The notes under the pieces are model-generated. The model saw only the letters and a list, made by a program, of their open reading frames with translations, ran no database searches and had not been told where the DNA came from. Below, piece by piece: positions 1 to 64,000 of a stretch of DNA of 64,000 nt. Location: positions 385,680 to 449,679 of the forward strand of contig NZ_OZ060395.1 in the NCBI RefSeq assembly GCF_964059125.1, in the 5' to 3' direction. Both the position numbers and the translations under genes were made by a program. The DNA comes from Buchnera aphidicola (Eriosoma lanigerum) (GTDB lineage: Bacteria > Pseudomonadota > Gammaproteobacteria > Enterobacterales > Enterobacteriaceae). Position 1 is the first letter of the stretch. The number at the start of each line of letters is the position of its first letter.

Positions 1-1520
1 AAAAAAAAAATAATATTAATTACTACTAATTATTAATAAATAATAAATAAATTGAAATACAAAATTGATAATAATAATATTTAAAAATTTATTATTTATT
101 TATAATTATTTATATATTCTTATTTTTATTTTAATAAAAGACATAAAAATATAATTTAAGTTTAATAATTAATAAAATTAATTACTTATAATGTTTTTTA
201 TACAATGAATTATTTATAAATTATTTTTTTTAATAAAAATATATACAGCTAATAAAATTGATTATTTATAAATAATTTAATATAAATTATTATTTATTTA
301 AATTAATTATAGTTCTTAAGATAATATCTCAATACCATAAAATTTAATAATACATAAAAATTAATTCAACAATAAGTGAAAGAATATTTCTTATAAAAAA
401 AATTTTTATAAAATTAAAAATATATATTTAAAAATATGTAACATTCATACTAAATATTAATTAAAAAATAAAAAAGAAATAATTTTAATAAATTATTGAT
501 TAATTTACACTAGAATAAAAAATAATGTATGTATTTTATTTCTATTTAAAATTAAAGTATATATTATTTAAATACAATTTATTCTACAAGTTCTATATAT
601 CATATTAATAAATTATATTTTTACATAAAAATATAATAATTAATATTATTCTATCAAGATATAAAAAATAAATAATATTTAAAATAATCTTGCAATGAAT
701 ATTTAATAAAATAATTTAAAATAAAATAAAAGTTTCATTTTACTGTTTTATTTATTTATATATAATATATTCATTTAATTTTTAACATTTCATAAAATTC
801 ATAATATATTCTCATAAAAAATCATATTATATTAACACTATTAAAAAAATATAAATAATTATAATTAAAATATTAAATTATTTATAAATATTTTACTGTA
901 TGATACTTGTTTAAAAAATAAAATAGATTATTATATTAATAATAAAAAAAATTTATTCTATTCTTTTATAAATTTTTAATAATATAAAATATATAAAAAT
1001 ATAATTAAGTAAAAAATGAATTTTTATATACATATATTTAAATATAATTATATTATGAATAATAAATAATATATTTATATAACTAAAAAATAAAAATATT
1101 TTTTTTAAATATATAACTAGATTTAATTAATTAATATTAAACATAATCTATATAAAAATTAAATAATTCTTATAACTGATAAAAAAATTTTTATAAATTT
1201 AATACAATTTAAAATTATACAACAATTAAAATTTTTTATTAATAATTTTAATTTTTTATTCAATTTTATTTAATATTAACATTATTAATAATAATATATT
1301 TAAAAAAATATATTAAGTGATTAATAATTAAGAAAAATATTATGTAATTAAACATTGATTTATAAACATAATATATACATATTATTTATATATACAAACT
1401 ATTACATTATTTGTTAATAATATAATTAAAATTGAATACATTAGATTATATTCTTTTTATTTAATCTATTTTATAAAATAAATAACATATACAAAATTAA
1501 AAATTTCAGGAATATAAATT
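1..1520. other. Gene-free AT-rich stretch upstream of uup
   Basis: No open frame here resembles a known protein, and there is no tRNA or GC-containing hairpin. The stretch is almost pure A/T with many short A and T runs and stop codons in all frames. I read it as decayed DNA from a lost gene. In some Enterobacteriaceae-like orders pyrD lies near uup, but I see no pyrD motif, so its former content is unknown. The promoter of uup must lie in the last part, but no convincing -35/-10 pair stands out. Confidence 0.6.
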
Positions 1521-3422
1521 ATGAATGTCATAAATTTTAAAAATGCTTATTTGTCATTGAATACATTAATAATACTTAACAATGCAGAACTTAAAGTTAA
1601 AAAAAAAGAAAGAATTTGTTTAACTGGAAAAAATGGTGTTGGAAAATCCACATTATTAGAAGTCATTTCTAAACGTAAACAATTAGATCAGGGAATCATT
1701 AATTATAGAAATGAATTAAGTATCTCTTATCTGCAACAAAACATAAAAATTAATTTACAACAAACTATATATAATTATATTTCTACTTACAATAATACTA
1801 AAGATAATTTTAAAAATCAAAATATAATAAATCATATTAATAAATTAAATATAAAAAAAAATATAATTCTAAATAATAAATTATTAACGAATAATAATTT
1901 TGAATCTAATATATTTAATACAAAATATAAAATTGACAAAATAATAAATGAATTAAATTTAAATAAATATGAAAAATTATCTAATTTATCAAGAGGTAAC
2001 TTACAAAAAATTAAATTAGCAAAAGTTATATTAAATAATCCGGATTTATTATTACTAGATGAACCTACTAATCATTTAGATCTACAGACAATAATATGGT
2101 TAGAAAATTTTTGTAAAAATTTTTCTGGAAGTATATTATTTATTTCTCATGATCGCATTTTCATTGAAAATATTGCTACTAGAATTGTTAATTTAGAACA
2201 TGGAAAAATTCTTGAATTTTTTAAAAATTATAATCATTTTATTGAATTTAAAAATAATGATTCGAAAATAAATATAACACAAAATAAAAAATTTAAAAAA
2301 AAATTAGATCAAGAACAGAAATGGTTAAAACAAAGTGTAAAAGCAAGATGTAGAAGAAATGAAGGAAGAGTTAAAAAATTTAAAGTAAATCAAAATATTT
2401 ATATTAATAACAATCGTAATGAAAACACATGTAATATTAATATTAATTATTCTTCATATAATAAAAAAATCATTTGTAAAATAAGAAATATTACCCTTTC
2501 TATAAATCAAAAAAATATCTTTAATAATTTTTCAGATACGATTATTAATGGTGATAAAATTGCATTAATTGGAAACAATGGATCCGGTAAAAGCACTATG
2601 ATAAAAACTATTCTAGGTCAATTAATTCCAAATACAGGAACAATTAAATTAAGTGCAAATTTAAATATTGCTTATTTTGATCAAGAATGTTCCATGTTAA
2701 ATATGAATCAAACTATTTTAGAAAATTTAACATATGGAAAATACGAAATTATGTTTAATGGTAAACAAAAAGGAATAATAAGTTATTTACAAGATTTTCT
2801 TTTTTCTAAGAATCAAATTCTTTCTCCAATTAATAAACTATCTGGAGGTGAAAAAAGTAGGTTATTACTTGCTAAAATTTTTTTAATGCCTAGTAATTTA
2901 TTAATTTTAGACGAACCAACAAACAATTTAGATATAGAAACGATGAAATTATTAGAAAATGCTATTATTAATTATCCAGGAACAGTAATATTAGTGAGTC
3001 ACGATAGAAAATTTATTAATAATATAGTTTCCAAATGTTGGTATTTAAATAATAAAGGAAATATTTACACACATATTGGGGGATATTCTGAATTTTTATA
3101 TCATAAATTTAATAAAAACAATTTAAATTATACATCCAAAAAATTAAAAAATAATATCAATTTAAATCCATCAATTTTAAAAAAAAATATAAAATTAAGT
3201 TATCATTTACAAAAAGAACTTAATAATTTCCCTTCTAATATAGAAAAATTAGAAAATGAAATTTTTAATTTACAAACAATTATACAAGAAAAAAAATTTT
3301 TTATTCAAAATTCAAAAAATATATCTTTAAAAATAAAAGAACTAAATAATAAAGAAACAGAATTACAATCTGCATACGAAAAATGGAATCTTTTAGAAAA
3401 ATTAAAAATAAATAAAAATTAA
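1521..3422 (+). CDS. uup: Uup, ABC-F ATPase
   Basis: This is a 633-residue soluble protein with two ABC ATPase domains and no membrane segment, the ABC-F architecture; E. coli Uup is 635 residues. Walker A motifs are GKNGVGKST at residues 36-44 and GNNGSGKST near 351; both Walker B/D-loops read LLLDEPTNHLD or LILDEPTNNLD. A charged linker joins the domains and the C-terminal ~80 residues form a coiled coil. ABC-F proteins act on ribosomes or, for Uup, have been linked to DNA/replication events. The second signature is LSGGE, but the first is LSRGN (R158 where E. coli has G), one G-to-A change. AGGA lies about 10 nt before the ATG. It stands alone between two gene-free stretches. Confidence 0.95.
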   Translation: MNVINFKNAYLSLNTLIILNNAELKVKKKERICLTGKNGVGKSTLLEVISKRKQLDQGIINYRNELSISYLQQNIKINLQQTIYNYISTYNNTKDNFKNQNIINHINKLNIKKNIILNNKLLTNNNFESNIFNTKYKIDKIINELNLNKYEKLSNLSRGNLQKIKLAKVILNNPDLLLLDEPTNHLDLQTIIWLENFCKNFSGSILFISHDRIFIENIATRIVNLEHGKILEFFKNYNHFIEFKNNDSKINITQNKKFKKKLDQEQKWLKQSVKARCRRNEGRVKKFKVNQNIYINNNRNENTCNININYSSYNKKIICKIRNITLSINQKNIFNNFSDTIINGDKIALIGNNGSGKSTMIKTILGQLIPNTGTIKLSANLNIAYFDQECSMLNMNQTILENLTYGKYEIMFNGKQKGIISYLQDFLFSKNQILSPINKLSGGEKSRLLLAKIFLMPSNLLILDEPTNNLDIETMKLLENAIINYPGTVILVSHDRKFINNIVSKCWYLNNKGNIYTHIGGYSEFLYHKFNKNNLNYTSKKLKNNINLNPSILKKNIKLSYHLQKELNNFPSNIEKLENEIFNLQTIIQEKKFFIQNSKNISLKIKELNNKETELQSAYEKWNLLEKLKINKN

Positions 3423-4641
3423 TAATAATTAATAAGAAATTTAATATATTTACATTAATTATTATATATATTATATTAATAATATAATAAAAAATTTTAT
3501 ATTTCTATTATTTATAAAAGATATTAAATATATTTAATATTATCTTATAATAAATTTAAAAAAAAACATTTATTAAATTAATTAATTCAATATTTTATTT
3601 ATTTTATTCAACTAATTTCATATTAATAATATAAAAATTTTAAAAATCTATATAAAAACATAATTTCCAGATTTCTAATTACAGAAAAATAAAATTTATA
3701 TTACAAATAATGATAATTAATTTTTATTAATTCTATCTATCCATTAAAAAAAAATAAATAATTATTCATAAAATGTTATTATAGTGATAATATAATTACT
3801 ATGTTTAAATAAATTTATAATTTCATATTTACTATTTGTGTTTAATTAAATAAATTTAATTAACATTAAAAATATACAATATAAATTTTATGTTTATAAA
3901 TACAAAAATATAAATAATTAATATTTTTATCAATATTTTACATTATCAATAAAACTATAAATATTTATTGATTCTATTTTTATTTAATTTAATTTTTTTT
4001 ATTTAAACAATTTTAAAAAACAAATAAATTTCATTTAATATTTCTAACATTAATAAATAATATACAACTATATAATTTAGTATATAATAAACCTTTAATT
4101 AACACTTCTTTATTTTACACTATATGATTATTGTTTCATATAAACATAATCTTTCTAAAAAAAGAAAAATTTTAGAATATAATTTTAATTAAAATATTTA
4201 TATATTTTTTTAATATCGAAATAATAAATTATATATTTCAATAAAAAATATTATTTTTAAAATTTAATTAAATAAATAAGATATAAAAAGTTAATACATT
4301 TTTTTTTTTCAATTTTTCAGAAAAATATATTTTATTAATTATTTTATTAGAAATGATAAAAAAATCAATATAATAATTAAATTAATATAAATATACATTA
4401 TTATATCATTAATAAAATACATATTTATTAAAATAAATAATTTATTTTTTAATCTTTGAGAAAAATATTAATTAAAATAATAAAAAAATAACAATTTCTT
4501 TTAATATATATATTTTAATAAAAATTAAATAATATTGTTTATATAAAAAATAATTTTTATACATATTTATTTACATTAAAATATTGTAATTAATATAATT
4601 TAATTAAAAAAATATATTTACATTAATAATCATTAATTTAA
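3423..4641. other. Gene-free stretch between uup and trhO
   Basis: The 1.2 kb between the convergent uup and trhO carries no recognisable coding remnant. Just after uup there is a weak inverted repeat (AATAATTAAT against ATTAATTATT) that could act in termination, but in DNA this AT-rich it is not convincing. I see no RNA gene. Confidence 0.6.
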
Positions 4642-5583
4642 TTATATATTTATTTTTCTTTGACATATAGAAGAACAACAATAATTAAAAATATGTGAAC
4701 ATTTTGTACATTGAATAAATAATAAATGACATTTAGAATAACTACAATTAACGTATGTATCACAAGGATTATTGCATTGTTGACAAAAAGATAAAATATC
4801 TTCAGAAATTTTTTCAGTTAATCTTGCATCAAATACAAAGTTTTTTCCTTTAAAATAAATTGGCAAATTTTTTTTTCTTGCTTCATTAACATATCCTATA
4901 ATTCCATTTTTAATATGATAAATATGTTTAAATCCATGATATTTTAACCAAGCAGTAGATTTTTCACATCTAATTCCACCAGTACAATACAATATAATAT
5001 TATTATTTCGATATGGTTCTAATTCTTTAACAATTATTTTTAATTGATCACGAAATCTACTTCTATTAATATTAATTGCTGTATCAAAATGACCTATGGC
5101 ATATTCATAATTATTTCTCATGTCTACAAAAATAGATTTTCTTTCATTAAACATAACATTTACTAAATCTGCATTTAAATAAGTTCCAACAATATAAGGA
5201 TTAAAATTTTTATCTTCAATTCCATCCGATACTAATTTATTTCGAACTTTAATCCTAAGAACCCAAAAAGAAAAATTATTATTATCAATAGATTCATTAA
5301 TGATAATATTATTAAATTCATTAGAAAAATTTAATAATATATTTTTAAAGTAAGATGAAATATCTTTAGGAATGCTAATTTGAGCATTCACACCTTCTTT
5401 AGAAACATATACTCTACCTAATATATTTAAAGAATAAAATAAAATATATAAATTATTACGAAATAATAAAGGATTACGAATATAAAAATATTTATAAAAA
5501 GAAAGTGTTATTCTAGAAGTGTTATCATTTATCATTTTTTCTTGTAATTTATTATTAGAAGTAGTATTGAATAAATTGAACAT
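4642..5583 (-). CDS. trhO: TrhO (YceA), rhodanese-type tRNA U34 hydroxylase
   Basis: A 313-residue protein of the TrhO/YceA family (E. coli 350 residues). The family hydroxylates uridine 34 of certain tRNAs to 5-hydroxyuridine in an oxygen-dependent reaction. The N-terminal acylphosphatase-like part is followed by a rhodanese domain whose active-site loop CTGGIRCEK has the catalytic Cys at about residue 200 and a second Cys at 206. The C-terminal tail (about 267-308) is rich in cysteine, like the family's metal-binding-like end. AGGA precedes the ATG. The C-terminus is shorter than in E. coli. It is in the same orientation as valS, 206 nt downstream of it. Confidence 0.93.
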   Translation of the reverse strand: MFNLFNTTSNNKLQEKMINDNTSRITLSFYKYFYIRNPLLFRNNLYILFYSLNILGRVYVSKEGVNAQISIPKDISSYFKNILLNFSNEFNNIIINESIDNNNFSFWVLRIKVRNKLVSDGIEDKNFNPYIVGTYLNADLVNVMFNERKSIFVDMRNNYEYAIGHFDTAININRSRFRDQLKIIVKELEPYRNNNIILYCTGGIRCEKSTAWLKYHGFKHIYHIKNGIIGYVNEARKKNLPIYFKGKNFVFDARLTEKISEDILSFCQQCNNPCDTYVNCSYSKCHLLFIQCTKCSHIFNYCCSSICQRKINI

Positions 5584-5789
5584 AAATTCTATATCCTATT
5601 TCATTGAATTAAAATAATTATTAAATATAAATATTATTATTTATATATATACAATATTATTGTATAAAATTTATCTAATAACATTATATCTAAGTTCACT
5701 AATTATTATCTCTACATTTATAGAAATATCACAACATAAAAATATATTTAATTTAAATATAAAAATATATTTTATATATATAATAATAA

Positions 5790-8636
5790 CTATAATTTTT
5801 TTAAGATATATTCTTTTTTTTGTAATTCTGATAATCGATTTTGTTCTTTTTTTATTATATGTTTTGGAGCCTTTTGTAAAAAATTAATATTAGATAATTT
5901 TTTTTCAGAAATTAAGATTTGTTTTTTTAAAGAATCTAATTTAACAGTTAAATTTCGTGTAGTACGTATATCAATATTATTTTTAGAAAAATTATTATTT
6001 CCAACAATACATTCTACTCCAGAAATATATACTATTATACCAATAGGAAACATATCATTCTTATTTAAAATAACATAATCATCTATTTTAGATAATTTCA
6101 TTAATAATTGACCATATTGATTTAAATATCTTTGTAATTCTGAATTAATATTTTTAATAAATAATTTTAATGATTTTATATGATTTACATATGTTGTCAC
6201 TTTTATATTTCTTAATAAACTAACTGTTTCTTGAATCCAAATCATATCTTGTAATATAGATTTATCATCCCATTCAAAATTTTCTACATCTGGAAAATTC
6301 TGAATCATAATACTACAATTAATATTATTGTTTAGTACTTGCATTTGTTTCCAAATACTTTCAGTAATATATGGAATAATAGGATGTGCCACTCTCAATA
6401 TTTTCTCTAAAACCCAGTATAACGTTAATTTTGTTCGTTTTTTATTTTCTTCTAAATAACTATTTAAAATAATTTTAGCAAATTCTAAATACCAATCACA
6501 AAATTTATTCCATACAAAATCATATAAAATGTTTGCTGCAATATCAAAACGATAGGTATCTAAAGCAATACGATATAATTGTATTGAACGATTTAACTCT
6601 AAACAAATCCATTTATCAGGTAAAGATAAATTATCTTTAAAATTAATTAAATTAATATTAATATCTTTAGTATAAATTAATACAAAACGACTAGCATTCC
6701 ATAACTTATTACAAAAATTACGATAACTTATTAAACGACTATGATCCCAATTAATATCTTTATTAGGAGCAGATAAAGATGCAAATGTAAATCTTAAAGC
6801 ATCTGCTCCGGATTCTATAATACCGTTAGGAAAAGATAATTTAGTTCGATTAGCTACTACATGTGATAATTCTGGTATAATTATATTTTCAGTCCGTTTC
6901 TTAATTAATTTGCTTAAACTAATACCATTAATCATATCTAGTGGATCTAAAACATTTCCTTTTGATTTAGACATTTTTTTTCCTGTTTCATCTCGAATCA
7001 ATCCAGTGATTAATACTTTTTTAAAAGGAATATGACGTTGTCCATTTTTATCTTTAACTAAACACATAGTTAACATAATCATTCTAGATATCCAAAAAAA
7101 AATAATATCAAAACCAGTTACTATAATATCCGTAGGATGAAATTTTTGAATAAAAAAAGAATCATTAGGCCAACCTAAAGAACCAAAAGTCCATATACCT
7201 GAAGAAAACCATGTATCTAATACATCTTCTTCTTGAATTAATACTGTCTCTTGAGATAAATTATATTTAATTCTAATTTCTTTTTCATTATGACCAACAA
7301 AAATATTTTTATATTTATCTTTCCAAACAGGAATTTGATGTCCCCACCATAACTGACGAGAAATACACCAATCTTCAATATTTTTCATCCAATCAAAATA
7401 AATTTTTTCATATTTTTTCGGTATAAATTGAATATCACCATCTTTTACTGCTTGTATTGCTACTTTCGATAAGTCCTTAGTACGTAAATACCATTGATTA
7501 GTTAACATTGGTTCAATTATTGTACCACTACGATCTCCATACGGTAAGATTAATACTTCAGATTTTTTATTATTTAATAAATTCAATTTAATTAAATTAT
7601 CAATAACACATTCTCTTGAAACATCACGACTTAATGCTTGTAATTCTCTTGGAACAAAAGAATTATATATGATAGATTGGTTTCCATATGAATCAAAAAT
7701 TTGTAATTTATTTCTAATAGTTCCATTCAATGTAAAAATATTAATCATCGGTAAATTATGACGTACAGCTACATCATAATCCTTAAAATCATGAGCTGGA
7801 GTTATTTTAACACAACCCGTTCCTTTATTTGGATCAACCATCAAATCTGTAATAATAGGAATAGAACGATTAATTATTGGGACTAATACAGATAATCCAA
7901 TATATTTTTTATATCTTACATCTTCTGGATGGACTGCAACAGCTACATCTCCTAATAATGTTTCTGGTCTAGTAGTCTCTACTAATAAAAAAAATTTTTT
8001 ATCAACTAAATTATTTTTATTCAAAATTAAATATTTTATTTGATAAAGATAACCATGTACCTCTCGATGTTCTACTTCTAAATCTGAAATTACAGTTTTT
8101 AACTGTATATCCCAATTAGATATTTTTTTTCTTTGATAAATCAATTTTTTTTTATATAAACGAATAAATGCTTCTTTAACCGCAATCGACATACCTTTGT
8201 CTAAAGTAAATCTGGAACTATCCCAATCAACAGAATTACCTAATCGTTTCATTTGATTAGTGATAGAATGATTTAATTCTATTTTCCAATCCCATATTTT
8301 TTTTATAAATTCTTCTCTAGTATATTGTATTCTTTTTTTTCCTTCTTTTATCTCTAATTGTTTTTCTAATAATATTTGAGTAGCAATTCCAGCATGATCA
8401 GTACCTACTTTCCATAATGTATTTTTTCCTTTCATTCTTTGATACCGAACAATTATATCCATAATTGTTTGCTGAAAAGCATGTCCCATATGTAAATTTC
8501 CAGTAATATTTGGAGGTGGTATAACCATACAAAAATTTTTTCTATGTACATTAGAATTAGGTTTAAAAAAACCATTTTTTTCCCAAAAAGAATATAATTC
8601 TCTTTCAATATTTTTTGGATCATATTTTATTTTCAT
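5790..8636 (-). CDS. valS: Valyl-tRNA synthetase
   Basis: Class Ia synthetase of 948 residues (E. coli 951) charging tRNA-Val. The HIGH motif sits in PPNITGNLHMGHAF (41-54), the KMSKS loop is intact as GKKMSKSKGN near residue 553, and the editing domain between them keeps TTRPETLLGD and the GTGCVKITPAHDFKDY segment. An anticodon-binding domain and a C-terminal coiled-coil arm follow, ending in a Lys/Leu-rich helix. No clear Shine-Dalgarno is visible before the ATG. In E. coli valS is the last gene of pepA-holC-valS; here the upstream 2 kb is empty. Confidence 0.98.
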   Translation of the reverse strand: MKIKYDPKNIERELYSFWEKNGFFKPNSNVHRKNFCMVIPPPNITGNLHMGHAFQQTIMDIIVRYQRMKGKNTLWKVGTDHAGIATQILLEKQLEIKEGKKRIQYTREEFIKKIWDWKIELNHSITNQMKRLGNSVDWDSSRFTLDKGMSIAVKEAFIRLYKKKLIYQRKKISNWDIQLKTVISDLEVEHREVHGYLYQIKYLILNKNNLVDKKFFLLVETTRPETLLGDVAVAVHPEDVRYKKYIGLSVLVPIINRSIPIITDLMVDPNKGTGCVKITPAHDFKDYDVAVRHNLPMINIFTLNGTIRNKLQIFDSYGNQSIIYNSFVPRELQALSRDVSRECVIDNLIKLNLLNNKKSEVLILPYGDRSGTIIEPMLTNQWYLRTKDLSKVAIQAVKDGDIQFIPKKYEKIYFDWMKNIEDWCISRQLWWGHQIPVWKDKYKNIFVGHNEKEIRIKYNLSQETVLIQEEDVLDTWFSSGIWTFGSLGWPNDSFFIQKFHPTDIIVTGFDIIFFWISRMIMLTMCLVKDKNGQRHIPFKKVLITGLIRDETGKKMSKSKGNVLDPLDMINGISLSKLIKKRTENIIIPELSHVVANRTKLSFPNGIIESGADALRFTFASLSAPNKDINWDHSRLISYRNFCNKLWNASRFVLIYTKDININLINFKDNLSLPDKWICLELNRSIQLYRIALDTYRFDIAANILYDFVWNKFCDWYLEFAKIILNSYLEENKKRTKLTLYWVLEKILRVAHPIIPYITESIWKQMQVLNNNINCSIMIQNFPDVENFEWDDKSILQDMIWIQETVSLLRNIKVTTYVNHIKSLKLFIKNINSELQRYLNQYGQLLMKLSKIDDYVILNKNDMFPIGIIVYISGVECIVGNNNFSKNNIDIRTTRNLTVKLDSLKKQILISEKKLSNINFLQKAPKHIIKKEQNRLSELQKKEYILKKL

Positions 8637-9093
8637 ATTATTTTAATTTTCTTACTTGGTAAATAAATCATTCATAATAATAAAATTAAAATTAAATTTT
8701 TATATTAATAGAAATTTGATTATTCATGTATAATATTTAATATTAATTTTATTAGTAATGATGCAAGATTAGCTATTACAATTTTATTATTTTCTAATAA
8801 ATACTCTAATACAACAACATTTAAACAAATTTGTTTATTATTATAAATACAATAAAATAAAAAATAGATATAATTATATACAAGTTATAAAATAATTCTA
8901 ATATTAATTGAATGATCTATAATCAAATTTAAATTAAATTAATATTTATAAAAAAAATGTTGTTATATTTTATTATTAATATCACTAATATAAATTAATT
9001 AATAATTATTAGAACAACTTATATTATATATAAATCTAATTAATTGATCACTATATAAAATATATATAAAAACAATTAGTATTACTATATATA

Positions 9094-9119
9094 TTGAAGC
9101 TAAAATAAAATTGCTTCAA
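9094..9119. repeat. Short inverted repeat in the valS-argI gap
   Basis: TTGAAGC at 9094-9100 and GCTTCAA at 9113-9119 flank a 12-nt A/T loop. It contains two G/C pairs per arm in a region almost without G or C, so it may be the relic of a terminator of a lost gene. There is no good T-run on either side. Confidence 0.4.
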
Positions 9120-10596
9120 CCTAAATTCATATTGCATATAATAATATACTTTTAATATTAATACTTACTAGTATAAAAATTTTAATAAAAATGACACTTC
9201 ATATATTAAAAAAAATATTTTACCTAAAAAAATAAAATATTTTAAAATTTATTTATTTATTTATTAATTAATGATGCTATTTTAAACAATTAAAATTTAT
9301 AAATTATAATAGTAATATGTATATATTTAATTTATATGAAATACTTAATTGTGAAATTGAATAAAAAACTCACTATTAAATCAAATATAATTTTTTTAAT
9401 ATTAAAACTATATTTTAATTATTTTAATTTCTATGAATATTATAAAGATTCATAACTAATATAATAAAAATAAATCATGTAATTTTTCATTTCTGAGTAA
9501 AAATAAATACATATTACTTAATTATATTTTTTAGTACCATATTAATTGATATATTTTTTTATACAATATTAATAATTTGAAAAATGTGATAATAAATTTA
9601 AAATTTCAGTTTAACTTTACAGAATATATTAAAAATAAATTGAATAAACTATATACTCTAAAAAAAAAATCATAAAAATATATTAAATAAATAATTTTAT
9701 CATATTTTAATTAACACATTCGTAGAAATAAATTCTAATTTTTATCAATAATAATAGTAATTTATAATATTTTATTATATATTCTCTAATATATATATAA
9801 ATATATTTATACATATTAAAAAATAATTTTACTTTTTTTACATATATTATTATATTTTAAAAATTTTTTTTATTAAAATATATATTATATTTTATATTAA
9901 TTAATAATACTATTAAAAAATATTAATAATAACTCTACAGAGTTATAAATTAAAATTTATTAAAATTCAAATTAAATTAATTAATAAAACTTGTGTTCAT
10001 CTTTAAATCAGTTATATTATATATAAGTAAAATTTTATTTAATACTGTATAAAAATATTTTTTATTAATAAATCTACTAATAACATATCTGAAATTAATA
10101 TTTTTTTAATAAAACACTACAAATAAAAAAAATAATATTAACAATATTTATATATAATTTTTTCGTTTAATAAATTGTAATACTGAAAATTAATCATCTA
10201 TTCTAAATATAAAATATCAAATAAAAATAAATAAAATAATCATTTTACTTTATAATAAAGTGTATTATATATACATATATATGTATATAAAAAATTTATA
10301 TGTATATTTTATATTAAATTTTCTACTATTTTCTATAAATATCAATTGAGTTATATCTATATAATATATTATTATAAATATATTACATATATACAAAATG
10401 ATTATTTTTAATAAATAAAAAAAAATATATATATTATTAAAAAGATTTGTACATTATAAAAAAAAATAATTACACTATAATTAATACAATATACATATTC
10501 ATTACCTATTTAAAAATTAGTTTTACAGTAAAGAAAAACAAAATATAATAAAAAAGATTATCTACAATCTTAAAATTAATAACAATCACATAATTT

Positions 10597-10622
10597 ATAA
10601 TATTTTTATATAAAAATATTAT
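10597..10622. repeat. 26-bp perfect palindrome in the argI leader
   Basis: Thirteen bases read identically on both strands around a centre at 10609/10610, with no spacer. Outside it AATAACAAT (10578-10586) is complementary to ATTGTTAT near 10650, so a longer hairpin could form. It ends 76 nt before the argI start. It does not match the E. coli ARG-box pattern, so I do not call it an ArgR operator. It may be a cruciform, an mRNA leader hairpin, or chance. Confidence 0.5.
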
Positions 10623-10698
10623 TTCAACATATAAAATATGTAATAGTAATTGTTATATAAATAATTAAATTATATATTAATTAATTTAGAGTATACAA

Positions 10699-11709
10699 AT
10701 GAATAATTTATATAAAAAAAATTTATTAAGATTATTTGATTTAACGAAATTTGAAATTAATAATTTAATTAATTTCTCAAAAATTTTGAAAAATCAAAAA
10801 AAAGACAACAATGAAACACAATATTTAAAAAAAAAAAATATAGTATTAATTTTTGAAAAAGAATCAACAAGAACTAGATGTTCTTTTGAAGTTTCTGCAT
10901 TTGATCAAGGAGCTCGAGTAACATATTTAGGACCAGGAAATACACATTTAGGAAATAAAGAATCTATTCAAGATACTGCACAAATACTTTGTAAATTATA
11001 TGATGGTATTCAATATCGTGGACATGATCATAAAAATATAGAAATATTAGCAAAATATTCAAAAGTACCAGTATGGAATGGTTTAACTAATAGTTTTCAC
11101 CCCACACAAGGGTTAGCTGATTTATTAACTATTCAAGAAATTATAAAAGAAAAAAAAGATTTTTCAGAAATTACATTGTCATATGTAGGAGATGCAAGAA
11201 ATAATATGGGATCTACTATTATTGAAGCAGCTTCGATAATGGGTTTTAATTTAAGAATAGTGTCACCTAAAAAATATTGGCCAAAAAATAGTTTTCTGAA
11301 TGTCTGTCAAAAAAAAATTGCAGAATATAAAAAATATATTTTATGTACTGAAGATATTAAAGAAGGAGTAAACAATGTAGATTTCATTTATACTGATGTT
11401 TGGATATCAATGGGAGAACCAAAAAATACATGGAAAGAAAAAATTGCATTATTAAAAAAATATCAGATTAATCACTCTATGTTAGAGTTGACTAATAATC
11501 CAAATATAAAAGTTTTACATTGTTTACCAGCTCTACATGATAATCAAACAGAAATAGGAAAAAAAATATTAAATACCTTTCAATTAAAAGATGGAATAGA
11601 AATTACTAATGAAATCTTCAAATTACATAATAATATAATTCTTCAACAAGCTGAAAACAGACTACATACAATAAAAGCATTAATTATATCTACATTACTA
11701 CCAGAATAA
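10699..11709 (+). CDS. argI: Ornithine carbamoyltransferase
   Basis: Converts ornithine and carbamoyl phosphate to citrulline in arginine synthesis, one of the essential amino acids Buchnera makes for aphids. 336 residues (E. coli ArgI 334). The carbamoyl-phosphate site STRTR is at 56-60, the HPTQ-type loop is [11 protein letters not shown], and the ornithine-site loop [10 protein letters not shown] has its Cys at 275. Codons 43-47 contain an unbroken run of 12 A (10827-10838), a strong slippage site that is nevertheless in frame in the DNA. The start is ATG with only a weak AGAG upstream. In E. coli argI is near pyrBI-ridA; here pyrBI are gone from the following gap. Confidence 0.98.
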
Positions 11710-12181
11710 TTTGTATAGTAATAAATCTATTTTTATAACAAACGAACAATAAAAATTGATTAATTGATTATCTAAATAATTATATATATAAGTAATATAT
11801 GAGTTATTTATAATAATAAACAAGCTTATAATAAAATAATTGATATAGATAAATTAAAAATCATTGAATTAATACTTATAATAATCAATAATTTATAATA
11901 TATTATTCATGTAATATAATCAATAACTATTAATTTTAAAATTTTATTATTATCAATAAGAATGTTTTATTCTATATATTTAATATAGGTTATACAGTAC
12001 TATTACTTTATAAATTTTATAAAATTGTAATAAAAATTAATGAAAATATATACATATAAATTTTAATAAAAGTAAATTATGGTACTAATCCATAAATGTA
12101 CAAAACTCAGAATATAATAAAACATTTTATATCACATAAATCTAATAATATATAAATTAAAAAAAAAAAATAGGATTTTAT
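11710..12181. other. Gap between argI and ridA where pyrBI would lie
   Basis: In E. coli pyrB-pyrI immediately precede ridA, and I recall them between argI and ridA in other Buchnera. Here only about 470 nt of A/T DNA remains, too short for pyrB alone (about 930 nt), and no aspartate carbamoyltransferase motif is visible. The pyrBI operon therefore appears deleted. Confidence 0.6.
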
Positions 12182-12574
12182 ATGTTTCATAATATATATA
12201 CAAAAAATGCACCAGAACCTATAGGTCCATATTCTCAAGCTATACAAATAAATAATTATCTAATTACATCTGGACAAATACCAATAGATGCACAATCTAA
12301 TCAAATTCCAGAAGATATTATAAAACAAACCTATCTTACATTATCTAATATTAAATCTATATTATTATCTTCTAATTTTGAAGTAAAAAATATTATTAAA
12401 ACTACAATATATATAGTTAATATGGAAGATATAGATAAAATTAATACAGTATACAAAAAATTTTTTCTAGAAAATAATACAACATACTTTCCGGCAAGAT
12501 CATGTATAGAAGTTCAATCTTTACCTAAAAAAGTTAAAATTGAAATCGAAGCAATAGCATATAAACATGATTAA
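12182..12574 (+). CDS. ridA: RidA (YjgF), reactive enamine/imine deaminase
   Basis: 130-residue member of the RidA/YER057c/UK114 family (E. coli 128), which hydrolyses reactive 2-aminoacrylate and related enamines released by PLP enzymes such as threonine dehydratase. The N-terminus KNAPEPIGPYSQAI and the C-terminal signature with Arg in FPARSCIEVQSLPKKVKIEIEAIA are conserved; this Arg binds the substrate carboxylate. AGGA lies 8 nt before the ATG. It is followed by a GC-containing hairpin terminator. Confidence 0.96.
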   Translation: MFHNIYTKNAPEPIGPYSQAIQINNYLITSGQIPIDAQSNQIPEDIIKQTYLTLSNIKSILLSSNFEVKNIIKTTIYIVNMEDIDKINTVYKKFFLENNTTYFPARSCIEVQSLPKKVKIEIEAIAYKHD

Positions 12575-12590
12575 TTATTAATTTTATTAA

Positions 12591-12614
12591 GTGGTAGAAA
12601 TTAAATTCTACCAC
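12591..12614. terminator. Bidirectional terminator between ridA and deaD
   Basis: GTGGTAGAA (12591-12599) and TTCTACCAC (12606-12614) form a perfect 9-bp stem with a 6-nt loop, one of the most GC-rich hairpins in the window. It sits between the ends of convergent ridA and deaD, so it can serve both; flanking A/T runs are present on each side. Confidence 0.75.
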
Positions 12615-12669
12615 ACTAAAAAATATAAATAAAAATAAAAAATGTTTTTATATTTTGTAATTAAAATAA

Positions 12670-14460
12670 TTACTCTTGATTTCTAGATGTATTAGTCATA
12701 TTTGATTGATATACACGACGATCTGAAAAACGACGAATTATTGTACGATCTATTTTTTTTTTCATAGGTTTAGAAAAAACACGACGTTCTTTCAATTTTT
12801 CTTCATTAAAAATTTTCATATTAATTTGTTTGTTTAAAATACGAGTACGAGAAAAAGTTTTTAATAAATTATTAGATAAAGATTTAGGTAATTCAACAGT
12901 AGAATAAGAAGAAAAAACATTCACATGTCCAATATTACGACTACTAATATCTCCTTCATTGGCTATCGCACCCACTATATGTCTAACTTCTACTCCATCA
13001 TTTCGACCAACTTCAATTTTATATACATCCATTTCTAAATAATCTTTACGATCTTTACGAACACGAAAATTTTTATTTTTATCTGTATAACGATTGGTTT
13101 CATCTATATAACGAATTTCTTGATTATATTGTTTTAAAAATAAATCGGATTTAATAATTAATGGTCTCTCACCTTGAGCCATTTTTAATAAAGCAGCAGC
13201 TAATTTTTCTATATTTAATTCATTTTCTGGCTGTATTTTAGGTAGTAAAGAACAATATTCATGTAAATCAGTACTATTTAATTGAATTTTTACTTTTTCA
13301 GAAAATTTTTTTAACCGACGCTCACTTAATAATTCTAAATTTGGTAATTTAATTTCTTGAATATTTATTTTTACAATTCTTTCAATATTACGTAATAAAC
13401 GACGTTCTCTATTTTCTACAAACAATAAAGCTTTACCTGTTCTACCAGCTCTACCAGTACGACCAATACGATGTACATAAGATTCAGCATCCATAGGTAT
13501 ATCATAATTTATTACAAAACTAATTCTATCTACATCTAATCCTCTAGCTGCTACATCAGTAGCTATTAAAATATCTAAACGTCCGTCTTTTAATTTTTCT
13601 AATGTCTGTTCACGTAATGCTTGATTCATATCACCATTTAAAGCTGCACTATTATAACCATTTCGTTCTAAAGCTTCAGATACTTCTAAAGTAGCACTTT
13701 TTGTTCGAACAAAAATAATTGTTGCAGAAAAATCTTCAACTTCTAAAAATCTAATTAAACCATCTGTTTTTCTACCAGTTACTATCCAAAAGCTTTGTTT
13801 AATATTAGGTCTGGTTTTAATATTGGATTGAATCTTAATTTCTTTTGGATCTTTCATAAATCTACGAGAAATACGACGAATGACTTCAGGCATAGTAGCA
13901 GAAAACAAAGCCGTTTGATGGTTTTTAGGTATTTGATTCATAATTTCTTCAACATCTTCAATAAATCCCATTCTAAGCATTTCATCTGCTTCATCCAATA
14001 CCAAACCTCGTAAATGAGATAAATTTAAAGTACCTCTTTTTAAATGATCTAATAAACGACCTGGTGTTCCAACTACAATTTGAGGACCTTTTTTTAAAGA
14101 TTTAAGTTGTAATTCATATCTTTGACCTCCGTATAAAGCCAACACATGAATTCCAAAAATATGTTTAGAAAAATCGGAAAATGCCTCTGCTACTTGAACT
14201 GCTAATTCTCTAGTCGGTGCCAAAACTAAAATTTGAGGAAACTTTAAATTAATAGTAATATTATTCAGTAACGGTAAAGCAAAAGCAGCCGTTTTTCCAC
14301 TTCCAGTTTGTGCCATACCTAATACATCTTTTCCTTCTAAAAGATGAGGAATACAAGTCTCTTGGATAGGAGATGGTTTAATATATCCCATTTCATTTAA
14401 TGCTTGTATTATTGAAGGTTTTAATCCAAAAATAGAAAATGTAGTTTCAATATAAGTCAT
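12670..14460 (-). CDS. deaD: DEAD-box RNA helicase DeaD (CsdA)
   Basis: ATP-dependent RNA helicase used in ribosome assembly and mRNA decay, especially in the cold. From the chosen ATG at 14460 the protein has 596 residues (E. coli 629) and starts MTYIETTF, matching MAEFETTF; an upstream in-frame start at 14487 adds nine unalignable residues. AQTGSGKT is at 50-57, DEAD at 156-159, SAT at 187-189, and motif VI reads [11 protein letters not shown]. The C-terminus keeps the family RNA-binding domain followed by a basic tail, shorter than in E. coli. AGAGG is 12 nt upstream. A run of 10 A in the coding strand (12753-12762) lies near the 3' end. In E. coli nlpI separates it from pnp; nlpI is missing here. 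Confidence 0.97.
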
Positions 14461-14911
14461 GTAGTACATGTGCCTCTTAAGTAACAAAAGCTAGTCTACA
14501 TAACTTATTATGAAAATATTTAATTAGTATTATCATTAGAAAATGTCAACCAGCCCAAATTAAAAAATATAATGGATTCAAAATTTACTATATTTTCATC
14601 TCTCACACCAAAATTGTTTCTGGTAAAAAGTAATATTTTTATAAAAACATAATTATGTATTAATTAAAATTTATAACATACTTTATGTCGTAAAAAAAAT
14701 TAAACTATAATATGATTTTTATGTTATCCATCACGAATGTGCTTAATTATTTATAAATTATAAATCTATAATATCAAAATATAAATTTAAAATAATTAAT
14801 AACTATAATTTATAAATTTTTTTTAAAAAATATTTATATTTTTAAAAAAAATTCAAAATATATGTATATTTTCAATAAAATATATTTATACTGTTAAATA
14901 TTTAATAAAAA
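14461..14911. other. deaD leader and gap where nlpI is missing
   Basis: The stretch between pnp and deaD (same strand) has somewhat more G and C than other gaps, around 14540-14560 and 14600-14630. E. coli has nlpI (about 0.9 kb) here; no coding remnant is recognisable in 450 nt. The part next to deaD probably contains its promoter and a long 5' leader, as deaD also has in E. coli. Confidence 0.5.
14521..14549 (-). promoter_or_regulatory. Possible deaD promoter
   Basis: On the minus strand a perfect -35 hexamer TTGACA (14549-14544) is followed after 17 nt by TAATTA (14526-14521), a poor -10 match. It lies about 60 nt upstream of the deaD ATG. The -35 stands out because GC-containing consensus elements are rare in this DNA; the -10 assignment is uncertain. 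Confidence 0.35.
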
Positions 14912-16999
14912 TTATTTTTCTTGTATTTCTTTCATACTTAAACGCAAACGACCTTGTCGATCTACTTCTAATACTTTTACTGATACTTTCTGATCAATTT
15001 TCAGATAATCTGTTACTTTTTCTACACGTTTATCAGCAATTTGAGAAATATGAACTAATCCTTCTTTACCTATTCCAATTGATACAAAAGCTCCAAAATC
15101 AACAATTCTAGTTACTTTTCCTAAATATATCTTCCCTACTTCTACTTCAGAAGTAATCTCTTTAACTCTACGAATAGCAATTTTTGCTTGTTCCTTAATT
15201 ACTGCAGAAATTTTAACTATTCCAGTATCTTCTATTTCAATAGTTGTACCAGTTTCTTCAGTTAATAGACGAATAACCGATCCACCTTTACCAATTAAAT
15301 CTTTAATTTTTTCTGGATTAATTTTAATAGTATAAATTCTTGGTGCAAATTCAGAAATGTCTCCTCTAGGATAATGTAATGCTTTTTCCATAACATTTAA
15401 AATATGTAGTCTAGCATATTTAGCTTGTACTAAAGCACATCTAATAATTTCACTAGTAATTCCTTCTATCTTCATATCCATCTGTAAACAAGTAATACCT
15501 GATTTACTTCCAGCTACTTTAAAATCCATATCACCTAAATGATCTTCATCTCCTAAAATATCTGATAAAATTATATAATGATCACCTTCTTTGATTAATC
15601 CCATAGCTATACCAGCAATAGAAGAAGAAATTGGTACTCCAGCATCCATTAATGCTAATGAAGCTCCACAAACTGATGCCATAGAAGAAGATCCATTAGA
15701 TTCTGTAATTTCTGAAACAATTCTAATAGTATATGGAAAAATATCTATACTTGGCATTACTGATAACAAACTTCTCTTTGCTAATCTACCATGTCCTATT
15801 TCTCTTCTTTTAGGAGAACTAATCATACCAATTTCACCAACTGCATAAGGTGGAAAATTATAATGGAATAAAAAATTTTCTAATCGATCGCCAAATAATT
15901 CATCTACATTTTGAGCATCTCGAGAAGTTCCTAAAGTAACAGAAACTAAAGCTTGTGTTTCACCTCTGGTAAATAAAGAAGAACCATGTGTTCTTGGTAA
16001 TACTCCTGTTCTTACATCCAAGGCACGAATCATATCGGGTTCTCTACCATCGATTCTTAATTTTCCATTTAATATTCTATTACGAACTATATTCCTTTCA
16101 ATTTCATAAAAAATATCATCAATTTCCCAATCATTCGAAATGAAATGTTCATCAAATAAAGTAGAAATTACTTCTTCTTTAATCAAATTAAGTTCATCAT
16201 GCCTATTTTTTTTTTCAATAATTTGATATGCATTACTAATTCGATATTCTGACAATGATGCAACACGAAAAAACAAAATTGGATTATAAGATTTATGAGT
16301 AATTTCCCAAATTTTTGGTTCAACTTCATTAGTTAAAGATATAATATTATCGATAATTACCTGCTGAGCTTTATGTCCAAAAACAATAGCATTTAATATT
16401 TCTTCTTCATTTAATATATCAGATTCTGATTCAACCATGAGAACAGCATTTTTAGTTCCTGATACAATTAAATCTAATTTACTATCTTTCATATCATCAT
16501 TAGAAGGATTTAAAACATATTGGTTATGTATATATCCTACTCTTGATGCAGCTATAGGACCACGAAATGGCAATCCAGAAATCGATAATGCTGCTGACGC
16601 TCCAATGATCGCTACAATATCTGGATTAACTTTAGGATTAAAAGAAACAACTGTAGCTATTATTTGAACATTATTAGTAAAATGTTTAGGAAAAAGTGGT
16701 CTTATAGGTCTATCAATTAGTCTTCCTATCAATATTTCATTTTCACTAGGACGGCCTTCTCTACGAAAAAAACCTCCAGGAATTCTACCTGCAGAATAGG
16801 AACGTTCTTGATAATTAACAGTCAAAGGGAAATATTTTTGATTTGATGATACTTTCTTATCTGCTACAACTGTAACAAGAACAGCTGTATCATCCATACT
16901 AACCATGACAGCTGCAGTAGCCTGTCTTGCCAATATACCTGTTTCTATTGTAATAGTATGTCGACCATATTGAAATTTACGTACAATCGGATTTAGCAA
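14912..16999 (-). CDS. pnp: Polynucleotide phosphorylase
   Basis: 3'-to-5' phosphorolytic exoribonuclease that degrades mRNA and trims RNA ends. 695 residues: two RNase PH domains ([17 protein letters not shown] and the [19 protein letters not shown] active-site region), then KH ([13 protein letters not shown], about 550-610) and S1 (about 620-690). It stops right after the S1 domain and lacks the Ala/Pro-rich E. coli tail (711 residues). The start is TTG at 16999, aligning exactly with E. coli [12 protein letters not shown] and preceded by AAGGA at good spacing; E. coli pnp also starts with TTG. An A10 run occurs at 16206-16215 (coding strand). It follows rpsO as in E. coli. Confidence 0.98.
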
Positions 17000-17244
17000 A
17001 ATTACATCCTTAAGATACAGTTAATTGTGTCACATATATGAAAAAATACCACTTGATTATAGTGAATATAATAAAATTTATTGATAATAAAACAATACAT
17101 ACATATATTTAATATAATACATTATAATACATATTATAATTTTATTATTTAATAATGAAAAAAAAATATTTTTAAATATATGTATTTATAATACTTAATT
17201 ACCAATAATTACAATGATTTTTCAAAAAATATATATTTAAAAAA

Positions 17245-17511
17245 CTATCTTCTTAAACTTAAATCATTAATTATATTAAAATATCTGGAAATATTATTTA
17301 TTTTTAAATAATTTAACAATTTTCTACGTTTAGCTACCATTTGTAAAAGACCTCTTCTACCGCAATGATCTTTTTTATGCTGCATAAAATGTTTTTGTAA
17401 ATGATTAATTTTATATGTTAGCAAAGAAATTTGTACTTCAGATACCCCAGTATCCATTTTATTTTTACCATATTTTTTAATTAAATCTTTTATTTTTGAT
17501 TCTAGAAACAT
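17245..17511 (-). CDS. rpsO: 30S ribosomal protein S15
   Basis: 88 residues (E. coli 89). S15 binds 16S rRNA helices 20-22 early in 30S assembly. The conserved core [46 protein letters not shown] and the terminal LSLRR are intact. AGAGG precedes the ATG by 7 nt. It lies 68 nt downstream of truB and 245 nt upstream of pnp, the same truB-rpsO-pnp order as in E. coli. Confidence 0.98.
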
Positions 17512-17579
17512 ATTAGACCTCTTATATTCATTATTATATTAATCACATAAAAAAATAAATAATAATTAAAAATTATTAT

Positions 17580-18515
17580 TTATAAACATATTGAAATTAA
17601 TCTTATTGGAATGAGAAAATTATCTTGATTAATTTTCCCGATACCTATAAATAATTTAGTATGAATATTAATAATACGAACAGTTTTACGTGGAAATATA
17701 TAGATACGACTTAATTTTATAGCTTGTCCTTGAATTATTTTTTTCGATTCATCTTCATTGAGATTGATTTTGGATAAATGAGAAATAGGACTATCAATAG
17801 GATATAATAGTTTTTTTATATATTTAGAATATATTAAATTATTCTCATGATAGTAAATTTTTAAATTATTTAATTTTTCAAGATTAACTAAATTAGTTAA
17901 ATTATAAAATCCAACTTGTATACGACGTAAAAATACAACATGAGCACCACATCCTAACTCTTCTCCCAAATCATCTATAAGAGTACGAATATATGTTCCT
18001 TTAGAACAATATATTTCTAATTTTATAAATTTTTTATTATGTATAATATAGTTTAACTCATAGATTATAATTTTTCTAGTCTCTCGGTTGATTGTAATTC
18101 CTTCTCTAGCATATTTGTATAATGGAATACCTCTATATTTTATAGCTGAATACATTGAAGGTTGTTGATCTATATTACCAATAAATTTTTTTAAAATTAA
18201 TTGCAACTGATAATTAGTGAAATTAATTTTTCTCTCTTTAATAATTTTTCCTTCTGCATCAGAAGTATCAGTTTTTATTCCTAATTTAGCTATTACTAAA
18301 TAACGTTTATTCGAATTTAATAAATAATTAGAAAATTTTGTAGATTCACCAAAACAAATAGGTAATATACCAGTAGCTAATGGATCTAAAGCACCTGTAT
18401 GTCCTACTTTTGATACTTGAAAAATATTTTTTACTTGTTTTACAACTTGCGCAGAAGATATTCCTTTAGGTTTATCTATTAATAAAACTCCATTAATGTG
18501 ATACCTAAATTTCAT
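17580..18515 (-). CDS. truB: tRNA pseudouridine-55 synthase
   Basis: Forms pseudouridine 55 in the T loop of tRNAs. 311 residues (E. coli 314). The catalytic Asp is D44 in GHTGALDPLATG; the KPKGISS, YSAIKYRG and CSKGTYIRTLIDDLGEELG motifs follow, and a PUA-like C-terminal domain ends at IPIRLISI. It starts 4 nt after the rbfA stop codon, so translation is probably coupled. Confidence 0.97.
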   Translation of the reverse strand: MKFRYHINGVLLIDKPKGISSAQVVKQVKNIFQVSKVGHTGALDPLATGILPICFGESTKFSNYLLNSNKRYLVIAKLGIKTDTSDAEGKIIKERKINFTNYQLQLILKKFIGNIDQQPSMYSAIKYRGIPLYKYAREGITINRETRKIIIYELNYIIHNKKFIKLEIYCSKGTYIRTLIDDLGEELGCGAHVVFLRRIQVGFYNLTNLVNLEKLNNLKIYYHENNLIYSKYIKKLLYPIDSPISHLSKINLNEDESKKIIQGQAIKLSRIYIFPRKTVRIINIHTKLFIGIGKINQDNFLIPIRLISICL

Positions 18516-18519
18516 AAAT

Positions 18520-18909
18520 TTAAATTATATTCCTATGCTTAATTATTTTACAATTAGAATCTATTATTAATGCATGATTAATAATTTTACTAATAGCTAT
18601 ACCTTTTAAAAAAGAATCATCGTAAATAAAATTTAATACTGGTACTACTCGTAAATACAAATATTGACTCAATTTTTTTCTAATATAACTAGAAGCATGA
18701 TTTAATATTTTAATTATATCTTTTACTTCTTTTTCTCTTAACAGACTAAAAAATACTTTAGCTAAAGAGCAATCTGCAGATACTAATACATCTAATATAG
18801 AAATATTTAAGCTTATTCTTGGATCATTAATATTTTTTTTTAAAATAAAAGCAATGCATTTTTTAATTTCTTGACCGATTTGAATTATTCTATAATTATT
18901 TTTTTTCAA
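18520..18909 (-). CDS. rbfA: Ribosome-binding factor A
   Basis: 129 residues (E. coli 133); small KH-type factor that binds the 16S rRNA 5' region during late 30S maturation. Recognisable blocks are IAFILKKNINDPRI, VSADCSLAKVFFSLL, ASSYIRKKLSQYLYLRVVPVLNFIYDDS. The start is TTG at 18909, the only start that aligns with the family, with AAGGA 9 nt upstream. It lies between infB and truB as in E. coli. Confidence 0.95.
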   Translation of the reverse strand: MKKNNYRIIQIGQEIKKCIAFILKKNINDPRISLNISILDVLVSADCSLAKVFFSLLREKEVKDIIKILNHASSYIRKKLSQYLYLRVVPVLNFIYDDSFLKGIAISKIINHALIIDSNCKIIKHRNII

Positions 18910-18956
18910 ATTATAATATCCTTGAACTTTAAATACTTAAAGAAACTATAATAATA

Positions 18957-21575
18957 TTAAATTATACGCTTAATAGAAATTGTATTACTAACTTCTATAA
19001 TGTCATTTATACGAATGTCATTATAATTTTTTACTCCTATTCCACATTCTAATCCATTTCTAACTTCATTTACGTCATCTTTAAAACGTCGTAATGACTC
19101 TAATTCACCTTCATATAGTACTATATGATTTCTCAATATTCTAATAGGTTTATTTTTTTTAATTATTCCTTCTATAACCATACATCCTGCAACATCTCCA
19201 AATTTAGGAGATTTAAATATATTTCGTACTTCTGCTAATCCTATAATTTCATGTTTATATTTAGGTTCTAACATACCAGACATTAGCTCTTTTACTTCAC
19301 TAATTAAATTATATATTACAGAATAATAACGTAAATCTATATTTTCTAATATAACCATTTTACGAGCAGTATTATCTGCACGAACATTAAAACCCAAAAT
19401 AATTGCTTTTGAAGCCGATGCTAATAATACGTCAGTCTCTGTAATTCCACCAACACCAGAACTAACTATTTTAATTAATATTTCTTTATTAGAAATATTC
19501 AATAATGAATCCGAAATAGCTTCTAATGAACCTTGAACATCTGTTTTTATTATAATATTTAATTCAGTATTATGTTTAGTAATAATATTACTAAACATAT
19601 TTTCAATATTTGCTGTTCTTTGAATAGATATTTTTGATGCTCGAAATTGATTTTTTCTATATATAGCCACTTCTCTAGCTTGTTTTTCATTTCTAACTAC
19701 AGTCATCACGTTTCCAGCATTTGGAACTCCAGATAAACCTAATATTTGAACTGGAATTGATGGACCAGCTGTTGTTACATCTTTCCCTTTTTCATCTAAT
19801 AAAGCTCTTACACGACCATATTCACATCCACATAATACAATATTACCTTTACTTAATTTACCTTCTTTTACTAATACTGTAGCAATTGGACCTCTTCTTT
19901 TATCTAAAGAAGATTCAATTACAACTCCAGAAGCCATTCCATCAGAACTAGAATACAATTCTAATAATTCAGCTTGTAATAAAATTGAATGTAATAAATC
20001 ATTGATACCTTCTCCTGTCTTTGCAGAAATATGAACAAATATATTTTCACCACCCCAGTTTTCTGGAACAATTCCATATTTAGTCAATTGATTTTTAATT
20101 ATTTCTGTATCAGATTCTTTTTTATCAATTTTATTAATTGCTACTATCACTGGAACTTTTGCTGCTTGAGCATGCTGAATAGCTTCAATAGTTTGAGGTT
20201 TTACACCATCGTCTGCAGCTACTACTAAGACTACTATATCAGTAGCATGCACTCCTCTAGCTCTCATAGCAGTGAAAGCTGAATGACCAGGAGTATCTAA
20301 AAATGTAATAATTCCATTTTTAGTTTTTACATGATATGCACCAATATGCTGTGTAATTCCACCTGATTCTTTAGAAACTACATTAGTTGAACGAATATAA
20401 TCTAATAATGATGTTTTACCATGATCTACATGTCCCATAACAGTGACAATAGGAGCTCGATTTACTTGATGCATTAATCCTTGTTTTCGATCTTTCATGA
20501 CAGTTTGTTCTAATTTATTTTCACAATATATAGTAACTTTATGACCCATTTCTTCTGCTATTAATTGTGCCATATCTTGTTCTAATATTTGATCAGAAGT
20601 AGCCACACCTCCTATAATATTCATAGTTTTAATTATTTCATTAGTCTTAACTGCCATTTTTTTAGCTAATTCTGATACTGTGATAGTTTCTCCAATAACT
20701 ATGTTTCTATTAATGTTTTTAACTGGTTTTTGAAAACGTTGCTGTAATAATAAACAATTTTTGTTGTTTTTTTTACTGTACTTTATAAGATAATTTTTAT
20801 CTTCTTGATCTATTTTACTTAAAACAAAATTATTATTTTTTTTTTGCTGTTTATGAATTTTATTCTTATAAATATTTTCCCGATACTTTTTTTCTAAATT
20901 ATCATGTTTGTTTTCCTCTAAAACATTAACAAAACATTTTTTTTTAGATACAAACTCTTTTTTATTGTTATTTTCCATAACCCAATTTTTTAATTTATCA
21001 TGTAATTTTTCTTTTTTTTCAACTATAGATCGAGAAAATATTTCAGATCTACGTTTTTTATCTTTTATTTTAGATTCTTTTACTGAATTATTTACAGACA
21101 CATGATTAGATTCATTTTTTATAGAATTTTTAAACGAAAATTTATTTTTTTTATTCAATGAACCATTTACCTTTTGCATACATTGAGCAAGAGAATTAAT
21201 TTCTTGTTTTTTAGTATTTAATATCAAATTATCATTCTCATATAATTTATTTGTATGAGAATTAATATTTATACTGTCTTCTATTTTATTTTTTAAATAT
21301 ACATGTTTTTTTCGAACTTCAACTGGAATGATTTTATGTTTACCATTAGCAGTAGAAATATTTAAAGTACTATGTTTTTTTCTTTGTAAGATAAATGTAT
21401 TTAAATTAATTTTTGTATTAATGTTTAATTTTTTTAATAAAATAACTTTTTCATCATCAGTGATAAAATCAAGTTTTGTTTTTACTATACCTATTTCCGA
21501 TAATTTTTCAATCAATTGATTTATAGGAATATTTATCGCTTCAGCAAGTAATTTTAAATTAACACGATCAATCAT
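18957..21575 (-). CDS. infB: Translation initiation factor IF-2
   Basis: GTPase that brings initiator tRNA to the 30S subunit. 872 residues (E. coli 890). The N-terminal IF2 fold (1-50) is followed by a fast-evolving Lys/Asn-rich linker (about 80-275) that replaces the Ala/Glu/Arg-rich linker of E. coli. The G domain has GHVDHGKT at 381-388, DTPGHSAF and NKID; domains II-IV are very conserved to the end ([20 protein letters not shown]). An A10 run at 20836-20845 (coding strand) lies in the linker. AGGA precedes the ATG. The gene is 15 nt downstream of nusA. Confidence 0.98.
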
Positions 21576-21590
21576 ACTATAATTTTCCTA

Positions 21591-23084
21591 TTATTTACAT
21601 TCGTTATTAAACCAACAGATATTTCTTGCTTCCATAATTAATTCACCAGCTTGAACTACATTTAATTCTTTTATATCAATTAAATCATTGATACTTTGTT
21701 CAGCTAAATTTTCTAAAGTAAATATTTTTTTTTTTGATAATTCAAAAGCTACAGATTGTGTCATACCACGTAAATTTAATAAATGAGTATCAATTATTTC
21801 ATGTTGTTCCATACTATTTTTGTTTTCTAGCTTAAAATGAATCAATGCATTTTTTGCTTTTTTACGAATATTTTTTACTGAAGCAACATCAAAACCTTTT
21901 ATATTTAATAATTCTTCAAATGAAATATAAACTAATTCTTCTATTTTAGTGAATCCTTCATCAATTAAAATTTGAGCCAAAGTATCATTAATACATAGAG
22001 TATTTTTAAATAAACGAAAAATATTACTAGAATCTTTTTTATGTTTTATTCCTGATTCTTCTACTGTCATAACATTCAATTCCCATCCTGTTAATTGAGA
22101 TGCTAAACGAACATTTTGTCCATTTCTTCCAATAGCTTGTGCTAAATTACTACTTTCTACAGCAATATCCATAGTATGAGAATCTTCATCAACAATAATA
22201 GAAGCAACTTCTGCTGGAGACATGGCATTAATTACAAATTGTGGATAATTTTCATCCCATAATACAACGTCAATTCTTTCTCCACATAATTCACTAGAAA
22301 CCGCTTGTACTCTTGCTCCACGCATACCTACACATGCTCCTACTGGATCAATTCTTTTATCATTAGTTTTAACAGCTATTTTAGCACGGGAACCAGGATC
22401 TCTAGCTGTAGATTTAATTTCAATAACTTCTTCTCCTATTTCTGGAACTTCTATTCGAAACAATTCTATAAGCATTGCATCTTTTGATCTACTAACTAAT
22501 AGTTGTGCTCCTCTAGATTCAGGTTGTACTGCATATAATACTCCTCTAATCCGATCTCCTGGTCTAAAATTTTCTCTAGGTAACATATCTTCACGCATAA
22601 TTAAAGCTTCTGCATTGTTACCTAAATCTAAAATAATATTGTCTCGATTATTTTTTTTTACTATTCCAGCAACAATTTCACCTAATCGGAGACGGAATTG
22701 TGCAACAATCATAGCTCGTTCTGCTTCACGAACCTTTTGTACAATAACTTGTTTAGCTGTTTGAGTAGTAATTCTATCAAATACTACTGATGGTATTTTA
22801 TCTTCAATATAATCATTAACTTGAATTATTTTATTTTCAAAACAAGCTGCTTCTACTGTAATTTCTTTTGTTGGTTGTGTCACTTCATGTACGACCAACC
22901 ATCTTCTAAAAGTAGTAAAATACCCTGTTTTTCGATCAATACTCACTCGAATATCAATGTCTTTATCATATTTTTTTTTTGTTGCTGTAGCTAATGCTAT
23001 TTCTAAAGCTTCAAAAATTTTTTCTCGAGGTAAAGATTTTTCATTAGCAACTGCTTCTGCAACAGCTAAGATTTCTTTATTCAT
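21591..23084 (-). CDS. nusA: Transcription elongation/termination factor NusA
   Basis: Binds RNA polymerase and modulates pausing, termination and antitermination. I place the start at the ATG at 23084, giving 497 residues that begin MNKEILAV exactly like E. coli NusA (495); the longer frame adds nine unalignable residues. The NTD, S1 domain, two KH domains ([15 protein letters not shown] and [14 protein letters not shown]) and two C-terminal acidic repeats are all present. AAGG lies 9 nt upstream. In E. coli rimP and metY precede nusA; both are absent here, and leuU-secG lie upstream. Confidence 0.98.
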
Positions 23085-23791
23085 CTTAATTAACCTTAAT
23101 ATATTTTTCAATAAACTATTAATTTAATATACTATTTTTATTTTTATTAATAATTTTAATTATATTATTTTTTTTAAAATCACCATTAATTAACAATTAT
23201 ATTTAAAATATAAATTTTTAAATAAAATATAACAAAATACATATGTATTTAGTTTAAAATTAATACAAAATATATAAGTGTATAATTAAATTAAATACTG
23301 TAATACAACTTACAATAAACATGTACTTATATTTATATCAATATAACAATATTACAACATTTAATGTAATTAATTATTAATATTTAATATTTATTAATAA
23401 AATTTTATTTATCCTATGTAGAAGTTTATAATTTCATAATTAAAAATTAATTTTTAATTGATAATATTTTAATAATTAACAAATGATTATTTTGTATAAA
23501 TTTAAAAATAACATTTCAATGTTATATTGTAATAAATTTATATAATATTACATAAATAATAAAAAACCCCGATTAAATTCGGGGTTTTACATATTTGTCA
23601 CCCTAAAAAAAAATATATAACAATTAATAAATTACAATAGCAATAAAAAATTGAATATATTATATATAGTGTTATATATTTTATATATATATATATTATT
23701 TGTTATATAAATAACAATTTAATTAGTAATAATATACATTACAAAAAATATTTTTTTTACATTATATTATGAATGACTTTAATTAATTTAA
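23085..23791. other. Gap between tRNA-Leu and nusA
   Basis: About 700 nt. In E. coli metY and rimP lie between leuU and nusA. No initiator tRNA and no RimP-like frame is visible. The only clear feature is the strong hairpin terminator at 23563-23588. The nusA operon promoter must lie between that terminator and 23084, but I cannot pick it out. Confidence 0.6.
23563..23588 (-). terminator. Rho-independent terminator after tRNA-Leu
   Basis: AAAACCCCGA and TCGGGGTTTT form a 10-bp stem with a 6-nt loop, the most GC-rich hairpin in the window. On the minus strand it is followed by a T-rich tail. It separates the secG-leuU transcript from the nusA operon, both on the minus strand. Confidence 0.88.
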
Positions 23792-23877
23792 TGCCGAAGA
23801 CGGGAATTGAACCCGTACGCCTAAATTACAGCACTACTACCTCAAAGTAGCGTGTCTACCAATTTCACCACTTCGGC
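23792..23877 (-). tRNA. leuU: tRNA-Leu (GAG)
   Basis: 86-nt class II tRNA. The acceptor GCCGAAG pairs with CTTCGGC, followed by discriminator A. The anticodon stem CTACT/AGTAG holds loop TTGAGGT, giving anticodon GAG; there is a long variable arm and a T arm with GTTCAATT-type loop. CCA is not encoded. It is the counterpart of E. coli leuU, which also sits between secG and nusA. Confidence 0.97.
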
Positions 23878-23916
23878 AAATAATAAATGTTTTAAACTAT
23901 ACTTTAATACTCTATA

Positions 23917-24242
23917 TTATCTAGGAATATCTCCATTAAAAATTATTTTATTTTTAGTATTTTTATTCATATGAACTAGTTCTTTTTGATTATCATCTAA
24001 TATTAAATGTTGAGTTTCTTCATAAATAATAATTCGGCATAATATTAATGCAACAATAAAAAAAACAGCTGCTATACAACTCGTAACTATTACTATATTA
24101 TTTTTTCTATATGAATTAAATATACTATTTATCCCATTTTCTTCTATAGAATTAACATTCGTATTTTTTTCTGATTGAATCATAATTAAAAAAATTAATA
24201 AAAATGATATTACAATAAAAAATATAAAAAAAAATCATACAT
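23917..24242 (-). CDS. secG: SecG translocase subunit, split by a one-base frameshift in a T tract
   Basis: SecG is the small two-helix subunit of the SecYEG protein-export channel. The uninterrupted frame (from ATG 24183, 88 residues) holds only the second helix (NIVIVTSCIAAVFFIVALIL) and the C-terminus ending NGDIPR, like E. coli SDIPN. Upstream, ATG 24242 with AGGA 11 nt before it begins M-Y-D-F-F, like E. coli M-Y-E-A-L, then meets a run of 9 T (24226-24234). One added T would join it to FFIVISFLLIFLIMIQSEK, which aligns without gaps to the E. coli first helix ending LIMLQQGK. Either transcriptional slippage restores the protein, or this is a young pseudogene or homopolymer sequencing error. 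Position between leuU and ftsH fits secG. Confidence 0.85.
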
Positions 24243-24378
24243 ATATTATCACATCCTGATTAATTCACATAATTAAAATAAAATTAAACATTAAAAAAAA
24301 AATGAGATTTTAATTATTAATAATTATCGTCATTTCTATAATAAATAAAAATGTTATAATTCATACGATTATTATGAA

Positions 24379-24408
24379 AACAAAATAAAATATTGAAATT
24401 ATTTTGTT
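24379..24408 (-). terminator. Possible terminator downstream of ftsH
   Basis: AACAAAATAA and TTATTTTGTT form a 10-bp stem with a 10-nt loop, 111 nt after the ftsH stop codon and before secG, both on the minus strand. On the minus strand a short T-run follows. There is little G or C in the stem, so termination would be weak. The surrounding 277 nt is the place of folP-glmM in E. coli and holds no coding remnant. Confidence 0.4.
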
Positions 24409-24519
24409 ATTAACATACATTTAAATAATAATGAGAATAGAATTCTAGATAACATTATAAATATACTAATAAAAAAAATATTTGTAAATTATTAATATAA
24501 AATTAGTAATTATAAAAAA

Positions 24520-26373
24520 TTAAATAATAGTATGATCAATATTTTTATCAGACCAAAATTCCGGTGGACGAACTGGTTTTCTATTCATTAAATCACTGAT
24601 TTGCATAGAATCAATTGTCTCATATTTTATTAATGCATCTTTCATTAAATGTAATATGTCTATATTTTCATTTAATATTTTTTTAGCTCTAAAATAATTT
24701 TTTTCTATCAATAATTTTACTTCTTCGTCAACAATTCTAGTGGTTTCATTAGATATATATTTAGATTTTACTACAGTTTTTCCTAAAAAAATTTCTCCTT
24801 CATCTTCTGAATATAATAATGGTCCTAATTTATCTGAAAACCCCCATTGTGTAATCATTTTTCTAGCTAAATTAGTAGCTATTTTAATATCATTTGCTGC
24901 ACCAGTAGAAACTCTATCTAAACCATAAATTATTTCTTCAGCTAAACGACCACCATATAAAGTTGATATTTGACTTTCTAATTTTTGTCGACTAATACTA
25001 AAAAAATCTTCTTTGGGAAGGAAAAATGTAATTCCCAAAGCTTGTCCTCTAGGTATAATTGTTACTTTATGTACTGGATCATGCTCTGGAACTAATTGAC
25101 CAATAATTACGTGACCTGCTTCATGATAAGCAGTCGATTCTTTTTGCATATCTGTCATAATCATTGATTTTCTTTCAGATCCCATCATTATTTTATCTTT
25201 CGCTTTCTCCAATTCTATCATAGATACTACTAATTGATTAGATCTGGCAGCATATAGAGCTGCTTCATTAACTAAATTAGCTAAATCAGCACCAGAAAAA
25301 CCAGGTGTTCCTCTTGCTATAATCATTGGAACTACATTCTTTGATAAAGGAACTTTTTTCATGTGTACTTTAAGAATTTGTTCTCTACCTCTTAAATCTG
25401 GTAAAGGAACAATCACTTGACGATCAAAACGACCGGGTCTTAATAAAGCTGGATCTAATACATCTGGTCGATTTGTAGCAGCAATCAAAATAACACCTTC
25501 ATTTCCTTCAAATCCATCCATTTCAACTAACATTTGATTTAAAGTTTGCTCTCTTTCATCATGTCCTCCTCCTAAACCTGTACCTCTTTGCCTACCTACA
25601 GCATCAATTTCATCAATAAATATTATACATGGAGATGACTTTCTAGAATGTTCAAACATATCACGCACTCTAGATGCTCCAACTCCAACAAACATTTCTA
25701 CAAAATCTGATCCAGAAATCGTAAAAAATGGAACTTTTGCTTCACCAGCAATTGCTTTAGCAAGTAAAGTTTTTCCTGTACCAGGTGGGCCTACCATTAG
25801 TAATCCTTTAGGAATTTTTCCACCTAATTTTTGAAATTTAGAAGGTTCTTTTAAATATTCTACTAGTTCTTTTACTTCTTCTTTAGCCTCATCACATCCT
25901 GCTACATCAGAAAAAGTAATTTTAATTTGATTATCTTTTAACATCCTTGCTTTACTTTTTCCAAAAGACATTGCACCTTTTCCACTACCTAATTGAATTT
26001 GTCTCATGAAAAAAATCCATACTCCAATTAATAATAATGTAGGAAACCATGAAATAAATATAGATGCAATAAGACTAGGAGGTTCAGGAATATCTCCTGT
26101 AACTTTCACATTTCTCATTAAAAGATTATCAAGTAACTTAGGATCACGAATAGGAATGAAAGTCATATATTTACTGCTATCTTTTTTAGTGACACTAATT
26201 TCACGACCATTAATATGTGCTTCACGAACCTGGTTTTGATTTACTTCAGATAAAAAAGTTGAATAATCTATTTTATGATAATTATCGTTTTCAGAACCTA
26301 AATTATGAAAAACAGATATTAAAATTGCTGAAATAACTAACCAAAGAACCAGGTTTTTAGCCATGTCATTCAA
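24520..26373 (-). CDS. ftsH: ATP-dependent zinc metalloprotease FtsH
   Basis: Membrane-anchored AAA+ protease degrading misassembled membrane proteins and short-lived regulators. 617 residues. Transmembrane helices at about 5-25 and 102-123 flank a periplasmic domain; Walker A GPPGTGKT is at 195-202, Walker [10 protein letters not shown] and [24 protein letters not shown] follow, and the zinc site HEAGH lies near 417. The start is TTG at 26373 (MNDMAKN, as in E. coli MSDMAKN), favoured by GAGG 8 nt upstream; an internal ATG at 26364 would give 614 residues starting MAKN. The Gly/Pro-rich E. coli tail is missing. In E. coli rlmE lies directly upstream, as here. Confidence 0.98.
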
Positions 26374-26413
26374 TGAATTAACCTCATATTTTTGTTAACA
26401 AAAAAATAATTCA

Positions 26414-27043
26414 TTAATATTTTAGCCCTATAGCTAAAATAAAAATTTCTCTAGAGCGACTTCTTGAAGAATCTGGTTTATAAGTTTTTACTTGTAAAAA
26501 AACTGTATGTAACTTCTTTAAGAAACTATCAAAACCTTTTCCTAAAAATGATTTTACTAAAAATATACCATTGTGAATTAATACTTTATTAGCTATAAAT
26601 AAAGCTAATTCATTCAAAAAAAATATCCTAGGTAAATCTATTAGAGTATATCCACTTATATTAGGTGACATATCTGACATAACTAAATTAAATTTTTTAT
26701 TTTTACAAAAAAAAAATAATTTATTTAATACCATATTATCACGTAGATCACCTTGAATAAAATTTACATTATTAATATTTTTCATAGGTAAAATATCACA
26801 AGCAATAATTGTCCCTGTATCTCCAATTTTGTTAACAGAATATTCTAACCAACTACCTGGAGAAGAACCTAAATCAATTATATTCATTCCTACATGAAGC
26901 AATTTATATTTATTATCAATTTGTTCTAATTTAAACCATGCTCTAGAACGTAGTTTGTTTTTTTTTGCTTGTTTAACATATTTATCTTGAAAATGTTCAT
27001 TTAACCATTTTTTAGAACTACCATTTTTTTTTTTAAGAAACAT
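26414..27043 (-). CDS. rlmE: 23S rRNA 2'-O-ribose methyltransferase RlmE (FtsJ)
   Basis: Methylates U2552 in the 23S rRNA A-loop. Starting at ATG 27043 gives 209 residues, exactly the E. coli length, and the catalytic K38, D124, K164 and E199 fall at the same numbers as in E. coli. The SAM motif is DLGSSPGSW (58-66). A longer frame from 27088 adds 15 unalignable residues. Codons 4-7 contain A11 (coding strand, 27024-27034), a potential slippage site at the very start of the gene. No clear Shine-Dalgarno is seen. It is 40 nt upstream of ftsH. Confidence 0.95.
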   Translation of the reverse strand: MFLKKKNGSSKKWLNEHFQDKYVKQAKKNKLRSRAWFKLEQIDNKYKLLHVGMNIIDLGSSPGSWLEYSVNKIGDTGTIIACDILPMKNINNVNFIQGDLRDNMVLNKLFFFCKNKKFNLVMSDMSPNISGYTLIDLPRIFFLNELALFIANKVLIHNGIFLVKSFLGKGFDSFLKKLHTVFLQVKTYKPDSSRSRSREIFILAIGLKY

Positions 27044-27238
27044 AAGATTAATTAACAATGAATTAGTACTATATATAATATAAATCATAAAATTAAAATA
27101 AAAAAAATAACCATACTTTAATTTAATTTATTCTTTATAATATTTATAATAATTTATTTAGGATTTTTTTAATTATAAAAAATATTTTGTTTGACATATA
27201 TAATTATTAAAAGAAATATTTCATATATGAACTATTTA

Positions 27239-27721
27239 TTAAATATGTTCTACTTGAATAATTTTATACTGAACGCTTCCACCAGGAGTTTTAATATATA
27301 CAATATCATTTAAACTTTTTCCAATTAATCCTCTTGCTATTGGAGAATTAATAGAAATTAATTTTTTTTTATAATCTGATTCATCATCACCTACAATGCA
27401 ATATTTAAAAATATTTTTGTTTGTTATATCCATAATACTAACAGTAACCCCAAAAATTACTTTTCCGGTATTAGCAATCTTTTTTATATCTATAATCTGA
27501 GCATTAAATAACTTATTTTCTATATCCTTAATTCTACCTTCACAGAAACTTTGTTCTTCTCTTGCTATATGATATTCAGAATTTTCTTTTAAGTCACCAT
27601 GTTCTCTTGCTTCTGCAATTGCAGCAATGATATTCGGACGTTTAATATTTTTTAAATTTATAAGCTCATTTTGCAATTTCTCAGCTCCTTTAACCGTCAT
27701 TGGAAACTTATTATTTATCAT
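27239..27721 (-). CDS. greA: Transcript cleavage factor GreA
   Basis: Rescues backtracked RNA polymerase by stimulating transcript cleavage. 160 residues from ATG 27721 (E. coli 158), beginning [16 protein letters not shown] like E. coli MQAIPMTLRGAEKL; GAGG 8 nt upstream supports this start over the frame's first codon at 27745. The coiled-coil tip [16 protein letters not shown] carries the catalytic acidic residues, and the C-terminal domain has [16 protein letters not shown] and the [11 protein letters not shown] strand. In E. coli yhbY lies between rlmE and greA on the other strand; it is absent here. Confidence 0.97.
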
Positions 27722-27745
27722 ACTGTACACCTCTAGAATTAACAC

Positions 27746-28383
27746 ATAAATAATTTATTCTAATATTAATTATAAAAAATCTACAATATATAAATTTATA
27801 TAATTAAGTTACATTAAAAATAATTCCATTTATCAAAAAGACATATTTTATAATCATAAACTATAAATATTAAGATATATGTTGATATTATATAAATTAT
27901 TTATCCTTACTGGAATAATTTTTTAAATAAAAATAATACTAATAGTCAATATTATTTTGTAACATCATAAAAATACAATCGCATATATACCATTAATATT
28001 ATTAATTATTTTAATCAAATAACTTTTATATATTATTAAAATTAAATTTAATATTTAAATTTTAATAAATGTTGAAAAAAAAAAAATAATTCAATAATCT
28101 AATTATTGCTTCCAATTTAAAACAATAGTAAAATAATTCTACTACTTGATTTTCTAAAAAAAATGTTTTGTAATATCAATTACATTTAATAATTTAAATC
28201 AATTAAAATTTCAATATCAATGTATAAAACATTATTTTAATTAAACCTAATTTATGATATTATTTAATTAAATTAAATAACAAATTTAAAGCAATATACA
28301 TATATTTCTTATCAGCTAATTTATATTAATTCACATAAAAATATAAAATATTTATTACTCACTTTTCAATTAAATTAAAAATT
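27746..28383. other. Gap between divergent greA and ibaG
   Basis: About 640 nt of A/T DNA holding the promoters of greA (leftward) and ibaG (rightward). No coding remnant, RNA gene or strong hairpin is recognisable. Confidence 0.6.
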
Positions 28384-28629
28384 ATGGAACATAATAAAAT
28401 TAAATCAATATTAATGAAATCAATTTCTTTACAACAAGTGAATATTACAGGTGATCATAATCATATAGAAATTATAGCAATTGGAAAAATTTTTTTAGGA
28501 ATGAATAATGTAAAACGACAACAAACTATTTATGTTCCCTTAATGAAGTATTTTGCTAATCAAGAAATTCATGCTGTATCTATTAAAACTTTTACACCTA
28601 TAGAATGGGATAAAAAAAATAATATATAA
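28384..28629 (+). CDS. ibaG: BolA-family protein IbaG (YrbA)
   Basis: 81 residues, starting MEHNKIKSILMKSISLQ, matching the internal MENNEIQSVLMNALSLQ of E. coli IbaG. BolA-fold proteins pair with monothiol glutaredoxin Grx4 and act in iron-sulfur cluster traffic. The conserved VNITGDHNHIEIIAIG strand and the NVKRQQTIYVPL and IHAVSIKTFTPIEW segments, including the His that binds the cluster in BolA-glutaredoxin complexes, are present. In E. coli murA follows directly; here a 786-nt gap follows. Confidence 0.93.
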   Translation: MEHNKIKSILMKSISLQQVNITGDHNHIEIIAIGKIFLGMNNVKRQQTIYVPLMKYFANQEIHAVSIKTFTPIEWDKKNNI

Positions 28630-29415
28630 AAAAAAAAATATATTTAAATTCATATATTAAATGTAAAAAAAAAAATATGTTCATGCAATCAAAAAATATA
28701 TACCATTTATTACTAATAATTAAATATATTTTAATTAATTATACAAAATACCATATAAAAATCTTAATTATCTACTTATATATTAACTAAAACTCATTAC
28801 ATTATACATACATATCATTCTATTACATATGCAAAAAATAAATTATTAATTTATTAAAAAAATATTTGATACACTAAATATAAGTTTAAATATATATTAT
28901 TACTAGTAATATATTTATTGAAATAATTTTTGATAATCGATTTGTTATAATTGAAAAAACATAAATTTATGATTAGTCTATATATCGTTATTAACATATA
29001 TATGTAAAAAAAAAAAGAATGAATAATATACCTTAATAGGAAATTATTATTATTTTGTTTTTGATAAAATATACATCTTTTATTATTATGAACATAACAA
29101 CAATACAAATAATAAATAATATTTATTATTAAATATACAAAACAAGTAATAAATAAATAAATTAATATCTAATATATATTAGACAATTAATTTATTAATC
29201 TTAATCAATTATCTAATAATATATTTTAAGATAAATTAACTTATACATACATAGATTAAAATCTTACTTTTTTAAAAAAAATTATACTATATTTATTCTT
29301 TATATTAAAATATATTATACAATTTATTATTTACATCATTACTTAATTATAATATATGTATATATTTTTATTCATAAATAATAATTAAACATAGTGTATA
29401 AAACTGGAGTTTATT
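28630..29415. other. Gap between ibaG and rplU where murA would lie
   Basis: E. coli has murA right after ibaG and I recall the same in other Buchnera. Here there are 786 nt without a recognisable MurA motif and too short for the 1.26-kb gene. A near-palindrome TCTAATATATATTAGA lies near 29167-29182. The 3' end carries the rplU leader, with GGAG 9 nt before the rplU ATG. Confidence 0.55.
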
Positions 29416-29733
29416 ATGTATGCGATTTTTAACAATGGTGGCAAACAATATTTAGTTAAACCAGGACAGATAATTCAAATAGAGAAATTAAATAAAAATA
29501 TTGGAGAACAAGTTCAATTTACACAAATTTTAATGATTTCTAATAATAATATTCTAAAAATTGGAAAACCATACCTTACTAATAGTGTAATCAAAGCACA
29601 TATAATTAATCAAGGAAAACATAAAAAAATTAATATTATCAAATTTAAAAGAAGAAAACATTATAAAAAACAACAAGGTCACAGACAATCATTTACACTT
29701 GTAAAAATACAAGAAATTACAAATATAACATAA
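29416..29733 (+). CDS. rplU: 50S ribosomal protein L21
   Basis: 105 residues (E. coli 103). L21 binds 23S rRNA near L20. MYAIFNNGGKQYLVKPGQ and the C-terminal KFKRRKHYKKQQGHRQSFTLVKI segment are clear family signatures. CTGGAG precedes the ATG. rpmA follows after 12 nt, the usual L21-L27 operon. Confidence 0.98.
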   Translation: MYAIFNNGGKQYLVKPGQIIQIEKLNKNIGEQVQFTQILMISNNNILKIGKPYLTNSVIKAHIINQGKHKKINIIKFKRRKHYKKQQGHRQSFTLVKIQEITNIT

Positions 29734-29745
29734 GGAACATTATTT

Positions 29746-30006
29746 ATGGCACATAAAAAAGCAGGTGGATCTACAAGGAATGGTAGAGATTCTCACTCCA
29801 AAAGATTAGGAATCAAAAAGTTTGGAGGAGAGTTAGTTGTATCAGGTAATATTATTGTCAAACAAAGAGGAACAAAATTTCATCCTGGTAATAATATAGG
29901 TTGCGGAAAAGATTATACTTTATTTGCAAAAATTGATGGATATGTACAATTTGTTACTAAAGGACAGATTCAAAAAAAATATATTAATATAATACCAAAA
30001 CATTAA
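29746..30006 (+). CDS. rpmA: 50S ribosomal protein L27
   Basis: 86 residues (E. coli 85). Its N-terminal tail [15 protein letters not shown] reaches the peptidyl transferase centre; it begins directly MAHKK with no cleavable extension. The core GVKKFGGE-like block ([28 protein letters not shown] in sequence context) is conserved. AAGGAAC precedes the ATG. It is co-transcribed with rplU. Confidence 0.98.
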
Positions 30007-31325
<1,319 letters not shown>

Positions 31326-31382
31326 AAATTAAGAAAAATAAATTAATATTAATAATATAAAAAAAAATAATATGAAATTCAC

Positions 31383-31412
31383 AACCCGGCTTGATAATAT
31401 CATACCGGGATT
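31383..31412. terminator. Bidirectional terminator between obgE and rpsI
   Basis: AACCCGG (31383-31389) pairs with CCGGG-A-TT (31405-31412, one bulged A), with a partly structured AT loop that has an inner GATA/TATC pairing. It lies between the convergent obgE and rpsI stop codons and is much more GC-rich than its surroundings. Confidence 0.75.
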
Positions 31413-31440
31413 TAATATTAAATATATTAAAATTATGATA

Positions 31441-31833
31441 TTAACGTTTAGAAAATTGAGGACGACATCTAGCTTTTCTTAAACCTACTTTTTTACGTTC
31501 TACTTTTCTAGCATCACGAGTAACAAATCCAGCATTTCTTAATTCAGATCGAAATATTGCATCATATTGTATTAACGCTTTCGTAATTCCTTGACGAACC
31601 GCTCCGGCTTGACCAGATACTCCTCCACCTTTAACAGTAATATATAAATCAAATTTTTGATTTACATTAACTAATTCTAATGGTTGTCTAACGACCATAC
31701 AAGAAGTTTTACGTCCAAAATATTCCTCTAATGATCTTTTATTTACCATAATTTTCCCTGTTCCTAATTTAAGAAATACTCTTGCAGAAGAACTTTTTCT
31801 TCTTCCGGTACCATAATTCATTATTTGATTCAT
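31441..31833 (-). CDS. rpsI: 30S ribosomal protein S9
   Basis: From ATG 31833 the protein is 130 residues, exactly the E. coli length, starting [15 protein letters not shown]. The GTG at 31848 would add five unalignable residues and overlap the GAGG ribosome-binding site. The C-terminal tail [12 protein letters not shown] that contacts P-site tRNA is intact, with a Cys replacing one Arg. rplM lies 24 nt upstream, the standard L13-S9 operon. Confidence 0.97.
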
Positions 31834-31857
31834 AATATTTATTTGCACCTCTTTATT

Positions 31858-32286
31858 TTAAAAATCTAAAAATTTTGGTTGTTGAGCCATATGATTATGA
31901 ATATTATTAGAATATACTTTTAATTTACTTATCATAACTTTACCTAATGGACCTTTAGGTAACATACCTTTTACTGCTATTTCAATAATTCTTTCAGGAT
32001 ATTTTAATATCATTTCTTGAAAATTGATTTTCTTAATGCCTCCAACATAACCTGTATGATGATAATATAATTTATTTTTATATTTTTTTCCTGTTACTAC
32101 TATTTTACTTGCATTAATTACAATTAAATAATCTCCTACATCAACATGAGGAGTGTATTCTACTTTATGTTTACCACGTAATCTTCTTGCTAATTCTGTA
32201 GACAAACGACCTAATATTTTTTCACTTGCGTCAATATAATACCATTTTCTTTGTATAGTATTTTGTTTAGCAGAAAAAGTTTTCAT
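31858..32286 (-). CDS. rplM: 50S ribosomal protein L13
   Basis: 142 residues from ATG 32286, the E. coli length, beginning [24 protein letters not shown] three codons upstream overlaps the AGGTGG ribosome-binding site and is unlikely to be used. [25 protein letters not shown] and MLPKGPLGK are family signatures. First gene of the rplM-rpsI operon. Confidence 0.97.
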
Positions 32287-33021
32287 AAATACCACCTAAA
32301 TTAGTACTAAAAAATATATAAATATTATTATGATAAAATCAGAATAAAATAATAATAACTAATTATATTATACATAGTGTTAAATTTACACATTCATTGA
32401 AAAACATTAATTACATATAACATATATAATTCAAATCGTAACTATAAAAATAATATGGAAATATTAATATTTTTTCAACACTTAAAAAAAATAACGACGT
32501 ATAACTTAAAAAATTATTAATGTAATTTAAAAAATAATTTATATGCATTTGATTGAAGTAATTTCTTTAAATAAATTACTATTTTATTAATTAAATATTA
32601 TCTATTATAACAAAATAAATATCTTAATAAAATTTAAATTTATATATATATAATTCATACATTAAGTTTTCAACTTATAATATAAAATATTTACAATAAT
32701 TGAATAAAACATTAAATTAAATCATCTATGATCAAAATCATATTAATCAATAATTATGAATATACAAATTTATTACTAATTTCAATTGAAATGATAATAA
32801 AAATAATTTTTAGTAAAAACTATAAAACATCTAACTATTTTAAATAATAAAAATTTTTATATACACATCAAAACTGTATAACCATTTATAATTAAATATA
32901 ATTACAATTAATCTACTTACAACAATTATATATAAAAAAAAATTATTTCAATATAATCAAAATAAAACAATGTTTTTGTGTTACGCTACATAATACAACA
33001 CGAAATTTTTGATAGGTAATT
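32287..33021. other. Gap between divergent rplM and pheA
   Basis: About 735 nt with promoters for both genes somewhere inside. I looked for a Phe-rich leader peptide and attenuator like E. coli pheL and found none; the only ATG-started mini-frame near pheA (32970-32993) encodes MFLCYAT. No RNA gene or coding remnant is recognised. Confidence 0.6.
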
Positions 33022-34152
33022 ATGATGAATACAATCGATCCTTTACAAAAACTACGTACGATTATTAACTCTATCGATAAAAAAATAATCGATTTAATAA
33101 AAAAAAGAGAACTAATATCAATTGAAATAGCAAAGATAAAACAAGAAAACCAAAAACCAGTTAAAGATATAAATCGAGAAAAACAATTATTAGACAATGT
33201 AATTACATTAGCCAAAGAAAGAAAATTAAATGATCAAATGATTTTGAATATTTTCAAAATAATTGTAAAGCATTCTGTTTTAATTCAAGAATTATTTTTA
33301 AAAAAAAATAATCGATATAATTGCAATAAATTGTTTTATCTTGGACCTGAAGGATCATATTCTCATATTGCAGCTATAAAATATACTACAATATATCTTA
33401 AAAATTATATGATGTATGCATGTACAACTTTTATAGATGTAATAAATAAAACAGAAAGTAATCCAAACTCCTATGCTATTCTTCCAATTGAAAACACATG
33501 TTCAGGTTCTATTCATGAAATATACGACATATTACAAAATACTAATTTATTTATTATTGATAAAATAAATATAAAAATTAATCATTGTTTATTAGGATTA
33601 AAAAATTCTAAAATTGAAGATATTACAACCATTTATACTCATCAACAACCATTAATACAATCTAATAAATTTATTCAATTATATCCACATTGGAAAATAA
33701 AATATACAAATAGCAGTTCTGATGCCATGCAATCAATTTTAAACCATCAAAATATAAAATATGCTGCGTTAGGAAATGAAAAAAGTGGAAAAGTTTATTG
33801 TTTACAAATCCTAAAAAAAAACATTAACAATCAAATTAATAATAAAACATGTTTCATTATTTTAAATAATAAATTAAATATAATTAAAGAACAAAATAAC
33901 GTTCGTACAAAATTAATATTATATGTAAAACCATATTCTAATTATATTAATAATATAAAATTAATTTTTACAAAACTAAAATTAAAAATTATTAAATTAA
34001 TATCTCGTCCTAACATTAACGACCCATCATTAAAAGTAATTTATATCACTGTACTTGCAAATTTATATTTAGAAACACATAAAAATATTTTAAACAATTT
34101 AAATAACATTGCAGTAAAAATAAAAATATTAGGATGCTATATAAATAAATAA
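33022..34152 (+). CDS. pheA: Chorismate mutase/prephenate dehydratase (P-protein)
   Basis: Bifunctional enzyme of phenylalanine synthesis, 376 residues (E. coli 386). The mutase domain (1-100) keeps R12, R29, K40, D49, R52 and E53, each one position after the E. coli catalytic residue. The dehydratase domain starts at LFYLGPEGSYSH. Its usual TRF motif reads T276-C277-F278, so the Arg has become Cys. In the C-terminal ACT domain the phenylalanine-binding GALV and ESRP motifs read NYIN and ISRP, so feedback inhibition is probably lost, as already published for Buchnera PheA. AGG lies 6 nt before the ATG. No attenuator is seen. Stands alone. Confidence 0.96.
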   Translation: MMNTIDPLQKLRTIINSIDKKIIDLIKKRELISIEIAKIKQENQKPVKDINREKQLLDNVITLAKERKLNDQMILNIFKIIVKHSVLIQELFLKKNNRYNCNKLFYLGPEGSYSHIAAIKYTTIYLKNYMMYACTTFIDVINKTESNPNSYAILPIENTCSGSIHEIYDILQNTNLFIIDKINIKINHCLLGLKNSKIEDITTIYTHQQPLIQSNKFIQLYPHWKIKYTNSSSDAMQSILNHQNIKYAALGNEKSGKVYCLQILKKNINNQINNKTCFIILNNKLNIIKEQNNVRTKLILYVKPYSNYINNIKLIFTKLKLKIIKLISRPNINDPSLKVIYITVLANLYLETHKNILNNLNNIAVKIKILGCYINK

Positions 34153-34578
34153 TATTTATTCAAATATTATAACAATCACGTTCTATAGAATAAGTAATAA
34201 AAATAATACAATTAAAAATTATAATATTTTTATGAAAATATATACAAATATATTCAAAAAAAAATTAAAAGTATAATCTGAATATATTTATCCATATAAA
34301 AATTATTTTATTAAACCAATATGTTGATATAAACATCGATTTCATTACATTATTAAAATATATTAAAAAATAATATTTATATTATTAAGTAATATAATTA
34401 ACAAAATTAATATTTTATTAGATTAATTTTGTTAATTCTTTAGTATTATTAAAATATATTATAGTTATACATTAATACTATATTATATATTCTATTCATT
34501 TAAATTGAACAATATTTAAAAATGATCTAATTTAATTAATAATTTATTTCATTATTACATTTTATAAGGATTATTCTT
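34153..34578. other. Spacer between pheA and ffh
   Basis: 426 nt on the plus strand; contains the 16-bp inverted repeat at 34396-34437 and then the ffh leader with AAGGA before its ATG. No coding remnant is visible. Confidence 0.6.
34396..34437 (+). terminator. Perfect 16-bp inverted repeat, possible pheA terminator
   Basis: AATTAACAAAATTAAT (34396-34411) and ATTAATTTTGTTAATT (34422-34437) are exact reverse complements with a 10-nt loop, followed by CTTTAGTATT. It lies 240 nt after pheA and 140 nt before ffh. The length makes it unlikely to be chance alone, though low GC and distance from pheA leave its role open. Confidence 0.5.
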
Positions 34579-35937
34579 ATGTTTAATAAATTAACTGAAA
34601 GTTTAACTCACATAATTAAAAATATATCAAATCAAGGTAGAATTACAGAAACAAATATTCAAAAAATTTTAAGAGAAATAAGAAAAGCATTATTGGAAGC
34701 TGATGTATCTTTATCAGTTATACAAAATTTTATTTCTTCTATCAAAAAAAAATTTATAGGTTCAATTGTTAACAAAAGTTTAACCCCTGGTCAAGAATTT
34801 TTAAAAATTATTAAACAAGAACTTATTATCATTATGGGAAATAATAATAGTAAAATTAATTTATCTACTACTCCACCAGCTATAATATTAGTAATAGGAC
34901 TACAAGGAGTAGGAAAAACTACTACAGTAGCAAAATTAGGAAAATTTATTAAAGAAAACAAGAAAAAAAAAATATTAATAACATCTACTGACGTATATAG
35001 ATTAGCAGCAATAAAACAACTTCAAATTTTATCTAAAAAAATTAATATTGACTATTTTTCTACTGATATTACAAACGAACCATTAAAAATAGCACAACAA
35101 GCATTAGAGTACACTAAATCCAAACTGTATGACATATTAATAATTGATACAGCTGGTCGTTTGCATACAAATATAACAATGATGAACGAAATAAAAAATA
35201 TACACCAAATAATTAACCCAATTGAAACGCTATTGGTTGTTGATTCGATGATGGGACAAGATTCAATCAATATGATAAACATTTTTAATAATTCTATACC
35301 AATAACAGGAGTAATATTAACAAAAATAGATGGTGATGCAAGAGGAGGAATTGCATTATCTATTCGTTATTTAACAAATATACCTATTAAACTAATCGGA
35401 AATGGAGAACAATTAAATAAATTACAAATATTTAATCCAGAACAAATAGCGTCTCGTATTCTAGGAATGCACGATATGTTATCTGTAATAAAAGAAATTG
35501 AAGAAAAAGTTGATACAAAACAAGTTAAAAATATAACTACAAATATTAATAAAGGTGATAAATTTAATTTAAATGATTTTTTAATACAAATTAAACAAAT
35601 TAATAATATGGATAACATGGTAGATTTACTAAAAAAACTACCTAATAATCAAATGATTATTAAAAATTTTGATTCATACTTTAATAAAAAAATAATAATC
35701 AAAGTAGAATCTATAATTAATTCTATGACTCCAAAAGAAAGAAATACACCTGATATTATAAAAGGTTCTAGAAAAAAAAGAATAGCAACAGGTTCAGGAA
35801 TACCAATATATGAAATTAATAATATTTTAAAAAAATTTGAAGAAATGAAAAAAATGATAAAAAAAATAAAACATAAAGGTATTCATACTGTACTCAAAAA
35901 CATAAAAAATAGTATTTTAAAAAACAATATTTTCTAA
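34579..35937 (+). CDS. ffh: Signal recognition particle protein Ffh
   Basis: SRP54 GTPase binding 4.5S RNA and signal sequences of nascent membrane proteins. 452 residues (E. coli 453). N domain, then G domain with GLQGVGKTT (107-115), DTAGRL and TKIDGDARGG, then the Met-rich M domain ([11 protein letters not shown], the RKKRIATGSGIPIYEIN RNA-binding helix region, and a final KKFEEMKKMIKK). AAGGA precedes the ATG. It lies upstream of rpsP as in E. coli. Confidence 0.98.
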   Translation: MFNKLTESLTHIIKNISNQGRITETNIQKILREIRKALLEADVSLSVIQNFISSIKKKFIGSIVNKSLTPGQEFLKIIKQELIIIMGNNNSKINLSTTPPAIILVIGLQGVGKTTTVAKLGKFIKENKKKKILITSTDVYRLAAIKQLQILSKKINIDYFSTDITNEPLKIAQQALEYTKSKLYDILIIDTAGRLHTNITMMNEIKNIHQIINPIETLLVVDSMMGQDSINMINIFNNSIPITGVILTKIDGDARGGIALSIRYLTNIPIKLIGNGEQLNKLQIFNPEQIASRILGMHDMLSVIKEIEEKVDTKQVKNITTNINKGDKFNLNDFLIQIKQINNMDNMVDLLKKLPNNQMIIKNFDSYFNKKIIIKVESIINSMTPKERNTPDIIKGSRKKRIATGSGIPIYEINNILKKFEEMKKMIKKIKHKGIHTVLKNIKNSILKNNIF

Positions 35938-36051
35938 CAAAAAATCTTTTGTATTTTAAATATTTAAAATGTATAGTTGATTTTAAAAATAAGTACAATA
36001 CAATATAACTTCAATTACTTAATAATATTTAATTAGATATAGAGAATAATT

Positions 36052-36315
36052 ATGGTTAAAATTCGTTTAGCTAGACATGGAGTAAAAAAAAGACCATTTT
36101 TTAAAATAGTTATTGCAGATAGCCGTTTTCGCAGAGATGGTCGATTTATTGAAAAAATTGGATTTTTTAATCCTATTGCAGCAGGTAAAGAACAAAACTT
36201 ATTTATTAATATTCAAAGAGTAAAATATTGGATACAAAAAGGAGCTCAATTATCTAATAGAGTAAAATATTTAATTAAAAACCAAACACAAGAAAAAAAT
36301 GTACAAAAAATCTAA
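36052..36315 (+). CDS. rpsP: 30S ribosomal protein S16
   Basis: 87 residues (E. coli 82). [29 protein letters not shown] start and [12 protein letters not shown] are clear. The C-terminus runs five residues past the E. coli end and overlaps the rimM start by 17 nt. First gene of rpsP-rimM-trmD-rplS, the conserved ribosomal/tRNA-modification operon. Confidence 0.97.
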
Positions 36316-36817
36316 TTTTATTATTGTAGGTAAATTTATTGCTCCATATGGATTGTTAGGTTGGATAAAAATTATTTCATTTACAGAAAATATAAATAAT
36401 ATAGTTTATTACACTCCATGGTATATTACTATCAATAATAAATTAGAAATTATTAAATTATTACTTTGGAATAAAAAAAAAAATTTGTTGGTAAAATGTG
36501 AAACTATTAATGATCGAAACACTGCTGAAAAATTCAGTAATAAAAATATCATGATTCATAAAAGTCAATTGCCAATTTTACCAATATACGAATATTATTG
36601 GAAAGATTTAATAAATTGTAATATTATTAATTTTAATACTTACCTTGGAACAGTAAAAAACGTAATTAATACTGGAGCAAATGATATTCTTATTGTTAAA
36701 AATAATAATAAAAAAATTCATACAGATATATTAATTCCATTCATTATGAATCAAGTAATAAAAAATGTTAATTTAATTCACAAGGTAATTAAAATAGAAT
36801 GGGATATCAATCATTAG
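36299..36817 (+). CDS. rimM: 16S rRNA processing protein RimM
   Basis: 172 residues (E. coli 182). RimM binds S19 and assists 30S head maturation. The [18 protein letters not shown]-terminal barrel and YYWKDLI / GANDILIV / LIPFI...VIKIEWD PRC-barrel are present. It starts inside the end of rpsP and its end overlaps trmD by 19 nt, so the three genes are probably translationally coupled. Confidence 0.95.
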
Positions 36818-37581
36818 AAAAACAAGAACATTCTGTATTATGGATTAATATAATTAGTATTTTTCCAGAAATGTTTCAAATTTTAAAAAATTATGGGGTT
36901 ATTGCAAAAGCATTAAAAAATAATCTTATACAAATAAAATGCTGGAACCCTAGAAATTATACTTCTAGTAAACGTTGTAATATAGATGATAAACCATATG
37001 GTGGAGGACCTGGTATGGTTATGACTGCTCCTCCATTAATAAAAGCAATAAAACATGCAAAATTGTACCCAAATTCAGGAACAACAAAAACAATTTATTT
37101 ATCTCCACAAGGTAAAATATTGACACAAAAAAATATTCTTACACTATCAAAAAATTCTAAAATAATTTTAATTTGCGGTCGATATAAAGGAATTGATCAA
37201 AGAGTAATAGACTTAGAAGTAGATGAAGAATATTCTATTGGTCACTTTGTAATAAGTGGAGGAGAATTGGCAGCAATGATATTTATTGATTCCTTAGTTC
37301 GCATTAAACCAGGTGTATTAAATACAACACAATCTTTTGAATCAGATTCATTTTTTAATAATCGTCTCGATTACCCAAATTACACTAGACCATATCTAGT
37401 AGAAGGGAAAACTGTACCTGAAATTTTATTATCTGGTAATCATGAAAAAATAAAACAATGGAGAGAAAAAGAAGCAATTAAACAAACATGGAAAAAACAT
37501 CCACAATTATTTAAAAAAAATTTAACAAATAATGAAATTCTATTAGTTAATTCATTAAAGAAAGAAAACAATAAAACATAA
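36799..37581 (+). CDS. trmD: tRNA (guanine-37-N1)-methyltransferase TrmD
   Basis: Methylates G37 next to the anticodon to prevent frameshifting. 260 residues. SPOUT trefoil-knot motifs IYLSPQG, ICGRYKGIDQRV and DEEYSIGHFVISGGELAAM are intact. E. coli TrmD starts M-W-I-G-I-I; here that position reads L-W-I-N-I-I with a TTA codon instead of ATG, so the nearest usable start is the ATG at 36799, adding 14 residues and overlapping rimM. AAGG lies 13 nt upstream of that ATG. Confidence 0.95.
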   Translation: MGYQSLEKQEHSVLWINIISIFPEMFQILKNYGVIAKALKNNLIQIKCWNPRNYTSSKRCNIDDKPYGGGPGMVMTAPPLIKAIKHAKLYPNSGTTKTIYLSPQGKILTQKNILTLSKNSKIILICGRYKGIDQRVIDLEVDEEYSIGHFVISGGELAAMIFIDSLVRIKPGVLNTTQSFESDSFFNNRLDYPNYTRPYLVEGKTVPEILLSGNHEKIKQWREKEAIKQTWKKHPQLFKKNLTNNEILLVNSLKKENNKT

Positions 37582-37632
37582 ATAATATATATATATTGAA
37601 ATTAATATTAACAAGGAAAATTAAAAAATAAG

Positions 37633-37986
37633 ATGCAAAATATTATTCAAATTCTTGAACAAGAACAAATGACTAAAACAATACCAAAATTTCGATCAGG
37701 AGATACTGTAGAAGTTAAAGTATGGGTAGTTGAGGGTTCCAAAAAACGTTTACAAGCGTTTGAAGGTATTGTAATTGCAGTTAAAAATAGAAAATTAAAT
37801 TCTTCTTTTTGTGTAAGAAAAATATCAAATGGTGAAGGAATTGAAAGAGTTTTTCAAACTTATTCTCCAATAATTGAAACTATTTTAATAAAAAGAAAAG
37901 GAGATGTTCGTCAATCCAAATTATACTACCTAAGATCAAGAATAGGAAAAGCAGCAAGAATTAAAGAAAAAATAAATGTAAAATAA
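37633..37986 (+). CDS. rplS: 50S ribosomal protein L19
   Basis: 117 residues (E. coli 115), located at the 30S-50S interface. [24 protein letters not shown] core, [19 protein letters not shown] and [16 protein letters not shown] are conserved. AAGGAAAA lies upstream. Last gene of its operon, followed 24 nt later by a hairpin terminator. Confidence 0.98.
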
Positions 37987-38009
37987 TATATTTATTTATG
38001 CTGTAATTC

Positions 38010-38047
38010 ATAATGCGGTCAGCTTATTTTATGTTTGACTGCATTAT
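38010..38047. terminator. Bidirectional terminator between rplS and tldD
   Basis: ATAATGCGGTCA (38010-38021) and TGACTGCATTAT (38036-38047) form a 12-bp stem with one G-T pair and a 14-nt loop. It lies between the convergent rplS and tldD and is flanked by A/T-rich tails on both sides. Confidence 0.8.
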
Positions 38048-38159
38048 AAATTATTATTTTAAATTGTATTATAAATAATACCATTATTATTAAAAAAAAC
38101 GATATATAAAAGCAATAATAAAAGACTATTAATTAATCGTATTCCATACTTTTAATTAT

Positions 38160-39623
38160 CTATCCTGTCCCTCCAATAGTAAGTTGATCCACTTTAATTG
38201 TAGGTTGTCCTACTCCAACAGGAATACTTTGACCATCTTTTACACATATACCTACTCCTGTATCCATATTTAAATCATTTCCAACCATTGAAATCATATT
38301 CATAACTTCTATTCCTGATCCTATTAAAGTTACTCCTTTAACTGGAAAAGTAATTTTTCCATTTTTTATAATATAAGCTTCAGAAGTAGAAAAAACAAAC
38401 TGCCCAGAAGTAATGTCTACTTGTCCTCCAGAAAAATTTAATGCATACAAACCATAATCTATACTATTAATAATATCAGTAGGAGTAGAGTCACCTGCTA
38501 ATAAATATGTATTTGTCATTCTAGGAATCGGTAAATGAGAATAAGATTCTCTTCTTGCATTTCCAGTAGATACTAAATTCATTAATTTAGCATTAAATTT
38601 ATCTTGAAGATATAATTGTAAAATACCATTTTTGATTAATATATTATATTGACTAGGAGTTCCTTCATCATCTATAGTTAATGAACCTCTTCTATTTTTC
38701 ATAGTACCATCATCAACTACGGTACATAAATTAGAAGCCACTTTATTTCCAATTTTATTACTAAAAATAGAAGTTTCACGACGATTAAAATCTCCTTCTA
38801 AACCATGTCCTACAGCTTCATGCAATAAAATTCCTGGCCAACCATTACCTAACACTACAGGATACATTCCAGCAGGTGCTGATACTGCAGATAAATTTAT
38901 TAATGCTAATCTAACTGCTTCTTGTGTTAAATATTCTAACCATGTTTCTCCATTTTTATGCTCTTGATAAAAAAAATTGTAATCATAACGACCACCTCCG
39001 CCACTATTTCCTCTTTCTCTATTGTGATTGGATTCCGCTAATACGTTAATAGATAAATGAACTAAAGGACGAATGTCAGCAGCTAAAATTCCATCTGTAG
39101 ATGTTATTAAAATATATTCATACATACCTGTTAAACTAGCATTTACTTTTACAATACGATTATCTATTTTTCGTGCCAGATTATTAATCCTATATAAAAG
39201 ATCTATTTTTTCTTGATTACTTACAGTTAATAATGGATTATTAATAGTATATAAATTAGAATTAGTCAAAGAATGCAGTTGATTAACAGTCGTAGACTTT
39301 ACCTTATAATTATTATTATTATTAATTACATTTTTAACTGTTTGTACATTTTTTTTTAACATTTCTAATGTAATTGTATTCGAATAAGAAAATCCAGTAC
39401 TTTGATTATGAATTGCTCTAACACCAACACCATTATCAAGATGATAATGAGTATTTTTAATTTTTCCATCTTCTAATATCCAATTTTCATAATATTGAGA
39501 CTGAAAATATAACTCTCCATAATCTATTTTATGATTAGATAAATCGGTAAGAAGAAAAAGTAAATCTTTATAATCAATATTATTTATTGTCAACAATTGA
39601 TCTGTAACTAATTTAAGTACCAT
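38160..39623 (-). CDS. tldD: Metalloprotease TldD
   Basis: 487 residues (E. coli 481). TldD is the zinc-protease subunit of TldD/TldE (PmbA), known for cleaving modified peptides and leader peptides. The HExxxH site is H268-E-A-V-G-H273 in [17 protein letters not shown]; the C-terminal half with [26 protein letters not shown] and [18 protein letters not shown] is highly conserved. Its partner PmbA is not in this window. AAGTGGG precedes the ATG. Confidence 0.96.
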
Positions 39624-39973
39624 GAAAACCCACTTATTATATGGAAATAATTATATATAAAACATATATATACTGTTTAATGCTATTGTTAAAAAAAACT
39701 AAAACAGATTTTAATAATAAAAAAAAAAATAATTTTCATACCATAAAAAAAAATATACAATTTATATAATTTTTCTTATTACATACAATAATTATTAACA
39801 TCAAAATAAAAAAATAACATATTAAATTAAAATATTATAACTTTAAATTAATAAAAAAATTATATTATTAATTTAATATTCATAATATACAATTAAATAG
39901 TTATAATATAATAACTAATAATAAATAATTTGATATACTAATAAAATAAATAAAAAAAATTTTAATAAATACT
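39624..39973. other. Spacer between divergent tldD and aroQ
   Basis: 350 nt of A/T DNA that must hold both promoters. I see no coding remnant, hairpin or clear -35/-10 pair. Confidence 0.6.
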
Positions 39974-40429
39974 ATGATGACGAACATATTTAACATTTTG
40001 TTATTAAACGGACCCAATATAAATCTCTTAGGAAATAGAGAACCACATATTTATGGAAATATCACAATAGAAACATTAATATCTCAACTACATAAAAAAT
40101 CAAAACAACTAAACGTACAATTAAAACATTTTCAATCTAATGCAGAACATGAATTAATTCAAAAAATACATAAAGCTCAAAATAAATTTCATTATATTAT
40201 AATTAATCCTGCGGCTTTTACACATACAAGTATAGCTTTAAGAGATGCTTTACTAGGTATTTCTATTCCTTTTATTGAAGTACATATTTCTAATATTTAT
40301 GCTAGAGAAAGTTTTAGAACTCATTCTTGGTTTTCAGATATATCTAAAGGAATTATTTCTGGTTTTGGAATTGATGGGTATTTTTGGGCTTTAGAAACAG
40401 CTGTAAATCGTTTAAAAAATAAAGTTTAA
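39974..40429 (+). CDS. aroQ: Type II 3-dehydroquinate dehydratase
   Basis: Third step of the shikimate pathway, feeding chorismate to PheA and Trp synthesis. 151 residues, typical of the dodecameric type II enzyme. [20 protein letters not shown] carries the N-terminal motif and catalytic Tyr; [28 protein letters not shown] with the catalytic His, and [11 protein letters not shown] follow. E. coli itself uses the unrelated type I enzyme AroD, so this gene is not an E. coli orthologue but is the form known from Buchnera. Confidence 0.96.
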
Positions 40430-40568
40430 TTAATATTACATATATTTAAATAATTATTGAATTAATATTATAATTTTCAAACAAACTAATATAAAACTAT
40501 TATTTAATCATACTAATACAAAACATATTTTGTACAAATTTAATATATTATTTATATAATTTTTATTT

Positions 40569-40606
40569 AATTGAAGAATTTATATTCTAATATATATTCT
40601 TCAATT
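40569..40606. terminator. Bidirectional terminator between aroQ and rluD
   Basis: AATTGAAGAAT (40569-40579) is exactly complementary to ATTCTTCAATT (40596-40606); after one mismatch a further six bases pair towards the loop. The right arm overlaps the rluD stop codon, so the hairpin ends both convergent transcripts. Confidence 0.7.
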
Positions 40607-41564
40607 ACATTTTTAATGAATATAAAACACATAATAATTCTTTCATATCTTTTGGAACATCTATTTTCCAATTCATAACTTTATTAGTAGTAGGATGAAT
40701 AAAACATAATTGAGTTGCATGTAAAGCTTGTCTTGGGAAAGATGAAAATAACGTATTGAATTTTTTATTCATACTGGAAGAAATAAGATTTTTTCTTTTT
40801 ATCATATATAATTTATCTCCTACAATAGGATGATTAATATATGACATATGTACACGAATTTGATGAGTTCTACCAGTTTCCAATATGACACGTATGTAAG
40901 TATAGCATTTAAATTTTTTAATAATTCTATAATGTGTAACAGAATTTTTTCCTGTATGATTTACCATCATTTTTTTTCTATTAATTGGATGTCTACTAAT
41001 TGATTCATTAATTGTACCTCCAGAAAGCATTGAACCTAACACAATAGCTTTATATTCACGAAATACTTTTCTATGTGAAATTAACGTAACAAGATGATTA
41101 TATGCCTCTATATTTCTAGCAACAACCATTAATCCTGTTGTGTTTTTATCTAAACGATGAACTATACCTGCACGAGGTAAAAATTTCAAGTTATTATCAA
41201 TAAAAAGTAAAGCATTTAATAATGTTCCACTATTATGACCAGGTGCTGGATGCACTACTAAATTGGACGATTTATTAATTATAAAAATATCTTTATCTTC
41301 ATAAATAACATTAATTTTAATATTTTCAGGTTGGTAAAAATTAGAAGAAATAATTTCTGTTTGAATAAAAATATACTCACCTCCAACTATTTTTTTTGAA
41401 GGCTTATTAATTATAGTTTGATTAACTAAAACTTGATTATTTATAATCCACTTTCTTAATATTTCTCGAGAATACTGAAAAAATATTTTAACTAATATAT
41501 GATCTAGTCTTTTTTTTTTACCATGCTGATCTGGAACTAACGAATATAATGTTATTTTCTTCAT
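40605..41564 (-). CDS. rluD: 23S rRNA pseudouridine synthase RluD
   Basis: Makes pseudouridines 1911, 1915 and 1917 in helix 69 of 23S rRNA. 319 residues (E. coli 326). An N-terminal S4 RNA-binding domain (about 18-80) is followed by the synthase domain with catalytic D139 in HRLDKNTTGL, the same number as in E. coli, and ETGRTHQIRVHM. In E. coli bamD is divergent from rluD; that slot is empty here. Confidence 0.96.
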   Translation of the reverse strand: MKKITLYSLVPDQHGKKKRLDHILVKIFFQYSREILRKWIINNQVLVNQTIINKPSKKIVGGEYIFIQTEIISSNFYQPENIKINVIYEDKDIFIINKSSNLVVHPAPGHNSGTLLNALLFIDNNLKFLPRAGIVHRLDKNTTGLMVVARNIEAYNHLVTLISHRKVFREYKAIVLGSMLSGGTINESISRHPINRKKMMVNHTGKNSVTHYRIIKKFKCYTYIRVILETGRTHQIRVHMSYINHPIVGDKLYMIKRKNLISSSMNKKFNTLFSSFPRQALHATQLCFIHPTTNKVMNWKIDVPKDMKELLCVLYSLKM

Positions 41565-42207
41565 TATTTAATCGCTTATTCAAAATGATTATGTATATTT
41601 CAAATAAATATATTATGTTCCTATATAATAATTTTAATAAAAATATGAATATATATAAAATATTAAAAAAAAATATTAATATAACTATTATATTTACATT
41701 TATTTAAAAAAAAATTATTATATAAAAAATTATTATAAATAAAATCTATAATAATAAATGAATTTAATATATTTATATTAAATTTTAACATATATAGAAT
41801 TAAAAAATAATAAAAAATACTAAAAATCCAAAAAAATACAGATAATAATAATATTTTAATAGAATAGTTATTCATACAATATAAATATCATATTTATTAT
41901 AATGAAAATTTATTGAATAGCATTTATTTCATAATAGAAATTAATATTATTAATCTATCTATTAATAAAAAACATATATATTACTATAAATTTATTCAAT
42001 AAATATTATTGATAATTTATTAAATAATAAATATCTTAATTATATAAAATTTTTTTACAATCCATAATTAAATAATTCACAACGATTAATAGATTAAATC
42101 CAATATAAATTTTATACCACATATAATAATTAAATCGTAATAAAATTAAAGATTTTATTATTTAAATTTAATTATGCAAAATATAATTTAACGTTAAAAT
42201 ATAATAA
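41565..42207. other. Gap between rluD and alaS, former bamD slot
   Basis: E. coli bamD (about 740 nt) starts divergently next to rluD, and I recall it here in other Buchnera. The 643 nt contain no BamD-like frame. A mini-frame from about 41645 (MNIYKILKKN then hydrophobic residues to a stop) could be the remains of a lipoprotein signal, but such frames arise easily in A/T DNA. Confidence 0.45.
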
Positions 42208-44850
42208 ATGAATATAACTACCAATCAAATAAGAACAATGTTTTTATCTTTTTTCAAAAAAAAAGATCATAAAATAATACCTAGCAGTTCATTAATTCCA
42301 AATAATGATCCTTCTTTATTATTTACAAATGCTGGTATGAATCAATTTAAAGAAATATTTTTAGGTAATAATAAACCTAAATTTTCTAAAGTTGTAACTA
42401 TTCAAAAATGTTTACGTACTGGAGGAAAATATAATGATTTAGACAATATTGGTTACAGTGATAATCATCATACATTTTTTGAAATGTTAGGTAATTTTAG
42501 TTTCGGAGATTATTTTAAAAAAGAAGCTATTTCATATGCTTGGGAATTATTAACTTCTATACAATGGTTTAATTTAAATAAAAATAGACTATGGGTTACA
42601 GTATATTATAAAGATCAAGAAACATATCAAATATGGATTAATATTATTGGATTAAATCCAGAAAGAGTAATTTATGTTGGAAATAAGAAAAATTCTAATT
42701 CTCTATCTGATAATTTTTGGAGTATGGGAGAAAATGGTCCTTGCGGACCTTCTACAGAAATTTTTTATGATCCAACAGAAAACTTTTTGCAACATTCTGG
42801 AGAATATTTTAAAAATAATCAAGACACCCAAATAGAAATTTGGAATATTGTATTTATGGAATACAATCGTACACTTGATGGAGAATTAATTCCATTACCT
42901 AACAAATCTGTAGATACTGGAATGGGATTAGAACGTATTTCTAGAATTTTACAAAATAAAAAATCAAATTATGAAATTGATATTTTCGATCAATTAATAA
43001 AATCAATTTTTCAATTCAATAAAAATATTTATTCTAATAAAAAAAAATCTATTTATATAATTGCAGATCACATTAGATCTTCAGCATTTTTGATAGCCGA
43101 AAATATATTTCCTTCTAACGAAGGTCGTGGATATGTTTTAAGAAGAATTATTAGAAGAGCATTAAGACACGCTCATACAAGTGGTATGAATAAATTATTT
43201 TTTTTTAAATTAATTCCAACCCTAATTGAAGTAATGGGAGAAGAATCGAATTTAATTAAAAATAATATAAAAAAAGTACAAGAAGTTCTTAAACAAGAAG
43301 AAATACAATTCAATTATACTATTCATCGAGGAATAAAATTATTAGAAGATCAAATTAAAAAATTAAAAGGAAATATCTTACATGGAAAAATAATTTTTAA
43401 ATTATATGATACTTTTGGTTTTCCAGTAGATTTGACAGCCGATTTTTGTAAAGAACAAAATTTACAAATTGATTCAATCGGTTTCATGAAAGAAATGAAT
43501 AAACAAAAAAAACAAACTAAAATAGCAAATCAATTCGCAAAACAATATGATCCTGTTCTTACCATAAAAAACCATTCTATTTTTAAAGGATATAATACAT
43601 ATGAAACAACATCTATAATTAAACAAATTTTTATTAATGGTAAAACAACTAATCAACTTAACTGCGGAGAAAGTGGAATAATAATATTGGATAATACACC
43701 TTTTTATCCTGAATCTGGAGGACAAATAGGAGACATAGGTGAAATAAATAATAAACAAAATATTTTCAAAGTCGAAAATACAAAAAAATATGGAATTGGA
43801 ATTATACATTTCGGAAAAATATTATCAGGTAAGCTATCAGTTAATCAAGAAATTCAAGCTAAAATTAATATAAAATATAGAAAAAATATTCAAAATAATC
43901 ATTCAGCCACACATCTATTACATTCTGCTTTAAGAAATATATTTGGAAATAATACTATTCAGAAAGGATCTTTAATTACAAATTTATCATTAAGATTTGA
44001 TTTTTCATGCAATGAAAAAATAACAAATGAAAAAATACATAAAATAGAATATATTGTCAATGAATATATTATACAAAATTCGATTATAAATACTACAATA
44101 GATACATTTAATAATGCTCAAAAAACAGGAGCAATAGCTTTATTTAACGAAAAATATAATGATATTGTTCGAATTGTTTCAATAAATGACTATTCCATAG
44201 AATTATGTGGAGGAACACACACAAATCAAACTGGATCAATTGGATTTTTTAAAATAATAAATGAAAAAAGTATAGGATCTGGAATAAAAAGAATAGAAGC
44301 AGTCACTGGAAACAAAGCAATTTTATTTATTCATAATAAAGAAACTAAACTCAACCATATTATGAATATATTAAATACCAATGAAGATAACATTTCTAAA
44401 AAAATTCATGTATTAACTAACACAATACATAAATTAAAAAATAACATTGATATTTTTATAAAAAGAGAATTAATAGAAATAACAAAACAATTGCTAAAAA
44501 AAGTTATACATATAAATAATATAAATTTATTAATTGAAAATATTAATATTAGCAATTCAAATTTATTACGAAATGTAATTGATATAATTCAAAAAAAATT
44601 ACATTCTGCAATTATAATTATTACTACTATCATAGAAAAAAAAATTTATTTTATTATTAAAATAAGTAAAAATTTAACAAACGATATACAAGCAAATTAT
44701 ATTGCAAAAAAAATAATAAACAATATAGGAGGGAAAGGAGGTGGAAAGTCTCATTTATCAGAAGGAGGAGGAGGAACTAAAGTAGAACTTTTATCAATAA
44801 CTTTAAATAATATTCAGTCATGGATTAAAAAAAAATTCGAATTATTATGA
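42208..44850 (+). CDS. alaS: Alanyl-tRNA synthetase
   Basis: Class II synthetase with editing, 880 residues (E. coli 876). Motif 1-3 regions of the catalytic core are intact (SSSLIPNNDPSLLFTNAGMNQFK, GRGYVLRRIIRRALRH). The editing-site zinc ligands H565/H569 (HSATH) and C667/H671 (CGGTH) lie one residue from their E. coli positions. The C-terminal domain ends with GGKGGGKSHLSEGGGG. Downstream is csrA, as in E. coli. Confidence 0.98.
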   Translation: MNITTNQIRTMFLSFFKKKDHKIIPSSSLIPNNDPSLLFTNAGMNQFKEIFLGNNKPKFSKVVTIQKCLRTGGKYNDLDNIGYSDNHHTFFEMLGNFSFGDYFKKEAISYAWELLTSIQWFNLNKNRLWVTVYYKDQETYQIWINIIGLNPERVIYVGNKKNSNSLSDNFWSMGENGPCGPSTEIFYDPTENFLQHSGEYFKNNQDTQIEIWNIVFMEYNRTLDGELIPLPNKSVDTGMGLERISRILQNKKSNYEIDIFDQLIKSIFQFNKNIYSNKKKSIYIIADHIRSSAFLIAENIFPSNEGRGYVLRRIIRRALRHAHTSGMNKLFFFKLIPTLIEVMGEESNLIKNNIKKVQEVLKQEEIQFNYTIHRGIKLLEDQIKKLKGNILHGKIIFKLYDTFGFPVDLTADFCKEQNLQIDSIGFMKEMNKQKKQTKIANQFAKQYDPVLTIKNHSIFKGYNTYETTSIIKQIFINGKTTNQLNCGESGIIILDNTPFYPESGGQIGDIGEINNKQNIFKVENTKKYGIGIIHFGKILSGKLSVNQEIQAKINIKYRKNIQNNHSATHLLHSALRNIFGNNTIQKGSLITNLSLRFDFSCNEKITNEKIHKIEYIVNEYIIQNSIINTTIDTFNNAQKTGAIALFNEKYNDIVRIVSINDYSIELCGGTHTNQTGSIGFFKIINEKSIGSGIKRIEAVTGNKAILFIHNKETKLNHIMNILNTNEDNISKKIHVLTNTIHKLKNNIDIFIKRELIEITKQLLKKVIHINNINLLIENINISNSNLLRNVIDIIQKKLHSAIIIITTIIEKKIYFIIKISKNLTNDIQANYIAKKIINNIGGKGGGKSHLSEGGGGTKVELLSITLNNIQSWIKKKFELL

Positions 44851-45014
44851 TATAATATATCAATTTCAAAAATTAGTTAATTATATATACTATTTCATTT
44901 ATATCATTTAATTTATATTATTTTTTTTAATTAACAAATAAAAAATAATTTATTTAAAATATAATATAGAAAATAAATTAACTATATGAATTTTATGTTT
45001 GCAAGGAGCAAGGC

Positions 45015-45200
45015 ATGTTAATTCTAACTCGAAGAGTTGGAGAAACACTAGTAATTGGAGACGAAATAACTGTTACAGTACTCGGTGTTAAAGGTAATCA
45101 AGTCAGACTAGGCGTCAATGCACCAAAAGAAATTTCAGTACATCGTGAAGAAATATACCAAAGGATTCAAGCAGAAAAAAAGAAAGAATCTAATCATTAA
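45015..45200 (+). CDS. csrA: Carbon storage regulator CsrA
   Basis: 61 residues, exactly the E. coli length and almost identical through residue 50 ([44 protein letters not shown]). Dimeric RNA-binding protein that represses or stabilises mRNAs at GGA motifs. L4, R6 and R44, the RNA-contacting residues, are present. A strong ribosome-binding site GCAAGGAGCAAGGC precedes the ATG. Its conservation is striking in a genome with few regulators. Confidence 0.98.
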
Positions 45201-45544
45201 TTTAAAATACGTCTTGCATTTTAAAAAAATTGTAAGACGTATTATTTTTTTATATTTAGAATATATATTATTAAAAATAATAAAAACTATGACACATAAT
45301 TAACATTTATATTTAATTATCAAAATTAATTATTTAATAAAAATTAATATACTTATTTTACGTTAATTTAATATAATTAATAAAAATTATATTTTTTACT
45401 TATGTAAAAAATCTAAATTAAATAATTTTGTAATAGAATTATTCCTATTATTAATTACAAAAAAATATTTGATTTATCAAAAAAAAGAAAGTAGAATTGA
45501 ATATTCATAGTAATAATAATTACCATAACTAAAATTTATAATAT
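45201..45544. other. Gap between csrA and tRNA-Ser
   Basis: 344 nt. It begins with the csrA terminator (45206-45243) and otherwise is A/T DNA leading to the tRNA-Ser gene. The tRNA promoter must be here, but no -35/-10 pair is convincing. Confidence 0.55.
45206..45243 (+). terminator. Rho-independent terminator of csrA
   Basis: AATACGTCTT (45206-45215) pairs with AAGACGTATT (45234-45243), with a further CA/TG pairing inside, followed directly by a T-run. It starts six nt after the csrA stop codon. Confidence 0.85.
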
Positions 45545-45631
45545 GGTGAGATGGCCGAGTGGTTTAAGGCGCTCCCCTGCTAAGGGAGTATGTTTTTTCT
45601 AGCATCGAGGGTTCGAATCCCTCTCTCACCG
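45545..45631 (+). tRNA. serV: tRNA-Ser (GCU)
   Basis: 87-nt class II tRNA. Acceptor GGTGAGA pairs with TCTCACC, discriminator G; anticodon stem CTCCC/GGGAG with GCT anticodon reading AGC/AGU codons; long variable arm and GAGGG-TTCGAAT-CCCTC T arm. CCA is not encoded. Same csrA-serV-argV neighbourhood as E. coli. Confidence 0.97.
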
Positions 45632-45652
45632 TAAATAAAACAATAATAATTT

Positions 45653-45725
45653 GCATCCGTAGCTCAGATGGATAGAGTACTCGGCTACGAACCGAGCGGT
45701 CGGAGGTTCGAATCCTTCCGGATGC

Positions 45726-45726
<1 letters not shown>
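45653..45726 (+). tRNA. argV: tRNA-Arg (ACG)
   Basis: 74 nt, nearly identical to E. coli argV. Acceptor GCATCCG pairs with CGGATGC, discriminator A; anticodon ACG in loop CTACGAA, whose first A is normally edited to inosine by TadA. CCA is not encoded; the discriminator A merges into a long A run. Confidence 0.97.
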
Positions 45727-46034
<308 letters not shown>

Positions 46035-47555
46035 TTGATTAGCAATTTGTCCAATAAAATACAATGGATTCAAGATAATCCTACTATTCTAAAAAATATT
46101 AAAAGAGGAATAGAACGAGAAACTATACGAATAAATTTAGATGGTCAATTATCATACACACCTCATCCAAATTTTTTAGGATCTGCTTTAACTCATAAAT
46201 GGATTACCACTGATTTTTCTGAAAGTTCATTAGAATTCATCACTCCTAGTTGTAATAATATCAACTATATCTTACAATTTTTAAAAAATACTTATCATTT
46301 TGTTACTCAAAATATTATAAATGAAAGAATGTGGCCACTAAGCATGCCTCCAAATTTACCTATTAATGAAAATCTTATTCCAATAGCTCAATACGGTTCG
46401 TCTCCTGTTGGAATAATAAAATCAATATACCGAAATGGACTACGAAATAGATATGGATCATCTATGAATATGATTTCAGGAGTACATTATAATTTTTCAC
46501 TACCTGAAAAATTTTGGAAAATATGGAAACAATGTCAAAACAAACAATATGAAACAAATTATATTTCTTCTGGATATTTTCACATTATTAGAAATTATCA
46601 TCGATTTGGATGGATTATACCATATTTATTTGGATCATCTCCAACCATATGTTCTAATTTATTAAAAAATAAAAAGAACATAAAACATCTAAAAAAAACC
46701 AAAAAAACAGGTTTTTATGCACCATGGTCTACATCTCTAAGATTAAGTCCAATAGGATACCAAAACCAATCAAATACTAATTTAAACATAACATTTAATT
46801 ATTTAGATGAATATTTAAATACTTTAAAATATGCTATAAATACTCCTTTTCCAAAATTTGTTAAAATAGGTTTAAAAAACTCATTTGGAATGTATAATCA
46901 AATTAATACTAATATATTACAAATGGAAAATGAGTTTTATACACCTATCCGACCTAAAAGAGTACTAAAACATAAAGAATCCTATTTAGAAGCCTTATAT
47001 CAAAAGGGAATAGAATATATTGAAGTACGTTCATTAGACGTAAATCCATTTTCTCCAATTGGAATTAGTAAAACAGAAATACTGTTATTAGATTTGTTTC
47101 TAATTTGGTGCTCATTAATAAAATCACCTACAATGACTTTAACAGAACTTAACATAACAAAAGAAAACTGGAATCGAATTATTTTTGAAGGAAGAAAACC
47201 AAATCAATCTATTATAATTAATTCAACTAAAAAAAATGTATCATTAGTAACAATTAGTAAAATGATATTTTATGATTTATTTAAAATAGCTGAAATATTA
47301 GATAAAAATTATAAAAATAATGATTATTATAATGTATGTAAAAAATTAATTAAATATTTTGATCATCCTGATCTAACATATTCTTCAAAAATATTGAATA
47401 TTATAATTGAAAATGGAATTCAAGAAACAGGATTAAAATTATCTAATCAATATTATAATCAATTTAAAATTAAAAAATTAAACCCAATTATAAATAAAAA
47501 ATTATTCAAAGAATCTTTTCTATCTATAAGAAAACAAAATCATCTAGAACAATAA
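46035..47555 (+). CDS. gshA: Glutamate-cysteine ligase
   Basis: First step of glutathione synthesis, joining Glu and Cys. 506 residues (E. coli 518), with RGIERETIRIN, SALTHKWITTDFSESSLEFITP, DERMWPLSMP-like NERMWPLSMPP, and IEYIEVRSLDVNPFSPIGI motifs. The start is TTG at 46035 with AAGGA 7 nt upstream; E. coli gshA also starts with TTG. gshB is not in the window. In E. coli luxS follows gshA; it is absent here. Confidence 0.97.
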   Translation: MISNLSNKIQWIQDNPTILKNIKRGIERETIRINLDGQLSYTPHPNFLGSALTHKWITTDFSESSLEFITPSCNNINYILQFLKNTYHFVTQNIINERMWPLSMPPNLPINENLIPIAQYGSSPVGIIKSIYRNGLRNRYGSSMNMISGVHYNFSLPEKFWKIWKQCQNKQYETNYISSGYFHIIRNYHRFGWIIPYLFGSSPTICSNLLKNKKNIKHLKKTKKTGFYAPWSTSLRLSPIGYQNQSNTNLNITFNYLDEYLNTLKYAINTPFPKFVKIGLKNSFGMYNQINTNILQMENEFYTPIRPKRVLKHKESYLEALYQKGIEYIEVRSLDVNPFSPIGISKTEILLLDLFLIWCSLIKSPTMTLTELNITKENWNRIIFEGRKPNQSIIINSTKKNVSLVTISKMIFYDLFKIAEILDKNYKNNDYYNVCKKLIKYFDHPDLTYSSKILNIIIENGIQETGLKLSNQYYNQFKIKKLNPIINKKLFKESFLSIRKQNHLEQ

Positions 47556-47746
47556 ATCAATCTTATGTATAATAATTATACAAATTTAATAAATCATACT
47601 CATATAATATATATTAAATAAAATATTAAAAATTAATTATATCACTATATTTAATTATTAATTTTAAACATATTACATTGTTAATAATAATCAAATTATA
47701 TAAAATTAATATTTTACTTATTTGTGTACAAATATAAATAATAAAA

Positions 47747-48907
47747 TTATAGAGATAAACCTGATTCTACACGTAGTTCTATTGATTTATCAATTTTTTC
47801 CCAAGGAAAATTTTCCCTTCCAAAATGACCATATACAGAAGTTTTAAAATAAATTGGATTAAGTAAATCTAACATATGAATAATAGCATAAGGTCTTAAA
47901 TCAAAACATTTCTTTATTAAATAAATAATTTTTTTATTACTGATTTTTCCAGTTCCAAATGTTTCTACCATAATAGAAGTGGGATTAGCTATACCTATTG
48001 CATAAGATAATTGAATTTCACAACGATCTGCTAAACCAGAAGCAACAATATTTTTTGCAACATAACGAGCAGCATATGCTGCTGAACGATCTACTTTTGA
48101 AGGATCTTTACCTGAAAAAGCTCCTCCTCCATGACGAGACATTCCTCCATAAGTATCTACAATAATTTTTCTTCCTGTTAAACCACAATCTGCCATAGGA
48201 CCTCCTATTACAAATCTTCCAGTAGGATTAATAAAAAATTTTGTATTAGAATTTAACCATTCTATTGGTAATACAGGTTTAATAATTTCTTCCATAATAG
48301 ATTCTTGTATCTCTTTATAAGAAATTTCTTCTGCATGTTGAGTAGATATTACTACAGTGTCAATAGAAATAATATGACCAGAATCATATTGAAAAGTAAC
48401 TTGACTTTTAGCATCGGGACGTAACCATGACAACGTTCCATTTTTTCTTAATTCAGATTGTTTCTGGACTAATCTATGAGCATAAGTGATTGGTGCAGGC
48501 ATTAATACTTCTGTTTCATTAGTTGCATAACCAAATACAATACCTTGATCACCAGCTCCTTGTTCTAGAGGATTAGATGAACGATGTATACCTTTCCTAA
48601 TATCAGGTGATTGCTTACCTATAGTACTTAATACAGCACAAGAATTTGCATTAAATCCTGAATCTGAATGTACGTAACCAATATTCCTTATAGTTGATCT
48701 AGTAATTTCTTCTACATCTACCCATGCACTAGTATTAATTTCTCCTCCAATTAATACCATTCCAGTTTTAACATATGTTTCACAGGCAACATGAGCAAGG
48801 GGATCTTGATCTAAAATCGAATCAAGTAATGCATCTGATATTTGATCAGCAATTTTATCCGGATGACCTTCCGAAACAGATTCTGAAGTAAAAAGATATT
48901 TAGTCAT
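47747..48907 (-). CDS. metK: S-adenosylmethionine synthetase
   Basis: Makes S-adenosylmethionine from Met and ATP. 386 residues (E. coli 384). [13 protein letters not shown], the ATP-binding GAGDQG (in [14 protein letters not shown]), the P-loop-like [19 protein letters not shown] and the flexible-loop region are intact. GAGG precedes the ATG. SAM made here serves the methyltransferases in this window (rlmE, trmD, cysG). Confidence 0.98.
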
Positions 48908-49250
48908 TACATTATTACCTCAAAAAAAAAAATCGATTAATTAATTATAGAATTGAATATTAAAAATAGTTTTTATATATACATTACAAATATTATATTT
49001 AAAAGAAAGTGAAATTTTTTAACTAACAATAATATAAATATTAATAATTTTAGTAAAATTTTAATTATTAACAACAATAATATATTATTTATATATATAA
49101 ATCACTTACAAATATAATTATTATTGACTTTTATACTAAAAAATAATTTTATTATAAATAAAAAATTATTTTTTTTAAAAAAAATGTTTTTAATAAATAT
49201 ATTCATACAATCAATTAATATTAATTATGAATAATAATATTAATTAAATA
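48908..49250. other. Spacer between fau and metK
   Basis: 343 nt between two minus-strand genes. Only A/T DNA with T and A runs; no coding remnant or hairpin of note. Confidence 0.6.
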
Positions 49251-49826
49251 TTAAAAAATTATATATCTAGTAGGAGTTAAAACAGAAAATAAAGGTACAT
49301 CAAATTTATGTGTTACAAAATTACTAGACAATTGAAAATCATATCCTAATCCTATAGGAATATATTTTTTTTTTTTCCATAATTTTAAAGTATTATCATA
49401 AAATCCTTTTCCCATTCCTAATCGATAACCAATATTATTACATGCAACGAAAGGTATAAATACAATATCTAAATTATCAATTGTACACATATATTTAATA
49501 TTAATTTCAGGTTCTAAAATACCAAATAAATTTGATACAAGTACAGTATGCAAATCATATTTACAAAATAATAACTTTTTACATTCATAATTATGAATGA
49601 TTGGTAAAAAAACATTTTTTTTATGTAACCATAGTTGAGAAATTAATATATTTGTATTAATTTCTCCATCAAAAGATAAAAAAATTCCAATATTATCAGC
49701 TGTATAAATATGATCAATTGTCAAAGCAATACTAGATAATTTAATAGCATTATAATCTTTGGTTGTTATAGAAATACTATTTCGATAACGTCTTAATTTT
49801 CTTCTTATCTCTTGATTATCTAACAT
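49251..49826 (-). CDS. fau: 5-formyltetrahydrofolate cyclo-ligase (YgfA)
   Basis: Converts 5-formyl-THF to 5,10-methenyl-THF with ATP. From ATG 49826 it has 191 residues (E. coli 182); this start has AGGA five nt upstream, and seven extra residues from 49847 do not align. Family motifs are IGIFLSFDGEINT, the basic N-terminal KLRRYRNSIS, and RLGMGKGFYDNTLKLW. In E. coli ssrS (6S RNA) lies directly upstream; I do not see it here. Confidence 0.93.
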   Translation of the reverse strand: MLDNQEIRRKLRRYRNSISITTKDYNAIKLSSIALTIDHIYTADNIGIFLSFDGEINTNILISQLWLHKKNVFLPIIHNYECKKLLFCKYDLHTVLVSNLFGILEPEINIKYMCTIDNLDIVFIPFVACNNIGYRLGMGKGFYDNTLKLWKKKKYIPIGLGYDFQLSSNFVTHKFDVPLFSVLTPTRYIIF

Positions 49827-50188
49827 AAAAATCCTATATAGTAACAATGAATCATTAAAAAAAATTATTATTGTTATATTCTATTTAATATAGTAATAAA
49901 TATTTTTTAATATATATATTTAAATATCATTCTATAAATAAAATATATAAAATTATGAAAAAATAATTTTATATATTTTATTTATAGAATGATATTTATA
50001 ATTAAGTATAAAAATATATAAAAAAAACAATAATAAAATAAAATATTACTAATATACAAATAATATTTATTATATATTAATCATATTTAATCTAAAAAAA
50101 TGAAAATTATTATTTAATTATTATGAAAACTGTTCTCTATAAAAATTTATTTAAAATAAAAATAAATTAATACACTAAAAATAGTATT
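49827..50188. other. Gap between rpiA and fau
   Basis: 362 nt between two minus-strand genes. Dominated by the perfect 36-bp inverted repeat at 49921-49998. The 6S RNA gene lies in this relative position in E. coli, but the DNA here lacks a recognisable 6S sequence. Confidence 0.6.
49921..49998. repeat. Perfect 36-bp inverted repeat
   Basis: Left arm 49921-49956 and right arm 49963-49998 are exact reverse complements with loop GAAAAA (49957-49962). The arms include G/C positions (TATCATTCTATAAAT near the outer end), all matched. It would form a very long hairpin or cruciform. It is 95 nt upstream of the fau ATG and 191 nt past the rpiA stop. It could terminate rpiA mRNA or protect its 3' end, but no typical terminator has a stem this long. 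Confidence 0.95.
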
Positions 50189-50854
50189 TTAACTAGTGTT
50201 TATAATCTTTTTTACTCCATTAGTAGTTCCTACAAGCAAAATATCTGCTTTTCTTTTAGCAAATAAACCAACAGTAACTACACCTGGTAATGCATTTATT
50301 ATTTTTTCCATTGCTATAGGATCATGAATATTTAAATTATATACATCAATAATTATATTTCCATTATCAGTAAGTACATTTTTTCGTACTTTAGATTCTC
50401 CTCCTAATTTATTCAGTTCAGTAATAATATAAGCACAAGCCATAGGTATAATTTCAATAGGTAAAGGAAATTTCCCTAATACTTGCACTTGTTTAGATTC
50501 ATCTACAATACAAATAAACTGTTTAGAAGCAGCAGCTAAAATTTTTTCTTTCGTTAATGCTTCTCCACCACCTTTTATCATTTGTAAATTTTCATTCACT
50601 TCATCAGCTCCATCTACATATAACACAACAGAACCTACTTCATTCAAATCAAATATTGGTATACCTATACGATTTAAATATCTTGTTGTAGAAGAAGAAC
50701 TTGAAACAGCTCCTCGAATTAAATGTTTAATGCGATCTAAAGATTGAATAAAATAATCAATTGTACTACCAGTTCCTATACCTATAATAGTATTTGGAGA
50801 AATATAATTTAAAGCAGCACATGCAACAGATTGTTTTAATTGATCAATAATCAT
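50189..50854 (-). CDS. rpiA: Ribose-5-phosphate isomerase A
   Basis: Interconverts ribose 5-phosphate and ribulose 5-phosphate in the pentose phosphate pathway. 221 residues (E. coli 219). GIGTGSTIDYFI, VDGADEVNE and KGGGEALTKEKI motifs with the catalytic Asp/Glu residues are intact; the end (LLVGTTNGVKKI) is typical. AGG precedes the ATG. Confidence 0.98.
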   Translation of the reverse strand: MIIDQLKQSVACAALNYISPNTIIGIGTGSTIDYFIQSLDRIKHLIRGAVSSSSSTTRYLNRIGIPIFDLNEVGSVVLYVDGADEVNENLQMIKGGGEALTKEKILAAASKQFICIVDESKQVQVLGKFPLPIEIIPMACAYIITELNKLGGESKVRKNVLTDNGNIIIDVYNLNIHDPIAMEKIINALPGVVTVGLFAKRKADILLVGTTNGVKKIINTS

Positions 50855-51189
50855 AATTTGTGAACCTGGTTATTTATAATATTTATAAAAAGTAATGTTT
50901 TATCAATTTTATATTTTTATTAATGATATAAAACATAATTAGAATTTTTTTCTTACAAAATAATAATATTAATAAATTATAAAAATTTAATTAAATTAAA
51001 TATCTATAAATTATATTTTATTATTATCAAACATTACTTTTATATAATTTAATTAATAAAATATTATTAAGTAAAAAACCATAAAATAATTATTTTTAAA
51101 CCAAAAAAGTAAATTAAGAGATTGAAATAAGTATATTAATTAATCAGATTCTATATATAAATACAAACTGTAATATATTATTATATATA
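50855..51189. other. Gap between tRNA-Gln and rpiA
   Basis: 335 nt of A/T DNA downstream of the tRNA cluster and upstream of rpiA, all on the minus strand. No strong terminator hairpin or promoter is recognised. Confidence 0.55.
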
Positions 51190-51264
51190 TGGCTGGGACA
51201 CCTGGATTCGAACCAGGGAATGCCGGTATCAAAAACCGGTGCCTTACCACTTGGCTATGTCCCA
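51190..51264 (-). tRNA. glnU: tRNA-Gln (UUG)
   Basis: 75 nt including an encoded CCA. Acceptor TGGGACA pairs with TGTCCCA, discriminator G, then CCA. Anticodon stem ACCGG/CCGGT-like with loop TTTTGAT gives anticodon TTG. Last of the Met-Leu-Gln cluster, matching the start of the E. coli metT-leuW-glnU operon. It is the only tRNA here with CCA in the DNA. Confidence 0.96.
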
Positions 51265-51297
51265 TTAGAGGAAATAATTTATTGTTATTTATTTTTA

Positions 51298-51379
51298 TAC
51301 GGAAGGCGAGACTTGAACTCGCAAATCTTTCGATGCCAGATCCTAAATCTGGTGCGTTTACCAATTCCGCCACTTCCGC
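51298..51379 (-). tRNA. leuW: tRNA-Leu (UAG)
   Basis: 82-nt class II tRNA with anticodon TAG in loop TTTAGGA between CCAGA and TCTGG. The acceptor GCGGAAG faces CTTCCGT, so the first pair is G-U instead of the E. coli G-C. Discriminator A; CCA not encoded. Long variable arm and GCGAG-TTCAAGT-CTCGC T arm are intact. Confidence 0.95.
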
Positions 51380-51417
51380 TAAATTAGTATTACATGATTA
51401 TATTTTACATAATATCA

Positions 51418-51492
51418 TGGCTATGATGGGATTTGAACCCATGACTCCAGCGTTATGAGTGCTGTGCTCTAACCAAACTGAGCTACATAGCC
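51418..51492 (-). tRNA. metT: tRNA-Met (CAU), elongator
   Basis: 75 nt. Acceptor GGCTATG pairs with CATAGCC, discriminator A; anticodon CAT. The sequence resembles E. coli metT (elongator) throughout the D arm and anticodon arm and has a normal first base pair, unlike initiator tRNA. CCA is not encoded. First gene of the three-tRNA minus-strand cluster. Confidence 0.94.
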
Positions 51493-51553
51493 TAAATATT
51501 TTTAATTTTTTAAATTAAAATTTATATTCTAATATTCTAAAAATATTTTAAAT

Positions 51554-51582
51554 ATCATACTATATTTTTATTATTACATCAA
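51554..51582 (-). promoter_or_regulatory. Probable promoter of the Met-Leu-Gln tRNA cluster
   Basis: On the minus strand TTGATG (51582-51577) and TATGAT (51559-51554) are separated by 17 nt, the optimal sigma-70 spacing. The -10 lies about 60 nt upstream of the tRNA-Met 5' end. Fit to consensus is four and five of six positions. Confidence 0.5.
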
Positions 51583-51723
51583 TAGATGTATACTCTTCTT
51601 ATACAAATAATACTGAAAATATACATATTTATATATATATATATAAAATTTAAATTTTATTTGAAAATTATATATAATAAGAAAAAATATAACACACTCT
51701 AAAAAAAATTAAATAATAATAAT

Positions 51724-53385
51724 ATGATAAAAAAAAATAAAAACAATTTTATAAAAAAAATTATTACTCATGATCTAAAAACAAAAAAATTTACTTATAT
51801 AAAAACAAGATTTCCTCCAGAACCAAATGGTTACTTGCACCTAGGTCACGCTAAAGCAATTTGTTTAAATTTTGGAATAGCACGTGATTATCAAGGTCAC
51901 TGTAATCTTAGATTTGATGATACAAATCCAGACAAAACAAAAATAAAATATATTAAATCGATAAAATCAGACATACAATGGCTAGGGTTTAAATGGAATG
52001 GTAAAACTCGTTATACTTCAGAATATTTTGAAATATTATATGAATATGCTATTCAATTAATTAATAAAAACTTAGCTTATGTCGACTTATTAGATAAAAC
52101 AAAAATTCGTGAATACCGTGGAACACTAACACTTCCTGGAAAAAACAGTCCTTATCGAAATCATACAATTCAAAAAAATATAATTTTATTTGAAAAAATG
52201 AAAAAAGGTCAATTTAAATCTGGAAGTGCTTGTTTGAGAGCAAAAATTGATATGAATTCTAATTCTATGATTATGAGAGATCCAGTATTATATCGAATAA
52301 TATTTACTCCTCATGAAACAAGTAAAAATTCATGGTATATTTATCCAACATATGATTTTAGTCATTGTATTTCAGATGCTATTGAAAACATTACTCATTC
52401 TTTATGTACATTAGAATTTTCAGATAATAGAAAAATTTACGATTGGATAATAAAAAATCTTAACATCAAACATGTACCTCATCAATATGAATATTCTAGA
52501 TTGCATTTAGAATATTCAATTTTGTCAAAAAGAAAATTACAAATTTTAATTAATAACAAAATTATTGAAAACTGGGATGATCCCAGAATTCCAACTATTT
52601 CTGGACTAAGGAAAAGAGGTTATACTGCTCAATCAATAATTAATTTTTGTGAAAAAATAGGAATAACTAAACAAGAAAATATAATAGAATTATCATTACT
52701 AGAATCATGTATTCGTCAAGAATTAAATAATACAGCACCAAGACGTATGGCAGTATTAAATCCAATTAAAGTTGTTATTATTAATTTTCCAATCAATCAT
52801 GTTGAAAAATTAATAGTTCCTAACCATCCTACTAGACCAGAATTAGGAACAAGAACATTATTATTTACTCAAGAATTATATATAGATCGAAATGATTTTT
52901 CTGAAAAAGATAATCCAAATTATAAACGATTAACTTTACATCAAGAAGTGCGTTTACGATATGCTTACATTATTAAAGTACAAAAAATAGAAAAAGATTC
53001 GAATGATAATATTATAAATATATTTTGTACATACGATAATAGTACATTAGGAAAGCAACCAAAAAATAGAATAATTAATGGAGTTATTCATTGGGTTTCT
53101 TTAACTTATTCCTATACGGCAGAATTTCGTATATATAATAAATTATTTAATATTAAAAATCCTGAAAATGAAAAAAAATTTTTAAATTATATCAATACAA
53201 CATCATTAATAATAAAAAAAGGATTTATTGAATCTAACATAAATAAAAATAATTTACCTTGTACATATCAATTTGAAAGAGAAGGATATTTTTACATAGA
53301 ATCAATAAAAGATAATAATTTAATATTTAATCAAATCACTACATTAAAAGATAAAAACAAAAATGATCATAATCATAAAAAATAA
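51724..53385 (+). CDS. glnS: Glutaminyl-tRNA synthetase
   Basis: Class I synthetase, 553 residues (E. coli 554). HIGH motif in [14 protein letters not shown] (31-44), KMSKS-type loop as ILSKRKL near 270, and the two-barrel anticodon-binding domain. A Lys/Asn-rich N-terminus of about 20 residues precedes the core, as in E. coli. It faces away from its cognate tRNA-Gln gene 460 nt upstream. Confidence 0.97.
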
Positions 53386-55408
<2,023 letters not shown>

Positions 55409-55460
55409 TTTAAATAAATACATTATTTACATGATCTATATCATTATTAATGAGGAAAAT

Positions 55461-56765
55461 ATGTCAAATATTAAACAAATCATTGCTAGAGAAATAATTG
55501 ATTCACGTGGATATCCTACTGTAGAAACTGAAGTTCATCTAAATGATGGATCAATAGGATTAGCTTCAGTTCCATCTGGTGCTTCTACCGGTACAAGAGA
55601 AGCATTAGAATTAAGAGATGGTGAATTATCTTACTTTTTGGGTAAAGGAGTTAAAAATGCTGTAAAATTAATTAATAATAATATTAATGAATTGTTACAC
55701 CAACAAAACGCAATTGATCAAAAAAATATTGATGAAATGATGATCAAATTAGATGGAACTGATAATAAATCAAAATTAGGATCTAACTCTATTTTAGCAG
55801 TATCTCTTGCTACAGCAAAAGCAGCTTCTTATTCAAAAAAAATACCTTTATATCAATATATTTCAGAGTTATATAATCACCCTGGAACGTTTTCTATGCC
55901 ATTACCTATGATTAATATTATTAATGGTGGTAAACATGCAAATAATAACATTGATATTCAAGAATTTATGATTCAACCAATTAGTGCAAAAAATATCAAG
56001 GAAGCAATACGTATTGGAGCTGAAATATTTCATAAATTACATAAAATATTACAAAAAAAAGGTATGAATACTTCAGTAGGTGATGAAGGTGGATATGCTC
56101 CTAATTTAAATTCTAATGAAGAAGCTTTAATAATGATTAAACAAGCTATATTAGAAACTGACTATGTTCTAGGTAAAGATATCACTTTAGCGTTAGACTG
56201 TGCTGCTTCTGAATTATATGATACACATACTAAAAAATATTATTTACATGGTGAAAAAAAAAGTTTTTCTTCAAAAGAGTTTACACATTATTTAGAATAT
56301 TTGACTGAAAAATATTCCATTGTATCAATAGAAGATGGGCAATCAGAATTAGATTGGAATGGTTTTGAATATCAAACAATGAAATTAGGAAAAGAAATTC
56401 AATTAGTAGGAGATGATTTGTTTGTTACTAATACAAAAATTTTTCAAATAGGTATTAAAAAAAACATTGCTAATGCAATTTTAATTAAATTTAATCAAAT
56501 TGGAACACTAACTGAAACTTTATCTGCTATCAAATTAGCAAAAGAATCAAATTATGCTACAATTATTTCACATAGATCTGGAGAAACAGAAGACACTAGT
56601 ATCTCTGATTTAGCTGTAGGTACTGCATCTGGACAAATTAAGACAGGATCAATGAGTAGATCAGATCGTTTAGCAAAATACAATCAATTGATGAGAATTG
56701 AAGAAAAATTAGGAGAAAAACTAGCACCTTTTTATGGGAAAAAAGAACTAAGAAAAATTATATAA
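55461..56765 (+). CDS. eno: Enolase
   Basis: 2-phosphoglycerate to phosphoenolpyruvate in glycolysis. ATG 55461, with AGGA 5 nt upstream, gives 434 residues starting [17 protein letters not shown] (E. coli 432); the frame extends further upstream but inside pyrG. H159 and E168 are at E. coli positions, and [27 protein letters not shown] and SHRSGETED loops hold the remaining active-site residues. In E. coli the catalytic-loop neighbour reads LDESDWD; here QSELDWN. Confidence 0.98.
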
Positions 56766-56829
56766 AATTATTTTAAATAAAAAATAATTAATAAAATAAA
56801 ATATTGAAATATTAAATTTATATATATGT

Positions 56830-56874
56830 AATCAATCGTATCGAATGATATTAATTAAATTGATACGATTGATT
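56830..56874 (+). terminator. Probable terminator of eno
   Basis: AATCAATCGTATC (56830-56842) and GATACGATTGATT (56862-56874) form a perfect 13-bp stem with a 19-nt loop, 65 nt after the eno stop codon. The T-tail is poor, but the stem contains four G/C pairs. Confidence 0.65.
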
Positions 56875-57611
56875 TGATTAAAATTCATTTTAAATTTTCT
56901 ATATACATATATTTATATACTATTATATATGAAATATCCTTCATTATTTTGCAACAACATATATATACAGAATAATTTTAATAAGTTTCATTTAATTAAA
57001 AATTCTATATATAAATATTATAATAATATTGTCATTAATATTATAAATCTAATGAATATATTTTTAAAAATATTTAATAAATATTATTAACACATTTAAT
57101 AACATAAAATATATGATGATTTTTATATATTTATATATTGTTGGTTTGAGAATATAAATTCTAAATTCAAAATAAATATAATATTTTATATTAATTATAT
57201 TTATAATTGTAAAAATAATATTTTCAATCAATATAAATAGTATATTTATTCGATATATTAATAAATTAAATATGTTTAAATAATAATATTTAAATCAAAT
57301 GAATAATCTTTAATAAAATATTAAAAATAAAATATATATAATTAATTTTTATTGAATTGTTCATACAAATATAAATATAACACATATAATTTATAGCTAA
57401 AATAAAATAATTAAAATATAATAGTTAATTTTAAAAAATAATTGTGATTAAAAAAAAAAAATAAATATTTATATGATATTAATATATAAAATTTATAAAT
57501 AATTATTAATTAGAAAATATAAATATTAAATTTTTTTTTTAATATTTATATTATTTATTAAATATAAATAGTGTTTAATAAATATTAATTATTATGTTAT
57601 TTATCATGTTA

Positions 57612-57639
57612 AAGTCCATATATATAGATATATGGACTT
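57612..57639 (-). terminator. Probable terminator of the cys cluster
   Basis: AAGTCCATATAT (57612-57623) and ATATATGGACTT (57628-57639) form a perfect 12-bp stem with a 4-nt loop. It lies 148 nt beyond the cysC stop codon on the minus strand, the last gene of the cluster. Confidence 0.55.
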
Positions 57640-57787
57640 CTGCAACTAAATCAATAATTATTATCAAAATAAAAAATTTAATAAAATTTTTATATTTGTA
57701 ATTATATATAGATAAAATATTATATTTTTTAATATAAATAGTTTGTTAAAACAAAATTTTTTATAATAATTCAAATAATGTTAATAA

Positions 57788-58393
57788 TTAAACAACAATC
57801 TTTCTAATTTTTAATTCATCTATAATTGTTTCCATAATAATCTTTATGGAAACAGTTCCATTTAAATATATATCAGGATTATCTGGTTTTTCATAAGGAG
57901 AATCAATACCTGTAAAATTAGATATTACTCCTAACCTAGCTTTTTTATATAAACCCTTAGGATCTCTACTTTCACAAATTTCTAATGGAGTATCAACAAA
58001 TATTTCTAAAAAATTACTGCAACCTACAATATTTTTTATTATATTACGATCTTTAGAAAAAGGAGATATTAATGCCGTAATAACTAATAATCCTGCATCA
58101 ATCATCAACTTCACGATTTCTCCTACTCTTCTGATATTTTCTTTACGATCTAATTCGGTAAATCCTAAATCTCGACATATACCATGTCTTAAATTATCAC
58201 CATCTAATAAGTAAGTACTTACTTTTCTTTTAAATAACAATTCTTCTAATTTACTAGCAATTGTAGATTTTCCAGAACCTGATAAACCAGTAAACCATAA
58301 TACTAGCGATTTATGACCATGAAGATTTTCTCGTTGATAACGATTAATAATATGATTATGTATACTAATATTTAAATTATTAAATTCTTTCAC
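57788..58393 (-). CDS. cysC: Adenylylsulfate kinase
   Basis: Phosphorylates adenylylsulfate (APS) to PAPS, second step of sulfate activation. 201 residues, same as E. coli. P-loop GLSGSGKST at 36-44; YLLDGDNLRHG, RKENIRRVGE and DPKGLYKKAR motifs follow. The start is GTG at 58393, overlapping the region of the cysN stop codon (TAATGTG), with GGAGG inside the cysN end acting as ribosome-binding site, so translation is coupled. Last gene of the cluster. Confidence 0.97.
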   Translation of the reverse strand: MKEFNNLNISIHNHIINRYQRENLHGHKSLVLWFTGLSGSGKSTIASKLEELLFKRKVSTYLLDGDNLRHGICRDLGFTELDRKENIRRVGEIVKLMIDAGLLVITALISPFSKDRNIIKNIVGCSNFLEIFVDTPLEICESRDPKGLYKKARLGVISNFTGIDSPYEKPDNPDIYLNGTVSIKIIMETIIDELKIRKIVV

Positions 58394-58394
58394 A

Positions 58395-59828
58395 TTAATC
58401 TTTATCCTCCATATTTGTCAAACTTTTTGTTTCCCATTCCGGAAAATAACGACAAATTAAAGAATTTAATTCTAATTTAAAAAAATCAATATTTTTATAA
58501 TTATCATTATATTTAGATACAATAAGATTTTTTATCATACCTGCTGCAATAGTATGGTTGCTAATTGGATCAATAAAAATTAAACCACCCATGATTGCGT
58601 TACTTTTGTAAGTATCCACAATCAATAACTCATCAAAAATAACATTAACACAAGCTATATCATTTAAATATAATGATTCCACATATTGTTTTTTAAAAGT
58701 ATTAATATCTCTCTTATACAAAATATTTTTTATATATACGCGCGATTTCTTTCCAGCTACTTTTATTAAATAATTTTTTTTTAAACATAATGGTGTCTCT
58801 GACATCCAAACAATATCTATACAAACTTCTCTTACAGGTTTTAACATAGAATGAACATCAACAATAACGTCTCCACGAGAAATATCTATGTTATCGTTTA
58901 ATACTAAAGAAATTGGTTGACTAGATTTAGCAATACTTAAATTACCATCAAAAGTAATAATTTTTTTAATTGAAGTATGCAGTCCTGAAGGTAAAATTTG
59001 AACTTTTTTTCCAACATGAATTGTTCCTGAAGCAATAGTACCTGAATAACCACGGAAATCTAAATTTGGTCTATTTACATATTGTACTGGAAAAATTAAA
59101 GAACTACTCTCAGAAACATCAGGAATAATAATATTTTCTAATATTTGTAGCAACGTATCTCCAATATACCAAGGCATATTTATACTTTTTACAACAATAT
59201 TTTCACCTAATAAAGCAGACACTGGAATATAACATACTTCTAATTTAAATTTTGTATTATTTAAAAAATCACAAAAATTTTTACAAATTTCTTTAAAAAC
59301 TATTTCATTATAATCTACTAAATCCATTTTATTAATAATTATGATTAAATGCTTAATTCCAAGTAAATTAGATATAAAAGTATGTCTTCTAGTTTGTTCT
59401 AAAATACCTTTTCTAGCATCTATTAGTAATACTGCTAATGAAGAATTAGAAGCTCCTGTAACCATATTTCTAGTATATTGTATGTGTCCTGGTGTATCTG
59501 CAATAATAAATTTTCTTTTATTAGTAGAAAAATAACGATAAGCTACATCAATAGTAATTCCTTGTTCTCGTTCAGCTTGTAATCCATCTACTAATAATGC
59601 AAAATCTACATCATTTCCTTGAGTTCCATGACGTCTACTATCTTGATATAAAGATAACAATTGATCATCATAAACATGTTTAGTTTCATGTAATAAACAA
59701 CCTATTAAAGTACTCTTACCATCATCTACACTACCACAAGTTAAAAACTTTAATAAACTTTTATTCTGTTTAGTATTAAAATATTTATCGAATATATTAT
59801 TTTTATCTTTTGAAACAACAATGTTCAT
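58395..59828 (-). CDS. cysN: Sulfate adenylyltransferase subunit 1 (GTPase)
   Basis: GTPase subunit of ATP sulfurylase, driving APS formation with CysD. 477 residues (E. coli 475), not fused to a kinase domain. G motifs: GSVDDGKST at 32-40, DTPGHIQY, INKMD; the DGLQAEREQGITIDVAYRYF switch region is unchanged. EF-Tu-like barrels follow. AGGA precedes the ATG; cysD ends 13 nt upstream. Confidence 0.98.
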   Translation of the reverse strand: MNIVVSKDKNNIFDKYFNTKQNKSLLKFLTCGSVDDGKSTLIGCLLHETKHVYDDQLLSLYQDSRRHGTQGNDVDFALLVDGLQAEREQGITIDVAYRYFSTNKRKFIIADTPGHIQYTRNMVTGASNSSLAVLLIDARKGILEQTRRHTFISNLLGIKHLIIIINKMDLVDYNEIVFKEICKNFCDFLNNTKFKLEVCYIPVSALLGENIVVKSINMPWYIGDTLLQILENIIIPDVSESSSLIFPVQYVNRPNLDFRGYSGTIASGTIHVGKKVQILPSGLHTSIKKIITFDGNLSIAKSSQPISLVLNDNIDISRGDVIVDVHSMLKPVREVCIDIVWMSETPLCLKKNYLIKVAGKKSRVYIKNILYKRDINTFKKQYVESLYLNDIACVNVIFDELLIVDTYKSNAIMGGLIFIDPISNHTIAAGMIKNLIVSKYNDNYKNIDFFKLELNSLICRYFPEWETKSLTNMEDKD

Positions 59829-59841
59829 GTATAAATTATCC

Positions 59842-60753
59842 TTAAAAATATCCTTGCCGTTTTTTTAATTCCATAGAATTTTGTTGATCATGATCAATTA
59901 TCCTTCCACTACGTTCACTCATTGTAGTACTTAACATTTCATTAATAATTTCAGGTAAAGTTTGTGCATTAGATTCTATTGCACTAGTTAAAGGCCAACA
60001 TCCCAAAGTACGGAAACGAACCATTCTTGGAGTAATTAATTCATCTGCTTGCATACAAATTTTAGTATTATCTTCAATAACCAACAATTTCTCTTCCCGT
60101 TGTAAAACAGGACGATTAGCTGCAAAATATAAAGGTACTACTTCTATGTTTTCTAAAAAAATATACTCCCATATATCTAATTCAGTCCAATTAGAGAGCG
60201 GAAAAACACGAATACTTTCTCCTAAATTAATTTGACCATTATAGTTATTCCATAATTCAGGACGTTGTCTTTTAGGATCCCATCGATGAAAAACATCTCG
60301 AAAAGAGTAAATTCGTTCCTTTGAACGAGATTTTTCTTCATCTCTACGAGCACCTCCGAAAGCAGCATCAAATTTATATTTATTTATAGCTTGTTTTAAT
60401 CCTTCAGTTTTCATAATATCTGTATATTGTGTACTAGTATAAGTAAAAGGAGTAACATTAGAAGAAATTCCTTCCGGATTTATATAAACAATTAACTCTA
60501 CATTGTTTTTTTTTATTATATTATCCCGAAAAGTATACATTTCCTGAAATTTCCAACCAGTATCAATATGTAACAATGGAAACGGTAAACTTCCTGGAAA
60601 AAATGCTTTTTTAGCTAAATGTAACATGACAGAAGAATCTTTTCCTATTGAATATAACATTACTGGGTAATTAAATTCTGCAACTACTTCTCTAAAAATA
60701 TAAATACTTTCATATTCTAATTGACGTAAATAAGTAAAACGATGTTTTTGCAT
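59842..60753 (-). CDS. cysD: Sulfate adenylyltransferase subunit 2
   Basis: Catalytic subunit of ATP sulfurylase, adenylating sulfate to APS. 303 residues (E. coli 302). The PP-loop motif is YSIGKDSSV from residue 34 on; [22 protein letters not shown] and the C-terminal [21 protein letters not shown] and [17 protein letters not shown] blocks are intact. Between cysG and cysN. Confidence 0.98.
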
Positions 60754-60805
60754 AATCTTTTATCTTTCATAAATATTAAATAATAATTTATATTTAATGT
60801 AATTA

Positions 60806-62188
60806 TTATTTGTTAATGTCATTAAACCATTTTAATTTATCATGAAAATATACTACTTTTCCTATAATTAATATAGTTGGACTAGTTGATTGATTAATCA
60901 ATTCTACTAAATTACTTAAAGTACCAATTAAAACCTGTTGTTTCATAGTAGTACCTTGAGAAATAACAGCAATAGGTGTTTTTATCGAAAAACTATGATT
61001 ATTTAAAGTTGTAACAATTAATTCACATTTTGTTCTTCCCATATAAATTACTATTGTATATGATAATTTAGATAAAGATAAACAAGCAATAACATTAGAA
61101 AAATCATGTGAATAAGCATTAACAAAAAACAAATTTTGAGAATATTGTCTATGTGTTAAGGGAATTCCAGCATAAGATGCTGCTCCAATAGCAGCTGTTA
61201 CCCCTGGGACTACTTGAAAATTACCACCTATTTTTTTTATTGCTTCTAACTCTTCTCCTCCTCTTCCAAAAATAAATGAATCTCCTCCTTTTAATCGAAC
61301 AACTTTTTTACCTTTCATGACTAATTCTACAATTAAATTATTAATATCTTTTTGATTCCAAGATTTTTTATCATTTACTCTTTTTCCTACACAAATACAT
61401 TGAGCATCGCGACGAACTAAATTTAACATATCTCTTTGAATTAAATAATCATATAAAACCACATCAGCTTGCTGTAAAACTTGAAAACCTCTTAAAGTTA
61501 ACAGCCCCAAATCTCCAGGTCCTGCTCCTACTAAAATTAATTCTCCATGTAAAGTAGAATCATTTTTCATTTCTGAATAAAAATTCTGTATAGCTAACTT
61601 TAAATTATTGTGAAGTACATAATTAACAAATGATCCATTAAAAATTTTTTCCCAAAAATAACGACGATCAGAACAATTTAAAAAAAAATTTTTAACTGTA
61701 TTACGCAATTTTCCTGCTAAATTAGCAACATTACCTAATTTAAAAGGTAATATAGCTTCTATTTTTTCTCTAATTAAACGTGATAATACTGGAGCAGTTC
61801 CACTAGAAGAAACTGCGACAATAATTGGTGAACGATCTACAATAGAAGGGAAAATAAATGAACATTTTTCTAAATCATCAACTACATTAACTAATATAAA
61901 TTTTTTATTAGCTATTTCAAATATTTTTTGATTTAATATTTCATTATTAGTAGCAGCAATTACTAAATATATTTTTTTTAAGTATTTTTCATGGAATTTA
62001 TCATTAATCCAAATAATCTTATTTTGTTCTTTTAATAAAATTAAATTTGGAGATAAATTATCAGATAACACATTAACTTTTGCTCCTGCTTTCAATAATA
62101 ATTGAATTTTACGTTCAGATACTATCCCTCCACCTACTACTAAAACAAATTTAGATCTTAAATTTACAAAAACTGGAAGATAATTCAC
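60806..62188 (-). CDS. cysG: Siroheme synthase CysG
   Basis: Trifunctional: uroporphyrinogen III methylation, precorrin-2 oxidation and iron insertion to siroheme, the cofactor of sulfite reductase (CysI). 460 residues (E. coli 457). N-terminal Rossmann part VVGGGIVSERK (16-26) and dimerisation region, then SUMT domain with VLVGAGPGDLGLLTLRG near 220 and VRLKGGDSFIFGRGGEE. Start is GTG at 62188 (MNYLPVF matches E. coli MDHLPIF), with AAGGA upstream; an overlapping ATG is out of frame. Confidence 0.97.
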   Translation of the reverse strand: MNYLPVFVNLRSKFVLVVGGGIVSERKIQLLLKAGAKVNVLSDNLSPNLILLKEQNKIIWINDKFHEKYLKKIYLVIAATNNEILNQKIFEIANKKFILVNVVDDLEKCSFIFPSIVDRSPIIVAVSSSGTAPVLSRLIREKIEAILPFKLGNVANLAGKLRNTVKNFFLNCSDRRYFWEKIFNGSFVNYVLHNNLKLAIQNFYSEMKNDSTLHGELILVGAGPGDLGLLTLRGFQVLQQADVVLYDYLIQRDMLNLVRRDAQCICVGKRVNDKKSWNQKDINNLIVELVMKGKKVVRLKGGDSFIFGRGGEELEAIKKIGGNFQVVPGVTAAIGAASYAGIPLTHRQYSQNLFFVNAYSHDFSNVIACLSLSKLSYTIVIYMGRTKCELIVTTLNNHSFSIKTPIAVISQGTTMKQQVLIGTLSNLVELINQSTSPTILIIGKVVYFHDKLKWFNDINK

Positions 62189-62468
62189 ATATTCCTTATC
62201 AATAATAACTAATATATTAATTATATTGTATTAATTAAAATAAATATTTAATTTAAATATTATATTATATAAAATTACTATCACAATAAAAACAAAATTA
62301 ATAAAAAATGATATACATTCATAAATATAAGACATATAAATATAACAACAATTAATTGATAATTACATCATATATTTTATACTACAATATATTTATATAC
62401 ATTATGAATTAAATAATATTGAATAGTTAAAAAAAAATAAATTATTATTGATGAATAATTTAATACTA

Positions 62469-63206
62469 TTATAATTTATCGTGTAAACCACATTCTCTTT
62501 TTAAACCAAAAAAACGAGTATCCTCTGGTAACATACCAACTTGATATTTATGTGTAGTGTGAATATCTCCTATAGATAAATAGCCTTTATTCCATAGTGG
62601 ATGATTCAATAAATTATTATTTTTTATATATTTATTTACTAATTTTGTATTCCAATCTATCATAGGTAAAACTTTTAATACATTATGTTGAATAGAAAAA
62701 TATTCTAAATTTGAACGAAAATTAGATTGATCATGTCTTAGTCCTGAAATCCAAGTCATAACTGATAGTTCTTTTAATGCGCGTTTCATTGGTTCAATTT
62801 TATTCATTTCATTATATTGTTTTAGTCCTACAACACCTTTCTTCCACAATTTTCCATAACGTGATTCTTGCCATGCTGGTGAAAGATAAGAACGAAATAT
62901 GTTTAAATTTAATTTTAAAGAATCAGTAATTAAATCAATATAACAATATGTCTCTGAAAATAAATAACCAGTATCAATTAAAATTACAGGAATATTTGGT
63001 TGATGTGTTACTATAAGATGTAAAAATGCTATAGATTGCAAACCAAAACTAGATGTGATTACAATATTATTAGGTAAATTATTAAAAATCCAATTTATAC
63101 GTTTACTAATATCATATTCTTTAAATAACATATTATATTCATGTAATATAGATTTTTTTGTAGAAAAATCTAAATTATTTAAATTTGTTAAATTAATTTT
63201 TGACAT
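62469..63206 (-). CDS. cysH: PAPS reductase
   Basis: Reduces PAPS to sulfite with thioredoxin. 245 residues (E. coli 244). The catalytic Cys is C239 in the C-terminal KRECGLH motif, the E. coli position. SSFGLQSIAFLHL, DTGYLFSETY, and AWQESRYGKLW motifs are intact. AAGGAA precedes the ATG. It starts 14 nt after cysI; 280 nt of A/T DNA separate it from cysG. Confidence 0.98.
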   Translation of the reverse strand: MSKINLTNLNNLDFSTKKSILHEYNMLFKEYDISKRINWIFNNLPNNIVITSSFGLQSIAFLHLIVTHQPNIPVILIDTGYLFSETYCYIDLITDSLKLNLNIFRSYLSPAWQESRYGKLWKKGVVGLKQYNEMNKIEPMKRALKELSVMTWISGLRHDQSNFRSNLEYFSIQHNVLKVLPMIDWNTKLVNKYIKNNNLLNHPLWNKGYLSIGDIHTTHKYQVGMLPEDTRFFGLKRECGLHDKL

Positions 63207-63220
63207 AATTTATTCCTTTT

Positions 63221-64000
63221 TTAATTCCAGAAATCTAATATAGAATTCTTGATTTCTTTTACTATATTATAACGAATACAAAAATCACCGAAATTTTCAT
63301 TTAATTGACGTTTATTAGACCATAATTGAATTAAATTATCTAATTTATCAAATAATTCAGATTCATTTAAATTTTCAGCATATAAACTTGCTAATTTTGT
63401 TCCAATAGTATTTCCACCTAAATACAAATTATAGCGATTCAGAGATTTACCAACTAATCCAATTTCTGCTAATAATGATCTACCACATCCATTAGGACAA
63501 CCAGAAATTCTAAATATAATTTTTTCATTATTTACTGAATACTTAATCATAATATTTTCAAGTTTTTTAATAAAAGATAATAAAATTCTTTCAGATTCAG
63601 CCATAGCTAATGGGCAAGTAGGAAAAGAAACACAAGCCATAGAATTTTCTTCTAATGGTGATCTTAAAACCATAAATCCATAACGAGAAGCTAAATTTTC
63701 AATAATTGTTTTATTAGCATTATCAATATTAGCAACAATTATATTTTGATTAGCAGTTAAACGAAATTCGCCAGTATGAATTTTTGCAATTTCTATTAAA
63801 CCTGATTTTAAAAGTTGATTTACATCATCCCGTAATCTACCTCCTGGTATAAATAATGTTAAATTCCATTTACCATTAATTCCTTTTTTCCACCCAAATT
63901 GATCTCCTCTCATCAAGAATTTATAAGGACGAATTGATGAAAATTTCACATTAGATCTATTTTCTACTTCATTTTTAAATTTTTGTATTCCATATTTTTG
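63221..64000 (-). CDS. cysI: Sulfite reductase hemoprotein subunit, C-terminal part (runs off the window)
   Basis: C-terminal 259 residues of the roughly 570-residue siroheme/4Fe-4S subunit that reduces sulfite to sulfide. The frame is open to the window end, with QKYGIQKFKNEVENRS upstream of KFSSIRPYKFLMRGDQFGW, matching E. coli; a GTG at 63949 is internal, not the start. The cluster and siroheme ligand cysteines lie in ACVSFPTCPLAMAE and SGCPNGCGRS. The N-terminal half and probably cysJ lie beyond 64000. Confidence 0.97.
   Translation of the reverse strand, partial: QKYGIQKFKNEVENRSNVKFSSIRPYKFLMRGDQFGWKKGINGKWNLTLFIPGGRLRDDVNQLLKSGLIEIAKIHTGEFRLTANQNIIVANIDNANKTIIENLASRYGFMVLRSPLEENSMACVSFPTCPLAMAESERILLSFIKKLENIMIKYSVNNEKIIFRISGCPNGCGRSLLAEIGLVGKSLNRYNLYLGGNTIGTKLASLYAENLNESELFDKLDNLIQLWSNKRQLNENFGDFCIRYNIVKEIKNSILDFWN

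Follow-up and report, generated by a model that had tools for sequence, protein, structure and literature searches.

How is SecG made, if it is made, from a gene whose start codon is out of phase with its reading frame? The question is posed by secG of Buchnera aphidicola (Eriosoma lanigerum), within a window of 64,000 nucleotides (positions 385,680 to 449,679 of contig NZ_OZ060395.1), the whole stretch of DNA analyzed here. Coordinates below are those of the window.

Start region and gene context of secG

The gene occupies the place of secG on the minus strand, between ftsH upstream (24520–26373, an ORF call) and a tRNA-Leu (gag) gene detected by ARAGORN directly downstream (23791–23878), both likewise on the minus strand; a nusA-like ORF, named by eye from its sequence, lies beyond the tRNA at 21591–23111. 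The order ftsH-secG-tRNA-Leu-nusA is the one known from Buchnera and E. coli. A promoter scan of positions 23700–24600 returned 12 sites against a shuffle mean of 11.8, no excess.

Read along the minus strand, the start region consists of a Shine-Dalgarno-like AGGA (24257–24254), an ATG 11 nt further on (24242–24240), TAT GA, a run of nine thymines (T9, 24234–24226) that is the presumed slippage site, and an A at 24225. Translation from the ATG would yield M-Y-D-F-F-L-Y-F-L-L before a TAA at 24212–24210, a short zero-frame ORF of 10 codons and a stop (24210–24242) that is the putative product of reading with no slip. The SecG frame (24234–23917, 105 codons and a stop at 23919–23917) is one base out of phase with this ATG and is immediately preceded by an in-frame TGA (24237–24235). 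It holds no ATG, GTG or TTG ahead of helix 1, and its first ATG, at 24183, would give 88 residues with helix 2 only. From its first codon, the frame matches the Pfam SecG profile PF03840 at 37.7 bits (cut-off 29.2) and the NCBIfam secG profile TIGR00810 at 40 bits (cut-off 30.85). The minus-strand sequence thereby bears out the initial annotation, which had described the ATG at 24242, M-Y-D, T9 at 24226–24234 with the frame lost thereafter, and AGGA 11 nt before the start; the gapless fit to E. coli SecG, with L-I-M-x-Q at residues 19–23, is also as described. The frameshift is hidden in the annotation, because P0001, the genome's own protein record (102 aa), starts at the ATA at 24223–24225.

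Conservation of the frameshift and of the SecG frame

We compared the window's own genome (G000) with two further genomes of the genus (G001 and G002). The arrangement ATG-TA-Y-GA-T9-A, with an identical phase error, is present in all three, and a search with the pattern ATGTAYGA-T9-A returned one exact copy in each genome; the reversed pattern, searched as a control with up to one mismatch, matched once in G002. A second place in G001 reading ATGTATTA-T9-A (L194, G001:C1:475031–475048) has one mismatch to the secG pattern. Upstream of the corresponding ATG stand AAGGA in G001 and GGAGA in G002, and the heptamer U UUU UUA occurs in the phase of the ATG in all three genomes. The sequence 3' of the tract is different in G001 and in G002, and the zero-frame peptide shows no conservation; as read from the sequences, its lengths across the three species are 6, 10 and 15 residues, and in G001 it is M-Y-D-F-F-L followed by a stop. 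The genes secE and secY scored above cut-off, with no internal stop, in 3/3 genomes.

SecG of G001 passes both profile cut-offs (36.5 for Pfam, 35.5 for NCBIfam), and that of G002 falls slightly under both curated values (28.0 vs 29.2 and 28.4 vs 30.85). In all three genomes the SecG frame is free of stops, the other two frames holding 7 to 17 stops each, and dinucleotide shuffles kept it open in 0 (the window), 1 and 8 of 20,000 trials. With the tract left out, SecG is 47, 33 and 39% identical between pairs of genomes over 90, 86 and 87 codons, which carry 80, 112 and 106 nucleotide differences; FtsH is 86, 77 and 79% identical in the corresponding pairs over 221 residues. Set beside the FtsH values, the SecG identities indicate that the frame remained open while the protein changed considerably. 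Because SecG is stop-free in three genomes at 33–47% identity and the frameshift is common to them, a recent pseudogene and a homopolymer sequencing or assembly error, the two alternatives entertained in the initial annotation, are unlikely; the accumulation of stops in relatives that it had named, together with T9-only transcripts, as a sign against rescue was not seen.

Codon position 2 changed least in every pair (31-18-31, 45-29-38 and 38-24-44 differences at positions 1-2-3), and the tests of this pattern were weak (p = 0.12, 0.18 and 0.051, none below 0.05). Expressed as the log identity ratio, change in SecG over change in FtsH was 5.0, 4.3 and 3.8 here versus 1.6–4.0 in five pairs with in-frame secG, drawn from three genera in which ftsH adjoins secG, one of the pairs being based on 104 FtsH residues only. 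This somewhat faster change relative to FtsH suggests that the constraint on SecG may be relaxed; selection on the SecG frame is likely present, and may be loosened. In a tree of 14 FtsH sequences, the genus formed one clade with a support of 86, G000 and G002 being separated by 0.34 substitutions per site as a sum of branches; several deep nodes of this tree were poorly supported (29–59).

The probability of nine Ts being kept in three species by chance is, as a rough estimate, about 0.02 when all T sites of the gene are considered and 0.11 for the T sites of helix 1, and the tract letters alone therefore prove little. A homopolymer control, in which 0/18 runs of eight or more in 14 ortholog triples were kept in both relatives, overstates the case, because T8–T9 recurs at the secG spot in other lineages. 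It is the kept phase error together with the kept frame, and not the letters of the tract, that carries the weight. Judged from the sequences, the frameshift is old and inherited, and the frame downstream of it still looks selected.

To place the frameshift among other secG genes, 46 further copies from outside the larger free-living genomes were inspected (13, then 5 on the plus strand, and 28), the majority of them in small genomes of symbionts belonging to the same family. Every copy has an in-frame start codon, an ATG in 45 and a TTG in one (G264); at the latter locus (L158) no in-frame ATG is present at the start, and the TTG, with AGGA upstream, is the likely start. In-frame relatives often carry T8–T9 followed by A or G at the corresponding place (T9, in frame, in 6/28), and those bearing the tract read N-N-T TTT TTT TTA/TTG and continue in frame. 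The base lost here may therefore lie just beside the T run or, as initially annotated, inside it. Across the copies inspected, the T tract is common in relatives, and only in this genus was it found out of phase.

Candidate routes from the start codon to SecG

The explanation that we favor, and regard as probable, is that a one-base frameshift at the beginning of secG became fixed in this Buchnera lineage before its species diverged, and that SecG is still made, by slippage of RNA polymerase on T9. Translation would start at the ATG at 24242; RNA polymerase would slip on the T9 template run, giving a fraction of messages with a U tract of a length that brings the ATG and the SecG frame into phase; these messages would be translated into SecG with both helices, and unslipped messages into a short peptide (6–15 residues). 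The gene combines an indel at an A/T run of about nine or more, here T9, with an otherwise open frame, and the frameshift is kept without decay in all three genomes of the genus. In-frame starts are unlikely, since the ATA of P0001 is ACA in G002, and as the zero-frame peptide is not conserved either, slippage remains. Slippage by RNA polymerase needs the run alone. Fold z values, computed for three stretches of G000 only, were −0.32, 0.90 and −0.03, and no RNA stem was found downstream of the tract in this genome (−0.32 and −0.03), which suits polymerase slippage. In E. coli, SecG assists SecYE but is not essential; given a dispensable SecG, the slip may be tolerable, and may roughly limit how much SecG is made. 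Of 157 transcription insertions in Buchnera, 151 fell in homopolymer runs, and insertions in A/T runs rose with run length up to 11 nt; the study reporting them (PMC5574713, in excerpt) observed no transcript in which a frame was restored. At long poly(A) runs of frameshifted symbiont genes, 12–50% of messages are corrected, according to an excerpt of PMC5009743.

The tract also holds U UUU UUA in the ATG frame (24231–24225, minus strand), a candidate −1 ribosomal slip site, which makes polymerase, the agent suggested in the initial annotation, no more than the probable one; its case for selection and rescue is strengthened by the presence of the frameshift in 3/3 genomes. Conserved −1 ribosomal frameshifting, in which ribosomes from the ATG at 24242 would slip back one base on the heptamer, is the chief rival, to which we accord a modest chance. 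The product, M-Y-D-F-F-L-I..., would retain the F-F-L of many in-frame relatives, the heptamer follows X XXY YYZ in the zero frame in all three genomes, and in G001 a stop stands right behind it (UUA UAA). The A that follows the tract is retained as well, but in three sequences only. Shine-Dalgarno stimulators of −1 frameshifting are spaced about 10–14 nt from the slip site, whereas the AGGA precedes the heptamer by 22 nt, a long distance for a stimulator, and no downstream structure was found in G000 that could serve as one. Accessible text of PMC5009743 describes U_UUU_UUA as the HIV shift site, yielding both Leu and Phe products, but as weaker than A_AAA_AAG in E. coli. Polymerase and ribosomal slippage may both act; in the chloroplast atpB case the two were hard to separate (PMC8254509, in excerpt). 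A more far-reaching proposal is that codons 3–6 of secG constitute a recoding site fixed across the genus, with slippage on T9 or U UUU UUA as the sole route to SecG, kept by selection as a setter of translocon dose; this we consider doubtful.

The remaining explanations dispense with slippage. The shared frameshift could be an old inactivation in a secG that is dying or dead, in keeping with the somewhat fast change of SecG relative to FtsH, with the 5/147 genomes that have no Pfam SecG match (one of which, G032, was matched with the window protein), and with the loss of secG in some Buchnera, that of Cinara tujafilina having none (PMC3246468, in the part available). A frame that is open in 3/3 genomes despite 80, 112 and 106 nucleotide differences between pairs, and that shuffles almost never leave open, renders a dead gene improbable. 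Initiation at a non-standard codon of the SecG frame itself, the ATA at 24225 or a nearby ATT, would make a frameshift unnecessary; it is the start implied by P0001, and the ATA is also present in G001. Under this proposal, what had been claimed of an unrescued gene, a product limited to helix 2, would hold for ATG, GTG and TTG starts and not for the P0001 start, which would keep most of helix 1. We judge such initiation to be very unlikely: G002 has ACA at this place with no in-frame ATG, GTG or TTG upstream of the tract, the AGGA precedes the ATA by 28 nt, and all three genomes retain the ATG together with a Shine-Dalgarno-like sequence of its own. Long homopolymers are the usual site of assembly error, and Buchnera is polyploid, such that a minority of genome copies could hold an in-phase tract; both variants are extremely unlikely, given that the T9 tract is identical in three assemblies, that 38 A/T runs of nine or more lie inside ORFs of the window (counted where 60 nt or more of the ORF remained, in 41 mechanically called ORFs of 100 aa or longer, one pair of which overlaps on opposite strands), and that no other gene of the window was seen to change frame relative to the ORFs of G448, G001, G002 and G337.

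Known slippage systems and other features of the window

Poly(A) frameshifts of Buchnera and Blochmannia were reportedly found by Tamas et al. in 2008 to be rescued by RNA polymerase slippage. The secG case resembles them in belonging to an AT-rich insect endosymbiont and in combining a single homopolymer indel with an otherwise intact gene. It differs from them in having a U tract, only nine long, at codons 3–6 of a very short gene, and in being kept in 3/3 genomes of the genus at 33–47% protein identity. The tract of Shigella mxiE is about nine U. Transcriptional slippage restores the longer product of mxiE (PMC4256274 and PMC5009743, in excerpt), as polymerase slippage would at secG; unlike secG, mxiE belongs to a type III system as a regulatory gene, and its slippage efficiency was measured, at 20–30% (PMC4256274, in excerpt). 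Rescue by slippage at poly(A) frameshifts of Buchnera and Blochmannia is described in the available portions of PMC3017870, PMC5009743 and PMC3164680, the first of which states that some endosymbiont frameshifts are kept between species. An example from the same portion of PMC3017870 is dnaX, in which a frameshift with inferred slippage rescue is common to Blochmannia vafer and Blochmannia floridanus, as the secG frameshift is to species here. With the HIV −1 ribosomal site, secG shares the identical heptamer in the identical phase (PMC5009743, in excerpt), but no downstream stimulator was found at secG in G000.

Conserved, slippage-prone frameshifts of endosymbionts are already published, and secG adds to them; the case is of interest for how old it is, for a tract that is poly(U), and for lying at codons 3–6 of a translocon gene. 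We found no report of this secG frameshift in the titles and abstract openings of open-licence literature on Buchnera and aphid secG, slippage, frameshifting and pseudogenes, and the accessible parts of PMC9116674 and PMC11193766 contain nothing on secG. Homopolymer mutations are commonly taken as recent inactivations; across four Buchnera genomes, 42 of 69 pseudogenes were both restricted to a single genome and caused by them (PMC3164680, in excerpt). A genus-wide frameshift in a gene that still looks selected offers a natural test of whether endosymbionts live on slippage, and secG provides a defined site for telling slippage of the polymerase from that of the ribosome.

Matches to the window were obtained for 52 of 77 ORFs of G448, 60 of 68 of G001, 28 of 31 of G002 and 19 of 24 of G337, and no true frame change in window genes was found among them. 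The only multi-frame G448 match corresponds to the tRNA-Ser and tRNA-Arg genes at 45544–45727. Ten of the 52 G448 matches contained internal stops; nine are antisense to window ORFs, and the stop in the tenth is the end of the ORF at 46035–47555. The sole multi-frame match of G001 reflects a weak second match (25% identity), some 2 kb away from the principal match. Right behind the tRNA-Ser and tRNA-Arg genes, a long A run is followed by an AT repeat (45726–45765). The first 4000 positions of the window have a G+C content of 12.8%, against 16–26% in the other 4-kb steps. Elsewhere in the same genome, a plasmid contig of 8,363 bases (L177, G000:C2) matches the trp plasmids of other Buchnera; the plasmid contigs in G001 and G002 are smaller (1.8–3.0 kb).
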